Of a stretch of 64,000 nt of DNA, positions 1 through 64,000 are shown piece by piece. Source of the DNA: Spirosoma sordidisoli (lineage in GTDB: Bacteria > Bacteroidota > Bacteroidia > Cytophagales > Spirosomataceae); contig NZ_SBLB01000006.1 in assembly GCF_004138325.1 (NCBI RefSeq), forward strand, positions 248,001 to 312,000. Reading direction: 5' to 3'. Every line of letters begins with the position of its first letter. Positions within the stretch are counted from its first letter, which is position 1. The notes beneath the pieces are model-generated. The model saw only the letters and a list, made by a program, of their open reading frames with translations. It searched no databases and was not told where the DNA came from. The position numbers were made by a program, and so were the translations under genes.

Positions 1-584
1 TTGTCGCGCCCCTGTAGGGAACTGCCCGGCCCCTTCGGATGCCGCCAGCTCGCACCGCCTACGTACCGCCACCACTGCAGCGGATCGGTGAGGGATACGG
101 CCTGGGCGGGGGGCGTAAACACCGCAGAGCCGGACACCAGCTGATCGGCGGGAACGTCCGGGAAATCGGCTGGCTTCAGCGGTCGCTCGGCTACGGTGAC
201 ATAGCCCGTCTTGCTGACGAAGCGGGCAAACTCGGCATTGGTCACTTCGTGCTCGTCCATCCAGAAACCAGCAACGGTCACGTTATGAACGGGCCGGGCA
301 TCGGGAAACTCGTCGGCGCCCATCAGAAAGGTAGTACCGGGTATCCAGACCATCCCGTCGGGGTGGCCCGTACCGGCCGCCTGACGAATTGTGGAGGAGT
401 CGGAAGGTTTTTCGCTGGCGCGGCCGGGCGAAGCGTTCGTGTCCGACGTTGACTGGCATCCGCCCATGACGGCGCTCCCCAAACCGATCATCACCGAGGC
501 TACGCGCGTAACGGTTAGCACGCCCCGAAATCGTAACGCTGGGTGAACGGAGCAATCGATAAGGCGGCTAATTTTAGGGGTCAT
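1..584 (-). CDS. FGE/SUMF1-family lipoprotein, 3' end outside window
   Basis: Reading the minus strand from the ATG at 584 gives 194 codons that run off the window edge. An N-terminal hydrophobic stretch ends at Cys43, which looks like a lipoprotein cysteine although the box (VMGGC) is not ideal. From about residue 74 the sequence matches the formylglycine-generating enzyme (sulfatase-modifying factor) fold: GMVWIPG, FLMGADEF, VHNVTV, FWMDEHEVTNAEFARFV, and later WWRYVGGASWRHP. Authentic FGEs activate sulfatases by converting Cys to formylglycine, but many Bacteroidota lipoproteins with this fold have other, unknown roles. The C-terminal active-site cysteines lie outside the window, so activity cannot be judged. 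No sulfatase lies in the window. Confidence 0.85.
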   Translation of the reverse strand, partial: MTPKISRLIDCSVHPALRFRGVLTVTRVASVMIGLGSAVMGGCQSTSDTNASPGRASEKPSDSSTIRQAAGTGHPDGMVWIPGTTFLMGADEFPDARPVHNVTVAGFWMDEHEVTNAEFARFVSKTGYVTVAERPLKPADFPDVPADQLVSGSAVFTPPAQAVSLTDPLQWWRYVGGASWRHPKGPGSSLQGRD

Positions 585-595
585 AGCTGCGTCTG

Positions 596-612
596 GCCAG
601 TGGCTCACTGGC
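596..612. promoter_or_regulatory. 17-base palindrome upstream of the FGE-like gene
   Basis: GCCAGTG-GCT-CACTGGC is a perfect 7-base inverted repeat 12 bases upstream of the start codon at 584, inside the divergent gap with the NIF3-like gene. It could be an operator or a 5' leader hairpin; its function is inferred only from position. Confidence 0.35.
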
Positions 613-735
613 TAAAGTTAGCGACATCAGCTAAACTACTAGTCCAGATGGGTTAGTAATAACAGACGGATTTTTGTCCTTATAGGAAAGTGTGTTCAAT
701 TTCTATACTACTTTAGTCTACTTTACCCCTACCTC

Positions 736-1662
736 ATGAATCTCCCCATCGAACCGGGTTTCCCGAACCGACGAACCTTCCTGACCAGCGTTACGGCGCT
801 GGCAGCAACGCCACTCCTGTCGGCTTTACCACGCGTTGGCCCGGCTCATTATCCCGGTCAAACCAGCCCGGCTTATACCGTTCAGCAGGTTATCGATCTC
901 ATCCTGCGGGAGATTCCGGGCGCGCCCTTCGCCAAAACGGTCGATCAGCTGCGGGCCGGTAGTCCTGACCAGTCGGTAACGGGTATCGTTACGACCATGT
1001 TTCCCACCCTGGAGGTCATCGAAAAGACGGTAAAAGCCGGAGCTAACTTCATTATTGCCCACGAAACCCCGTTTTACAACAACGAAGATCAGACCGACTG
1101 GCTGCAGCAGGACGATGCTTATCGGTACAAAGTAGACCTGCTGACGAAGCATAAGATTGCCCTGTGGCGATTTCATGACTACTGGCACGCCCACAAACCC
1201 GATGGTATCCTGTTCGGCAACCTGCTCAGGCTCGGCTGGGACAAACTCTACGACAGCGCGAATCCCCGCATCATTACCCTGCCCCAGGCCATGCCGTTGC
1301 GGTCGATCGTTCAGCAGGTGAAACAAAAGCTGGATATCCCCTCCGTACGGGTAGTAGGCCGGTTGCAACAGCCCTGCCGCAGTCTGTACCTGGCGTTTGG
1401 CTACATGGACAGCAAGCGTCAGATAGCCGCCATTCAGGCGTACAAGCCCGATGTGATCCTGAGCGGAGAAACCAGAGAATGGGAAACGGTGGAGCGGGTC
1501 AGAGACGGCCTGCTGATGGGCCAGAAAACATCGCTGGTCGTGCTTAGCCACGCCGTCAGCGAAGAAGCCGGCATGGCTTACGCAGCTACCTGGCTGACGC
1601 CCAAACTGGCGGGTCTGCAGGTTACCCACATACCCAGCGGAAGCCCGTTTCAGTTACTCTGA
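736..1662 (+). CDS. Tat-exported NIF3-like dinuclear metal protein
   Basis: 308 residues. The N-terminus carries a twin-arginine motif (NRRTFL) followed by a hydrophobic segment, so export by Tat to the periplasm is expected. The remainder resembles the NIF3/YbgI family (dinuclear metal-centre proteins, often labelled GTP cyclohydrolase type 2): FIIAHETPFYNN near residue 105 stands where the family has its metal-binding His motif, and SGETREWE plus LSHAVSEE supply further likely metal ligands. Most NIF3 proteins are cytoplasmic, so a Tat-exported version is a variant of unknown function. It converges with the CPBP protease gene, overlapping it by nine bases. Confidence 0.7.
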   Translation: MNLPIEPGFPNRRTFLTSVTALAATPLLSALPRVGPAHYPGQTSPAYTVQQVIDLILREIPGAPFAKTVDQLRAGSPDQSVTGIVTTMFPTLEVIEKTVKAGANFIIAHETPFYNNEDQTDWLQQDDAYRYKVDLLTKHKIALWRFHDYWHAHKPDGILFGNLLRLGWDKLYDSANPRIITLPQAMPLRSIVQQVKQKLDIPSVRVVGRLQQPCRSLYLAFGYMDSKRQIAAIQAYKPDVILSGETREWETVERVRDGLLMGQKTSLVVLSHAVSEEAGMAYAATWLTPKLAGLQVTHIPSGSPFQLL

Positions 1663-2454
1663 CCCGCGGACTGGCAACCTGCCAACAGCGTATAGACCAC
1701 TTACCACCAGGCCGGCTACAGTTACGGTTGCGCCCACGACCGTTTGCAGACCGGGTATTGGCAGGTTAGCCATAAAGGCCACATCCATCAGCCCGTGAAA
1801 AAGCGCACAGGCCAGTATACTGCCCCGACTTCTGCTGAAAAGAAACGTAAACAGGATCGAGCCACACCACAGACTAACAAGCCAGCCCGCCAGGCCAGCC
1901 CCATCCAGGCGACTAAAGCCGGACCTGGCATACAGAAACAATGGCCAGTGCCAGACTGCCCAGCCCAGCGTAAGCCAGCCCGAAGCGCCGAGTGCGGTAT
2001 GTTGATTCAGGAGCCGGGGCAGGGCGTAGCCTCTCCAGCCCGTTTCTTCACCCAGGCCGACCCAGCCCAGCGTGAGCAGCAGGTACGGGAAAGGTTTGAT
2101 GGCTGGCAGCTCGGACGTGCGCCAGATGGCCATCCAGTCTACCGCGATCCCCTGCCAACGGGCACTGACCCAGGCTACGCCCAGCACCAGCCCCAACGGA
2201 AGCAGGGGAACAACCAGCTCGTAAAACAGCGGCCGGCGGGGTATAACCATGCGCTGCACCAGCTTTTGCAGCCCCGCCTGGCCCCTCTCTCGCCAGGTCA
2301 GATACAGGCCTGCCAGCATGGGGCCCGCCAGACCCAGGTAATGAGGCACCGCCGACAGGGACCAGCCCGGAAACCACAGCGGCCGAATGTAAGGAAACCA
2401 GCAGGCCCACGAAAAAGCGCACGCCAGCAGATAAAAACGTCCGATTGAATACAT
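1654..2454 (-). CDS. CPBP-family intramembrane protease
   Basis: 266 residues with about seven or eight hydrophobic segments. The family motifs are all visible: EETGWRGY (glutamates of the active site) near residue 136, WAVWHWPLF near residue 166, and LFHGLMD near residue 218. CPBP (CAAX protease and bacteriocin-processing, formerly Abi) proteins are membrane glutamic endopeptidases; bacterial members act in peptide maturation or bacteriocin self-immunity, but the substrate here is unknown. The gene stands alone on the minus strand between plus-strand neighbours. Confidence 0.85.
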   Translation of the reverse strand: MYSIGRFYLLACAFSWACWFPYIRPLWFPGWSLSAVPHYLGLAGPMLAGLYLTWRERGQAGLQKLVQRMVIPRRPLFYELVVPLLPLGLVLGVAWVSARWQGIAVDWMAIWRTSELPAIKPFPYLLLTLGWVGLGEETGWRGYALPRLLNQHTALGASGWLTLGWAVWHWPLFLYARSGFSRLDGAGLAGWLVSLWCGSILFTFLFSRSRGSILACALFHGLMDVAFMANLPIPGLQTVVGATVTVAGLVVSGLYAVGRLPVRGSE

Positions 2455-2625
2455 AACCTACCCGGATTAACTCCCCCGCAATGTCTGCCCCAACGCTGCC
2501 TGACGGTATGAGAACCCTCAGCCAGCGCGCCGATAAAACTCAGCGTGCAACTGGCGCTGGGCGGGTGCTGACGGTGCTGCCCCTACTGACCTGCCGGTGT
2601 TCACTGTTTTTTTTTCGGGCTGATG

Positions 2626-2654
2626 TTGCACAACAAAAAATAGTATTAACTTTG
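2626..2654 (+). promoter_or_regulatory. Bacteroidota-type promoter of the 2673 operon
   Basis: TTG (2626-2628), an 18-base spacer, then TAACTTTG (2647-2654) fits the Bacteroidota sigma consensus TTTG/TTG-N18/19-TAnnTTTG. The -7 element overlaps the palindrome at 2649-2665. Confidence 0.65.
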
Positions 2655-2670
2655 AATCACAAAGTACTTT
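2649..2670. promoter_or_regulatory. Putative operator, ACTTTG-N5-CAAAGT copy 1
   Basis: ACTTTG-AATCA-CAAAGT is a perfect inverted repeat followed at once by another half-site (ACTTT). It overlaps the -7 element and the likely transcription start of the membrane protein gene at 2673, where a bound regulator would block RNA polymerase. A near-identical copy lies at 3664-3685. The natural candidate ligand is the winged-helix regulator at 3342, encoded between the two copies. Confidence 0.6.
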
Positions 2671-2672
2671 AT

Positions 2673-3302
2673 ATGACACAGCATCAAGAGCAACTCGCAG
2701 CCTTGCAGGAGATCCGCAGCCTGATGGAACGCTCCTCCAGCTTCACGTCCCTGAGTGGGTTCTCCGGCATTGTTGTCGGTCTGCTGGCCCTGGTCGGGCT
2801 CGGCGTCGTATACGGCATCATGAACCAGCAGCATGTATCCTATTCGGCTGTCTGTCAGGGTCAGCTTCCGGCAGCAACCGGCCAGCTCCTGATGCTGACG
2901 GCGCTGGCGACGCTGGTACTGGCCCTTGGCTCGGTGGTCTTTTTCAGCTGGCTGAAGGCGCAGAAAGCCGGGCAGTCGATCTGGCAGGAGCCGGGTCAGC
3001 GGGTTTTCGGCAACCTGTTCATTCCGCTGATCGCGGGCGGGGTATTTTGCGGAGTTTTGCTCTACCACCAGATCCCGTACCTGGTAGCACCGGCGATGCT
3101 TATCTTTTACGGACTCGCGCTGATCAACAGCAGCAAGTACACGTTTATCGATATCCACTACCTGGGTCTGGGGCAAATCGCCCTCGGGTTGCTGGCCAGC
3201 TTTCAGGTCGAGTATGGTCTGCTGGCCTGGGGAGCTGGCTTTGGAGGGCTAAATATCCTCTACGGTACGCTGATGTACGACAAGTACGAAAAAGACAGGT
3301 AA
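2673..3302 (+). CDS. Multi-pass membrane protein of unknown function
   Basis: Start taken at the ATG at 2673 (MTQHQEQLAALQ), because the promoter and operator lie just upstream; an upstream in-frame ATG at 2481 would place both inside the gene. The protein has 209 residues: a short soluble N-terminal helix (residues 1-25) and about six hydrophobic segments. I do not recognise a catalytic motif. Bacteroidota genomes often pair such a protein with a small winged-helix regulator, which here follows after 39 bases and probably shares the transcript. Confidence 0.75.
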   Translation: MTQHQEQLAALQEIRSLMERSSSFTSLSGFSGIVVGLLALVGLGVVYGIMNQQHVSYSAVCQGQLPAATGQLLMLTALATLVLALGSVVFFSWLKAQKAGQSIWQEPGQRVFGNLFIPLIAGGVFCGVLLYHQIPYLVAPAMLIFYGLALINSSKYTFIDIHYLGLGQIALGLLASFQVEYGLLAWGAGFGGLNILYGTLMYDKYEKDR

Positions 3303-3341
3303 AGACTGTATCAAGCCATCGAACGTCCTGACTATCGAGAT

Positions 3342-3647
3342 GTGAATGATTACATAAACCATATCAACAAAGACTTCGAGAGTCGGGTCCGGCTGGGCAT
3401 CATGTCGGTGCTGATGGTGTCAGATCCTGTCAGCTTTACCGTTCTGAAAGAAAGTCTGCACCTGACCGATGGCAACCTCGCCAGCCATTTACGAGCCCTG
3501 GAAGAAGCCGGGTATCTGCGGGTCGAGAAGCAGTTTGTGGGGCGGAAGCCGAATACCGTTTACCAGGCCACGCTGGCAGGAACCGAGGCCTTCAGAAACC
3601 ACCTGAACGCGCTGGAGCAACTGGTTCTGAACACGAAAAGCAACTAA
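3342..3647 (+). CDS. Winged-helix transcriptional regulator (HTH_34/MarR-like)
   Basis: 101 residues forming a single winged helix-turn-helix domain. The recognition region reads VLKESLHLTDGNLASHLRALEEAGYLRVEK, with a wing around FVGRKPNTVYQATLAG. The fold matches the small PF13601-type regulators, which usually bind as dimers and repress their own operon. There is no promoter in the 39-base gap before it, so it is probably cotranscribed with the 2673 membrane protein. The identical palindromes before genes 2673 and 3707 are its likely binding sites, which would make it an autoregulator of the whole module. Confidence 0.85.
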   Translation: MNDYINHINKDFESRVRLGIMSVLMVSDPVSFTVLKESLHLTDGNLASHLRALEEAGYLRVEKQFVGRKPNTVYQATLAGTEAFRNHLNALEQLVLNTKSN

Positions 3648-3663
3648 TTTTTTTCATCTTTTC

Positions 3664-3685
3664 ACTTTGAATAACAAAGTACTTT
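3664..3685. promoter_or_regulatory. Putative operator, ACTTTG-N5-CAAAGT copy 2
   Basis: ACTTTG-AATAA-CAAAGT followed by ACTTT repeats the 2649-2670 element with one changed base in the spacer. It sits 22 bases before the ATG of the 3707 membrane protein. The overlapping -7-like sequence TCACTTTG matches TAnnTTTG at all but one position. Confidence 0.6.
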
Positions 3686-3706
3686 ACTATCTCATACATT
3701 ACCGCC

Positions 3707-4951
3707 ATGCGTGACGAAATCCTGTTGAACCTGCAGAATCCCGGCCAGCTCGAGAAGTTGTACCGGGCCAACAAACCGACCTTCAAAACGGTCTTTAACA
3801 GCCTGTATCCTCAGTTGCAGAACAACCCTGTGGCCGAGAGCTGGTACCATCGACTCAACTACGGGCAGGACGAGTCTGTCTGGGGCACCCGCAACGACCG
3901 CATCGTTGTGGTTGGGGCGTCGCTACTGGCGGCCCTGCTGGCCAAACTGCCAACCCTGCTGTCGCTGGATAAGGAGTTCTTTTACACCCGGAACATAGGC
4001 TTCATCGTTTTCCCTATCCTGATGGCCTATTTTGGCTGGAAAAACAACCTCTCCCGCCTGACCGGACTGTGGCTGGCCGGGCTCATCCTGATCGCCATCG
4101 GGTTCATCAATGCACTGCCTCAAACCAACACCAGCGACACCCTGATTCTGGCCTGTATCCATCTGCCCTTATGGCTCTGGTCGCTGCTGGGGTTCACCTT
4201 TGGCGGGGGTCGATTAACGGGCGGGATCAACTGGCTGGGTTTTCTGCGGTATAACGGGGAACTGGCCGTGATGATCGCCCTGCTGCTGATTACCGGCGGC
4301 CTAACCACGGGGCTCACCATTGGGCTGTTCAAGCTGATTGGGTGGAACATTGAGCAGACATACTTCGAGTACGTGGTCGTTTGCGGACTGGCTGCCGTAC
4401 CGATGGTGGCTACGTTTATCACCCAGTCTCAGCCGGCTCTGGTCAGTAGGGTTTCGCCCGTGATTGCGAACCTGTTCAGCCCCGTTGCGCTGGTTATGCT
4501 GGTGGTTTATCTGGTGGCTACGGTTGTCTCGGGCAAAGATCCGTATCACGATCGGGAGTTTCTTCTTCTCTTCAACGCGCTGCTGATCGGCGTTATGGCG
4601 CTGATTTTCTTTTCGGTGGCCGAGGCCACACCCGCCAGCAAGAGCCCGGTTCAGCTTCTTATCCTTTTTCTGCTTTCGGCGGTGACCATCCTCGTAAACG
4701 GCATCGCGCTGTCGGCGGTCCTGTTCCGGATTGCCGAATGGGGCGTAACGCCCAACCGGATTGCCGTACTGGGCGCCAACCTGCTCATGATCACTCATCT
4801 GGTTTATGTAGCGTTCAGGCTGCTGGGCGCCGTAACCCGCCGGACCGACCTCTCGCTGGTGGGCCAGTCGATGACCCTGTTTCTGCCGATCTACAGCCTG
4901 TGGACCGGCATCGTGACCTTCCTGTTCCCGCTACTCTTTGGGTTTAAATAA
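3707..4951 (+). CDS. Large membrane protein, DUF4153-like
   Basis: 414 residues: a soluble N-terminal part of about 65 residues (with NPVAESWYHRLNYG) and then roughly ten hydrophobic segments to the C-terminus. The overall look and its place next to a small winged-helix regulator fit DUF4153-type membrane proteins, whose biochemical role is unknown; I assign the family from memory of similar neighbourhoods, not from a search. It has its own copy of the ACTTTG operator, so it should be controlled together with the 2673-3647 genes. Confidence 0.6.
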   Translation: MRDEILLNLQNPGQLEKLYRANKPTFKTVFNSLYPQLQNNPVAESWYHRLNYGQDESVWGTRNDRIVVVGASLLAALLAKLPTLLSLDKEFFYTRNIGFIVFPILMAYFGWKNNLSRLTGLWLAGLILIAIGFINALPQTNTSDTLILACIHLPLWLWSLLGFTFGGGRLTGGINWLGFLRYNGELAVMIALLLITGGLTTGLTIGLFKLIGWNIEQTYFEYVVVCGLAAVPMVATFITQSQPALVSRVSPVIANLFSPVALVMLVVYLVATVVSGKDPYHDREFLLLFNALLIGVMALIFFSVAEATPASKSPVQLLILFLLSAVTILVNGIALSAVLFRIAEWGVTPNRIAVLGANLLMITHLVYVAFRLLGAVTRRTDLSLVGQSMTLFLPIYSLWTGIVTFLFPLLFGFK

Positions 4952-4980
4952 GACATCGACCCGGTCAGGCGCCACAGACA

Positions 4981-5019
4981 CTTCTCTGACGGGCACCGAC
5001 TCCGTGGTCGTCAGAGAAG
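4981..5019. terminator. Shared hairpin between convergent genes
   Basis: A perfect 11-base inverted repeat (CTTCTCTGACG / CGTCAGAGAAG) with a 17-base loop. It lies 29 bases after the stop of the 3707 gene and 1 base after the stop of the minus-strand small ORF at 5021, as expected for a bidirectional terminator. No long T-run follows. Confidence 0.6.
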
Positions 5020-5020
5020 C

Positions 5021-5119
5021 TTATATCCGATCGGCCAGAAAATAAATAAGGACGCCTATCCCGATCAATATCCAGCCGATTAATCGTAACGTTCGGTTTC
5101 TGCTATAGGGATTCATCAT
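5021..5119 (-). CDS. 32-residue single-span membrane peptide
   Basis: A minus-strand ORF opening with two ATGs (5119 and 5116) and ending TAA at 5021. It encodes a basic N-terminus (NPYSRNRTLR), one continuous hydrophobic helix (LIGWILIGIGVLIYFL) and a short charged end (ADRI). The positive-inside layout, the use of an otherwise empty gap, and a hairpin directly after its stop all suggest a real small protein. Tiny one-helix proteins of this kind occur in Bacteroidota, but their roles are mostly unknown. It diverges from the short-chain dehydrogenase gene at 5165. It could still be chance. Confidence 0.5.
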   Translation of the reverse strand: MMNPYSRNRTLRLIGWILIGIGVLIYFLADRI

Positions 5120-5164
5120 CAATCTGTATGGCCTGCTGCCCTTATTTTCGTTCGGAAGCAGGCC

Positions 5165-5929
5165 ATGCTATCAAGCCGAACATCTATCGTGAAAGACCAA
5201 CCCTTACTTGATAAAATAGCCCTGGTTACGGGGGCATCCCGGGGCATCGGGCAGGAAATAGCCCTGCGTCTGGCGTCGGCAGGAGCCACGGTGGTTGTCA
5301 ATTACAAAAGCAGCCGGCAGGAAGCCGAGTCGATTGCCTCGCGGATCACAGCAACCGGCGGCCAAGCGCTGGCTCTCCGGGCCGACGTATCGGACGAGAC
5401 CGACGTGCGGAATCTTTTCGACCAGATCAGCGACCAGGCCGGCCCCGTAACCATTCTGGTCAACAACGCCGGCATCAACCCGACCAGGCCGTTGCTGGAC
5501 CTGACCCTGGCCGATTTTCAGCAGTCGCTGACGGTAAACCTCACCTCGGCCTTCCTGACGACTCAGGCGGCCCTGCCGGCCATGATTGAGCAGCGCTTTG
5601 GCCGCATCATCAACATCTCCTCGGTGGCGGCTCAGCTGGGGGGCGTGGTCGGTCCCCATTACGCAGCGGCCAAAGCCGGTATGCTTGGCCTGACACATGC
5701 CTATGCAGGGATGCTTGCCCAGTACGGGGGCATAACCGCCAACGCCATAGCTCCCGCCCTGATCGAGACCGACATGATCAGAAACAACCCCGCTATCAAA
5801 CCCACGATCATCCCGCTGGGGCGCTTCGGCCAGCCCGAAGAAATTGCGGACGTGGCGCTGCTGCTGGCTACCAATGGCTACATAAACGGCCAAACCATCA
5901 ACGTCAATGGCGGCTGGTACATGAGCTAG
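5165..5929 (+). CDS. FabG-like short-chain dehydrogenase
   Basis: 254 residues of a classical short-chain dehydrogenase/reductase. The nucleotide-binding motif TGASRGIG is at residues 22-29, the structural NNAG motif near residue 104, the catalytic Ser in NISSVAAQ, and the Tyr/Lys pair in HYAAAKAG. The C-terminus (GQTINVNGGWYMS) is typical of 3-oxoacyl-ACP-reductase-like members. Such enzymes reduce or oxidise many keto/alcohol pairs, and the substrate cannot be read from sequence. It stands alone and ends in a hairpin shared with the convergent PQQ dehydrogenase gene. Confidence 0.9.
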   Translation: MLSSRTSIVKDQPLLDKIALVTGASRGIGQEIALRLASAGATVVVNYKSSRQEAESIASRITATGGQALALRADVSDETDVRNLFDQISDQAGPVTILVNNAGINPTRPLLDLTLADFQQSLTVNLTSAFLTTQAALPAMIEQRFGRIINISSVAAQLGGVVGPHYAAAKAGMLGLTHAYAGMLAQYGGITANAIAPALIETDMIRNNPAIKPTIIPLGRFGQPEEIADVALLLATNGYINGQTINVNGGWYMS

Positions 5930-5946
5930 TCCCGTAACAGGACTAG
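5926..5946. terminator. Convergent hairpin overlapping a stop codon
   Basis: CTAGTCC-CGTAACA-GGACTAG is a perfect 7-base inverted repeat. It includes the TAG stop of the short-chain dehydrogenase gene and lies 15 bases after the stop of the convergent PQQ dehydrogenase gene. It probably ends transcripts from both sides. Confidence 0.45.
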
Positions 5947-5960
5947 ACTCCGGGTTGGCC

Positions 5961-8327
5961 TCAGGGCAGCGAAAACACGACATACCCGCCCTGGGGAGCC
6001 GATGTGGCGTTGTCGGGGCGCCCTTCGGCCCGGCCCCATCGGAGCGGGGTGGTAGCGGGCACCACCAGATACTGCCGTCCGTTTACCGCGTACATCGACG
6101 GCAGCCCTTCGGTTCCGGTGGGCAGCTGTCCGGCCCATAGCTCCTTGCCAGTATCAGCATCCAGCGCGTAGATCTTTCCATCCCGGGCCGTACAGAAAAG
6201 CAGTCCGGTCGAGGTAACGATCATCCCATGGCGCTGGGAACGCAGCAAACCCGTGTTTTCTGTAGCGCCCTGTTCGGCCACCTCCTTGTCGCGCCCGATG
6301 GGTATTCGCCATTTGATGACGCCCTCGTTGAGGTCATAGGCAATGATCGACGACCAGGGCGGGCTGATGATATAGGGCGAGCCAAGGCCCCAGCCCGGCG
6401 GAACGAAGTAGCGGGTTTTGGGAGCGCTGGCACCCGCCGGGTAGGGTGCTCCGTATGAGTTGAACCCCATCCGGGAGGCCGCCCGGGCCGATTCGGCAAT
6501 TTCCCGCAGCTGCTGCCCGCCCGGTGCTCCGCCCGAGGCCACGACGGGTCCGCTGAGCGGTTCGAGCTTGCGGTTCCCTCCCGGCCGGGCCATACGCGGA
6601 TCGCTACCGGTCTGGCTAGTCAGAAACGTGTACAGCTTCCGGAGGGTGCTTTCGTCGAGGTGCGGAAAAGCGGGCATCTCCCCTTTCCCGGCCACGACGA
6701 CCTGCTGAAACTTCTCAAAGTTGAGTCTCGTCGCCACATCCAGCAGCTGCGGCCCCACCAGTCCTTTCCGGTCGGCGCCGTGGCAGACCTGGCAGTTTTT
6801 AGTGTATAGCTCCTGCCCCATCTCGGTCAGCGCCACCGACGCCGACTCATCCTGCCCGGGTATGTCGCGTTTTTCTATCTTCCCGTATACCGAAGGCCAG
6901 TCGATACTACGCACGTATACCAGTCCCCGGGCGGGGTTGGCGGCCGTACTACCCCAGCTGGCTCCGCCCACGGCGCCCGGTATCGACAGGGTTTCGCGGG
7001 TCATGGACAGGGGCGTATACAGGCCCGTACCCATGCTGTCGATGCGCTGCTTCCAGTCGGCGCGTTCCTTGTCGGTGAGCAGGTAGGGATTAATATCTTT
7101 GGAGGTCATGTTCTGCCGGCCAAACGGGGGCAGCACCGTTGGGTAAGGCTGCGTAGGCCACGACTGCTCGCCGGGAATGGTGCTGGCTGGCACGGGGCGC
7201 TCTTCGATGGGCCAGAGCGGTTCGCCGGTAACCCGGTTAAACGCAAACAGAAACCCGTTTTTGCCGGCAACGGCTACCGCATCGATTCGTTTGCCTTTGT
7301 GGGTTACGGTGATCAGCTGCGGAGCCGCTGACAGGTCATAGTCCCACAGGTCATGGTGAACCAGCTGAAAATGCCACAACCGTTTGCCGGTGCGGGTATC
7401 CAGAGCCAGGATGCAGTTGCCGTACAGGTTGCTGCCAATGCGGTCGCCCCCGTAGTAGTCGTAGGTGGGCGAGCCCAGCGGGAAGTAGGCAATGTGCCGT
7501 TTGGTATCGACGGATATTTCGCCCCAGGTATTGACACCCCCGATGTACGTATAGGCGTCTTTGGGCCAGGTGTCATAGCCATACTCGCCCGGATGTGGAA
7601 TGGTATGGAACGTCCAGGCGCGTTTGCCCGTAACGACATTAAAGGCCCGCAGATGCCCCGGCGACGAAATGTAGTTTTCGCCCGTAGCCGACCCCAGCAG
7701 GATCAGATCGTCCACTATTTTGCCGGGCGTACCGGACTGAACCCGAACAATCGTTTTGGGATCGCGCCCGAGGCCTTCGCGCAGATCGACCAGCCCGTTC
7801 TGGCCGAAGCTCAGGATCGACTGGCCGGTGCTGGCGTCGATGGCCTGGAGGTAATTGTTCATCTGGAACAGCAACCGCCGGTCTTTACCATCTTTGCTCT
7901 GCCAGTAGTTGATGCCCCGGATGGCCATACCCTGGAGGTGGGCATGAATCCAGATTTCCTTACCCGTCGTTGCATCCAGCGCCACCAGCGAATTATCCTT
8001 GGCCAGCACGTACATGGTATTGCCGACAATGAGGGGATTGAACTGGTAAACGTTCTTATCGTTGGTCGGATAAAACCAGGCGACTTTAAGCTGGCTGACG
8101 TTGGCTTTGGTGATGCCGGTCAGCGCCACAAACTTCGACTGGTCGGGGCCACCGCCATAGTCTTTCCAGGTTGTGTGCTGGTCATCCGGCTCGTCGGCCG
8201 CGGCAAAGGGTAAGTCCTGCCGGGTCAGCAACGCGCTACAGGCCACCCAGGCAATCAGTAACAACCCACACCAGATCACCGGCTGGTATGGTTCGGAAAC
8301 TCGTAGTTTCGATGAAAATGTTTTCAT
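5961..8327 (-). CDS. PQQ-dependent dehydrogenase with inserted cytochrome c
   Basis: 788 residues. One N-terminal hydrophobic segment (about 17-33) exports or anchors the protein in the periplasm. The rest is an eight-bladed beta-propeller of the membrane-type glucose dehydrogenase/quinoprotein family, with repeated tryptophan-docking motifs such as LVALDATTGKEIW, ILALDTRTGKRLW and IYALDADTGKELW. A c-type cytochrome domain is inserted before the last blades: haem motif CQVCH at 512-516 and probable axial Met551 (GEMPAF). Electrons from the oxidised sugar or alcohol would pass from PQQ to this haem and on to the respiratory chain. It is the last gene of the minus-strand catabolic run, 79 bases after the cupin gene. 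Confidence 0.9.
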   Translation of the reverse strand: MKTFSSKLRVSEPYQPVIWCGLLLIAWVACSALLTRQDLPFAAADEPDDQHTTWKDYGGGPDQSKFVALTGITKANVSQLKVAWFYPTNDKNVYQFNPLIVGNTMYVLAKDNSLVALDATTGKEIWIHAHLQGMAIRGINYWQSKDGKDRRLLFQMNNYLQAIDASTGQSILSFGQNGLVDLREGLGRDPKTIVRVQSGTPGKIVDDLILLGSATGENYISSPGHLRAFNVVTGKRAWTFHTIPHPGEYGYDTWPKDAYTYIGGVNTWGEISVDTKRHIAYFPLGSPTYDYYGGDRIGSNLYGNCILALDTRTGKRLWHFQLVHHDLWDYDLSAAPQLITVTHKGKRIDAVAVAGKNGFLFAFNRVTGEPLWPIEERPVPASTIPGEQSWPTQPYPTVLPPFGRQNMTSKDINPYLLTDKERADWKQRIDSMGTGLYTPLSMTRETLSIPGAVGGASWGSTAANPARGLVYVRSIDWPSVYGKIEKRDIPGQDESASVALTEMGQELYTKNCQVCHGADRKGLVGPQLLDVATRLNFEKFQQVVVAGKGEMPAFPHLDESTLRKLYTFLTSQTGSDPRMARPGGNRKLEPLSGPVVASGGAPGGQQLREIAESARAASRMGFNSYGAPYPAGASAPKTRYFVPPGWGLGSPYIISPPWSSIIAYDLNEGVIKWRIPIGRDKEVAEQGATENTGLLRSQRHGMIVTSTGLLFCTARDGKIYALDADTGKELWAGQLPTGTEGLPSMYAVNGRQYLVVPATTPLRWGRAEGRPDNATSAPQGGYVVFSLP

Positions 8328-8406
8328 GAGTTAGGGGCAGTTAGGTACCTTTCGGAATAAGGGGCACGCGGTATCGAAGCAGCGGAACCGGGTCGTTTGG
8401 GCGTGG

Positions 8407-8787
8407 TCAGTCCGGAAAATCGACAGCCTCGAACATCCGGTAGTTGTCTATACTGGTAGCGGGGGCGAAGAAGCAGATCACCTTCATCTCTACATCGCCG
8501 GTGTTTTTGAGCATGTGTACGTTGCCCTGCTCGAAGAGTATGGCCGACCCCGCCCGCACGCTGCCTACCTCGTTCTCGATCATTACTTTTCCCGAGCCGC
8601 TGATGATGTAGATCAGCTCTTCGCTGTTGGGATGCGAGTGGGCGGGTCGTACGGCTTCGCCCGGCAGCACCCGAATGACGCATACCGACAGGTTCTGGGC
8701 GGGCAGGGAGTCGTCGCTGGCCAGCCAGCGCATGAATCGTCCCGGATGTTCTTTTTCCGGTACGTCGTCTTCGTGAAGTATGGTCAT
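8407..8787 (-). CDS. Small cupin-domain protein
   Basis: 126 residues from the ATG at 8787. A longer reading frame exists upstream, but it lies inside the transketolase gene, and this ATG overlaps the transketolase stop as ATGA. The cupin motifs are clear: HSHPNSEELIYIISGSGKVMIE for motif 1 with two His and a Glu as metal ligands, and ILFEQGNVHMLKNTG for motif 2 with a further His. Small single-cupin proteins can be isomerases, lactone-related enzymes or sensors. The stop/start overlap implies translation coupled to transketolase. Confidence 0.85.
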   Translation of the reverse strand: MTILHEDDVPEKEHPGRFMRWLASDDSLPAQNLSVCVIRVLPGEAVRPAHSHPNSEELIYIISGSGKVMIENEVGSVRAGSAILFEQGNVHMLKNTGDVEMKVICFFAPATSIDNYRMFEAVDFPD

Positions 8788-10880
8788 TGGGGTACCTGGT
8801 TTAGGATGTCTGCAATTTGGTGGCTGAGGTGTTCGGCATCCAGCCCGTAATGGGCCGCCAGCTCGGTATACGTGCCCGAGTGGATGTAATGGAGCCCTTC
8901 GCGGCTGGCCGTATTGATGGGGTACAGCCGCCAGGTGTTCAGCTCGGACTCGCGCTCGAAGAGCACCTTTCTGAAGTTGGTCCAGAGGTAGCCGTTGTTC
9001 TGCTCGGCAATGAATACAGGGGTTCCGGCGCGGTACAGGGCTACGATGGTGTCGGAATCGATCGACGGCATATCGACTACGTTGACAGCCAGCCCTTTGG
9101 CGGCCAGCGCATCGGCCGCGTCGAGGGCTTCGTAAACGCCACGGCCGCTCGTGACGATGGTTGCCCGGGCCGCATCGGTCTGCCTCACCGGATAGGCCCG
9201 GCCAAACTCGAACCGGAAATCCGCGTCGTACAAGGCCGGAGCCGGGGCCCGCAGCGTCCGCATGTACACAATTCCTTTGTTGCCTTCGGCAATCCATGTC
9301 AGCACACCAAGCAGTTGCTGCGGACACGACACGTTGATAATCCTGACATGGGCGGCTTCGTTGAGCAGCAGCGCGTCGTCGTTCCCCATGTGCGTGGCTC
9401 CGTTCGACTGGGTTTCCAGATCGGCCGCCGTAGCTACCATGGTCAGGTCGATGCCGTGGCCTTCGGATAGCCAACCACCGGCCGCAATCACCTCCAGCCG
9501 TTCCTGATGCCCTACGGCAATCCGGCGGAGTACTTTCCAGTCGTAGAACGGGCAGAACGTGCTGATCCAGGCGTTGGCACCCAGTATGGCAAAGGCTTCG
9601 CCAATCAGCATCATGTTGGCCTCGGCCACGCCCACGTTCAGCGCCCGGCCTTTATCGACAAAGCCCACCCCGGCCTGCAACCCGCTGGTCGACGCCAGAT
9701 CCGAGTCGACCGATACGACCCGCTCGTCCTGGGCGAAGGCGTTCATGGCCTGCTCGATCACCTTGTGCGCCCCGTAGGCTTTCCCTTTTTCGAGCCTGGG
9801 CAGCCGTTGCGGATCGTACTGCACCCGTTTGTCGCGGACCGGCGCTTTTCGGGGCTTCACCGAGGCCGGTACCGTAGCTACGCCCACCACCCGGCCTTCT
9901 GCCTGGGTCAGCGTAAACCCCATGGCCCGGGCCTGCTTCCCGAGCAGGGAGACGATATCGGCCGAGGACTCATCGGCCGTGAGCTGGTCGACGAACTGAC
10001 AGAACTCCCGCTCGGCAGCCGCCCGTCGCTGGGTCTGCATCCCCGACTCCTGCCGCAGCAGCTCATCAGCAATGGACACCTTGTGGTTGGTCATGTACTC
10101 CGAGAAGCCGCCGTAGCCCTTCGTTGATTTGCAGATAATGACCGTGGGCCGACCATCGCGCGGGCCGTACTTGAACGTCTGCAGAGCGGCATAAACGGTA
10201 TGGTACTTGGTGGCGTCGACCTCCAGCACCCGCCAGCCAAAGGAAGCGAAACTACCGGCCAGCCCCTGGTACGGAAAATGAAGCACATTGACCGTATCCA
10301 GCTGACCGCCGTTGTTATCGACCAGTACGCAGAGGTTATCCAGTCGCTTGAACCCGGCATACATCACGCTTTCCCAGATCGACCCTTCCTGCAGCTCGCC
10401 GTCGCCGGTTACGGCATACACGTCGAACCGGGGCGATCGCTGGCCGGCGATGGCAAAGCCCTGCGCCACGCCCATTCCCTGCCCCATAGGACCGGTAGCC
10501 ACGTGAACACCCGGCAGCAGCGGACCAGGGTGGCCGTTGAGCAGGCTGGTGATCGAGCGCGAATTATCCAGCATGGCCGGATCGATGTAGCCCAGGTCGG
10601 CATAGATCGACGCCAGGGTGGCTACGGCATGCCCCTTGCTGAGCACAAACATATCCTGATCCGTGGCCGTGGGTTCTTCGATATTCAGGTCGATAATACC
10701 CCCGTAGAACAGGCTGACCATGGGGATCGTAGCCGAAAAGGCGCCCCCGATATGGATGGCCTTATCCACCGCATGGGCACACTGATACAGGCTCAGCAAC
10801 CGGATATCCGCGTCCTTAATGGCCAATAGCTGGACAATGCCCCGGTCGGCCAGGGCTTTCTTGTCTTCCAGATAAATCAA
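8784..10880 (-). CDS. Transketolase, single-chain
   Basis: 698 residues with the three transketolase domains in one chain. The thiamine-diphosphate domain shows SKGH at 81-84, GPMGQGMG at 130-137 and the GDG...NN motif running from 159 to 190. The pyrimidine-binding domain follows from about 370, with NVGVAEANM carrying the glutamate that activates the cofactor, and a C-terminal domain ends the protein. Transketolases move two-carbon ketol units between sugar phosphates. Here the gene sits among catabolic dehydrogenases, not with central carbon genes, so a specialised substrate (a keto sugar or sugar acid) is likely. Its stop overlaps the cupin start by four bases. Confidence 0.9.
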   Translation of the reverse strand: MIYLEDKKALADRGIVQLLAIKDADIRLLSLYQCAHAVDKAIHIGGAFSATIPMVSLFYGGIIDLNIEEPTATDQDMFVLSKGHAVATLASIYADLGYIDPAMLDNSRSITSLLNGHPGPLLPGVHVATGPMGQGMGVAQGFAIAGQRSPRFDVYAVTGDGELQEGSIWESVMYAGFKRLDNLCVLVDNNGGQLDTVNVLHFPYQGLAGSFASFGWRVLEVDATKYHTVYAALQTFKYGPRDGRPTVIICKSTKGYGGFSEYMTNHKVSIADELLRQESGMQTQRRAAAEREFCQFVDQLTADESSADIVSLLGKQARAMGFTLTQAEGRVVGVATVPASVKPRKAPVRDKRVQYDPQRLPRLEKGKAYGAHKVIEQAMNAFAQDERVVSVDSDLASTSGLQAGVGFVDKGRALNVGVAEANMMLIGEAFAILGANAWISTFCPFYDWKVLRRIAVGHQERLEVIAAGGWLSEGHGIDLTMVATAADLETQSNGATHMGNDDALLLNEAAHVRIINVSCPQQLLGVLTWIAEGNKGIVYMRTLRAPAPALYDADFRFEFGRAYPVRQTDAARATIVTSGRGVYEALDAADALAAKGLAVNVVDMPSIDSDTIVALYRAGTPVFIAEQNNGYLWTNFRKVLFERESELNTWRLYPINTASREGLHYIHSGTYTELAAHYGLDAEHLSHQIADILNQVPQ

Positions 10881-10959
10881 GGTAATAAGTTGGTTAGTAA
10901 GTCCTTAAAACGGTTTACAAGGTATTGTCACCTGCCATCGCAGACGCGGGGTTCGCCCG

Positions 10960-11715
10960 CTACAAAATAGACCAGCCGCCATCGACAAAGTAGGTGGCCC
11001 CCGTCACGAACGAAGCCTCGTCCGACGCCAGAAAATACATGACGTTGGCTACCTCGGCGGGTTGGCCCATGCGGTTCAGCACGCTCTTCGCGTTCAGAAA
11101 CTGTTCGGTACCCGCCGGGTCGGGCGAGTCGTTGATCGAGCCGCGCAGCAGCGGGGTGTCGATAGCCCCCGGCGCTACGCAGTTGACCCGGATCTGCTCG
11201 CTGGCCAGGTCGTAGGCCATACTCCGCGTCAGGGTATCGATGGCCCCTTTTGATGATGAATAGGCCGCCCGCTCGCCCACGGCCCTGTAGCCCAGAATCG
11301 AGCCGGTGTTGATCACATTACCCCCACCCTGCTCGATCATCATCGGCACAAAGGCGTTGCTCATGTAAAAAATGCCCTTGAGGTTGATGTCGTAGGTGCG
11401 GCTCCAGTCGGCCTCGCTGCACTGCAGAATACTACCCCGGATTTCAAGCCCGGCATTGTTGATCAGCACATCGGCCCGGCCAAACCGTTCGCGGGTTTGC
11501 TGAGCCGCCTGCTTCACCTGCCCGTTATCGGATATGTCGCACTGGCAAAACAGGGCCTCGACGCCCATCTCACTAATGTGTTGTTCAGCCTGTTCGCCCT
11601 TCTGGGCGTCAATGTCGATCAGTACGATGTTGTACCCGTTGCTGGCGAACTTAACCCCTGCGGCCAGCCCCAGCCCCGATGCGCCCCCACTAACAACCAT
11701 GACTTTCCTACTCAT
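10960..11715 (-). CDS. Short-chain dehydrogenase of the catabolic operon
   Basis: 251 residues. Classical SDR features: GGASGLG at 10-16 for NAD(P) binding, an acidic residue after the second strand (LIDID), which favours NAD, LINNAG near residue 86, a Ser in NTGSILGY, and the catalytic YSSSK. It ends in the usual FVDGGW. Expected reaction: reversible oxidation of a secondary alcohol on a sugar or polyol. It lies 26 bases after the zinc alcohol dehydrogenase and 79 bases before transketolase, which suits a role in preparing a ketose-like substrate. Confidence 0.9.
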   Translation of the reverse strand: MSRKVMVVSGGASGLGLAAGVKFASNGYNIVLIDIDAQKGEQAEQHISEMGVEALFCQCDISDNGQVKQAAQQTRERFGRADVLINNAGLEIRGSILQCSEADWSRTYDINLKGIFYMSNAFVPMMIEQGGGNVINTGSILGYRAVGERAAYSSSKGAIDTLTRSMAYDLASEQIRVNCVAPGAIDTPLLRGSINDSPDPAGTEQFLNAKSVLNRMGQPAEVANVMYFLASDEASFVTGATYFVDGGWSIL

Positions 11716-11741
11716 ATAGCTCGTTGTTAAAATCGTCTGTG

Positions 11742-12818
11742 TTAATTCATTCCATTGGGCTTCGTCGCCACCTTGATAGCACCGTCTTTCCGGTTTTCGT
11801 AGGTATCCAGCGCGGTTCTGAAATCGGTCAGTGCGTAGCGGTGGGTCATCAGCGGACTCAGGTCGATCCGGTTGTTGATCAGCAGTTCGATCGTTGGCTG
11901 GGCCGTATTCGGGTTGGCGCGGTTGCCCACCAGTTCGACTTCATCCAGCACCATCCGCTTGATGGGGATCGAGGGGTCCGAGTGCGGAATCCCGATCACC
12001 GACACCACGCCCCCTTTGGCAGCGGCCAGACAGGCCTGGGTCAGCGACTGCGCCGTACCCGCGCACTCCAGCACCGCCGGAACGCCCCGCCCGCCGGTCA
12101 GCTCGCGTACGGTCGTGACGACGTCGCCCTCTTTGTAATCGATCGGTATGGCGCCCAGCTCCTGCGCTTTGGCGAGCCGCTCACCGCTACCGGCCGCGTA
12201 TATACGGGCCGCCCCCAGCGCCTTCGCACAGAGAACGGCCATGAGCCCCTGCGGGCCGGTACCGATGATCAGGATGTCGTCGCCGGGCTGCATGCGCGAC
12301 CGCTTCACGGTATACAGCGCAATGCTGAGCGGATCTACGCAGGCCGCATACTCCAGCGACATGGCATCCGGAATTTTGAAGATGCTTTTCACGGACGTAC
12401 GCATGTACTGCGCGTAGGCCCCCGGCGTATAATGACCATATTGCCGGTGTCCCCGCTCTTCGTGGCCGTAGTTGAGGCAGATGTTGTAGCGACCTTTCAG
12501 GCACATCTCACAGTAGCCGCAGCCGCAGTGCGAAATACCACACACCCGGTCGCCCTCGCGCCAGCCCAGGCTGGCCGCCCGGGGGCCGGTTTGCACCACG
12601 GTTCCTGACCATTCGTGACCCGGTATGAACGGAAACCGGGTAGGCCAGAAATTAGGGAAGTCGCCCGCTACGATATGCGGATCGGTACCGCAGATGAAGG
12701 TGGTGTCAACTTTGCAGATCACTTCGTCGGTATCCGGTACCGGCACCGGCACGGTCTCTATAGCAAAATCGCGAACACCGTTGAGAACCAGCGCATCCAT
12801 GTGTTGAGGCAAACTCAT
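11742..12818 (-). CDS. Zinc-dependent alcohol/polyol dehydrogenase (MDR family)
   Basis: 358 residues of the medium-chain dehydrogenase family. Catalytic zinc ligands are seen in ICGTD (Cys43) and PGHEW (His/Glu near 68); four structural-zinc cysteines lie in CGCGYCEMCLKGRYNIC. The Rossmann motif is GTGPQGLMA near residue 188. The nearest well-known relatives are threonine, sorbitol and butanediol dehydrogenases, all oxidising secondary alcohols with NAD. With the neighbouring SDR it gives the pathway two oxidation steps. Gaps to its neighbours are 18 and 26 bases, consistent with one transcript. Confidence 0.9.
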   Translation of the reverse strand: MSLPQHMDALVLNGVRDFAIETVPVPVPDTDEVICKVDTTFICGTDPHIVAGDFPNFWPTRFPFIPGHEWSGTVVQTGPRAASLGWREGDRVCGISHCGCGYCEMCLKGRYNICLNYGHEERGHRQYGHYTPGAYAQYMRTSVKSIFKIPDAMSLEYAACVDPLSIALYTVKRSRMQPGDDILIIGTGPQGLMAVLCAKALGAARIYAAGSGERLAKAQELGAIPIDYKEGDVVTTVRELTGGRGVPAVLECAGTAQSLTQACLAAAKGGVVSVIGIPHSDPSIPIKRMVLDEVELVGNRANPNTAQPTIELLINNRIDLSPLMTHRYALTDFRTALDTYENRKDGAIKVATKPNGMN

Positions 12819-12836
12819 AATCAGTCGATTAGCTTT

Positions 12837-13625
12837 TTATAGTTGAGATTGGGGCACGATAGCGACGCCCCGGAACGGCGAGCCGGAGCCCCCTTTAATT
12901 TTGAGCGGCAGGCCCACAAACCAGAACGCGTGGGCGGGGATCAGGTCGACCTGGGCCAGGTTTTCGATGTTCAGGATTTCGCGCTCGCGGCATACGATAT
13001 GGGCCGGCTGCTCCCTGACAACGGCCACTTCATGATGGCTGTCGATACTAGGCGCGTCGGCCCCTACGCTGATGGCGCCCAGGTCGTTGAGGTATTCGAT
13101 GGCGCTACGATCCAGGCCGGGATAGCCCCGGATGTAGTCGAACGGCTGTTTCCACTTTTTGTACCAGCCCGTATGGTAGAGCACCACCGACTGGGGTTTG
13201 ATCGTAACCCCCGTTTTGTCCAGAGCCTCCTCGATATCGGCCCGGGTGATGTAGCTGGCCGGTTCCTTATGCGAAAAGTCGAACCAAACGCCGGGGGCCA
13301 TGAACCACTCCAGCGGCAGCTGATCGACGGAGCGCGCGTCGGGCTCGTTGACCACGTGGTTGATGGCATCGACGTGGGTATTGGAATGGTCGCAGAGGGT
13401 GAACCCGACTACCTTGTACGAATAAGGTGGTTTGGTGAGCCCCATCTTCTGGGTTTCTTCGTGCGACAGGTGATTCCAGATCAGGGTGCGCTGGTGGCCG
13501 ATGAAGGTAGGGTCTTCGGTGCTGATGGTATGACTGAGGTCCGTTACGACACAGTCGATGCCCAGGAAGTTGATCCGGGTCTGGAGGCTGAAAGGCGGGC
13601 AGAAGGCTTTTTGCAAGGTTGACAT
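12837..13625 (-). CDS. Cyclase-family metal hydrolase
   Basis: 262 residues. The signature CDHSNTHVDAINH near residue 77 is the HxxTHxDxxxH metal site of the cyclase family (PF04199), which includes bacterial kynurenine formamidase and isatin hydrolase. These enzymes hydrolyse amides or cyclic amides, and some members are thought to open lactones. GADAPSIDSHH and AHAFWFVGLPLKIKGG supply later active-site segments. No tryptophan pathway gene is nearby, so formamidase is unlikely. In this operon, opening of a lactone or cyclic ketone made by the dehydrogenases is a reasonable but unproven role. Confidence 0.85.
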   Translation of the reverse strand: MSTLQKAFCPPFSLQTRINFLGIDCVVTDLSHTISTEDPTFIGHQRTLIWNHLSHEETQKMGLTKPPYSYKVVGFTLCDHSNTHVDAINHVVNEPDARSVDQLPLEWFMAPGVWFDFSHKEPASYITRADIEEALDKTGVTIKPQSVVLYHTGWYKKWKQPFDYIRGYPGLDRSAIEYLNDLGAISVGADAPSIDSHHEVAVVREQPAHIVCREREILNIENLAQVDLIPAHAFWFVGLPLKIKGGSGSPFRGVAIVPQSQL

Positions 13626-13680
13626 ACGTTTTGATTCGCTAAGGATGAGGAGCAGAACCGCTCAGAACCGACCTGTACCG

Positions 13681-15153
13681 CTAGAACTTACGCGACCATT
13701 CTTTGGGCCACCGCTCCACAACGACTTTGGTTTGGGTGAAAAACTCGACCGCGTGCCGACCCTGCCCGTGCAGATCACCGAAGAAGCTTTCGTTCCAGCC
13801 GCTGAAAGGAAACTGCGCCATGGGAGCCGCCACCCCGATGTTGATGCCGATGTTGCCGGCCATGGCCTGACTCCGGAACTTGCGGGCGTTGGCTCCGCTG
13901 CTGGTAAACAGACAGGCCATATTGCCATATCGGCCGCTGTTGATGAAGGTCAGGGCCTCGTCTACCGTACCGAGTTCGATAAGGCTCATAACAGGGCCAA
14001 AAATCTCGGTGCGAATCACCTCGCCATCGAGCGGCAGGCCTTCCAGAATGGTGGGCCTGATGAAGTTGCCCTGCTCGAAACCGCTGATGGCCGGCTTGCG
14101 GCCATCCAGCAGCACCCGCCCCCCCTCCTGAATGCCTTTATCGATCAGGTGTTCGATCCGGGACCGGCTGTCTGGGGTAATGACTGGCCCCATCTCGACC
14201 GATTCGTCCAGGCCGAAGCCGGTCGTTCGGGATTTGGCCGACTCGTACAAGGCATCTTTGATGGCCCCCTGATCGCCCACGGTGATGATGTTGGACGCGG
14301 CCAGGCAGCGCTGACCCGCGCAGCCGAATACGCTGTCGGTGATGATCTTCACGGATATGTCCAGATCGGCATCGGGCAGTACCACCACCGGATTTTTGGC
14401 TCCTCCCTGGGCCTGAACCCGTTTTCCGTTGGCGGCTCCTTTGGCGTAGATGTATCTGGCAATCTGCGTAGACCCCACAAAACTGATGGCCTTGACGTCG
14501 GGGTGTTCCAGCAGGGCGTCTACCGTTTCCTTACCACCGTGGACCAGATTGATAACCCCCTCGGGCAGGTCCAGCTGATCGATGAGCTCGAACACCTTCA
14601 GCATGGTCAGCGGCACTTTTTCCGATGGCTTTATGATGAAGGTGTTGCCGCAGGCGATGGCGTAGGGCAGAAACCAGAACGGAATCATGCCCGGGAAGTT
14701 GAACGGTGCAATGCAGGCGCAGACGCCCAGCGGCTGACGAATCATGAACTCATCGATGCCCGGCGCGATATTTTCCGAGAACTCGCTCTGCATCAGCACC
14801 GGCATGCCGCAGGCTACCTCCACGTTCTCGATGGCCCGCTGAATTTCTCCCCTCGACTCGGCCAGGGTTTTGCCGCATTCGAGCGTAATGGTCCGGGCAA
14901 TCTCCTCGGCATTAGCTTCGAGCAGCTGCTTCAGTTTGTAGAGCGGCTGTACCCGCTTCATGACGGGTACCTCGCGCCAGGCCGCAAACGCTCCGGCGGC
15001 TGCCGCTACCGCACTGGCCACATCGGCGGACGTATGGCTCCCCAGCGGAACAGTACCGATCACTTCCTGCGAGGCCGGGTTGATCACAGCCACCGTATTT
15101 TCTTCCTTACTTTTTGTCCACGTACCGCCGATATAATTCGCTAGAACTTCCAT
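13681..15153 (-). CDS. Methylmalonate-semialdehyde dehydrogenase-type ALDH
   Basis: 490 residues. Catalytic Cys283 lies in GCAGQRC. At the position where ordinary aldehyde dehydrogenases have the general-base glutamate (ELGGK) it reads [18 protein letters not shown], which is typical of the CoA-acylating methylmalonate/malonate-semialdehyde dehydrogenases (MmsA/IolA). The expected reaction is semialdehyde + NAD + CoA to acetyl-CoA or propionyl-CoA with CO2 release. In the myo-inositol pathway this enzyme performs the last step. Here it would feed the end product of the operon's pathway to central metabolism. Confidence 0.88.
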
Positions 15154-15216
15154 AAACCAGGGGAAAACAAATCTTGATTAACGCGTTTTTGACTGCCAGA
15201 CGCTGGCGTATGTCGA

Positions 15217-16146
15217 CTAGGCTACGAACTTGTATCCCAGCTTTTTAAGGTAATCCCGGGACACTTTGGCCGATTCGAATTCTGTCATCGGCATCTTGTT
15301 TTTCCGGTCCGAATCGAGTTCGAACATGATCATGCCGGCCATGTCTTTCTTGCGGGGTTCGAGCATATCGAGGATTTTTTTCAGGTCTACGGTCCCGGCG
15401 CCCAGGGGCGCGTAGCCGAGGTAGCCGTTGTCGTTGCCGCCCGAAAAATCTTTCAGGTGAACGTGCTGAACGAGTGGCAGAAAATCCTGTACGATCTTGA
15501 CCGGGTCGCTGCCGCCTTTGGCCAGCTGCCCCACATCCGGCCCGAACTTCATGTAGTTCGTATCCAGATTCTCCATGATGAAGTATACCTCTTCGCGGGT
15601 TTCGATGGGCGTACCCGTATGCGGATGGAGCGCGCAGACCAGCCCCATATCGGTGACGACTTTGGCGTACTCGTTCATGGAGTCGACCAGGTTCTTTTTA
15701 TGTTCCCTGTAGTCGTAGCCGTCGCGTTTGATACCGGTGGGGCAGTATTCGACGACTTTGCCGCCGTTTTCTTTTAGCAGCTGCGCCCAGCGTTCCAGCT
15801 TCTTGCGCTCGGCCGGCCGTTTGTCGGGGTCCAGGACGTCGGTCATGCAGAAGGCCGAGATGATGGGAACGCCGTATTTCTGAACGACCTTACCGAATCC
15901 GCCCCGCTTTTCTTCCCATTCCTGAATAACCTGTCCGAAGGTCTCGAACGAATGGTAGCCTAGTTTGGCCATGTCGCTGAGCGAGGCTTCGAGGTTGTCG
16001 GCGCCGTATCCCCACAGGATGAAGGTGGCACCGATTTCGTTTTTTCTGGCGAGTTGTTCCATGGCCAGGGTGGGCAGGGCCAGCGAGGCCGCGCCGGCCA
16101 TACCGGCCGCTTTGATAAAATCCCTTCGGGTCAATGGCGTATGCAT
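15217..16146 (-). CDS. Tat-exported TIM-barrel sugar isomerase/epimerase
   Basis: 309 residues from the ATG at 16146; the upstream in-frame ATG at 16194 would run into the transporter gene. A twin-arginine signal (TRRDFIKAAG followed by a hydrophobic stretch) predicts export. The mature part is an AP-endonuclease-2/xylose-isomerase-like TIM barrel, with likely metal ligands in FETFG, ALHPHTGT, GPDVGQLA, HVHLKD and MFELDSD. The HPHTGT and HVHLKD segments recall inosose dehydratase (IolE). The likely reaction is isomerisation, epimerisation or dehydration of a keto sugar or cyclitol in the periplasm, before uptake. Confidence 0.85.
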   Translation of the reverse strand: MHTPLTRRDFIKAAGMAGAASLALPTLAMEQLARKNEIGATFILWGYGADNLEASLSDMAKLGYHSFETFGQVIQEWEEKRGGFGKVVQKYGVPIISAFCMTDVLDPDKRPAERKKLERWAQLLKENGGKVVEYCPTGIKRDGYDYREHKKNLVDSMNEYAKVVTDMGLVCALHPHTGTPIETREEVYFIMENLDTNYMKFGPDVGQLAKGGSDPVKIVQDFLPLVQHVHLKDFSGGNDNGYLGYAPLGAGTVDLKKILDMLEPRKKDMAGMIMFELDSDRKNKMPMTEFESAKVSRDYLKKLGYKFVA

Positions 16147-16159
16147 AGATTTCAGGCTG

Positions 16160-16603
16160 TTATTTGGAAAATGTGCAGACGGCGGCCCCGGCAACCAGCA
16201 GCAGTGCCCCCACCACTTTCATGGCAGAAATGGGCTCCACCGGCGACCCCAGCGCGCCAAAGTGAGACAGGACCAGGCCGGTCACCACCTGACCGGCAAT
16301 CATCAGGACGAAGGCGGTAGCGGCCCCGACTTTAGGAACGGTCCAGGCAATTCCGAACACCAGTGCGGCCCCCATAACGCCCGCCGTAAGCAGCCAGACC
16401 GGCACCTCGCGCAGCCGGGAAAACGCTTCGGTATCGCCGGAAGAAAAGCCGATCGCCAGGGCGGTAAGGGCGCCAATACCCCAGAAGATAGCATTGCCTA
16501 CTTTGGGATTCCGGATAATGGCGCCCACCTGGGCGTTCATGGTCAGGTGCAGGGACAGGATGACCCCGATGAAGAGCATCAATACGATCAAATACGGTTT
16601 CAT
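16160..16603 (-). CDS. YdcZ-type DMT-family membrane transporter
   Basis: 147 residues from the ATG at 16603 (MKPYLIVLMLF); a longer reading from 16654 adds 17 residues with no signal. Five hydrophobic helices cover nearly the whole chain, and MNAQVG near residue 21 is typical of the YdcZ/DUF606 proteins of the drug/metabolite transporter superfamily. Substrates of this family are mostly unknown. Its place 13 bases before the TIM-barrel gene suggests that it carries the pathway's substrate or a product across the inner membrane. Confidence 0.82.
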   Translation of the reverse strand: MKPYLIVLMLFIGVILSLHLTMNAQVGAIIRNPKVGNAIFWGIGALTALAIGFSSGDTEAFSRLREVPVWLLTAGVMGAALVFGIAWTVPKVGAATAFVLMIAGQVVTGLVLSHFGALGSPVEPISAMKVVGALLLVAGAAVCTFSK

Positions 16604-16673
16604 GAGTAAGGGCTTAGGGATTAGGATTGAGGAACCGGGATCGGAAGCCAGCACAACAGCCTGGCTGTGAGAC

Positions 16674-18635
16674 TTATTCTGACCGGGACGGCTGTTTTTT
16701 AGGTTTGCTGCCAGCGGGGGTGTTCCAGAAAATGAAGGTGCCCCGGTTGGTTGAGGTGACGATGTCGATGGCGCCGTCTTTGTTGATATCGACCGCGGTT
16801 ACTTCGGAGCCCGCCCCCGAGCGGTTATGAATCAGTTCGGGCACAAACTCGGCCCCGCCGGGCGCTTTCGGATTCCGGACGGTTCGGTACCAGTACAGCA
16901 CCGGCGCGCCGTACGAGTCGGGATCGTACATGTTGTCGAGATGGGTGAAGTAGCGTTTGCCAACGATGAAATCGCGAATACCGTCGCCGTCTACGTCGGC
17001 ATAGGTGGCGCCGTGGGGTTGCGAGAAGGTCACGTTACCAGCGCTCTTTGTCGAGTAGTCGTCGCTGATCATATGGCGGGTAAACGAGATAGCACCGGCC
17101 TTGTCGCGCACCTGCTCGAACCAGGCCAGGCCAAAGCCATGTACGTTGAGGTTGGTGATTACATCGTTCAGCCCGTCGCCGTTGGCGTCGAATACAGCCA
17201 TCAGCGTGCCGCCGATGTTACTACCGCGGTTGCCGTAGCGACCAAACGCATACGGATGGTACGCCCAGAGGGTTTCCGGCGTCTTTTGGTCGGGCTGCTC
17301 CCACCAGCCGTAGGCGTTCAGGATGTCGAGCCGGCCGTCGCCGTTGATATCGCCGGTTCCGATGCCGTGGGCCAGCGCGTAGCCTTTGTCCGAAATAATG
17401 AATTCTTTCCAGGGTTTGGTCGGGTCGGCTCCGTCGGGCTTCGCATACCGCAGGGAGCCGCTGGCCGCATACACCAGTTCGGGCTGGCCGTCTTTATCGA
17501 TATCCACCAGATCGGTGATTTCGCTCTGCACAGCCGGCAGAATATCGTAGCTTTTCCAGCGCCGGGATTCCCCTTTCGGGTTGATCAGCACACTGGCCCC
17601 CGACGGGCTGATGAGCACATCGGGCCAGCCGTCGCCGTTGAAGTCGTGCGTAAACTGCACGTGGGTGCGGGTGAACTCCTTCGATGGACTCACCGCAATG
17701 GCCGGAAAAATTTCCCGATGCTTCGTGTAGTCAGGCCCGTAATAGATGTAGGGACCCGCAACTACGTCCATGATGCCGTCTTTATTGAAATCGGCGGCAT
17801 CGGCACCCCACGAATAGTACATATCACTGATACACTGCACGTTGAACCGGGGAGACGACTTTTCGGCCGGGTTCACGCGCATCGCAATGTCCTTGACCAT
17901 GATGTCTTTGAAGCGAACCTCACCCGACCCGCCCGCGTAGAGCGCAATAGGACCGTATTCGTATGTAGCCGAATCGCCATCTACGGCCCCACCGATCTCG
18001 GCGCCATCGTTCAGAAAATTGCGGATGACGTTCAGCTCGATAAACGTTTCGACCATATTCCAGTCGTCGGCGCGGAAGTCCGTATTGGGTCGGGCCAGCG
18101 GCAGGTTGGCGGGGGTAGCGGGGCGGGGTGGCATAGCCCGGCGGGCGTTGGCCTGGGCGTCGTTCTTCGGGGGGGCCAGCCGGTAGTAGATACCGCCCGC
18201 ATACCGCAACTTTTCGCGCTCGGTTATTTTCCCCTGCGCATCGATGGATACCGCATAAGGAGCTACTTCGTCTTTATTCAGGGCCAGGAAAATACCCTTC
18301 ATGCCCCGATCGGTTTTCTGCATCCGCAACAGCACCCCCGTTTCGGCCGAGGGGCTGCACTTGAACAACGCATGAAGACCGACATCCTGATACGACCGGT
18401 TCAGCACGAGCCAGCTCCCCCGGGAATCAGGCGCTAGCCGCGCAACGATCTCTCCGTTCTGAGCCTGCCAGTCGGCCTGCCCAACCACCTGGAACGAGTT
18501 GATATCGGAGGCCCTGACTACCTGGTCTGGCACAAACGTCTGACCGAACGCCGGTTTTTCAGACGCCGTCATATCCTGACCAAACAAGCTGGCAGACAAC
18601 ACCATTAAAGCAAATACACTTACAAACAGCCGCAT
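16674..18635 (-). CDS. Secreted DUF1080-like + FG-GAP/VCBS repeat protein
   Basis: 653 residues with a signal peptide (about 1-19). Residues 30-260 resemble a DUF1080/concanavalin-like domain (ETGVLLRM, GSWLVLN, WNMVETFIELN, VRFKDIMVKDIAMR). From about 270 to the end come calcium-binding FG-GAP/VCBS repeats with DxNxDG-type loops: DFNKDGIMDVV, DFNGDGWPDVLI, DINGDGRLDIL, DANGDGLNDVI, DVDGDGIRDFI and DINKDGAIDIV, which suggest a beta-propeller. Such proteins bind or attack extracellular sugars, but the activity is unproven. It follows the SusC/SusD pair after a strong hairpin. Confidence 0.85.
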   Translation of the reverse strand: MRLFVSVFALMVLSASLFGQDMTASEKPAFGQTFVPDQVVRASDINSFQVVGQADWQAQNGEIVARLAPDSRGSWLVLNRSYQDVGLHALFKCSPSAETGVLLRMQKTDRGMKGIFLALNKDEVAPYAVSIDAQGKITEREKLRYAGGIYYRLAPPKNDAQANARRAMPPRPATPANLPLARPNTDFRADDWNMVETFIELNVIRNFLNDGAEIGGAVDGDSATYEYGPIALYAGGSGEVRFKDIMVKDIAMRVNPAEKSSPRFNVQCISDMYYSWGADAADFNKDGIMDVVAGPYIYYGPDYTKHREIFPAIAVSPSKEFTRTHVQFTHDFNGDGWPDVLISPSGASVLINPKGESRRWKSYDILPAVQSEITDLVDIDKDGQPELVYAASGSLRYAKPDGADPTKPWKEFIISDKGYALAHGIGTGDINGDGRLDILNAYGWWEQPDQKTPETLWAYHPYAFGRYGNRGSNIGGTLMAVFDANGDGLNDVITNLNVHGFGLAWFEQVRDKAGAISFTRHMISDDYSTKSAGNVTFSQPHGATYADVDGDGIRDFIVGKRYFTHLDNMYDPDSYGAPVLYWYRTVRNPKAPGGAEFVPELIHNRSGAGSEVTAVDINKDGAIDIVTSTNRGTFIFWNTPAGSKPKKQPSRSE

Positions 18636-18706
18636 GGAAGAGGTAGTTTAAACCAGGCCGGAGCGCCGGACTGTGGGAGTAGTGAGAAGCAGGCAGCCGG
18701 GCGGGG

Positions 18707-18748
18707 GTCAGTCACCCGCAGCCCGTATACGGGAGCCGGGTGACTGAC
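18707..18748. terminator. Large hairpin after susD
   Basis: Outer arms GTCAGTCACCCG and CGGGTGACTGAC (12 bases, perfect) enclose the palindrome CCCGTATACGGG (18722-18733). It lies between the susD stop and the start of the DUF1080/FG-GAP gene. There is no T-run, so it may act as an attenuator or an RNA-stabilising 3' hairpin that keeps susCD mRNA more abundant than the downstream genes. Confidence 0.55.
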
Positions 18749-18826
18749 TTCGGACAACTGGTATGGTTTGGGGAAGGCATAGTTCGCCCAACCCACGCCC
18801 GTCTGGTACGATGACAGGTCCTGCGT

Positions 18827-20332
18827 TTAGTAGCCCGGATTCTGCTTGATTTTGCCGCCACTCAAATTGATTTCGAGCTGCGGAATCGGGAATATTTCGT
18901 TGATACCGTCGCGGAAGCCGGCGCCTTTGGCGGTTTTGTATTTTTCGCCGTAAGCCCGCAGCACTTTCCCGGCCCGGCCCTGGCGGACCAGCTCGAAGAA
19001 GCGCTCATACTCCTGCCCGAACTCGACCCGCTGCTCCTGCCAGATTCGTTCGCGAAGCGCCACTTTATCGGTCACCGTTACGTCGGGTAGTACTCCCGTT
19101 TTTCCCTGCCGGGCGCGGGCCCGAACCTGATTCAGGGCATTCAGGGCAGCGGTTGTGTTTCCGTTTTCGTTGGCTGCTTCGGCGTACCACAGCAGTACTT
19201 TCCCCAGCCGCATGTAGATATCGTCTCGACCCGCCTGCAGCGATCCGGCAATGCGCTCATATTCGGGCACGTACACTTTCTTGTTCAGGTAGCCGGTGCT
19301 GCTGTTGCCTACGTTGGCCACAAGCCCGTCGGGCATGACATCGCCCGTTTTGTAGACCGACTGCTCCAGGCGGGGGTCGCCGGGCTCGAAAGCGCTGACA
19401 AAATCGGGGGTAGGGTTATTGAAGCCCCAGCCATTGCGGGCGCGACTGGCCATCACGATATTGATCTGATTATTGGCTGGCTGCGCACCCTGATCGTTCA
19501 GGAACTGCACCTGGAAGATATGCTCCCGGCTGGTTTCGCCGGCCCGCAGAAACATGCCCATGTAATCGGCATGCAACGCGTACTCACCCGACTTGATCAC
19601 TTTGTCGAACCATTCTTCGGCCTTGGCGAAATTATTCATATACAGGTAGACCTTACCCAGATAAGCCTGAGCGGCCCCTTTGGTGGCCCGGCCCCGGTCG
19701 GCAGCCGGGTACTTACTGGCCAGCGGGAGTACCTCGGCGGCTTCTTCCAGGTCTTTGATGATCTGGGCGTAGACCTGCTGTTTGGGCGTGCGCTCCATGT
19801 CGTAGGTATTCTGCGAAGCAGTCAGCACCAGCGGCACATCCCCGAAGGTTTTGACCAGATTGATGTAGTACCAGGCCCGCAGAAACTTGGCTTCGGCCAG
19901 GTACTGGTTTTTGAGGGCCGCGTCCATCTGGATGTTCGGTACGTTGTCCAGCACCAGGTTGGCCCGCCGTATGCCGATGTACTCCGTCGACCAGGCGAAG
20001 CGGGCCGCATCGTTGTCCGACTGAATGTTGAAGAGGGAAATCTGCTGCGCATACAGCTGATCGGACCCCGATTCGCCCCCTTTTTCGGTATCGTCAGACG
20101 CTACGTTGGCTAGTACCCAGTGCATATAGCCGGTTCCTACGTAGGTGCAGCACCAGTTATTACCGGCCAGCGGGGTATAAGTAGCGGTTACGGCCCGGCG
20201 GGCATCGTCGGCGGTGATGTAGGCGCTGGAGGCACTGATCTGCGCCAGGGGTTCTTTATCCAGTACGCTCTTGCAGCCCTGCGAGGTGAACCAGCAAAAA
20301 CAGGTTAATAAGACGTATGATAGTAGCTTCAT
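18827..20332 (-). CDS. SusD/RagB-family lipoprotein (locus A)
   Basis: 501 residues. A lipoprotein signal ends in TSQGC (Cys20), so the protein is lipid-anchored, probably on the cell surface. It carries the usual SusD landmarks: KFLRAWYYINLVKTFGDVPLV near residue 150, the TPR-like AQAYLGKVYLYMNNFAKAEEWFDKVI segment, and the C-terminal IFPIPQLEIN...NPGY. SusD proteins bind the nutrient and close like a lid over the SusC transporter. It lies 78 bases after the partner SusC. The locus holds no glycoside hydrolase, so the ligand is probably a small saccharide, cyclitol or derivative. Confidence 0.95.
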   Translation of the reverse strand: MKLLSYVLLTCFCWFTSQGCKSVLDKEPLAQISASSAYITADDARRAVTATYTPLAGNNWCCTYVGTGYMHWVLANVASDDTEKGGESGSDQLYAQQISLFNIQSDNDAARFAWSTEYIGIRRANLVLDNVPNIQMDAALKNQYLAEAKFLRAWYYINLVKTFGDVPLVLTASQNTYDMERTPKQQVYAQIIKDLEEAAEVLPLASKYPAADRGRATKGAAQAYLGKVYLYMNNFAKAEEWFDKVIKSGEYALHADYMGMFLRAGETSREHIFQVQFLNDQGAQPANNQINIVMASRARNGWGFNNPTPDFVSAFEPGDPRLEQSVYKTGDVMPDGLVANVGNSSTGYLNKKVYVPEYERIAGSLQAGRDDIYMRLGKVLLWYAEAANENGNTTAALNALNQVRARARQGKTGVLPDVTVTDKVALRERIWQEQRVEFGQEYERFFELVRQGRAGKVLRAYGEKYKTAKGAGFRDGINEIFPIPQLEINLSGGKIKQNPGY

Positions 20333-20410
20333 GGCTAATGGATCTTGGGTTTAAGGAGCGCTTTTGTGGCAGCGTGTTCACGGTAGCGCCGGAAAGCGCT
20401 TTGGACAATA

Positions 20411-23400
20411 TCAAAGGCCAATGTTGACGCCCAGGGTATAGATCCGGGGCAGCGGGTAGTTCGTCTCGTCGATACCGATGTAGAGGGGGCTGTTGCCGCG
20501 GTTGCTACCCAGCTCAGGATCGAATCCGGGATATTTAGTGAAGGTCAGCGCGTTCTGAACCGACGCGTATACCCGCAGACTCCGCAGATTGACCACGCTC
20601 TTCGGAATGCGGTAGCCGATCTGGATATTCCGCAGCCGCAGATACGATCCGTCTTCTACGTAGTATTCCGACGAGCGCATGTTGTTATTCGGGTCGTTGG
20701 TATTCAGGCGGGGCACCGTATTGCTGGTGTTCGGGCCGGTCCAGCGGTTTTCCCAGACGTTCATGGTGTAGTTGAAGAAGTTGGCGCCTTCCATTCTGAA
20801 TTTCAGCCCCATGAATATGTCGTTGCCGTAGGTGCCCTGCAGCTGCATCCGGAAGTCGAGGTTCTTGAACGACGCGTAGGACGTTAGCCCGTAGGTGAAC
20901 TTGGGCCAGGGATTGCCGATCACGGTCTGGTCGTTGGCGTTAATGACGCCGTTGCCGTCCAGGTCCACGAAGCGTATGTCGCCGGGCGCGGTTCCGGTGC
21001 TCTGGAACGCGTGGGCCGCAATTTCTTCGCGGCTCTGGAAGAGGCCATTGGTCCGCCAGCCCCAGAATGAAGCGATGGGGCTGCCCACCTGCGTAACGTT
21101 TACCAGACCAACAAAGCTGATGAACTGGTTGATGGCCGTTCCGGAGTTGCTCAACGCATTTACCCGGTTCTGATTGAAGGCGATATTGCCCGACACACCG
21201 TAGTTGAAACCACCGGGAATGCTGTTGTTCCGATCGTAGCCCAGCGACAGCTCAACCCCTTTGTTGGTCACGCTGCCTCCGTTTACATAAGGCGCGTTCT
21301 GAATACCGGAGTAGCTGACAACCGGCACCTGCAGGAGCATATCGGTCGTTTTCTTGTTGTACACGTCGACCGAAGCCGTAACCCGGTTGTTGAAGCCGGT
21401 AAAGTCGACCCCTATGTTGGTTTCTTTGGTCGACTCCCACCGGAGGTCCGGGTTACCCATGCTGGTGACGGCCTGGCCGCGTACCACCGTCTGCGGGTTG
21501 CCGAAGGTGTAGTTGATATTAGGCGTAACCAGCTCAGTGAAGGCGTAGTTGGGTAACGAGTTCTGGTTGCCCAGAGACCCCCATCCGCCCCGCAGCATCA
21601 GGTTATTCACCCAGGTGACCTCTTTCAGGAAAGGCTCTTCGGACAGTTTCCAACCCAGCGAAAACGAGGGAAAATACCCGAATTTGTTGTTCTCCCCGAA
21701 GCGCGACGACCCGTCGGCCCGGAAGTTCACCGTCGTGAAATACTTGCTCTTGTAGTTGTAGTTAATCCGGCCGAGGTACGATAAGATGCCCCAGGCGCCG
21801 GCGTCGCCCTCTACCCGGTTGCTTTGGGTCGACAGGTTGAGGTAACGCAGATTCGGATTCTGGGTCGCGTTCAGGGGCAGTCCGGCCGCGTAGGCCAGTA
21901 TACCCTGCGTGTAGGATTCCTGAACGGTTACCCCGCCCAGAATATCGAACGTATGATCACCGATGTTTTTCTGGTAGGTCAGCGTGTTTACCCAGCTGTA
22001 TTCACGAAAACGGCTGGTACTTTCGGTCAGGTTGGCTACGTCGTTGAAGTTACTGGTAGAGATACGATACGCGGGGTTGAACACCGAGTTCTCCGAATAG
22101 CCAATGTTGAAGTTATACTGAGAGCGGAAGGTCAGCCCCTCCAGCGGAATGATCTCCGCGTATACATTGCCATTGATGACGGGCCGCCGGGTGTTGTTGT
22201 TGGTGTAATTGATACTGGCCAAGGGGTTGCCGGAGTTCAGCGAGGTTGGCGAATAACCCCAGTTGCCATCGGGCATCCTGACCGGAATTTCGGGGTTGGC
22301 CGTCAGCGTACTGCCCAGTATCGACCCGAAGTTGAACTCCGATATCTGCTTATACTGCGCCAGACTACCCGACAGGTTCTGACCGACCCGGAGATACCGG
22401 TTAATCGTGTGCGACGAGTTGATCCGCAGGTTGGCGCGGTTGAAACCCGATCCTTTTATGATACCCTCCTGGTTGATGTAGCCCCCCGAAAAGAAGAACT
22501 TGCTGTTCTCGTTACCCCCGCTGGCCGACAGGCTCACGTCGGTCATGGGCGCTACCTGAAACACTTCTTTCTGCCAGTTGGTACCCTCGCCCAGGGCCGA
22601 TGGATTCGGGTAGAGCGGCTGCTGGCCCGCGTTGACCAGACCTTCGTTATAGAGCGTTGCGTACTGAAACGCGTTGGTAACGGGGAAGTATTTCCGGATT
22701 TGCTGTACCCCCTGCGACAGGCTGACATCCAGCTGGGATTTGCCCGCCCGGCCTTGCTTGGTGGTGATCAGAATCACGCCGTTGGCGCCCTGAGCCCCGT
22801 AAATAGCGGCTGCGCTGGCACTTTTCAGCACCTGAATGCTCTCAATCTGGTCCGGTACCAGATCGAGCGGGTTGCTGTTCAGGTTGCCGTCCACGACGTA
22901 GAGCGGGTCCGAATTGTTGACGGTACCCGTACCCCGAACGCGGATCAGCAGGCCGGAACCGGGAGCCCCTGAATTTTGGGTTACCTGCAAACCGGCCACC
23001 TTGCCCTGCAATGCCTGACCAATCTGAACCACCGGCTCATCCTGAATTTCTTTGGCACTGATCGACCCAACGGCGCCCGTGATGTCACTGCGTTTCTGGG
23101 TACCATAGCCCACAACGACCACTTCGTTAATCAGCTTGAGATCGGTTTTGAGCTGTACATTGACAATGCTGCGGTTGTTGACCGCAATCTCCTGGGGCAG
23201 GTAGCCGACAAACGAGAAGATAAGCACGGCCGCGCTGTTGGGCGAGTTACCCTCGCTGATTCGGAAGGTATAATTGCCCTGCACGTCGGTGGCGGTTCCC
23301 TTCTGAGTGCCTTTCAGCAGGATGTTGACCCCCGGTAGCCCTCCCCCGCTCTCGTCGGTAACCCGCCCGGAAACGACCTGATCGGCCACTTTCAGGCTCA

Positions 23401-23872
23401 GTGTGCCGGCTTTGCCTGACTGGGCGTCGGCCTCCAGCTGATGGCCGGCCATTGCCGTAGCCGTAACATGATCGGTCAGGCCGGGGGTAGCCGGGGCGCT
23501 GTTCGATACGCTTTTCCTACGATCCCGCTTCTCATCCAGAATCAGGTACGAACCCTCTTTCACCTTCTTGTAACGCAGATGCGTCGGCTTCAGAATAGCG
23601 TTGAGGTTCTGCTCCAGCGGCAGGCTGTAGTTGATGCTGATGACCGACGTAGTCACGTTTTCGACTACCCCACCCTCAAAAATGATGTCGACCTGGTAGC
23701 GGTACTTGAGTTCCTGAAGAATATCCTTCAGTTTACGCATTTCCGATGTGGTGAGCTTCGGATTAATAACCTGGCGGCTGGAGGCAAAGGTCTGAGACCA
23801 GGCGGGCTGACTCATACAGGAAACAGAAAGCAATAGCAATCCTGCCCTCGCGAGTGGAGAGAATTTTTTCAT
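20411..23872 (-). CDS. SusC/RagA TonB-dependent transporter with STN domain (locus A)
   Basis: 1153 residues. Signal peptide (1-26), an STN-like signalling domain (about 35-113), a carboxypeptidase-regulatory-like domain (SGRVTDESGGGLPGVNI, near 168), a plug domain starting at EVVVVGYGTQKRSDITGAVG, and a C-terminal 22-strand beta-barrel. It imports ligand captured by SusD, powered by TonB. The STN domain marks it as a transporter that also signals, passing a ligand-bound state to the FecR protein encoded 27 bases upstream, which in turn controls the ECF sigma factor. Confidence 0.95.
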   Translation of the reverse strand: MKKFSPLARAGLLLLSVSCMSQPAWSQTFASSRQVINPKLTTSEMRKLKDILQELKYRYQVDIIFEGGVVENVTTSVISINYSLPLEQNLNAILKPTHLRYKKVKEGSYLILDEKRDRRKSVSNSAPATPGLTDHVTATAMAGHQLEADAQSGKAGTLSLKVADQVVSGRVTDESGGGLPGVNILLKGTQKGTATDVQGNYTFRISEGNSPNSAAVLIFSFVGYLPQEIAVNNRSIVNVQLKTDLKLINEVVVVGYGTQKRSDITGAVGSISAKEIQDEPVVQIGQALQGKVAGLQVTQNSGAPGSGLLIRVRGTGTVNNSDPLYVVDGNLNSNPLDLVPDQIESIQVLKSASAAAIYGAQGANGVILITTKQGRAGKSQLDVSLSQGVQQIRKYFPVTNAFQYATLYNEGLVNAGQQPLYPNPSALGEGTNWQKEVFQVAPMTDVSLSASGGNENSKFFFSGGYINQEGIIKGSGFNRANLRINSSHTINRYLRVGQNLSGSLAQYKQISEFNFGSILGSTLTANPEIPVRMPDGNWGYSPTSLNSGNPLASINYTNNNTRRPVINGNVYAEIIPLEGLTFRSQYNFNIGYSENSVFNPAYRISTSNFNDVANLTESTSRFREYSWVNTLTYQKNIGDHTFDILGGVTVQESYTQGILAYAAGLPLNATQNPNLRYLNLSTQSNRVEGDAGAWGILSYLGRINYNYKSKYFTTVNFRADGSSRFGENNKFGYFPSFSLGWKLSEEPFLKEVTWVNNLMLRGGWGSLGNQNSLPNYAFTELVTPNINYTFGNPQTVVRGQAVTSMGNPDLRWESTKETNIGVDFTGFNNRVTASVDVYNKKTTDMLLQVPVVSYSGIQNAPYVNGGSVTNKGVELSLGYDRNNSIPGGFNYGVSGNIAFNQNRVNALSNSGTAINQFISFVGLVNVTQVGSPIASFWGWRTNGLFQSREEIAAHAFQSTGTAPGDIRFVDLDGNGVINANDQTVIGNPWPKFTYGLTSYASFKNLDFRMQLQGTYGNDIFMGLKFRMEGANFFNYTMNVWENRWTGPNTSNTVPRLNTNDPNNNMRSSEYYVEDGSYLRLRNIQIGYRIPKSVVNLRSLRVYASVQNALTFTKYPGFDPELGSNRGNSPLYIGIDETNYPLPRIYTLGVNIGL

Positions 23873-23899
23873 GAATGAATAGGGCTTAGAAAGGATTAA

Positions 23900-24922
23900 T
23901 TAATCGACTTCACTCAAACGCACTGTATTCCCGTCGCGGGTGACTTTAAGATCAAAGATTTCGGCAACGAGCTCCAGCAATTCATCGACATTATCGGCCC
24001 GGAACGAGCCTACCAGCGTTCGCTGGGCAATCGCACTGTCAGATATGGTTACCGACAGTCCGTAATTTTCGGTCAATAGCTGCCCGAACGCCTGTAAACT
24101 CATATTGTCAAAAACGAACCGGCGCTCTTTCCACTGTTCGTACACCTGCGGTTTGATCTGGTGCTGAATCTGCGGTCGGTTCGGCTGCTCCAGCGATACG
24201 AGGTCGCCGGGTTTGAGAAAAATCTGATTCTGCGTTTTGCCCAGATTGCAGTTGACCTGAACTTTGCCTTTCCGCAGCATGACATTGGCACGGTACGAGC
24301 GGGTATTTACGGTAAACTCCGTGCCGTGAACAACCACATCGAAGCTCTTATCGGTCTTGACCTGGAACTTCAGGTTATTGTCGGTATGGGTGACGACAAA
24401 ACCAGCTTCGCCTTTCAGCCATACCTCCCGGCTTCGTTCGCTAAACCCGAATCGGGGCACGCGCAGCAGCGAATTAGCCTGTAAGAAAACCCGGCTCCCG
24501 TCTGACAGCAGCACCGGTTTCGTTTCGCCGTATACCGTCTGGTATGTTTTGTATAAGATCGTTTCCTGATACTGCCAGCCTAAAAAAAGCCCGCCAACCA
24601 GTACCGATGCGGCAGCCAGCCACCCCCAGGGCGACCTCACCCCCCGCCGTTGCGTGACGACCTCGAGCGGTCTCAGCTTGTCGGCATCCACATCGGCCAA
24701 CCCGGATGGCACCTTGTTCATGTGGTCGACAAACCGTTGCAGCGGTTCCTCAAGTGCTGGCAGATACGAGGCATTGTGCTGTTCCCATTCTGACAACCAG
24801 GCATAGAATTGCTCCCTGTTTGCTTCGCTGCCTAGCCACTCTTCGATCTGCCGTTTCTGCAAGGGCGTCGTCTTATCAGCGAAGTGGTCGAAAAGAAGTT
24901 GTTTGTCTATAGCCGGAAGCAT
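23900..24922 (-). CDS. FecR-family anti-sigma factor (locus A)
   Basis: 340 residues. The cytoplasmic N-terminal part (1-95) is followed by one transmembrane helix (WGWLAAASVLVGGLFLGW, about 99-116), a periplasmic FecR domain (about 125-235, with LSDGSRVFLQANSLLRVPRF and VHGTEFTVNTR), and a C-terminal DUF4974-type domain (FDNMSLQAFGQLL onward). FecR proteins hold an ECF sigma factor inactive until the SusC signalling domain reports ligand. Gene order sigma-fecR-susC-susD supports that role. Confidence 0.93.
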   Translation of the reverse strand: MLPAIDKQLLFDHFADKTTPLQKRQIEEWLGSEANREQFYAWLSEWEQHNASYLPALEEPLQRFVDHMNKVPSGLADVDADKLRPLEVVTQRRGVRSPWGWLAAASVLVGGLFLGWQYQETILYKTYQTVYGETKPVLLSDGSRVFLQANSLLRVPRFGFSERSREVWLKGEAGFVVTHTDNNLKFQVKTDKSFDVVVHGTEFTVNTRSYRANVMLRKGKVQVNCNLGKTQNQIFLKPGDLVSLEQPNRPQIQHQIKPQVYEQWKERRFVFDNMSLQAFGQLLTENYGLSVTISDSAIAQRTLVGSFRADNVDELLELVAEIFDLKVTRDGNTVRLSEVD

Positions 24923-24995
24923 ATGTTGAATCTCTATCTGAATATGTGGACAAATTGCCTGGGAAAACTACGTACTGTACCTGCCAATAAATTTA

Positions 24996-25688
24996 TCAGC
25001 ACAGCCAGCTTTCCAGCCAGGTGGTCAGGGCTATAACCAGCCATTGGTCTTTTAACCCCGATCGCAGCGTTGACAGCGCCTTGGCAATATATACCTCAAC
25101 GGTACGCACCGATAGCTTCAGCTCCTGGGCAATATCTTTCGCTTTCCGGCTTTCGAACCGGAACATGATAAACACCTTACGACACTGCGGAGGCAGTTCG
25201 GCCACCATCTTATCGATGCGGTGGTACAGCTCCTCGTACCGCATGATGGACTCGGGCAGATCGCCCAGGGGGGCCTCCTGCTTCTCGGCCGACTCAAGCG
25301 AACAAAGTTTTTTATGCTCGTTGGCCAGGTAGTTGTACGATCGATTCCGGACAGACCGAAACAGGTAGGCCCGGTACGACTGACGCACCGACAGGTAGGC
25401 CTGGGTGTCCCAGAACGTATAAAATACATCGGCAACCAGATCCTCAGCTACCTCTTTGGAATAAACGAACCGGCTGGCGTGGGTGCACATGGGCCGGTAA
25501 TAATGCCGAAAAAGCAGTTCGCAGCCCTTTTTCGGATCAGTCTCGAATACCTTCCGGATAAACAGCTCCGTATCGACGGGTAGCTTCACTAACTCATCCG
25601 GGGTTTCGTTGGCGGTCGGGTTACTAACTATATTGAAAGGTCTTTGAAAAGCACTGGTTGAGAGCGTCAAAGGAGCAACTGTCTCCAT
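24996..25688 (-). CDS. ECF sigma factor (locus A)
   Basis: 230 residues. Sigma region 2 covers about 60-125 (LLFRHYYRPM, EVAEDLVADVFYTFW) and region 4 about 165-215 (LPPQCRKVFIMFRFESRKAKDIAQELKLSVRTVEVYIAKAL). The first 45 residues are an unusual, probably disordered extension; a start further in is possible. It should direct transcription of the locus A susCD and downstream genes when freed from FecR. It is transcribed away from the second sigma gene at 26474. Confidence 0.93.
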   Translation of the reverse strand: METVAPLTLSTSAFQRPFNIVSNPTANETPDELVKLPVDTELFIRKVFETDPKKGCELLFRHYYRPMCTHASRFVYSKEVAEDLVADVFYTFWDTQAYLSVRQSYRAYLFRSVRNRSYNYLANEHKKLCSLESAEKQEAPLGDLPESIMRYEELYHRIDKMVAELPPQCRKVFIMFRFESRKAKDIAQELKLSVRTVEVYIAKALSTLRSGLKDQWLVIALTTWLESWLC

Positions 25689-26473
25689 AAGTTAGCTATG
25701 ATTAAGTTAGTTTTTCGGCCACCTATCTATAAGACAAAAAACCCGATAGAACTACGTAGCTAATTTCTAATTTTTTCCAGAAAAATTTGGACAAATTCTC
25801 TTTACGGTAGGAATGACTAGGTACATATCACGTACCTAAAGCAACTACAAGTCTTTCTACAGCGCGTTGCCCGACCGCCAGGCAGTAGTTATACCCTTTC
25901 GTAGCGGTTGGTTGACATAGGCCGGGCGCGGTGTAGAAAATAGTACCTTCGTTTGTATAGCCGATCGTACAGCCCTGGTCTCTTTCTATAACCTTGCTAT
26001 AGTGGTTAACCCGAACATAATGAAGTGTTTACCAACCCGATACTGAATCAACATCAGGTATGGAAGCCGACATAGGAAAGAAAGTTGCTATCAGGATTCC
26101 ATATCGTTGTGTTAAAAAACCTTACTATCCAGATAATCTTATACTTAATAATGATATAAAAATACTTTTACTTTGTAGTTGCGGAATCTGCCTCTATGCT
26201 CAACAACCAGGGAAACAGAGCCGATTAAGGTCACGGTACTTATCTGTCTCTGTTTCTACGAAATAACCGCTACAGGGTATATGAAAGGCCGGTTCCGTCT
26301 CCAAACCCGACCATTAACCAACTCGGCTCACCTGACCGGTACCTACGGACAGGCAGGCACATAGACCCACTGGAAGCACGAACTGAACCTGTACAGTACA
26401 ACTCAATTTTCACTATACAACTGAAAGCGGAAAATTTACCCGTTCAGTTGGCGTAAGGGATCTCCAAACATTC
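25689..26473. other. 785-base intergenic region between divergent sigma genes
   Basis: No convincing gene: the small reading frames here (for example 26060-26266) have no domain, no RNA features and no supported start. The segment near 26090-26180 is strikingly AT-rich for this genome and includes TTACTTTG at 26168-26175, one mismatch from a -7 element. The palindrome AATTTG-GA-CAAATT lies at 25784-25797, about 95 bases before the locus A sigma start. The region must hold promoters for both sigma operons. Confidence 0.6.
25784..25797. promoter_or_regulatory. Palindrome upstream of the locus A sigma gene
   Basis: AATTTG-GA-CAAATT is a perfect 14-base palindrome in an AT-rich stretch, positioned where an operator for the minus-strand sigma gene could lie. 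Function is inferred from position only. Confidence 0.3.
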
Positions 26474-27070
26474 ATGCTAGCCCATACCGACGACAAAGAT
26501 TTGTGGCAATTATATCGTGAAGGCGATAGGCTGGCATTAGGTGGACTAGCCGAGCGCTACTATCGCGTGTTGAGACACTATGGGCTGAAGTTTATGGTCG
26601 ATGAGGTCGTTGTTGAAGACTGCATACAGGAGCTTTTCTTACAACTCTGGCAAAACCGTCTGCAAATCGGCGACACCGAGTCGGTTAAACATTATCTGCT
26701 CAAAGCACTCCGCAACCACATCATCCAGCATATCAGAACCCAGAAACGGGTGTCGTACGAAGAACTGGACTGGGATACTTCAGTAGCAGAAGAGGCCGAT
26801 TCGGAGTCCTTGCTGATTCATCAGGAATCTCTGAGCCTGCTGACCAAACGTGTTCAGAACCAGTTGGACCTGCTCCCTGCGCGGGAGCGCGAGGTGCTCT
26901 ACCTTCGCTTCTACGAAAATTTATCGGTACCCGAAATTGCTGAGGTCATGCAGGTAAACCGGCAGTCGGTTTCCAATCTTCTCCAGAAAGCGCTTGGCAA
27001 ACTCCGGAAACGCTGGCTCGTACACGCCCTGCTGATTAGTTGGATTTTTTTTCAAAAAAATTTGCTTTGA
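26474..27070 (+). CDS. ECF sigma factor (locus B)
   Basis: 198 residues. Region 2 lies at about 20-90 (LAERYYRVLRHYG, VEDCIQELFLQLWQ) and region 4 at about 135-185 (LDLLPAREREVLYLRFYENLSVPEIAEVMQVNRQSVSNLLQKAL). The hydrophobic C-terminal tail (ALLISWIFFQ) is common in Bacteroidota ECF factors of PUL type. It begins the second sigma-FecR-SusC-SusD array and should activate the polysaccharide locus that follows. It differs clearly from the locus A factor, so cross-talk is not implied. Confidence 0.93.
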   Translation: MLAHTDDKDLWQLYREGDRLALGGLAERYYRVLRHYGLKFMVDEVVVEDCIQELFLQLWQNRLQIGDTESVKHYLLKALRNHIIQHIRTQKRVSYEELDWDTSVAEEADSESLLIHQESLSLLTKRVQNQLDLLPAREREVLYLRFYENLSVPEIAEVMQVNRQSVSNLLQKALGKLRKRWLVHALLISWIFFQKNLL

Positions 27071-27127
27071 GAAGGGTATGAGCGGCCGGACTCTTCGTAC
27101 TATCAAGGAATATAGTAGAATAGTTCA

Positions 27128-28198
27128 ATGAGCCTGCCAACCCAGAACCTGGTAACCTTAGACGACTTTTTGCAGAGCGAGGACTTTCGCGTCTGGATGC
27201 GGGAAAGACGACCCGAGGATCAGCTTCGCTGGAGAACCTGGCTGGCCGAACATCCTGATCGCCAGGAAGTCTACGAACAGGCCGTTGCTACCTTTCTGGT
27301 TTTGCAGGGCACACAGCATACTATTTCCGACAAAGCCGTAAAAGACCGCGTGGAGCAGGTGATTCAGCAGCTGCCGCCCGCAACGGCCACCATCCGGCCG
27401 TTTAGTAACTGGCAGTGGGGTCGGTGGGTAGCTGCGGCTACGGTAGCTGGTCTGATCGGCTGGTGGCAACTGGGCTTCCCCCTATTCGATCCGCTGTCGG
27501 TAGCCAATACCCCGCCCAAACAGGCTACAAAACAGGACGCCTGGAAACTGGTGAAGAACTCGACCGGTCAGGCGCTGGTCGTGATTCTGCCCGACAGCTC
27601 GTCGGTACTGCTGTCTACGGGTAGTCAGCTGCGCTATCGCAAACAGAACAGCGGTTCGGTGCGGGAGGTGTATCTGCAGGGAGAGGGCTTCTTCGAGGTT
27701 ACCAAAAATCCGGCAAAACCCTTTATCGTCTACGCGCCTAACCTAACTACCAAAGTACTGGGAACCAGTTTTCAGGTGCGTGCTTTCAGGCCGGGGGCAG
27801 CTTCCTTCGTAAAGGTAAAAACCGGCCGGGTAACCGTCACGTCTACCTCCTCGCCTACCGAAACGGTTCTGCTCACCGCCAACGAAGAGGCTAACCTCAA
27901 AACCAGCCATGAGCACTTTGTAAAGCACGAAACGCTGTCGGCCGACAATACAGACCGCATCCTCAAACAGCAATTCACCTTCGAGTACACCCCGGTACAT
28001 GAGATCCTGAACCGGCTCGAAGAAAGCTATAACATGCCTATTCAGTACGACCGGGCTGCCCTTAGTAACTGTACGTTTACAGGGCAGCTCAACGACGTAC
28101 CCTTTTTGGAAAAAATACGACTTCTGTGCCTGGCCACTGAATCTACTTTCGACGTGACGGACAACCTGGTAATCATCCATAGTCGCGGTTGTAAATGA
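27128..28198 (+). CDS. FecR-family anti-sigma factor (locus B)
   Basis: 356 residues. The N-terminal cytoplasmic part contains the typical DFLQSEDFRVWM and WLAEHPDRQEVYEQA segments. One membrane helix lies at about 99-114 (WVAAATVAGLIGWWQL). The periplasmic FecR domain (about 140-245) includes LPDSSSVLLSTGSQLRYRK and VLGTSFQVRAF. The end is a DUF4974-like domain (FEYTPVHEILNRLEESYNM). It should restrain the sigma factor encoded 57 bases upstream and take its cue from the STN domain of the SusC at 28374. Confidence 0.93.
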   Translation: MSLPTQNLVTLDDFLQSEDFRVWMRERRPEDQLRWRTWLAEHPDRQEVYEQAVATFLVLQGTQHTISDKAVKDRVEQVIQQLPPATATIRPFSNWQWGRWVAAATVAGLIGWWQLGFPLFDPLSVANTPPKQATKQDAWKLVKNSTGQALVVILPDSSSVLLSTGSQLRYRKQNSGSVREVYLQGEGFFEVTKNPAKPFIVYAPNLTTKVLGTSFQVRAFRPGAASFVKVKTGRVTVTSTSSPTETVLLTANEEANLKTSHEHFVKHETLSADNTDRILKQQFTFEYTPVHEILNRLEESYNMPIQYDRAALSNCTFTGQLNDVPFLEKIRLLCLATESTFDVTDNLVIIHSRGCK

Positions 28199-28296
28199 TT
28201 AATTCATTCACCCTTAATTAGCCCGAAACCAATGCAATAAATCTATCTATCACCTCACAGGGTGGTGGTATTCAGATACTTCCACTCCCTGTTGAT

Positions 28297-28319
28297 AAAT
28301 GTGTAAAAAAGACACATTT
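28297..28319. promoter_or_regulatory. Inverted repeat upstream of locus B susC
   Basis: AAATGTGT-AAAAAAG-ACACATTT is a perfect 8-base inverted repeat in the 175-base gap between fecR and susC, ending 54 bases before the susC start. A site for a regulator or a leader hairpin controlling the abundant susCD transcript are both possible. Confidence 0.4.
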
Positions 28320-28373
28320 CAACGCCTTCCAGGGCATTTTCATCTCATGCGACAACTTTAAAAGCACAAAAAC

Positions 28374-31300
28374 ATGCATAACTGGTTGAACAGCCGCCAG
28401 GGTTGGGTCAGGCTAATGAAAGTTTCGAGCCTGCAAATTCTGCTGGCGCTTACTATTGTCAACATAAGCTTCGCGGTCAAAGGCAAAGCACAGGAAATTC
28501 TGAACCGGCGCGTTACCCTGAGCATCCAGAACCAGGATGTGGAAGAGGTAATCCGGCGAATCCAGGAACAGACAAAAATCCAGTTTCTGTTTAGCCGGGA
28601 AGTGATTCAGTCGAAACGCAAACTGAGCTACCAGGCCAAGAATGAACAGCTCCAGCAGGTACTGAACCGCTTGCTGACTCCGCTCAATTTAAGTTACGAG
28701 GTGGCCGGTCAGCAGATCGTTATCAAGCGAATCGCGACCGCACCCGTTCTTCCCCAGAACGCCCCCCGCGAATCCTCGATGGAAACCAGTCAGGATATAC
28801 AGATCACGGGCCGGGTTATTGACGAAAAAGGCGAAGGGCTGCCCGGCGTCAACATCCAGATCAAATCGACAACGCGCGGTACTACCACCGACGAACGTGG
28901 TAATTACCGGCTGGCCGTTCCGGATGCCAACGCCGTGCTGGTATTCTCGCTGGTGGGCTTCACCGCCCGGGAGGTTACCGTTGGCTCACAGAACGCCATC
29001 AACGTTACGATGGCGCCTGATGACAAAACGCTGGATGAGGTGGTAGTCGTCGGCTACGGTACGCAGCGCAAGCGCGACGTGACGGGCTCCGTTGTTTCGG
29101 TCAATGAAGCGACGCTGAAAGAAGTACCGGCTCCCAACCTGATCAACCAGCTGAAAGGTCGTGCTGCCGGGGTAACCATCGTCAGCAACGGCTCCACGCC
29201 CGGTAGCCAGGGATCTATTCGTATCCGTGGTAACCGCACGCTAACCAGCGGTCAGGCATCGGCAAGTGATGGCGCCGACGGCCCGCTGGTGGTGGTAGAC
29301 GGTATACCGTTCGGTGGTCTGAACGACATCAACCCCGATGACATCGCCAATCTGGAAATCCTGAAAGATACCTCTGCCACGGCTATTTATGGATCACGGG
29401 GTGCGGGTGGCGTTATTCTGGTTACCACCAAGCGGGGTAAAATCGGGAAACCGGTTTTCAGCTACGATGGCTACCACGGCGTAACGACCATCATGGACAA
29501 GTACAACGTCATGAACGGGCAGGAGTACGCCCAGTTCAAACAGGATGCAACCAAATACAACCGCACGGCTCCGGGCACCACAGCCTACCCGCTGACGATC
29601 AAGGAGCAGGAAGCGCTGGCGGCCGGCGTTTCGACCGACTGGCAGGATTTGATTTATAAGCCCGGTTTCAACACCAACCACCAGCTGGGTATGCAGGGCG
29701 GTACTGACAACACCCAGTACTCACTGGGCCTGGGTTATTTCAACGAGACGGGTATTATTCCCAGCCAGAAATTTGAACGCTATACCATCCGGGCCACCAT
29801 CGATCAGCGGCTTGGAAAAAGCATCAAGATCGGTTTGAATACCCTCAATACGCTTACCTACACCAACACACCGGGTGGGGGTGGCGTGCCGGGTGGCTTG
29901 GTTCGGTTAACTCCGCTGGCCTCTCCCTATAATGCGGATGGCACCGTAAACCTGTTCCCTTCGGAAGGGTCCATCGATGCGGCCAACATAAATCCGCTGA
30001 CGATCATCACGAAACGAGATGCCTATCTGGGGCGTACCCGGTCGTTGAGAACGTTCAACAGTCTGTATGGCGAGGTAAACATCCTGCCCGGTCTGCGGTA
30101 CCGGTTCAATGCCGGTCTGAACTTTAGCCAGTCCAACTATAATGGCTACAATGGCCCGCTTACCTATTTTAACCAGGCTCAGGTTCAGTCGTCGTCCAAC
30201 GCCGAGATCAGCAATACCGAGTTCTGGGATATCAACCTCCAGCACCTGCTGTACTACGACAAAACATTTGGGAAGCACAAACTGGGTGTTACGGGTCTAT
30301 ACGAGATCACCAAAAACCACTCGCTGGGAAGCCGGTTTACGGTAACGGGGGTACCGGCCGATTACATCAAAACGTCGAACTTCTCGCTGGCATCGGGCCA
30401 GCCGGTGGCTAACTCAGACTTTGGTAACAACTTCACCGAAACCGGTTTGCTTTCCTACATGGGTCGGGCCAACTACAGCTACAACGACCGCTACCTGTTA
30501 ACCCTGACCCTGCGTCGCGATGGCTCGTCGACCCTGTCGCCTGCTAACCGGTACTTCAACTACCCGGCCATTGGCGCGGGCTGGAACGTAATCGAGGAAG
30601 GGTTTATGAAATCCATTCCGGCTATCTCGAACCTGAAGCTACGGGGAGGCTGGGGTATCTCCGGCAACCGGAACGTAGGCGCTTACGCCACGCTGGGTGC
30701 CCTGTCGGCGGGTTATTACAACTTCGGCCTGGGTACGGCCGGTCAGCAACTGGCCTATACCGTTACCAGCCTGCCCGCTACCAACCTGGGCTGGCAGTCG
30801 ACATCGCAGGTCGATATCGGGATTGACTTTGGCTTCCTCAACAACCGGATCACCGGTACGGTGGACTGGTATCTCCAGAAGACCAAAGATATTCTACTCT
30901 CTGTGCCGCTGCCGCCGAGCAACGGTGCCGGCTCGACCCTGCAAAACCTGGGCCGCACAGAAGGCCGGGGTTTAGAAACATCGCTGACCTTCGAGATTTT
31001 CAGAAATCCCGGCGGGTTCAACTGGAGTGCCGACGTGATTTACTTCTTCAACCGGGAGAAAATCACCCAGCTCACCACACCAACCGAACTGTCCAATATT
31101 GGCGCCGGCTGGTTTGTGGGCCAACCCCTTTCGGTCATTTATGATTACAAGAAGATTGGCATCTGGCAGACCGCCGATCAGGAAAGCGGCCTGTTGGCCA
31201 GACAAACCGTACCCGTCCAGCGTCCCGGTCAAATCAGGGTTGAAGACGTAAACGGTGATAACCGCATCGACCCGGCCGACCGGCAGATTCTGGGCAATTT

Positions 31301-31874
31301 CCAGCCCAAGTGGGAAGGCGGCATTACGAACCGGTTTAGCTTCAAGAACTTCGACGCGTCTATTGTGACCTTCGCCCGGATGGGCATGAAAGTAGTGGTG
31401 CCGTATCTGACGGGTAACTCGACGGGTTCGGGCGGGTTCGCCTTCTTCAACCAGGGCCGGGTAAACCAGGTTAAAACCGATTACTGGACGGATACCAACC
31501 CGACCAACGCCTTCCCGGCGCCGGATGCCGGTGGTGCTGTGCAATGGTTTGGATCAACGCTGGGCTATTACGACGGGTCGTTCGTTAAAATCAGAAGTAT
31601 CAACCTGGGCTACACCTTCACCAGCCAGTTGCTCAAAAAGGTGGGTGCCAGTTCGGCCCGGCTTTACATAAACGCCACCAACCCGCTTATCCTGTATTCG
31701 CCCCTGGTTCGTGATAATCTGGCTATCGATCCGGAAGGGAACGGCTACGCTAGCGGTCAGACAACGCTGAATGACCAGGCGGGAAACCGGGCAACGCCGG
31801 AGCGCCAGATTTCGGTAAACCTCAACAACCCGCCGGTTCGCCAATTTACGGCCGGAGTAAACCTTAAATTCTAA
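28374..31874 (+). CDS. SusC/RagA TonB-dependent transporter with STN domain (locus B)
   Basis: 1166 residues. After the signal peptide (up to about residue 39) comes an STN domain (about 45-115: VTLSIQNQDVEEVIRRIQEQ, FLFSREVI), a carboxypeptidase-regulatory-like domain (ITGRVIDEKGEGLPGVNIQ), the plug (EVVVVGYGTQRKRDVTGSV; VVVDGIPFGG) and the beta-barrel. It should import oligosaccharides released from the locus's polysaccharide target, and its STN domain should report uptake to the FecR/sigma pair upstream. The SusD partner starts 14 bases later. Confidence 0.95.
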   Translation: MHNWLNSRQGWVRLMKVSSLQILLALTIVNISFAVKGKAQEILNRRVTLSIQNQDVEEVIRRIQEQTKIQFLFSREVIQSKRKLSYQAKNEQLQQVLNRLLTPLNLSYEVAGQQIVIKRIATAPVLPQNAPRESSMETSQDIQITGRVIDEKGEGLPGVNIQIKSTTRGTTTDERGNYRLAVPDANAVLVFSLVGFTAREVTVGSQNAINVTMAPDDKTLDEVVVVGYGTQRKRDVTGSVVSVNEATLKEVPAPNLINQLKGRAAGVTIVSNGSTPGSQGSIRIRGNRTLTSGQASASDGADGPLVVVDGIPFGGLNDINPDDIANLEILKDTSATAIYGSRGAGGVILVTTKRGKIGKPVFSYDGYHGVTTIMDKYNVMNGQEYAQFKQDATKYNRTAPGTTAYPLTIKEQEALAAGVSTDWQDLIYKPGFNTNHQLGMQGGTDNTQYSLGLGYFNETGIIPSQKFERYTIRATIDQRLGKSIKIGLNTLNTLTYTNTPGGGGVPGGLVRLTPLASPYNADGTVNLFPSEGSIDAANINPLTIITKRDAYLGRTRSLRTFNSLYGEVNILPGLRYRFNAGLNFSQSNYNGYNGPLTYFNQAQVQSSSNAEISNTEFWDINLQHLLYYDKTFGKHKLGVTGLYEITKNHSLGSRFTVTGVPADYIKTSNFSLASGQPVANSDFGNNFTETGLLSYMGRANYSYNDRYLLTLTLRRDGSSTLSPANRYFNYPAIGAGWNVIEEGFMKSIPAISNLKLRGGWGISGNRNVGAYATLGALSAGYYNFGLGTAGQQLAYTVTSLPATNLGWQSTSQVDIGIDFGFLNNRITGTVDWYLQKTKDILLSVPLPPSNGAGSTLQNLGRTEGRGLETSLTFEIFRNPGGFNWSADVIYFFNREKITQLTTPTELSNIGAGWFVGQPLSVIYDYKKIGIWQTADQESGLLARQTVPVQRPGQIRVEDVNGDNRIDPADRQILGNFQPKWEGGITNRFSFKNFDASIVTFARMGMKVVVPYLTGNSTGSGGFAFFNQGRVNQVKTDYWTDTNPTNAFPAPDAGGAVQWFGSTLGYYDGSFVKIRSINLGYTFTSQLLKKVGASSARLYINATNPLILYSPLVRDNLAIDPEGNGYASGQTTLNDQAGNRATPERQISVNLNNPPVRQFTAGVNLKF

Positions 31875-31888
31875 TCATTGACACTCCT

Positions 31889-33703
31889 ATGAAATCGATA
31901 AAAGTTGGGGCCCTGCTTGGCCTTATGGCTTTATTAAGTACAGGGTGCGAAGAGATTCTGGAAGAGAATCCGCAGTCGCAAATTGTTCCTTCTTACTTCA
32001 ACAGCCCTTCGGGGGTGCTGGGTGGTATTGCCGGTGTCTACAACGACATTCGGGGACAGTGGGGTACCGAAGGGTTTACCGTTGAGATGCAGGCCGGCAC
32101 CGATGATTTTTTGCAGGGCGCCAGCTCGGGCGGGGGACCTGCCTACACCTACAACGGTCTGAACGGGAGTAACTTCGGCTCGGCCTGGGGCGTGGCTTTT
32201 CAGGATATCAACACGCTGAACGGCGTATTGCAGTACGGTGCTACCATCGATTTGCCGGAAGCCACCCGCCGTCAGTATCTGGCCCAGGCCAAGTTTCTAC
32301 GCGGATTCTGGTATTTCTATCTGGTACAGACCTGGGGCGATGTGCCGCTCAGCACCACCTTTATTACGGTGCCTTCGCAGGCCGCTTCCCGTCAGCCAGC
32401 CGCCGACGTGTACGCTCAGATCATCAAAGACCTGACCGAAGCGGCTGCCGACCTGCCCAACACACCAACGGCGCCGTTCCTGGGTAAAGCCGCCACCAAA
32501 CCCGTAGCGCAGCTGCTGCTGGCCAAAGTGTACCTGACTCGCGGCTGGCTCAACAATACGGCGGCCGACTTCACCCAGGCGGCTACCATCTGCGCCGATA
32601 TCATTGCCAACAAAGCCACCTACGGGCTCGACCTGTGGGCCGATTATGGCGATGCCTTCGTGCCGGCCAACGACTACGGCAAAGAAACCATGTTTGTGAG
32701 CGATCACGTGCTCGACCCGAAGTTTGGGTACTATCAGGTAGGCGCGGGTGCCAGTGGCGGTGCCGCCCAAAACCTGACGCCCTGGTTCACAACCTGGAAC
32801 TACCCCAACAACAGCGGTGTCAACTCGTTCGTCAATGCCGCCGGTACGCTGGTCAACAGCGGCACCTCCGGTATGATCCGCGACTCCCAGTACGGCCGTC
32901 CCTACGTTCGGATGCGGCCCAACACCGACAGGCTGAAAACGGGGCCCAACACGGGTAAGAGCTATTTTCTCGATCAGGCCTTCACGAACCGGAACATCGA
33001 TACCCGCTTTGCCAATTCGTTCACGACGGTCTACATCGCCAACACGTCGGTTACCAACACCCCTACAGCCGCCAACAACAGACGGGGTATTGGGTATACA
33101 ACCGTGGTTGGCGCCGATACGGCCGTGTGGCTGCCCGATTTTGAAGTGGCGGGTGCTCCCCAGTTTGTCGGCACCAGACCCTTCAAAGGCATTGTTGTAC
33201 CGCCCAGCCTGTGGAACAATGGTATCTTCCCGGCGCTGAAGAAGTTTATGGACCCCAGCCGGGGCGCTAACTTCAACGACCCCTCAACCCGTCCTGTTGT
33301 TTTGTACCGCTTTTCGGATGTCTACCTGACGGGGGCCGAAGCCTACCTTAAAGCCAATGACCCGACCCGGGCGGCCGCTTTGATCAACGTAGTACGGCAG
33401 CGGGCGGCCTTTAAAAAGACCAACACAGCCGCCCAGAACGCAGCCGCAGCCACGGCCCTGACCATCACCCCCGCTGACGTAACGGTCGATTTCATCCTGG
33501 ATGAACGCAGCCGGGAGTTCTTCGGCGAATGGCAACGGTGGCATGATCTGGTCCGGACACGTTCGCTGGTACGCCGGGTGCAGGCCTGGAACCCCGAAGC
33601 GGCTGCCAACATCAAGGACTACCATATGCTTCGGCCAATTCCCCAGACACAGATAGACCGGGTTGTTGAAGGACCTAAATTCCCGCAAAACCCTGGCTAC
33701 TAA
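31889..33703 (+). CDS. SusD/RagB-family lipoprotein (locus B)
   Basis: 604 residues. The signal ends in LLSTGC (Cys20), the lipid-anchored cysteine. SusD hallmarks: QAKFLRGFWYFYLVQTWGDVPLS near residue 140, a TPR-like VAQLLLAKVYLTRGWL segment, FSDVYLTGAEAYLKANDP, DERSREFFGEWQRWHDLVRT and the terminal PIPQTQIDRV...NPGY. It would bind oligosaccharides at the surface and pass them to SusC. It is about 100 residues longer than the locus A SusD, in line with a larger ligand. A terminator follows. Confidence 0.95.
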   Translation: MKSIKVGALLGLMALLSTGCEEILEENPQSQIVPSYFNSPSGVLGGIAGVYNDIRGQWGTEGFTVEMQAGTDDFLQGASSGGGPAYTYNGLNGSNFGSAWGVAFQDINTLNGVLQYGATIDLPEATRRQYLAQAKFLRGFWYFYLVQTWGDVPLSTTFITVPSQAASRQPAADVYAQIIKDLTEAAADLPNTPTAPFLGKAATKPVAQLLLAKVYLTRGWLNNTAADFTQAATICADIIANKATYGLDLWADYGDAFVPANDYGKETMFVSDHVLDPKFGYYQVGAGASGGAAQNLTPWFTTWNYPNNSGVNSFVNAAGTLVNSGTSGMIRDSQYGRPYVRMRPNTDRLKTGPNTGKSYFLDQAFTNRNIDTRFANSFTTVYIANTSVTNTPTAANNRRGIGYTTVVGADTAVWLPDFEVAGAPQFVGTRPFKGIVVPPSLWNNGIFPALKKFMDPSRGANFNDPSTRPVVLYRFSDVYLTGAEAYLKANDPTRAAALINVVRQRAAFKKTNTAAQNAAAATALTITPADVTVDFILDERSREFFGEWQRWHDLVRTRSLVRRVQAWNPEAAANIKDYHMLRPIPQTQIDRVVEGPKFPQNPGY

Positions 33704-33727
33704 ATTTTTATAAGTAGCAGTAGTATC

Positions 33728-33768
33728 AGATGGAAGAGGCTATTTTAGTCCTCTTTCATCTTGTTTTT
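33728..33768 (+). terminator. Intrinsic terminator after locus B susD
   Basis: A 12-base stem (AGATGGAAGAGG with CCTCTTTCATCT, one G-U pair) and a 10-base loop, followed by TGTTTTT. This is the clearest intrinsic terminator in the window. It separates susCD from the enzyme genes, which have their own promoter just downstream. Confidence 0.75.
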
Positions 33769-33774
33769 GGGTAG

Positions 33775-33803
33775 TTGGTCTGTCGTTTTTGCTGGTAACT
33801 TTG
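33775..33803 (+). promoter_or_regulatory. Promoter of the enzyme operon
   Basis: TTG (33775-33777), an 18-base spacer and TAACTTTG (33796-33803) give a full Bacteroidota promoter, with the same -7 octamer and spacing as at 2626-2654. Transcription should start near 33811, about 57 bases before the GH95 ATG. Confidence 0.65.
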
Positions 33804-33867
33804 GCAGGCCGCATACCATCCGTTCGCCATCGAGGCCATCGAATCTACCCCTTTTAGTGCGTTTTAG

Positions 33868-36333
33868 ATGAGACACTTTCTTTGCTTGCTTCTGCTGGCC
33901 CTACCGATCCAGGTCTTTTCGCAGACCAATTCAGCGCTGAAACTCTGGTACAACAAGCCGTCGGGCCAGACCTGGGAAAATGCCTTACCAGTCGGTAATG
34001 GCCGTCTGGGCGCTATGGTTTATGGCAACGTAACCCGGGAAACCATACAACTCAATGAGCACACGGTCTGGAGCGGAAGCCCCAACCGCAACGACAATCC
34101 GGATGCGCTGACGGCTCTGCCAGAGGTTCGTCGGTTGATCTTCGAAGGGAAACAGAAAGAAGCGGAACAACTGGCTAACAAGGCGATGATTACCAAAAAG
34201 TCGCACGGACAAATGTTTCAGCCGGTTGGTAATCTGCACCTTACCTTCAACGGACACGAAAACTTCACTAATTACTACCGGGATCTGGATATAGCCCGAG
34301 CCGTTGCCAGCACATCGTATACGGTAAATGGGGTAACCTACACCCGCGAAGTGCTGGCTTCGTTCCCCGATCAGGTACTTGTTATGCGGCTGACCGCCAG
34401 CCAACCGGGCCGGCTGTCGTTTTCCGCTTCTTACTCCACTCCTCAAGTTAACGCGAAGGTTACCGTTAACGCAGCCCGCGACCTGACCATTACCGGCGTC
34501 ACATCGGATCACGATGGGGTCAAAGGTATGGTCAGGTTCAAAGGCATTGCCCGGATAAAAACCGAAGGCGGCTCGCTCGCAACCACCGACACCTCCCTCA
34601 TGGTGCAGGGCGCCAATGCTGCCACCATTTATCTGTCAGTAGCCACCAACTTCAACAACTACAAAGACCTCAGTGGCGACGAAAACGCCCGGGCAGAAAC
34701 GTACCTCAACAAAGCCTATCCCAAACCCTACGCGGCTATTCTGACCCCACACGTGGCCGCGTACCAAAAATACTTCAACCGCGTGGGGCTGGACCTTGGC
34801 TCAACCGAAGCCGCCACTCTGCCAACCGACGAACGACTAACGAATTTCCGATCAGTCAATGACCCCCAACTCGTCACGCTCTATTACCAATACGGCCGTT
34901 ACCTGCTGATTTCGTCGTCGCAGCCTACGGGTCAGCCCGCTAACCTGCAAGGCATCTGGAACAACAGGATGCGGCCCCCCTGGGACAGCAAGTACACCAT
35001 CAACATCAACGCCCAGATGAACTACTGGCCCGCCGAGAAAACCAACCTGGCCGAGTTGCACGAGCCGTTTTTACGGATGGTACGCGACCTGTCGGAGACC
35101 GGTCAGGAAACGGCGCGGGTCATGTACGGCGCCCGCGGCTGGATGGCTCACCACAACACCGACATCTGGCGGGCAACGGGTGCCATAGACGGAGCCTTCT
35201 GGGGTATGTGGGTGGCCGGTGGCGGCTGGACGAGTCAACACCTCTGGGAGCATTACCTCTACAATGGCGACAAAGCTTATCTGGCCACGGTTTACCCGAT
35301 CCTGAAAGGAGCCGCCACATTTTATGTGGACTTTCTGGTGGAGCATCCGAAATACCACTGGCTGGTCGTAAATCCCGGCAGTTCGCCGGAAAACGCACCG
35401 CAGGCCCATGGTGGCTCATCGCTGGATGCGGGTACGACCATGGATAACCAGATTGCATTCGACGTTTTCACGACCACCATCCGGGCGGCCGAACGGCTGA
35501 AACAGGATGCCGCTTTTGTCGATACGCTGAAGCTGATGCGCAGCAAACTGCCACCCATGCACATCGGCCAGCATGGGCAATTGCAGGAGTGGCTGGAAGA
35601 TATTGACGACCCCAACGACAAACACCGCCATATTTCACATCTGTACGGTTTGTTTCCATCCAATCAGATCTCGGCTTCCCGCACGCCCGGCCTGTACAAT
35701 GCGGCCAAAACAACCCTGATTCATCGGGGCGACGTGTCGACGGGCTGGAGTATGGGCTGGAAAGTGAACTGGTGGGCACGTTTGCAGGACGGTAACCATG
35801 CGTATACGCTGATTCAGAATCAACTGACACCACTTGGCGCTAACAAGGAAGCCGGGGGTGGCGGCACGTACAACAACCTGTTCGACGCGCACCCGCCCTT
35901 TCAGATCGATGGGAACTTTGGCTGTACGTCGGGTATCACCGAAATGCTCATGCAAAGCGCCGACGGAGCCGTTCACCTCCTGCCCGCCCTACCCGACGTA
36001 TGGCCGACCGGTAGCATCAAAGGAATACGGGCAATCGGTGGCTTCGAGGTGGTGAACATGGAGTGGAAAGAAGGCAAGCTGACGAAGCTCGATATAAAGT
36101 CGAACCTGGGTGGTAACCTGCGCGTACGTACGCCCAACGCGCTGAAAGCGGGCAAAGACGTAACGTTAAAACAGGCATCCGGTCCGAATAGCAACCCATT
36201 TTACGCGGTTGAGACCACGCCTACACCCATCATTGCCGCCAATGCTAGCCTGACAGCACCCGTACTGAAAGAAACCATGCTGTATGACATAGCCACTCAG
36301 CCGGGGAAAGTGTATTCACTGGTGGGGCAGTAA
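33868..36333 (+). CDS. GH95 alpha-L-fucosidase/alpha-L-galactosidase
   Basis: 821 residues with a signal peptide (1-19). It opens with the GH95 signature [20 protein letters not shown] and [10 protein letters not shown]. The known catalytic positions can be placed: Asn379 and Asn381 in NINAQMNYW, Glu508 in PGSSPEN, and Asp681 in QIDGNFG. GH95 enzymes invert terminal alpha-1,2-fucose; some Bacteroides homologues instead remove alpha-L-galactose from heteroxylan side chains. Beside GH43, GH39 and CE1 genes, removal of a capping fucose or L-galactose from a substituted xylan or xyloglucan is the likely job. It is the first gene of the enzyme operon. Confidence 0.92.
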
Positions 36334-36341
36334 ACTTTTTG

Positions 36342-36394
36342 TTTTTTGTCATTACTTCTGCCGCACCGGCGGACCGGTCGGGATGACAAAAAAA
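36342..36394. repeat. GTCAT/ATGAC intergenic palindrome, copy 1
   Basis: Arms TTTTTTGTCAT (36342-36352) and ATGACAAAAAAA (36383-36394) flank a GC-rich centre with GACCGGTC. It belongs to the same family as 38117-38158 and 60369-60407. A spurious ATG for the next gene lies in the right arm. Confidence 0.6.
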
Positions 36395-36439
36395 GCGAAC
36401 GACAAAACAGTCATTAAAAACGTGAAAATCAAATCATTG

Positions 36440-38116
36440 ATGGAAAGATATATTGCCTCTTTTGCCCTGATTCTGTGCTGTTTTATGTCCAGCCACATCG
36501 CATCGGCGCAGACCACCCTGACCAACCCCGTCCTGACCGGTTTTTACCCCGATCCGAGCATTGTTCGGGTGGGGCCTGATTATTATTCGGTGCATTCTAC
36601 GTTTTCGTATTTCCCGGGTTTGCCCATCATGCACAGCCGCGACCTGAAAAACTGGAAGCAAATCGGCAATGTGATCAACCGGCCTTCGCAAATGGAGTTC
36701 ATGGGCGAGCGGATGACCCGCGGGTTATTTGCCCCAGCCATCGCGTATTACAAAGGGACCTACTATGTGACGTGTACGGATATCGACCATGATGGAAATT
36801 TTGTCGTGACGTCCAAAAACCCGGCGGGTCCCTACAGCAATCCGGTGAAAATTCCGCAGGTACGCGGGATTGACCCATCCATTTATTTCGATGAAGAAAC
36901 CGACAAAGCCTACATCATTTACAACAGCGATGCGCCCGACCGCAAACCTCTGTACTCGGGCCACCGCACCATCCGGATGTACGAGTTCGATTATAAGAAT
37001 TTGACCGTTGTCGGCGAAGAAAAACAGTTGGTAAATGGTGGTGTAGACCTCTCGAAAAAACCCGTTTGGATCGAAGGTCCCCACATTTTGAAGCGTAACG
37101 GCTGGTACATTCTGTACGCGGCCGAGGGCGGAACCTCCGTCAATCACTCGCAGGTGGCCCTGCGCAGCCGGGATGTTTGGGGGCCTCACGTACCATTCGA
37201 AGGCAATCCGGTGCTGACGCAACGAGGCTTACCGGCCGACCGACCCAACCCGATTACGTCGGCGGGGCACGCTCAATTTATCGAAGGTCCCGATGGCAAC
37301 TGGTATTCGATTTTCCTGGCGGTGCGTCCCTACGAAGGCGATTATTATAACACGGGCCGCGAAATGTTCATTGCTCCGCTGACGTGGGTAAACGACTGGC
37401 CGATGATCGAACACGGCGAAAAAGCCATTGAGTATCAGTACAAGACCAACATTAAGGAGGTAAAACAGAAAGGGGCTTTGCCACAAAGCGGCAACTTCGC
37501 GTATACGATGACGTTCGACAAAGGGCTCGATCTGTCGATGCTTTTTTTGAGAACGGTAGATAGTAGTTCGTTTAAAACGTCGAAGGCGAATGGGCTGACG
37601 CTTACCCTCAAACCCGAAACAATTTCAGAAGCCGGAAACCCTTCGTTTGTGGGCAAGCGTCAGCAACACTTGTACAGCACCGCCGAGACAGAACTGAGCT
37701 TCTCGCCCAAGTCAGACAACGAGAAAGCAGGTTTGGTGATTTTTCAGGATGAACGTCATTTTTACTTCGCGGCCAAATCAAAAAAGGAAGGCAAAGACGT
37801 GATTCAATTGTTCAAGAGCAAAGACAAAACGCTGGAACTGGTAACTGAAGCCCCTCTGAATTCATCTGCTGCGAAACTAAATGTCAAAATACAGTCGGAA
37901 GGGGCCTTGTACAGTTTTTACTACTCGACTGATGGAAAAAACTGGAACCTGTTGAAAGACCAGGTTGACGGCAAGTTTTTGAGCACGAAAGCGGCCAACA
38001 GCTTCATTGGCTGCGTATACGGTCTATATGCCACATCATCAGGCGAAAAATCCGAAAATTCGGCATCGTTCAAGTACCTGGCCTACAAAGGCGACGACCC
38101 GATGTATATGAAGTAA
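36440..38116 (+). CDS. GH43 glycoside hydrolase with C-terminal beta-sandwich
   Basis: 558 residues from the ATG at 36440, which opens a good signal peptide (MERYIASFALILCC...). An in-frame ATG at 36383 lies in a repeat and would add a lysine-rich tail, so it is rejected. The GH43 five-bladed propeller carries the three acidic residues: Asp in FYPDPSIV, Asp in GIDPSIYFD and Glu in IEGPHILKRNG. From about residue 330 a concanavalin-like GH43 C2 domain follows. Expected activity is beta-xylosidase or alpha-L-arabinofuranosidase on xylan fragments. Confidence 0.92.
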   Translation: MERYIASFALILCCFMSSHIASAQTTLTNPVLTGFYPDPSIVRVGPDYYSVHSTFSYFPGLPIMHSRDLKNWKQIGNVINRPSQMEFMGERMTRGLFAPAIAYYKGTYYVTCTDIDHDGNFVVTSKNPAGPYSNPVKIPQVRGIDPSIYFDEETDKAYIIYNSDAPDRKPLYSGHRTIRMYEFDYKNLTVVGEEKQLVNGGVDLSKKPVWIEGPHILKRNGWYILYAAEGGTSVNHSQVALRSRDVWGPHVPFEGNPVLTQRGLPADRPNPITSAGHAQFIEGPDGNWYSIFLAVRPYEGDYYNTGREMFIAPLTWVNDWPMIEHGEKAIEYQYKTNIKEVKQKGALPQSGNFAYTMTFDKGLDLSMLFLRTVDSSSFKTSKANGLTLTLKPETISEAGNPSFVGKRQQHLYSTAETELSFSPKSDNEKAGLVIFQDERHFYFAAKSKKEGKDVIQLFKSKDKTLELVTEAPLNSSAAKLNVKIQSEGALYSFYYSTDGKNWNLLKDQVDGKFLSTKAANSFIGCVYGLYATSSGEKSENSASFKYLAYKGDDPMYMK

Positions 38117-38158
38117 TTTGTCATCCCGACGTCAGGACCGGGCCGCCGGGATGACAAA
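38117..38158. repeat. GTCAT/ATGAC intergenic palindrome, copy 2
   Basis: TTTGTCATCCCG (38117-38128) and CGGGATGACAAA (38147-38158) form a perfect 12-base inverted repeat directly after the GH43 stop. The centre (ACGTCAGGACCGGGCCGC) is shared in part with the half-copy at 41014-41040. Confidence 0.7.
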
Positions 38159-38176
38159 AGAAAAACAACGTTACTA

Positions 38177-40459
38177 TTGAAAACGACCCTACTCCATATC
38201 GCCCTCCTCCTGCTGACCAGCGTTTCAGCACTGGCGCAGATGCAAGCGTTCGCCTTGCAGAACGTTAGGCTGACGGGCGGACCATTCAAAAATGCGCAAG
38301 ATGTTGACCAGCGATATATCATGGCCCTGAACCCGGATAAGCTGCTGGCTCCGTACCTGATCGATGCGGGCTTGCCGGTAAAAGCGCCACGATATGGTAA
38401 CTGGGAAAGCTCGGGGCTGGACGGGCACATTGGTGGGCACTACCTGTCGGCGCTGGCCATGCTGTATGCCTCGACCGGGGATGCCGAGCTGAAAAAACGA
38501 CTCGATTACATGGTCGATCAACTGGCACAGTGTCAGGCCAAAAATGGTAACGGCTACGTGGGCGGTATTCCGCAGGGCAAGGTGTTCTGGGAGCGGATTC
38601 ACAAAGGCGACATCGACGGCAGCAGCTTCGGACTTAATAACACCTGGGTACCGCTCTACAACATTCACAAGCTGTTTGCGGGCCTGCGCGATGCCTATGA
38701 GTACGCCGGAAACAAACAAGCCAAACAGGTACTAATCGGCTTGGGCGACTGGTTTGTCGAGCTGATCAAACCCCTGTCCGACGAGCAGATTCAGCAAGTG
38801 TTGCGCACCGAACACGGCGGCATCAACGAAACGTTCGCGGATCTCTATATCCTGACGAAAGACCAGAAATACCTCGAAACGGCGCAGCGGATTTCGCATC
38901 GGGCCATTCTGGAACCGCTGATGGCGAAGCAGGATAAACTAACCGGATTACACGCCAACACCCAGATTCCGAAAGTGATCGGGTTCGAGAAGATCGCTAC
39001 GCTGACGGGTAAAAACGACTGGTCGGAAGCGGCCCAATACTTCTGGCAAAACGTATCGCAGACGCGCAGTGTAGCTTTCGGCGGCAACAGCGTGCGGGAG
39101 CATTTCAACCCGACCACTGATTTCAGTCAGGTGCTGCGCTCGAATCAGGGGCCGGAAACCTGCAACTCGTTCAACATGCTGCGGCTGAGTAAAGCCCTGT
39201 TTCTGGACAAAAATGACGTCAGCTACGTTGATTTCTACGAACGGACGCTCTACAACCACATTCTGTCGAGTCAGCACCCCTCAACAGGCGGGTTCGTATA
39301 TTTCACCCCCATTCGGCCCAACCATTACCGGGTGTATTCGCAGCCCGAAACCAGCATGTGGTGTTGCGTGGGTTCGGGTATCGAAAATCACACCAAATAC
39401 GGCGAACTGATCTACAGCCACTCGGCTAATGACCTGTTCGTGAACCTGTTCATTCCATCGATGGTGAACTGGACCGACAAATCCGTCAAGCTGACCCAGC
39501 GCACCGATTTTCCGTATCAGAATGGGTCTGACCTGGTTATTGAGACAACAAAGCCACAGGAGTTTTCACTGAACATCCGCTACCCGAAATGGGCCGAAAA
39601 CCTGGTCGTTCTGGTGAACGGCAAAGAACAGCCGGTCGATGTGAAACCGGCCAGCTACGTGGCCGTTCGTCGGAAATGGCAGTCGGGCGATAAAGTGACG
39701 GTACGTTTCAACACCTCGACACGGCTGGAATATCTGCCCGATGGGTCGAACTGGGCGGCCTTCATAAACGGTCCCATTGTGCTGGCCGCTAAAACCTCGA
39801 CCGCCGATTTGAAAGGGCTTTTTGCCGATGATAGCCGGATGGGCCACGAAACAAAAGGTAAATTGTACCCGATCACCAACGCCTACGCGCTCGTCGGCGA
39901 TCCGGCCACGTATCTGGGGCAGATCAAACCGACCAGCAAACTCCGCTTCAGCCTGGACTCGCTGACCCTGCAGCCGTTCTACGAAGTACACGACGCCCGG
40001 TACCAGATGTATTTCCAGACGTTTACCCAGGCGGCCTATGATGAGCAGAGGGCCAGGTTGAAACAACAGGAAGCCGAAGCGCTTGCCCTTGAAGCACTAA
40101 CCATTGACAAGGTGAATTGCGGGGAACAGCAGCCCGAAGTCGATCACCAGTATAAAGGTGAAAAGAGCGATTCGGGCTACGACGACGAGCAGTTCTGGCG
40201 ACGTACCCGATCCTCTATCAGCTACCAGTTGCAAAACAAAAACCGGGCGGGTAAGTACATCGACATTCGTGCTTTAGATACTATAAGGCCGGAGACAGTA
40301 CGCTTTCTGATCAACGAAAAACCGGCCCAGATTCTTTCTGCCGACGGGAAAACGATCCGATTAAACGTAGATGATACTGAAGCGATTACGATAAAAATTA
40401 TAGCTACCACCGGAACAAATACTCCGCGCTTTCACCAAATCAGACTCATAACGAACTAA
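38177..40459 (+). CDS. GH127 beta-L-arabinofuranosidase
   Basis: 760 residues. The start is a TTG at 38177; no in-frame ATG precedes it, and it opens a clean signal peptide (KTTLLHIALLLLTSVSALAQ). The (alpha/alpha)6 barrel signature follows: LDGHIGGHYLSALA, ETCNSFNMLRLSKALF and MWCCVGSGIENHTKYGE. Cys396-Cys397 match the zinc-thiolate pair of HypBA1, where a cysteine is the nucleophile. GH127 enzymes remove beta-L-arabinofuranose, known from plant glycoproteins and arabinans, so this is an odd partner for xylan enzymes. Related DUF1680 families (GH137, GH142, GH146) cannot be excluded; GH146 also acts on beta-L-arabinofuranose. Confidence 0.88.
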   Translation: MKTTLLHIALLLLTSVSALAQMQAFALQNVRLTGGPFKNAQDVDQRYIMALNPDKLLAPYLIDAGLPVKAPRYGNWESSGLDGHIGGHYLSALAMLYASTGDAELKKRLDYMVDQLAQCQAKNGNGYVGGIPQGKVFWERIHKGDIDGSSFGLNNTWVPLYNIHKLFAGLRDAYEYAGNKQAKQVLIGLGDWFVELIKPLSDEQIQQVLRTEHGGINETFADLYILTKDQKYLETAQRISHRAILEPLMAKQDKLTGLHANTQIPKVIGFEKIATLTGKNDWSEAAQYFWQNVSQTRSVAFGGNSVREHFNPTTDFSQVLRSNQGPETCNSFNMLRLSKALFLDKNDVSYVDFYERTLYNHILSSQHPSTGGFVYFTPIRPNHYRVYSQPETSMWCCVGSGIENHTKYGELIYSHSANDLFVNLFIPSMVNWTDKSVKLTQRTDFPYQNGSDLVIETTKPQEFSLNIRYPKWAENLVVLVNGKEQPVDVKPASYVAVRRKWQSGDKVTVRFNTSTRLEYLPDGSNWAAFINGPIVLAAKTSTADLKGLFADDSRMGHETKGKLYPITNAYALVGDPATYLGQIKPTSKLRFSLDSLTLQPFYEVHDARYQMYFQTFTQAAYDEQRARLKQQEAEALALEALTIDKVNCGEQQPEVDHQYKGEKSDSGYDDEQFWRRTRSSISYQLQNKNRAGKYIDIRALDTIRPETVRFLINEKPAQILSADGKTIRLNVDDTEAITIKIIATTGTNTPRFHQIRLITN

Positions 40460-40461
40460 CC

Positions 40462-41010
40462 ATGTTTCTTGTCAAAAAGAACAAAACAACAATGCTTGCC
40501 CGTAAATGTGTCAAAATAACACTATTCATCATTGGATGTGCTTTACCATCCTTCGGGCAGTCCAACTTCACCAGCAAAACCATCGGCGTGGGGGTTGTCG
40601 TCGCTGATATTGACCGCTCGGTGGACTTCTATGTCAATGGCATCGGCATGGTCAAAACCGGCAGCTTCACCATCAACGAAGACTTCGGCAAACGCTCCGG
40701 CCTGACCAATGGCGTAGCCACGAACGTAACCATCCTGAAACTCGAAAACAGCCCCGAAGCCACCGACTGGAAGCTGATGAGCTTCAACAAAAACGGGTCG
40801 CATCCGAAGCCCACCTACATCCAGGACGATACGGGTATGCAGTACATCACCATTCAGGTAAAAGCCCTTCAACCCATCATCGACCGGCTGAAGCAGATGA
40901 AGGTAAACTTCCTGGGTAGCACGCCCACCCCCCTGAACGCTAAAGCACACTTCGTTTTCGTGCAGGACCCCGACGGTAATTTCATCGAGTTGATCGGGCC
41001 GCTTCAGTAG
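40462..41010 (+). CDS. Exported VOC/glyoxalase-fold protein
   Basis: 182 residues; the start could also be 40492, which gives a more ordinary signal peptide (MLARKCVKITLFIIGCALPSFG). After the signal comes one vicinal-oxygen-chelate domain: VVVADIDRSVDFYVNGIGM and the end motif FVFVQDPDGNFIELIGP with a Glu metal ligand. Such proteins bind a divalent metal and act as lyases, isomerases or dioxygenases, or only bind ligands. A periplasmic member inside a PUL is unusual. It starts 2 bases after the GH127 stop, so it is cotranscribed and probably translationally coupled. Confidence 0.82.
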   Translation: MFLVKKNKTTMLARKCVKITLFIIGCALPSFGQSNFTSKTIGVGVVVADIDRSVDFYVNGIGMVKTGSFTINEDFGKRSGLTNGVATNVTILKLENSPEATDWKLMSFNKNGSHPKPTYIQDDTGMQYITIQVKALQPIIDRLKQMKVNFLGSTPTPLNAKAHFVFVQDPDGNFIELIGPLQ

Positions 41011-41013
41011 CCA

Positions 41014-41040
41014 TTTTTTGTCATTCCGACGTCAGGACCT
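41014..41040. repeat. Degenerate half-copy of the GTCAT palindrome
   Basis: TTTTTTGTCATTCCGACG (from 41014) followed by TCAGGACC matches the left half of the 38117 copy, but the right arm is missing. It looks like a decayed or partial element. Confidence 0.45.
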
Positions 41041-41076
41041 GAACGAAAAAATATAGTAGCGAAAACTATCATTAGA

Positions 41077-42684
41077 ATGCTCATTATCAACCGACTGCAC
41101 CAGCAACTACTGCTCCTGTCTTTGACGATTGCGTTGCTGCTAACCCAGGCTATGGCAATTGCCCAAACGGCCCAAAACCCGGTTATTTTTGCCGACGTGC
41201 CCGACATGGCCATGATCCGGGTAGGCAACACCTACTACATGAGCAGCACCACCATGCACCTGAGTCCGGGCTTGCCCATCATGAGGTCGAACGACCTGAT
41301 TAACTGGCAGCTGGTCGGCTACGCGTACGATACGCTGACGACAGTAGACGCGATGAGCCTGAACAACGGCAAAAGCACCTACGGGCGCGGCTCGTGGGCC
41401 AGCAGCCTGCGTTACCACAACGGACTTTACTACGCAACGACCTTCGCGCAGACCAGCGGCCGAACTCACATCTACACCACGAAAAATATCGAAAAAGGCC
41501 CGTGGAAAGAAGTGTCGTTCAAGCCGTCGTACCACGACCACAGCCTGTTTTTCGATGATGACGGCCGAACGTACCTGATCTACGGCGCGGGTAAACTCCG
41601 ACTGGTTGAACTTACCGCCGATGCTACTGGGGTAAAACCCGGCACCACCGAGCAGGTCATCATTGAAAACGCCAGTGCACCCTCCGGTACGGGCGGTGGC
41701 CTGCCTGCCGAAGGCTCACAACTGTTTAAAGTGAAGGGCAAATACTACCTCTTCAATATTTCGTGGCCACGTGGCGGCATACGGACAGTCATCATCCACC
41801 GCGCCGACAAGATCACCGGTCCGTGGGAAGGGCGTGTGGCCTTGCAGGATCTGGGCGTGGCGCAGGGCGGATTGATCGACACGCCCGATGGGAAGTGGTT
41901 TTCGTACCTGTTTCGCGACTTCGGCGGAGTAGGTCGCATTCCGTATCTGGTGCCCGTCGAGTGGAAAGACGGCTGGCCGGTGCTGGGCGAAACCGGTAAA
42001 GTGCCCCAAACGCTCAACCTACCCGCCAGCAAAGGTCTGATCCCCGGCATCGTGAACTCCGACGAGTTCACCCGCAAAAAAGGCGACCCCGCCCTGCCGC
42101 TGGTGTGGCAGTGGAACCATAACCCCGACAACAGCCTCTGGTCCGTCTCGGAACGGAAAGGGTTTCTGCGCTTGAAAACCGGCCGCACCGATACCTCCTT
42201 CGTGATGGCCCGCAACACGCTGACCCAGCGGACCATTGGCCCCGAATCGACCGGGTCGACAATGCTGGATGTGTCGAACCTGAACGATGGTGATTTTGCC
42301 GGGCTGAGTCTGCTGCAAAAGAACTATGGGCTGGTGGGCGTAAAAATGGAGAACGGTGCGAAAGCCATTGTGATGGTCAGTGCCAGTTCGGGTAAGCCGG
42401 TGGAGGTGCAGCGCGTGCCGCTGGGCCAGAACACGGTCTATCTGAAAGCCGAATGTGATTTCCGCGACCGCAAAGACACCACTCACTTCTTCTATAGCCT
42501 CGACGGCAAGACGTGGACGGCCATTGGCGATCCGTTGAAAATGCCGTACACCATTCCGCACTTTATGGGCTATCGATTCGGCCTGTTCAATTACGCCACC
42601 GCTTCGGGGGTCCGACCACAAACGGGCGGTTTCGCCGACTTTGACTACTTCCGGATCAGCGACAAACTGACCCAAAAGCAATAA
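41077..42684 (+). CDS. GH43 glycoside hydrolase with C-terminal beta-sandwich (second)
   Basis: 535 residues; signal peptide up to about residue 30. The propeller has Asp in IFADVPDMAMIRVG, Asp in YHDHSLFFDDDG and Glu in PAEGSQLFKV, the standard GH43 set. The second half (from about 330: FTRKKGDPALPLVWQWNHNP) is the concanavalin-like xylosidase C-terminal domain that often lines the active site. The DVPDMAMIR version of the base motif is shared by a distinct group of Bacteroidota GH43 enzymes, beta-xylosidase or arabinofuranosidase in type. It differs enough from the 36440 and 46168 GH43s to suggest division of labour. Confidence 0.9.
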   Translation: MLIINRLHQQLLLLSLTIALLLTQAMAIAQTAQNPVIFADVPDMAMIRVGNTYYMSSTTMHLSPGLPIMRSNDLINWQLVGYAYDTLTTVDAMSLNNGKSTYGRGSWASSLRYHNGLYYATTFAQTSGRTHIYTTKNIEKGPWKEVSFKPSYHDHSLFFDDDGRTYLIYGAGKLRLVELTADATGVKPGTTEQVIIENASAPSGTGGGLPAEGSQLFKVKGKYYLFNISWPRGGIRTVIIHRADKITGPWEGRVALQDLGVAQGGLIDTPDGKWFSYLFRDFGGVGRIPYLVPVEWKDGWPVLGETGKVPQTLNLPASKGLIPGIVNSDEFTRKKGDPALPLVWQWNHNPDNSLWSVSERKGFLRLKTGRTDTSFVMARNTLTQRTIGPESTGSTMLDVSNLNDGDFAGLSLLQKNYGLVGVKMENGAKAIVMVSASSGKPVEVQRVPLGQNTVYLKAECDFRDRKDTTHFFYSLDGKTWTAIGDPLKMPYTIPHFMGYRFGLFNYATASGVRPQTGGFADFDYFRISDKLTQKQ

Positions 42685-42720
42685 CCCACTCCCCCTCTCC
42701 TGCCTACCTAAACCCTTGCT

Positions 42721-45258
42721 ATGAAAAAAACACTGACCTATTCAGGCCTTCGGGCAACGGGCCTGTTCCTGTTGCTCCTGGCTACGACAGCCGCCTTTTG
42801 TCAGAAGACCAGACTGAACAATGCGGAGTATTTCGAAACGCCGGGACTCAACGTGCTGGTTTTCAGCAGCCAGTATAACGGGATGTTTTTCGACGAGAAA
42901 ACAGCCGGTATCGAGATGATTCACCACGGCGTACGTACCTCGACGGGCGGAGCGGTGCGCCTGCAGCACACACCCGAACAGTGGGACCTGGTGCCGAAGA
43001 TGACGTCGCGCAAAGTAGACAAGGCAACCAACAGCATCGAGGTCGGGTTGCGCTATCAGGAAGTTGATTTCGACTCGCGGGTGGTGGTCAGCGCCAAAGG
43101 CAACGGGTTCGACATCAGCGTGTACCTCGACAAACCACTACCCGCGAAAGTGGTTGGCAAAGCCGGCTTCAACCTGGAGTTTGTGCCGTCTGCCTATTTC
43201 GAGAAGTCGTATATGGCCGACGGTAGGCCAGGTACGTTCCCGCTGTATCCGGCCAGCAACACCAAAACAGAGCCACTCTCTGAGAAGATTCAGCAGTTTG
43301 GCATCCACAATACATTCGAGGAGCGGGGCAAGCCCGAATTCATCGTACCGGCCCCCCTGACGACGGGCAAAACCATGGTGCTGGCCCCCGATGATCCCGA
43401 ACACATGGTCAGTATCCAGTCGGAGACGGAGTTGATGCTGTTCGACGGGCGGAATCTGGCCCAGAACGGCTGGTTCATTGTACGTAGTCTGCTGCCCGCC
43501 GGGAAAACCGGCAAGGTACTGACCTGGTATCTGGAACCCAATGTGATCCCTAACTGGAAACGCGCGCCCGTGATTGAATTCTCGCAGGTAGGCTACAATC
43601 CAGGGCAGGAAAAAGTGGCGGTGATTGAGTTGGATCAGGCGGATCAGGCGCTGAAAACGGCGTCGCTGGTTCAGGTGATGGCCGATGGCAAACAGGTGGA
43701 GAAATTGAAGGGAGCCGTCACAAACTGGGGCAAATTTCTGCGCTACAACTACGCCAAATTCGATTTTACGTCGGTCAAAGAGCCGGGCGTATACTACATC
43801 CGGTACGGCGATCAGAAGACCAATATCTTCCCCATCGCGACCGACGTATACGAAAAGACCTGGCACCCAACGCTGGACGTCTGGTTTCCGGTGCAAATGG
43901 ATCACATGACGGTGAACGAAGCGTATCGCGTATGGCACGGAGCACCGTTCAAGGACGATGCGTTGCAGGCGCCACTCAACCAGCAGCACTTCGACGGCTA
44001 CTCGATGGGCGACAAAACCGATACGAAGTATAAACCGCTGGAGCGTATTCCGGGGCTGGGCGTGGGCGGCTGGTTCGACGCGGGTGATTTCGATATTCAG
44101 ACCGGCTCCCACAACACCACGATCCTGAACTTCGTGGATGCCTGGGAAAAGCTGAAACTGACCCGCGACGAAACCCGCATCGATCAGGCCGGGCAGTATG
44201 TCGATATACACCGACCCGACGGCAAACCCGATCTTCTCCAGCAGATCGAACACGGCACGCTGAACCTGGTGGCGCAGGTCAAAAACATCGGGCATCCCGT
44301 TCGGGGCATTATTGTGCCGAACCTGCACCAGTACCACCACCTCGGCGACGCGAACACCGAAACCGATAATCTGCCCTACAACCCGAACCTGAAACCCTAC
44401 GAGTCGGACGGAAAATCGAGCGGTACTATGGACGACCGCTGGGCCTTCACCACCCGCTCCGCGTTCCTCGACTACAATACGGCCGCAGCCCTTGCCGCAG
44501 CCAGCCGGGCGCTAAAAGGTTTCAACGATACCTTATCGACGCAGGCACTGACATACGCGAAGAAGCTGTGGGACGAAAACGACGGCAAAGTCAACACCGA
44601 CACCTCCCGCTTTGCCATGTTCCGCCGGAATACCGAAATGGCCGCGGCCCTGCAGCTCTTCATGACCACCAAAGACGACCGCTACGCCAAAAAATTCAAC
44701 GACGCCATTTGGCCTGCCCTCGACCGGAACGTTGGGCAGGGCCTGACGGCGGCTCTGCAAGCGTATCCGTTTATGGACAAGGCCTATCAGACAAAGCTGA
44801 AAGACTATGTGGTCAAGTTCAAGACGGCAAACGATGAGCTTACCAAACAGAATCCATACGGCGTTCCGGCGGGTACGCGGGGCGGCTGGGGCAGTAACCA
44901 GCAGGTAATCAGCTGGGCCATTACCAACTACCACGCCAACCGGCATTTTCCGGACATCATCAGCCCGGAATATGTCTTCAAAGGACTGAACTACATTTTC
45001 GGCTGCCACCCGTACCACAACCTCTCGTTCGTGTCGGCGGTGGGTACGCGATCCAAGAAGATCACCTACGGCAGCAACCGTGCTGACTTCAGCTACATCG
45101 CCGGAGGGGTAGTTCCCGGCATTATGGTGCTGAAGCCCGACTTTCCAGAGAACCGCGAGGACTGGCCGTTTCTGTGGGGCGAAAACGAGGTGATCATCGA
45201 CATCTGCTCGGCCTACATCCTGCTGGCCGGCGCGGCTAATGAATTAGTCAAAAAGTAA
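42721..45258 (+). CDS. GH9 glycoside hydrolase with long N-terminal domain
   Basis: 845 residues with a signal peptide (1-27). Residues 30-280 form a domain I do not recognise, rich in beta strands. A CelD-type Ig-like domain follows (IEFSQVGYNPGQEKVAVIEL, about 285-375). The GH9 (alpha/alpha)6 catalytic domain runs from about 380: GGWFDAGDFD at 449-458 holds the base aspartates, HPYHNLSFVSAVG the substrate loop, and WGENEVIID near the end the acid glutamate. GH9 enzymes are mostly beta-1,4-glucanases; here it might cut a mixed glucan, xyloglucan or xylan backbone. Confidence 0.88.
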   Translation: MKKTLTYSGLRATGLFLLLLATTAAFCQKTRLNNAEYFETPGLNVLVFSSQYNGMFFDEKTAGIEMIHHGVRTSTGGAVRLQHTPEQWDLVPKMTSRKVDKATNSIEVGLRYQEVDFDSRVVVSAKGNGFDISVYLDKPLPAKVVGKAGFNLEFVPSAYFEKSYMADGRPGTFPLYPASNTKTEPLSEKIQQFGIHNTFEERGKPEFIVPAPLTTGKTMVLAPDDPEHMVSIQSETELMLFDGRNLAQNGWFIVRSLLPAGKTGKVLTWYLEPNVIPNWKRAPVIEFSQVGYNPGQEKVAVIELDQADQALKTASLVQVMADGKQVEKLKGAVTNWGKFLRYNYAKFDFTSVKEPGVYYIRYGDQKTNIFPIATDVYEKTWHPTLDVWFPVQMDHMTVNEAYRVWHGAPFKDDALQAPLNQQHFDGYSMGDKTDTKYKPLERIPGLGVGGWFDAGDFDIQTGSHNTTILNFVDAWEKLKLTRDETRIDQAGQYVDIHRPDGKPDLLQQIEHGTLNLVAQVKNIGHPVRGIIVPNLHQYHHLGDANTETDNLPYNPNLKPYESDGKSSGTMDDRWAFTTRSAFLDYNTAAALAAASRALKGFNDTLSTQALTYAKKLWDENDGKVNTDTSRFAMFRRNTEMAAALQLFMTTKDDRYAKKFNDAIWPALDRNVGQGLTAALQAYPFMDKAYQTKLKDYVVKFKTANDELTKQNPYGVPAGTRGGWGSNQQVISWAITNYHANRHFPDIISPEYVFKGLNYIFGCHPYHNLSFVSAVGTRSKKITYGSNRADFSYIAGGVVPGIMVLKPDFPENREDWPFLWGENEVIIDICSAYILLAGAANELVKK

Positions 45259-45269
45259 CGTAACCCGTT

Positions 45270-46100
45270 ATGAAATACCTTATTTCCCTGTTGCCACTCT
45301 GGGTTTACGCGTATGCAGGCCCTGCGCAAACGCCGAATTCTATCGTGAGCAGCCCCGACGGCAAATTGCAGGTGACGCTATCGCTGGACAATGGGAAGCC
45401 AGCTTACAGTGTGTCGCTAAATGGCAACCCATTTATCGTGAAATCGCCCCTCGGTTTAAAAACGAATGTGGATGATTTCACGGAAGGACTATCCGTGGGG
45501 AAAGCGCTGGCGATCAGCAAGCTTGACAACACCTACGAGTTGCCGAACATCAAGCAAAGTAAGGTGCATTACGTGGCCAATGAAGGCGTCATTTCCTACT
45601 CGAAGGAAAACAGACCCGCCATCGACATTACGTTCCGGGTGAGCAACAACGATGTGGCGTTCCGGTACAAAGTGTATCCGCAAAAGGCGTCCCGTTCCTG
45701 CGTGATCAACGAAGAAAAAACAGGCTTTACGTTTCCAACCGGTACCACCACGTTCCTGTCGGCGCAAAGCAAAGCGATGGTCGGTTTTGCCCGAACCATG
45801 GACTTCATGAAAACCGTGCCCACCACCTGGGACGAAGTGCGCTACATCGACGGCTATCCGGGCAGGTACGTTGTCCTGGCTCGTCGGCAGGGCACGAAAT
45901 GGTACGTAGCCGGGGTGAATGCCCAGAAAGAGTCCCTCAAGCTGAAGATTAAATTGCCCATGATTACCCCCGGTGCCCAGTATAAGCTCTACAGCGACGA
46001 TGCGCAATTGACCGGCAGGGTGACCACGGCCAAACTGCCGAAGAATCAGGAAATGGAGTGGGTGATTCCGACAAACGGGGCCGCCCTGCTAGTGAATTGA
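45270..46100 (+). pseudogene. GH97 remnant lacking the catalytic barrel
   Basis: 276 residues, whereas GH97 enzymes have about 650-700. Signal peptide (1-19), then a GH97 N-terminal beta-sandwich (SSPDGKLQVTLSLDNGKPAYSV, SPLGLKTNVDDF, FRYKVYP, TFPTGTTTFLSAQS) up to GFART at 172-176. The next residue already begins the C-terminal part (MDFMKTVPTTWDE, then VVLARRQGTKWYVAGVNA) that normally follows the TIM barrel. The whole (beta/alpha)8 domain with all catalytic and calcium residues is missing, yet the frame is kept. It is either a pseudogene made by one clean internal deletion (junction near 45795-45800) or a surviving two-domain sugar-binding protein. Confidence 0.8.
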
Positions 46101-46167
46101 GGGAAAGCGAGTACGGCTACTTTTCCCGAGAGCTGATGCGAAATGAATACCGAAACCTGGTAGTTGA

Positions 46168-49033
<2,866 letters not shown>

Positions 49034-49071
49034 TAAATAAGAGGAGACTGGTTAAACTTTCTCAATGGCTT

Positions 49072-49149
49072 GCCCTAACCCCCAACCCCCTGAAGGGGAC
49101 TTTGCTTATGCTTGGATTAAGTCCCCTTCAGGGGGTTGGGGGTTAGGGC
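49072..49149. repeat. CCCCAACCCCCTGAAGGGG palindrome, copy 1
   Basis: A perfect 31-base inverted repeat (arms 49072-49102 and 49119-49149) with a 16-base loop, in the gap before the acetyl-esterase gene. Each arm is itself a small hairpin (CCCCCTGAAGGGG). Copies 2-4 lie at 53901, 56287 and 57505. It would form a very stable RNA hairpin. Confidence 0.8.
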
Positions 49150-49163
49150 GAATATCTACTATT

Positions 49164-50081
49164 ATGAAGCGCTTTCGTTTAAACTATACATGCACTGTAG
49201 CAGCGCTGGCAAGCGGGCTACTTTTGGCGTCGCTGACCGCAAACGCGCAGGAAATTATCCCGTTATATACGGGAGCCGTACCCAATTCCAAAGCGTCGGA
49301 CGTGCAGGAATCAGCGGAGAGGGGTATGTTCAGAGGGGTTACCAAGCCCACGCTGGAATACTTTAAACCTGCGGCTGACAAGGCGTCTGGCACTGCTGTC
49401 ATCATCATTCCGGGTGGTGGTTATAGCGTGGTGGTGTACAACGGCGAGGGCGTAGGTACAGCAAAAGCGATGGCCGAAAAAGGCATAGCCGCATTCGTGC
49501 TGAAATACCGCCTGCCCAGCGATGCCATCATGCCCGACAAAAAAATCGGGCCGTTGCAGGATGCGCAACAGGCCATCAAACTGGTTCGGGAGAATGCCGC
49601 CAAATGGGGAATCGACCCCGCAAAAGTGGGCATCATGGGCTTTTCGGCGGGTGGTCATCTGGCTTCGACGGCCGCTACGCATTTCGAGAAAGCGTATGTC
49701 GACAACACCAGCAACACCAGCCTGCGCCCCGATTTCCAGATCCTGGTTTATCCCGTTATCAGCATGCGCGACAGCCTGACGCACGGCGGTTCACGCGACG
49801 CCCTGCTGGGCAAAAACGCGTCACGACAGGATGTTGAGCTGTTCTCCAACGAGCTACAGGTTCGCGCCAACACGCCCCCAACGTACCTGACCCACGCGGC
49901 CGACGACAAGCTGGTCGACGTAGACAACAGCATCATGTATTTCGAAACCCTGCGACGCCAGAAAGTGCCCGTCGAAATGCACGTTTACCCCAAAGGCGAC
50001 CACGGTTTTGTTTTCCGCCACCCCGGCTGGATGGACCCCCTGTTCGCCTGGATGAAAGTAAATAACTGGATTAATAATTAA
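49164..50081 (+). CDS. Exported alpha/beta hydrolase, acetyl-esterase type
   Basis: 305 residues from the ATG at 49164; an earlier in-frame ATG (49065) would translate the whole palindrome and is rejected. Signal peptide up to about residue 28. The oxyanion motif is IIPGGGY, the nucleophile Ser161 lies in GFSAGGH, the acid Asp in HAADDKLV and the base His in KGDHGF. This pattern fits the acetyl-xylan-esterase/BD-FAE-like hydrolases that remove acetyl or feruloyl groups from xylo-oligosaccharides. It complements the SASA esterase encoded before it. Confidence 0.87.
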   Translation: MKRFRLNYTCTVAALASGLLLASLTANAQEIIPLYTGAVPNSKASDVQESAERGMFRGVTKPTLEYFKPAADKASGTAVIIIPGGGYSVVVYNGEGVGTAKAMAEKGIAAFVLKYRLPSDAIMPDKKIGPLQDAQQAIKLVRENAAKWGIDPAKVGIMGFSAGGHLASTAATHFEKAYVDNTSNTSLRPDFQILVYPVISMRDSLTHGGSRDALLGKNASRQDVELFSNELQVRANTPPTYLTHAADDKLVDVDNSIMYFETLRRQKVPVEMHVYPKGDHGFVFRHPGWMDPLFAWMKVNNWINN

Positions 50082-50114
50082 TGGCCGATTCGTTAAGCCA
50101 AGCTATTTGACCAC

Positions 50115-51788
50115 ATGAACCGATTCGCCTTACTTTTTCTAGTGTTGATATGTTGTCGGGTTGCGTCCGCGCAACAGTCGCCGGTTTCCATTCAGGTGGA
50201 TGCGAACAAACCTGTGGGCGAGATGAAGCCGTTCTGGGCGTTTTTCGGCTACGACGAACCCAATTATACGACCCGGAAAGATGGCCGAAAACTGCTGAGC
50301 GAACTGCAACAGTTGAGCCCAGTACCGGTCTACGTCAGAGCGCATAACCTGCTAACCTCCAAAGGAGAAAGCCCCGGCCCTGATCTCAAATGGGGATTCA
50401 CCGACGCGTATAAAGAAGACGCCACCGGCAAGCCCAGCTATAATTGGGTGACGGTCGACAGCATTGTGGATACCTACGTGAAACGGGGTATGAAGCCGCT
50501 GATGGAAATCGGGTTCATGCCCAAAGACCTCTCATCGAAACCCGAACCATACGCCCACACCTGGAGCAAAAACGGTACCATCTGGACGGGCTGGACGTAC
50601 CCACCCAACGACTACGACAAATGGCGCGAACTGGTGTACCAGTGGGGTAAGCATTCCATCGACCGTTACGGAAAAAAGGAGGTGGCTTCGTGGCTCTGGG
50701 AAGTCTGGAACGAGCCGGACATTGGCTACTGGTCCGGTACGTTCGACGAGTACTGCAAAACCTACGACTATGCCGCCGACGGCCTGAAACGCGCCTGCCC
50801 CGAATGCACCATCGGCGGGCCGCACACCACCAGTCCGCGCAGCGACAAAGCGTACTCGTACCTGACCCGGTTCATCGAACATTGCCTGCGGGGCAAGAAC
50901 TACGCGACAGGTAAAATTGGTACGCCACTGCAATACATTGGCTTTCACGCCAAGGGGAACCCAGAGATCGTAGACGGGCACATCCGCATGAACATGGGCG
51001 TGCAGCTGAAGGACGTGCAGCGTGCCTTTGAAGCGGTCAACTCCTTTCCCGAACTGAAAAACATACCCATCATCATCGGCGAATGCGACCCTGAAGGCTG
51101 TGCCGCCTGTTCTGCCACGCGTGATCCGAAATACGGGTATCGCAACGGGACGATGTATTCGAGTTACACGGCGGCTTCGTTTGCCCGCATCTACGAGCTG
51201 ATGGACCAGTACAAGGTAAACCTGCGCGGGGCCGTAAGCTGGTCGTTCGAGTTTGAAGACCAGCCGTGGTTTGCCGGTTTCCGCGACCTGGCCACGCACG
51301 GCGTCGACAAGCCGGTGCTGAACGTGTTCCGGATGTTCGGGAAGATGAACGGTCAGCGGCTTTCGGTACAAACCGGCAACGGATTGAAGGCGACCAACAT
51401 CATCGCTAACGGCGTGCGGGCCGCAAACGACGTAAACGCCATCGCCAGTAAAGGTGCCAACTCGGTTTGCGTGATGGTCTGGAATTACCACGATGACAAC
51501 CTGACCGGCCCAACGGCTCCGGTAGAGCTGACCGTGAGTGGCCTCGGCAAAAACAAGGTGCAGGTTCGCCATTACCGGGTCGATGACCGACATAGCAACT
51601 CGTTTGAAGCCTGGAAGTCGATGGGTAGTCCGCAACAGGTGTCGGCCGATCAGTACAGGGCGCTGGAAAAAGCCGGACAGCTACAGGAGCTGACGCCCCC
51701 GACCTCAAAAGCCGTCGCCAACGGAAAAACGACCTTAACCTTCGACCTGCCCCGGCAGGGTGTATCCTTCGTTCAATTGACTTGGTAA
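50115..51788 (+). CDS. GH39 beta-xylosidase-like glycoside hydrolase
   Basis: 557 residues with a signal peptide (1-19). The TIM barrel shows the acid/base Glu200 in WEVWNEPD and the nucleophile Glu323 in IIIGECDPEG, both in the positions expected for clan GH-A family 39. The last 130 residues form the beta-sandwich seen in GH39 (VCVMVWNYHDDN onward). Retaining GH39 enzymes are beta-xylosidases, alpha-L-iduronidases or, in some plant-cell-wall loci, alpha-L-arabinosidases; xylosidase suits this neighbourhood best. It starts 33 bases after the hydrolase. Confidence 0.88.
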   Translation: MNRFALLFLVLICCRVASAQQSPVSIQVDANKPVGEMKPFWAFFGYDEPNYTTRKDGRKLLSELQQLSPVPVYVRAHNLLTSKGESPGPDLKWGFTDAYKEDATGKPSYNWVTVDSIVDTYVKRGMKPLMEIGFMPKDLSSKPEPYAHTWSKNGTIWTGWTYPPNDYDKWRELVYQWGKHSIDRYGKKEVASWLWEVWNEPDIGYWSGTFDEYCKTYDYAADGLKRACPECTIGGPHTTSPRSDKAYSYLTRFIEHCLRGKNYATGKIGTPLQYIGFHAKGNPEIVDGHIRMNMGVQLKDVQRAFEAVNSFPELKNIPIIIGECDPEGCAACSATRDPKYGYRNGTMYSSYTAASFARIYELMDQYKVNLRGAVSWSFEFEDQPWFAGFRDLATHGVDKPVLNVFRMFGKMNGQRLSVQTGNGLKATNIIANGVRAANDVNAIASKGANSVCVMVWNYHDDNLTGPTAPVELTVSGLGKNKVQVRHYRVDDRHSNSFEAWKSMGSPQQVSADQYRALEKAGQLQELTPPTSKAVANGKTTLTFDLPRQGVSFVQLTW

Positions 51789-51798
51789 CGTATAACCC

Positions 51799-53895
51799 AT
51801 GAAACCGATGCATACATCCATTTTCGTTCAACTGGCGCTCTGTTTGCTGACGAGCCTGGCCGGATTGGCCCAGCCTGCTCCGCCGAAACCCGTTGGTCCG
51901 CTGCCCAGCGCCAATCAGTTGCGCTGGCAGAAAATGGAGTATTATGCCTTCATCCATTTTTCGATCAATACCTATACCGACATGGCCTGGGGCCTTGGCA
52001 ACGAAGACCCGAAGCTGTTCAACCCGACTAAGCTGGATTGTCGGCAATGGGCCAGGATCTGTAAAGAGGCCGGGATGACGGGTATTATTTTCACGGCCAA
52101 GCACCACAGTGGCTTCTGCCTCTGGCCGTCGAAATACACCGATTATTCCGTCAAGAATGCACCCTGGCGCAACGGAAAAGGCGATGTGGTGCGCGAACTG
52201 GCCGATGCCTGCAAAGAATACGGCCTGAAGTTCGGCGTGTACCTGTCGCCCTGGGACCGGAACCATGCCGATTATGGCAAACCCGAATACATCACCTATT
52301 TCCGCAACCAGCTGACCGAACTGCTGACCAACTACGGCGACATTTTTGAAGTCTGGTACGACGGGGCCAACGGCGGGTCGGGCTACTACGGCGGGGCCAA
52401 CGAGACGCGCAAGATCGACGCGAAAACGTATTACGACTGGCCCAATACCTACAAACTCGTGCGGAAGCTACAGCCCAACATCGTGATCTGGAACGACGGG
52501 GGCGACCGGGCCGATCTGCGCTGGGTGGGCACCGAAGCCGGGTATGTCGGCGAAACCAACTGGAGCCTGTTGAATGCGACCGGAGACGTACCAGAAGAGA
52601 TGTTACGCCATGGCGTCGAGAACGGCAATGCCTGGGTGCCGGGAGAAGTGAACACGTCGATCCGGCCCGAATGGTTTTACCATGAACGCGAAGACCGGAA
52701 GGTAAAAACGCTGCCCCAACTGATGGATACGTATTACAATTCCATCGGCCGAAACGGGACGCTGCTGCTCAATTTTCCGATCATGCCCAACGGCCTGATT
52801 CACGAGCTGGACGAGAAAGCCGCACAGTCCTTCGCTAACGCCCGAAAAGAAGCCTTTGCCGTAAATCTGGCGAAAAACGCGAAAGTAACGGCCTCTGAGG
52901 TTCGCGGAAAAAGCGCTACCTACGACGCCGGTAAAGCCATCGATGCCGATCTGGAGAGCTTTTGGGGCACGGATGATAACGTGCGCAATGCATCGCTGAC
53001 GCTGAACTTCAACAAACCCACCACGTTCAACCGGTTTCTGGTGCAGGAGCCCATCCGACTGGGGCAACGGGTTAAAGCATTCAAAGTTGAGGCTCTGGTC
53101 GATGGCAACTGGAAAGAGATCGATAAACAGACGACCATTGGCTATAAACGCATACTCCGTTTCCCGACCGTCGAGGCCACCCAACTGCGACTGACCATTC
53201 TGGACGCCAAAGGCAGCCCGTTGATTTCGAATCTGGCGGTGTACAACGCCCCCCTGATTCTATCGCCCCCGGTCATCACCCGCAATCAGACGGGCGACAT
53301 TCAGATCAAGCCGGGAGACACCGAATCGGAACTGTATTACACGCTTGACGGGAGCACACCAACAGCAAAAACGACTAAATACACGACTCCGATGAAAACC
53401 AGTGGCGGTAAAGTTGAATTAAAGGCCATTGCTTACAACCCCTTCACGAAGCAAAGCAGCGTCGTCAGCGAAGAGAAATTCGACGTCGCCCGCAGCAACT
53501 GGAAAATCCTAAGTACCGACGCCAAATCGGCTTATCAGGCGCTGGATGGCAACCCCGGCACCTCCTGGCAGCAACCCAAAAACCTGGCGATGCCTACGGA
53601 CCTAGTCATTGATCTGGGCAAGGAAGAAAATCTAGTTGGTTTCCGGTATTTGCCCGCCCAGAACTGGTGGGAAGAGGCCAGTATCATTACCCACTACCAG
53701 TTTGAAGTATCCACTGATAACGTGACCTGGAAGCGGGTCAGTGAAGGCGAGTTTTCGAACATCAAAAACAGTCCGGTCTGGCAAACCAAATCGTTTGGAC
53801 CCATCAAAGCCCGATACATCAAACTCCGTGCGTTGAAAAACACGCAGGAAGGGTCAGCGTCGGGCTACGCGGAAGTAGATGTGATTACGCAGTGA
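51799..53895 (+). CDS. GH29 alpha-L-fucosidase with F5/8-type modules
   Basis: 698 residues; signal peptide up to about residue 25. The barrel has TAKHHSGFCLWPSKYTDYSV, typical of GH29, and the nucleophile Asp188 in EVWYDGANGG. After the barrel (to about 350) come an F5/8-type C/CBM32-like sandwich (about 355-480), a chitobiase-type C-terminal domain (ELYYTLDGSTPTAK, about 490-560) and a second F5/8-like module (about 565-698). Expected activity is hydrolysis of alpha-1,3/1,4-fucose or galactose-linked caps. With GH95 it gives the locus two different deoxysugar- or L-galactose-removing enzymes. It lies 10 bases after GH39. Confidence 0.9.
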   Translation: MKPMHTSIFVQLALCLLTSLAGLAQPAPPKPVGPLPSANQLRWQKMEYYAFIHFSINTYTDMAWGLGNEDPKLFNPTKLDCRQWARICKEAGMTGIIFTAKHHSGFCLWPSKYTDYSVKNAPWRNGKGDVVRELADACKEYGLKFGVYLSPWDRNHADYGKPEYITYFRNQLTELLTNYGDIFEVWYDGANGGSGYYGGANETRKIDAKTYYDWPNTYKLVRKLQPNIVIWNDGGDRADLRWVGTEAGYVGETNWSLLNATGDVPEEMLRHGVENGNAWVPGEVNTSIRPEWFYHEREDRKVKTLPQLMDTYYNSIGRNGTLLLNFPIMPNGLIHELDEKAAQSFANARKEAFAVNLAKNAKVTASEVRGKSATYDAGKAIDADLESFWGTDDNVRNASLTLNFNKPTTFNRFLVQEPIRLGQRVKAFKVEALVDGNWKEIDKQTTIGYKRILRFPTVEATQLRLTILDAKGSPLISNLAVYNAPLILSPPVITRNQTGDIQIKPGDTESELYYTLDGSTPTAKTTKYTTPMKTSGGKVELKAIAYNPFTKQSSVVSEEKFDVARSNWKILSTDAKSAYQALDGNPGTSWQQPKNLAMPTDLVIDLGKEENLVGFRYLPAQNWWEEASIITHYQFEVSTDNVTWKRVSEGEFSNIKNSPVWQTKSFGPIKARYIKLRALKNTQEGSASGYAEVDVITQ

Positions 53896-53900
53896 ACCAT

Positions 53901-53965
53901 ACCCCCAACCCCCTGAAGGGGGCTTTGCTGACGCAAGAGAAAGCCCCCTTTAGGGGGTTGGGGGT
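53901..53965. repeat. CCCCAACCCCCTGAAGGGG palindrome, copy 2
   Basis: Arms 53901-53926 and 53940-53965 (26 bases each, one mismatch) with a 13-base loop, directly after the GH29 stop and before the first CE1 esterase gene. Same family as copy 1. Confidence 0.8.
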
Positions 53966-53991
53966 GAAAAATAGAAAACCCTAAACCAACC

Positions 53992-56245
<2,254 letters not shown>

Positions 56246-56286
56246 AGCTGTGACGGGATGACACACCGATTTTGAATTATTACGAT

Positions 56287-56357
56287 CTTACCCCAACCCC
56301 CTGAAGGGGGCTTTTTCTACTTGCGGGCAAAGCCCCCTTCAGGGGGTTGGGGGTAAG
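56287..56357. repeat. CCCCAACCCCCTGAAGGGG palindrome, copy 3
   Basis: Arms 56287-56314 and 56329-56357 pair with a single-base bulge; loop of 14 bases. It lies in the 151-base gap between the second and third CE1-type genes. Confidence 0.8.
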
Positions 56358-56384
56358 ACAATCCGTTCAATTCCCCTAACATAA

Positions 56385-57503
<1,119 letters not shown>

Positions 57504-57504
57504 G

Positions 57505-57585
57505 TTACCCCCAACCCCCTGAAGGGGGCTAATGCGCTGCCGGGGTACACTTGCATGAGCATTAGCCTCCAGGAGGTTGGGGTAA
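57505..57585. repeat. CCCCAACCCCCTGAAGGGG palindrome, copy 4 (diverged)
   Basis: Left arm 57505-57535, right arm 57559-57585, with several mismatches in the right arm (CCTCCAGGAGG instead of CCCCTTCAGGGG) and a longer loop. The most diverged copy, placed between CE1-type gene 3 and GH8. Confidence 0.7.
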
Positions 57586-57641
57586 ACTCCGCAACGGTGG
57601 ACCGCCATGTGTTTAAACGCCTATACAAGACCCGAAAATCT

Positions 57642-58940
57642 ATGAGAAAGAAATTAGTATACAGGACGGGAAATCGCTGGTTGCTCCCAGTTTTGACCGG
57701 TGTCTTTTTGATAACGGCGCCCACGGTGGTGGCTCAAAAAAAGAAAACGGACAAACCTAAAGCAGCGGTTCAGGTAGGCAACTACCGCAATCTGTTTCGC
57801 GAAGCGGGCTACAAACAGGCCGACATCGACGCGAAACTGGCGAAGGCGTATCACGACATCTTCGAAGGACCGAACAAGGTATACTTTGAAGTTGGGGATA
57901 CGATGGCCTATGTGTCGGACGTGAAGAACAAAGACGCCCGAACCGAAGGCCTGTCGTACGGCATGATGATCGCCGTTCAACTGGATAAAAAAGACGTCTT
58001 CGACCGGATCTGGCGGTGGTCGAAAAAGTACCTGCAACACCAGAGCGGGCCACGGGAAGCCTATTTTGCCTGGAGCATCAACCCGCAGACGATGAAGAAA
58101 AACTCCGAAGGGTCGGCCTCCGATGGCGAGTTGTACTACATCACCAGTCTGCTGTTTGCGGCTAATAAATGGGGCAACAATACCGGCATCAATTATTACG
58201 GCGAAGCCCGGCGGATTTTGGATGCCATGTGGAAGAAAGACGGTACCGGCAACATCTACAACCTGATCAACACCGACGCCAAACAGATTTCGTTCGTGCC
58301 CGAAGGCAACAACTACAAATGGACCGACCCGTCGTATCACCTGCCCGCGTTCTACGACGCCTGGGTGCTGTACGCTAAAGACGGTCACGAAGCCTTTTAC
58401 AAGGAATGCGCCGACACCTCGCGGGTGTTTCTACACCGCGCCTGCCATCCGGTAACGGGGCTCAACGCCGACTATACGGAGTTCAGCGGCAAACCACACG
58501 ACACCCGCTGGTCACCCTCGGCGTTTCGGTACGATTCGTGGCGGGTGCCCATGAACATTGCGATGGACTATACCTGGTCGGGTAAGGATAAAGCCTGGCA
58601 GGAAGATTACGCCAAACGGTTTCAGGGCTTCTTACGCTCGAAAGGCATGGACACGTATGAAGACCAGTTCAATCTGGATGGTTCACGACCTGATTTCATC
58701 TTGCAGGCCGGACCGGTGAAGAAACTCCGCCACTCGCTTGGGCTGGTGTCGACGGCCGCTACGCTGTCGCTGATTAACAAAGAAAAGAACAGCCGCGATT
58801 TTGTGGATGCCCTCTGGAACGCCAAACTAGAGCCCTTCGAGGATGGCTATTTCGACCCGTATTATGATGGGCTGCTGTATCTGTTCAGCCTCATGCATTT
58901 GAGCGGAAAATATCAAATGATCACGCCACAGGCCCGTTAG
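57642..58940 (+). CDS. GH8 family enzyme, exo-oligoxylanase type
   Basis: 432 residues from the ATG at 57642; an in-frame ATG at 57555 lies within the palindrome. A basic N-terminus and hydrophobic segment (to about residue 30) direct export. The (alpha/alpha)6 barrel shows Glu102 in TEGLSYGMMIAV, the general-acid position, and FAWSINPQTMKKNSEGSASDGELYYITSLLFA. The overall length and motif spacing fit the reducing-end xylose-releasing exo-oligoxylanases (Rex). It would shorten xylo-oligosaccharides made by other enzymes. Confidence 0.88.
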   Translation: MRKKLVYRTGNRWLLPVLTGVFLITAPTVVAQKKKTDKPKAAVQVGNYRNLFREAGYKQADIDAKLAKAYHDIFEGPNKVYFEVGDTMAYVSDVKNKDARTEGLSYGMMIAVQLDKKDVFDRIWRWSKKYLQHQSGPREAYFAWSINPQTMKKNSEGSASDGELYYITSLLFAANKWGNNTGINYYGEARRILDAMWKKDGTGNIYNLINTDAKQISFVPEGNNYKWTDPSYHLPAFYDAWVLYAKDGHEAFYKECADTSRVFLHRACHPVTGLNADYTEFSGKPHDTRWSPSAFRYDSWRVPMNIAMDYTWSGKDKAWQEDYAKRFQGFLRSKGMDTYEDQFNLDGSRPDFILQAGPVKKLRHSLGLVSTAATLSLINKEKNSRDFVDALWNAKLEPFEDGYFDPYYDGLLYLFSLMHLSGKYQMITPQAR

Positions 58941-59020
58941 GCAAGTCACGGCATTGCTAACCAGCTGTTTAAAACAACCCATATTCCCCATAAAGCGAGC
59001 TACCAATCCCGTAGGGATTC

Positions 59021-59165
59021 AACAGCGCAGCGTCGGTAGAAAAAAAGACGCACCTAAATCACCAGCGTGCCGTAGGTACGCGACATCCGAGCGGGTTGCG
59101 TACCTACGGCACGCTGTAAATGAACGGGACGATATCGGTTTTCTTTCTACCGACGCTGCGCTGTT
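59021..59165. repeat. Nested double palindrome
   Basis: An outer perfect 22-base inverted repeat (59021-59042 and 59144-59165; core GCGCAGCGTCGGTAG) encloses a second, unrelated perfect 19-base inverted repeat (59063-59081 and 59098-59116; CAGCGTGCCGTAGGTACGC) with a 16-base loop. It fills most of the 285-base gap between GH8 and the next esterase. It looks like one palindromic mobile repeat inserted into another. Confidence 0.8.
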
Positions 59166-59219
59166 AAGCCCCTAACAGGGCCTAACCTTAAACCTCTAAT
59201 TACCAACCCTTTACCATGA

Positions 59220-60365
<1,146 letters not shown>

Positions 60366-60368
60366 CGC

Positions 60369-62358
<1,990 letters not shown>

Positions 62359-62372
62359 CCGAACTCGGATCT

Positions 62373-62407
62373 GCGTCGGGTTGCTTTGCCGTGGAGCAAC
62401 CCGACGC
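62373..62407 (+). terminator. Hairpin ending the polysaccharide locus
   Basis: A perfect 13-base stem (GCGTCGGGTTGCT / AGCAACCCGACGC) with a 9-base loop, 14 bases after the last esterase stop. No T-run, as is common in Bacteroidota. It marks the probable end of the enzyme operon. Confidence 0.65.
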
Positions 62408-62506
62408 GAACTGGAATTCGTATACAACATTCAGGAATTCGATGTACCTCCTGCCTGCACCTGCGGCTGACCTTTGTCTCATCAATCAACCAAACCAAAT
62501 TGAACC

Positions 62507-63310
62507 ATGAGCAAGGTAATTTTAATCACAGGCGCGTCGTCGGGTATGGGTAAAGAAACCGCTAAAACGTTGATCGCCGAAGGGCACAAAGTATATGTGG
62601 CTGCCCGGCGAATTGATCAGATGCAGGATCTGCAACGGGCAGGCGGCATTGCCCTGCAACTGGATGTTACCAACGAGGAAAACATCCAGCAGGTAGTCGA
62701 CACCATCATCGAGCGGGAGGGGAAAATCGACGTGCTGTTCAACAATGCCGGATACGCCATTTACGGATCGGTCGAGGAAATTCCGATTCAGGAGGCCCGG
62801 CGGCAGTTTGAGGTGAATGTGTTTGGCCTGGCCAGTTTAACCCAGAAAGTTATTCCCTTCATGCGCGAAGCCCGGTCTGGCACCATTATCAACACCTCCT
62901 CGATGGGGGGCAAAATGTACACCCCGATGGGTGCCTGGTATCATGCGTCCAAGCACGCCATTGAGGGCTGGAGTGATTGCCTGCGTCTGGAGTTGAGCCA
63001 GTTTAACATCCAGGTCGTGATTCTGGAACCCGGTCTGATTGCCACTGAGTTTGGTGACGTGATGAGTGGTCCGATGGTGGCTCGGTCTGGCAGTGGCCCC
63101 TACGCCAACATTGTGAAAGGGGTTGCCAGTGCAGCCTCGATGGCCATGTCGCCAGCCTCGGTGATTGCAAAAACGGTGTCAGCTATTGTCAGGAGCCGCA
63201 AGCCCAAAACGCGCTATCGGGTGGGTAGTCTGGCCAAGCCGATGGTCTGGATGCGGGTTAATCTGGGCGACCGGCTGTTCGATAAAATCATTATGAGTCA
63301 GGTAAACTAA
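62507..63310 (+). CDS. Short-chain dehydrogenase paired with an AraC regulator
   Basis: 267 residues. SDR motifs: TGASSGMG at 8-15, FNNAGYAIYG near 80, a Ser in NTSSMGGK and the catalytic YHASKHA near 145. The RR after the second strand (VAARRIDQM) suggests NADP preference. The C-terminal extension (YRVGSLAKPMVWMRVNLGDRLFDKIIMSQ) is typical of the large group of Bacteroidota oxidoreductases encoded next to AraC-type regulators. Its substrate is unknown; it lies outside the polysaccharide locus. Confidence 0.9.
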   Translation: MSKVILITGASSGMGKETAKTLIAEGHKVYVAARRIDQMQDLQRAGGIALQLDVTNEENIQQVVDTIIEREGKIDVLFNNAGYAIYGSVEEIPIQEARRQFEVNVFGLASLTQKVIPFMREARSGTIINTSSMGGKMYTPMGAWYHASKHAIEGWSDCLRLELSQFNIQVVILEPGLIATEFGDVMSGPMVARSGSGPYANIVKGVASAASMAMSPASVIAKTVSAIVRSRKPKTRYRVGSLAKPMVWMRVNLGDRLFDKIIMSQVN

Positions 63311-63319
63311 GCAGGTCGT

Positions 63320-64000
63320 ATGGCAGCCGTTCATCACCTTGAAACCATCAGCGAGCTGAATCAACTGTTCAGCCAGGATAAGCCCCGGCATCCGCTGGTA
63401 TCGATTATTGACTTTACCCGCGCCGACATCAATGCGCAGGACGGGGTGCTGATGACCTCGGGGTTCTACTCCGTCATGTTCAAAAATTACTGTGTGGGCG
63501 ACGTAAAATATGGCAGAAAGCAGATCGATTTTCAGGAAGCAACCTTGTTCTGCATTGCGCCCCGGCAGGCCATCACGATTGAGGATGATCGAAATAAACA
63601 GGAGGAGCGGATTGGCTGGGGGTTGTTCTTCCACCCCGACCTGATCCGGGGCACTTCGCTGGCCGGTAAGATGAAAGACTATACCTTTTTTTCGTACGAA
63701 GCCAGTGAAGCGCTACACCTCTCCGACAAAGAGCAACAGACGTTACGTACCTGCATTCAGACCATCGACCAGGAATTGGGCGAAAACATTGACCGGCACA
63801 GTCAGACGCTGATTGTCTCGACCATCGAACTGCTGTTGAACTACTGTTCACGGTATTACGACCGTCAGTTCATCACCCGAAAGTCGGCGAACAGCGATTT
63901 GCTGATCCGGTTCGATCAGGTATTAAAGGCGTATTTCGACGATAAGCAGCTTCGGACAAAAGGGTTGCCCACGGTAGGCTATCTGGCAGACCAACTGGCA
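63320..64000 (+). CDS. AraC-family regulator, 3' end outside window
   Basis: Reading from the ATG at 63320 gives 227 codons open to the window edge. The N-terminal part is a cupin-like sensor region (SGFYSVMFKN, FCIAPRQAITIED, GWGLFFHPDLIRGTSLAGKM, FFSYEASEALHLSDKE). The linker (ELLLNYCSRYYDRQF) is very typical of Bacteroidota AraC regulators, and the final GLPTVGYLADQLA is the first helix of the DNA-binding domain. It starts 9 bases after the SDR gene, so the two are probably one operon, with the regulator controlling it. Confidence 0.88.
   Translation, partial: MAAVHHLETISELNQLFSQDKPRHPLVSIIDFTRADINAQDGVLMTSGFYSVMFKNYCVGDVKYGRKQIDFQEATLFCIAPRQAITIEDDRNKQEERIGWGLFFHPDLIRGTSLAGKMKDYTFFSYEASEALHLSDKEQQTLRTCIQTIDQELGENIDRHSQTLIVSTIELLLNYCSRYYDRQFITRKSANSDLLIRFDQVLKAYFDDKQLRTKGLPTVGYLADQLA

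Follow-up and report, generated by a model that had tools for sequence, protein, structure and literature searches.

A probable loss-of-function in-frame deletion in a GH97 glycosidase gene of Spirosoma

One gene in the window (the 64-kb stretch of Spirosoma DNA analyzed here as a whole) is very probably a recently inactivated GH97 glycosidase that has undergone a loss-of-function internal deletion. A single 1122-bp deletion took codons 178-551 from the 650-codon gene of an apparently secreted enzyme in a plant-polysaccharide cluster. With them went the latter portion of the N-terminal sandwich and the catalytic barrel almost entirely, together with the conserved Asp found in the KVDFF stretch. 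A random deletion keeps the reading frame with a one-in-three chance; here the length lost was by chance a multiple of three, so that the gene still has its start, frame and stop. What is left of it probably yields an unstable, non-enzymatic fragment or nothing useful, in which case the strain would be without that hydrolytic step. The comparisons that follow show the deletion, how far it extends relative to the closest relative, the absence of the barrel and the lack of a close copy in the rest of the assembly; from them and the features listed below we infer that function was lost, that the remnant fails to fold and that the event is recent.

42721..45258, + strand: upstream neighbor, GH9-like with CelD_N, intact; 97.4% amino acid identity to Spirosoma lacussanchae, pairwise dN/dS 0.044
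45270..46100, + strand: GH97 remnant gene, one open frame of 276 codons plus stop (Pfam)
45345..45776, + strand: partial GH97_N domain, residues 26-169, profile positions 1-134 of 229
45800..45801, + strand: deletion junction, left flank ending at 45800 and right flank resuming at 45801; 1122 nt (374 codons) missing relative to S. lacussanchae
45825..46049, + strand: GH97_C domain, residues 186-260, profile positions 1-80 of 97
46168..48135, + strand: downstream neighbor, GH43 with CBM6, intact; 92.7% amino acid identity to S. lacussanchae, pairwise dN/dS 0.10

The remnant open reading frame (45270-46100, + strand) starts with ATG, ends with TGA and encodes 276 amino acids beginning with a putative signal peptide, plausible by eye, such that the initial annotation was right about its extent, frame and stop. 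In Pfam searches the protein matched GH97_N (E 1.4e-32) and GH97_C (E 1.3e-15, 57.8 bits against a curated cut-off of 25), bearing out the earlier assignment of the C-terminal half, with no match to the Glyco_hydro_97 barrel PF10566 anywhere in the 276 residues. Of what a functional GH97 enzyme requires, the remnant therefore has the GH97_C domain, only profile positions 1-134 of 229 of the GH97_N sandwich, and neither the (beta/alpha)8 catalytic barrel PF10566 nor its catalytic residues. The nearest solved relative, PDB 5xfm, is a GH97 enzyme labelled alpha-glucosidase, which we take to be the Bacteroides thetaiotaomicron beta-L-arabinopyranosidase. It aligned with the remnant in two pieces (remnant 23-178 with chain 16-171, and 174-273 with chain 541-639), leaving chain residues 172-540 without a counterpart, whereas the full S. 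lacussanchae orthologue aligned over its residues 18-648; the gap of about 370 residues agrees with the earlier claim that the barrel is absent from the protein. AlphaFold models had a mean pLDDT of 50.2 for the remnant and 45.8 for an intact orthologue used as control, both from shallow alignments (15 and 14 sequences, respectively), and because the full-length control also scored poorly the folding of the remnant was not judged from them.

The intact form of the gene was found at the same syntenic place in S. lacussanchae (L032 6001-7950, NZ_SWJG01000002.1), where it encodes a protein of 650 amino acids with full sandwich, barrel and C-terminal domain, as against the 276 amino acids of the window gene. 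The S. lacussanchae genome could be aligned to most of the 64-kb window, and window positions 39258-49029 are collinear with it at about 91% DNA identity, the sole interruption being the deletion site. To the left of the junction L032 1-6531 matched window 39258-45800 (91.8% DNA identity) and to the right L032 7651-10884 matched window 45798-49029 (90.8%), with both adjoining genes, GH9-like and GH43-CBM6, aligning with their counterparts over their full length. Across residues 1-177 the remnant itself is 90.4% identical to the orthologue in amino acid sequence; for its final 99 residues the figure is 85.9%. The locus thus shows one of the features expected of a pseudogene by internal deletion, an intact syntenic orthologue in a close relative relative to which one block is missing. 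From this sequence comparison it is strongly supported that one in-frame internal deletion produced the window gene, and the suggestion of a single deletion made in the initial annotation is upheld by the collinear flanks and the one block gone.

By aligned codons the window gene equals the 650-codon S. lacussanchae gene minus exactly 374 codons, residues 178-551, so that the large in-frame loss noted earlier is correct in kind, with its size corrected from about 380-420 residues. In the intact S. lacussanchae protein Pfam places GH97_N at residues 26-289, the barrel at 306-558 and GH97_C at 560-620. The deletion consequently removes sandwich residues 178-289 (112 of 264, about 42% of the GH97_N match); of the barrel match, the seven residues at its end (552-558) remain beyond the right breakpoint. 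The earlier description of a whole N-terminal sandwich joined cleanly, domain to domain, does not hold, because the deletion begins in mid-sandwich (26-289 in the full enzyme) and stops seven residues short of the end of the barrel match. A sandwich that is only partial in the remnant in turn speaks against the remnant being a purpose-made protein of two domains. Within the deleted part lies the KVDFF stretch, whose conserved Asp is presumably the retaining nucleophile. At the junction the left flank finishes in ACCATG and the right flank restarts with GACTTC; four bases, CCAT, are found at both breakpoints in several orthologues, with only AT shared in S. lacussanchae. The domain limits given for the published model of another GH97 enzyme likewise put the N-terminal sandwich (residues 21-277) ahead of the barrel (PMC10086023).

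The short form was sought in other genomes, sampled at one genome per species. Among the matches listed for the genus, six of 35 other genomes carry a close orthologue, five as a single frame of 652-704 amino acids, and in the sixth (G019) a frameshift divides it into frames of 419 and 248 amino acids. In the family 24 of 222 genomes, own genome included, matched at E 1e-30 or better, and of the 23 other carriers 22 have the gene in frames of at least 648 amino acids and one has a frameshifted long copy. Samples of the order (27 of 390 genomes at 1e-25) and of the phylum (28 of 395 at 1e-20), each counting the own genome, gave other listed matches that all lie in frames of at least 647 amino acids. 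At all 43 loci taken from genome contigs the two halves are separated by 367-408 codons, in frame and stop-free. The same N-plus-C short form was thus seen in none of the 23 other family carriers (222 genomes) and at none of the 43 genome-contig loci; the family, order and phylum samples overlap and used strict cut-offs with the best candidates per genome only, so divergent short forms could escape. Short frames of distant GH97 matches in the genus were inspected at seven places among the matches listed, the G019 copy included, and none was an N-plus-C fusion. Barrel sequence was present at six of the seven, with long genes lying in two or more frames or, at the G006 place, one long match shown split in the frame list, and the seventh, in the fragmented draft G028, showed the GH97 C-terminal end only. 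Among the papers searched, none paired GH97 with Spirosoma and none combined in-frame deletion, pseudogene, catalytic domain, glycoside hydrolase and polysaccharide utilization.

In two of these genomes other GH97 genes appear split. The orthologue at G019:C1:3178768-3180715 (L004, L111) is frameshifted at a T run right after the KVDFF stretch, giving frames of 419 and 248 amino acids, which may reflect either a genuine mutation or a sequencing error in the homopolymer. On G032:C1 (L105, L106, L107) three distant GH97 genes are each broken into two or more frames, as if by many small indel errors in the assembly or by repeated GH97 decay.

Substitutions were polarized with nine outgroups, excluding four ambiguous sites that were all synonymous. 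The polarized counts gave no significant signal of relaxed selection in the remnant, with 17 nonsynonymous to 22 synonymous changes on the window branch against 18:32 on the sister branch leading to S. lacussanchae (Fisher p 0.52). The same was true of the N region (10:14 window, 9:26 sister; p 0.26) and of the C region (7:8 window, 9:6 sister; p 0.72), and, as a point against an inactivated gene, no stop, frameshift or other second lesion has accumulated in the remnant. A model with a neutral late phase put the neutral fraction at 0.08 (interval 0-0.34); when a lower neutral ratio was used to allow for transition bias it was 0.12 (0-0.51). The best fit puts the neutral phase at about a tenth of the window branch, with zero also compatible. 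Neutrality over the whole branch was rejected (binomial p 1e-5; 5e-4 under the lower neutral ratio). As relaxation is not significant, the deletion is either recent or the remnant is still constrained, with the counts fitting both equally. The proposal in the initial annotation that the deletion is recent is therefore compatible with the substitution pattern, which fits a constrained remnant just as well.

Pairwise dN/dS against S. lacussanchae was 0.157 for the remnant overall, 0.105 for the N region and 0.338 for the C region, the raised C-region value being common to both branches. For comparison only the immediate neighbors (0.044 and 0.10) were used. Across the window values were obtained for 40 of 42 neighbor rows, with a median of 0.071 that includes unsound rows: those starting at 2481, 8324, 13558, 36383 and 51799 have stops in the matched stretch of the sister and a shifted alignment as a result, those starting at 39 and 5204 have high values, and the one starting at 13064 has no synonymous change. 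The sister's GH43 gene matching window 36383 was considered as a further lesion and not accepted, the stop sitting at codon 3.

The main alternative to a recently inactivated enzyme, and a very unlikely one, is that selection maintains the short form as a functional two-domain protein without catalysis, such as a secreted protein for sugar binding or assembly composed of a half-sandwich and a C-terminal oligomerization domain. The intact start, frame, stop and both flanks would be expected of such a protein, as would nonsynonymous change without a significant rise in either region (N p 0.26, C p 0.72), and the rejection of whole-branch neutrality is as compatible with selective retention of the remnant as with a recent deletion. 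However, the join lies away from the domain borders, no second instance was seen among the genomes examined, retention of the frame needs no selection given a one-in-three chance, and the low level of change is explained equally well by a recent deletion. The selection for a two-domain carbohydrate-binding protein raised in the initial annotation accordingly finds no positive support, with the sandwich cut in mid-domain and no second short form. The bolder version, in which the deletion created a new selected, secreted, non-catalytic protein whose half-sandwich and GH97_C serve as a compact sugar-binding or decoy subunit of the cluster, is very unlikely.

The products of the surrounding cluster include GH43, GH127, GH9-like, GH43-CBM6, acetylesterase-like (SASA), BD-FAE esterase-like, GH39 and alpha-L-fucosidase proteins, a gene content which suggests that the cluster breaks down a substituted xylan-type polysaccharide. 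The alpha-L-fucosidase gene, at the other end of the stretch, is intact in the window (51799-53895). In S. lacussanchae (L077-L080, G009:C12, near 90,900) it is reduced to its first bases and the counterpart of the last 89 codons, the last part being out of frame and containing a stop. Like the GH97 remnant, the eroded fucosidase gene has lost most of a glycosidase of the same cluster internally, but there the frame is lost and a stop present, whereas the GH97 remnant has kept its frame. With the GH97 deletion here and the fucosidase loss in the sister, both lineages have lost a single glycosidase of this cluster by internal deletion. The locus is as such a well-resolved snapshot of carbohydrate-active gene loss, a single deletion whose ends are exactly placed, in a cluster from which the sister species lost another gene similarly, and a caution for annotation in that the two remaining domains still earn a GH97 label despite the missing catalytic barrel.

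It has also to be considered that the remnant is itself non-functional and its frame was favored because continued translation would spare the downstream GH43 gene polar effects, a reading to which we give a similarly very low probability. An intact GH43 gene on the same strand starts 67 nt past the remnant stop, as this would need; the operon structure is putative, however, a frame is kept by chance one time in three, and in the same cluster the fucosidase remnant of the sister is out of frame. Least probable of all is an assembly or consensus error concealing a full gene in the real genome, for although the source is a draft of 27 contigs, the sequence common to both breakpoints is no longer than about four bases, leaving nothing repeated to collapse, and nothing closely matching the barrel sequence occurs in the remaining assembly. 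None of the 18 families of direct repeats listed for L032 6400-7800 connects the two breakpoints, so collapse looks unlikely, and collapse mediated by a long repeat was rejected on these grounds.

Translocation of the barrel elsewhere in the genome was rejected as well. The deleted 374-residue segment had one match in the own genome, 29% identical, in a 671-amino-acid GH97 paralogue on contig 3, and a GH97_N search returned only the remnant and this paralogue. Besides the remnant, the own assembly hence contains a single distant GH97 and no close copy of this gene, since both searches led to the same 671-amino-acid paralogue. The deletion is real and precise and is ordinary in kind, with a new kind of protein not demonstrated.

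Other differences from S. lacussanchae were seen elsewhere in the window. For a 266-amino-acid open reading frame at 1654-2454 (- strand), tblastn gave no match to the S. lacussanchae stretch, the flanking DNA being otherwise collinear. Synonymous divergence was about 0.1-0.25 in most rows before 28 kb and mostly higher, at about 0.29-0.66 in the sound rows, over window 28374-62358, as if the parts before and after about 28 kb had different histories.
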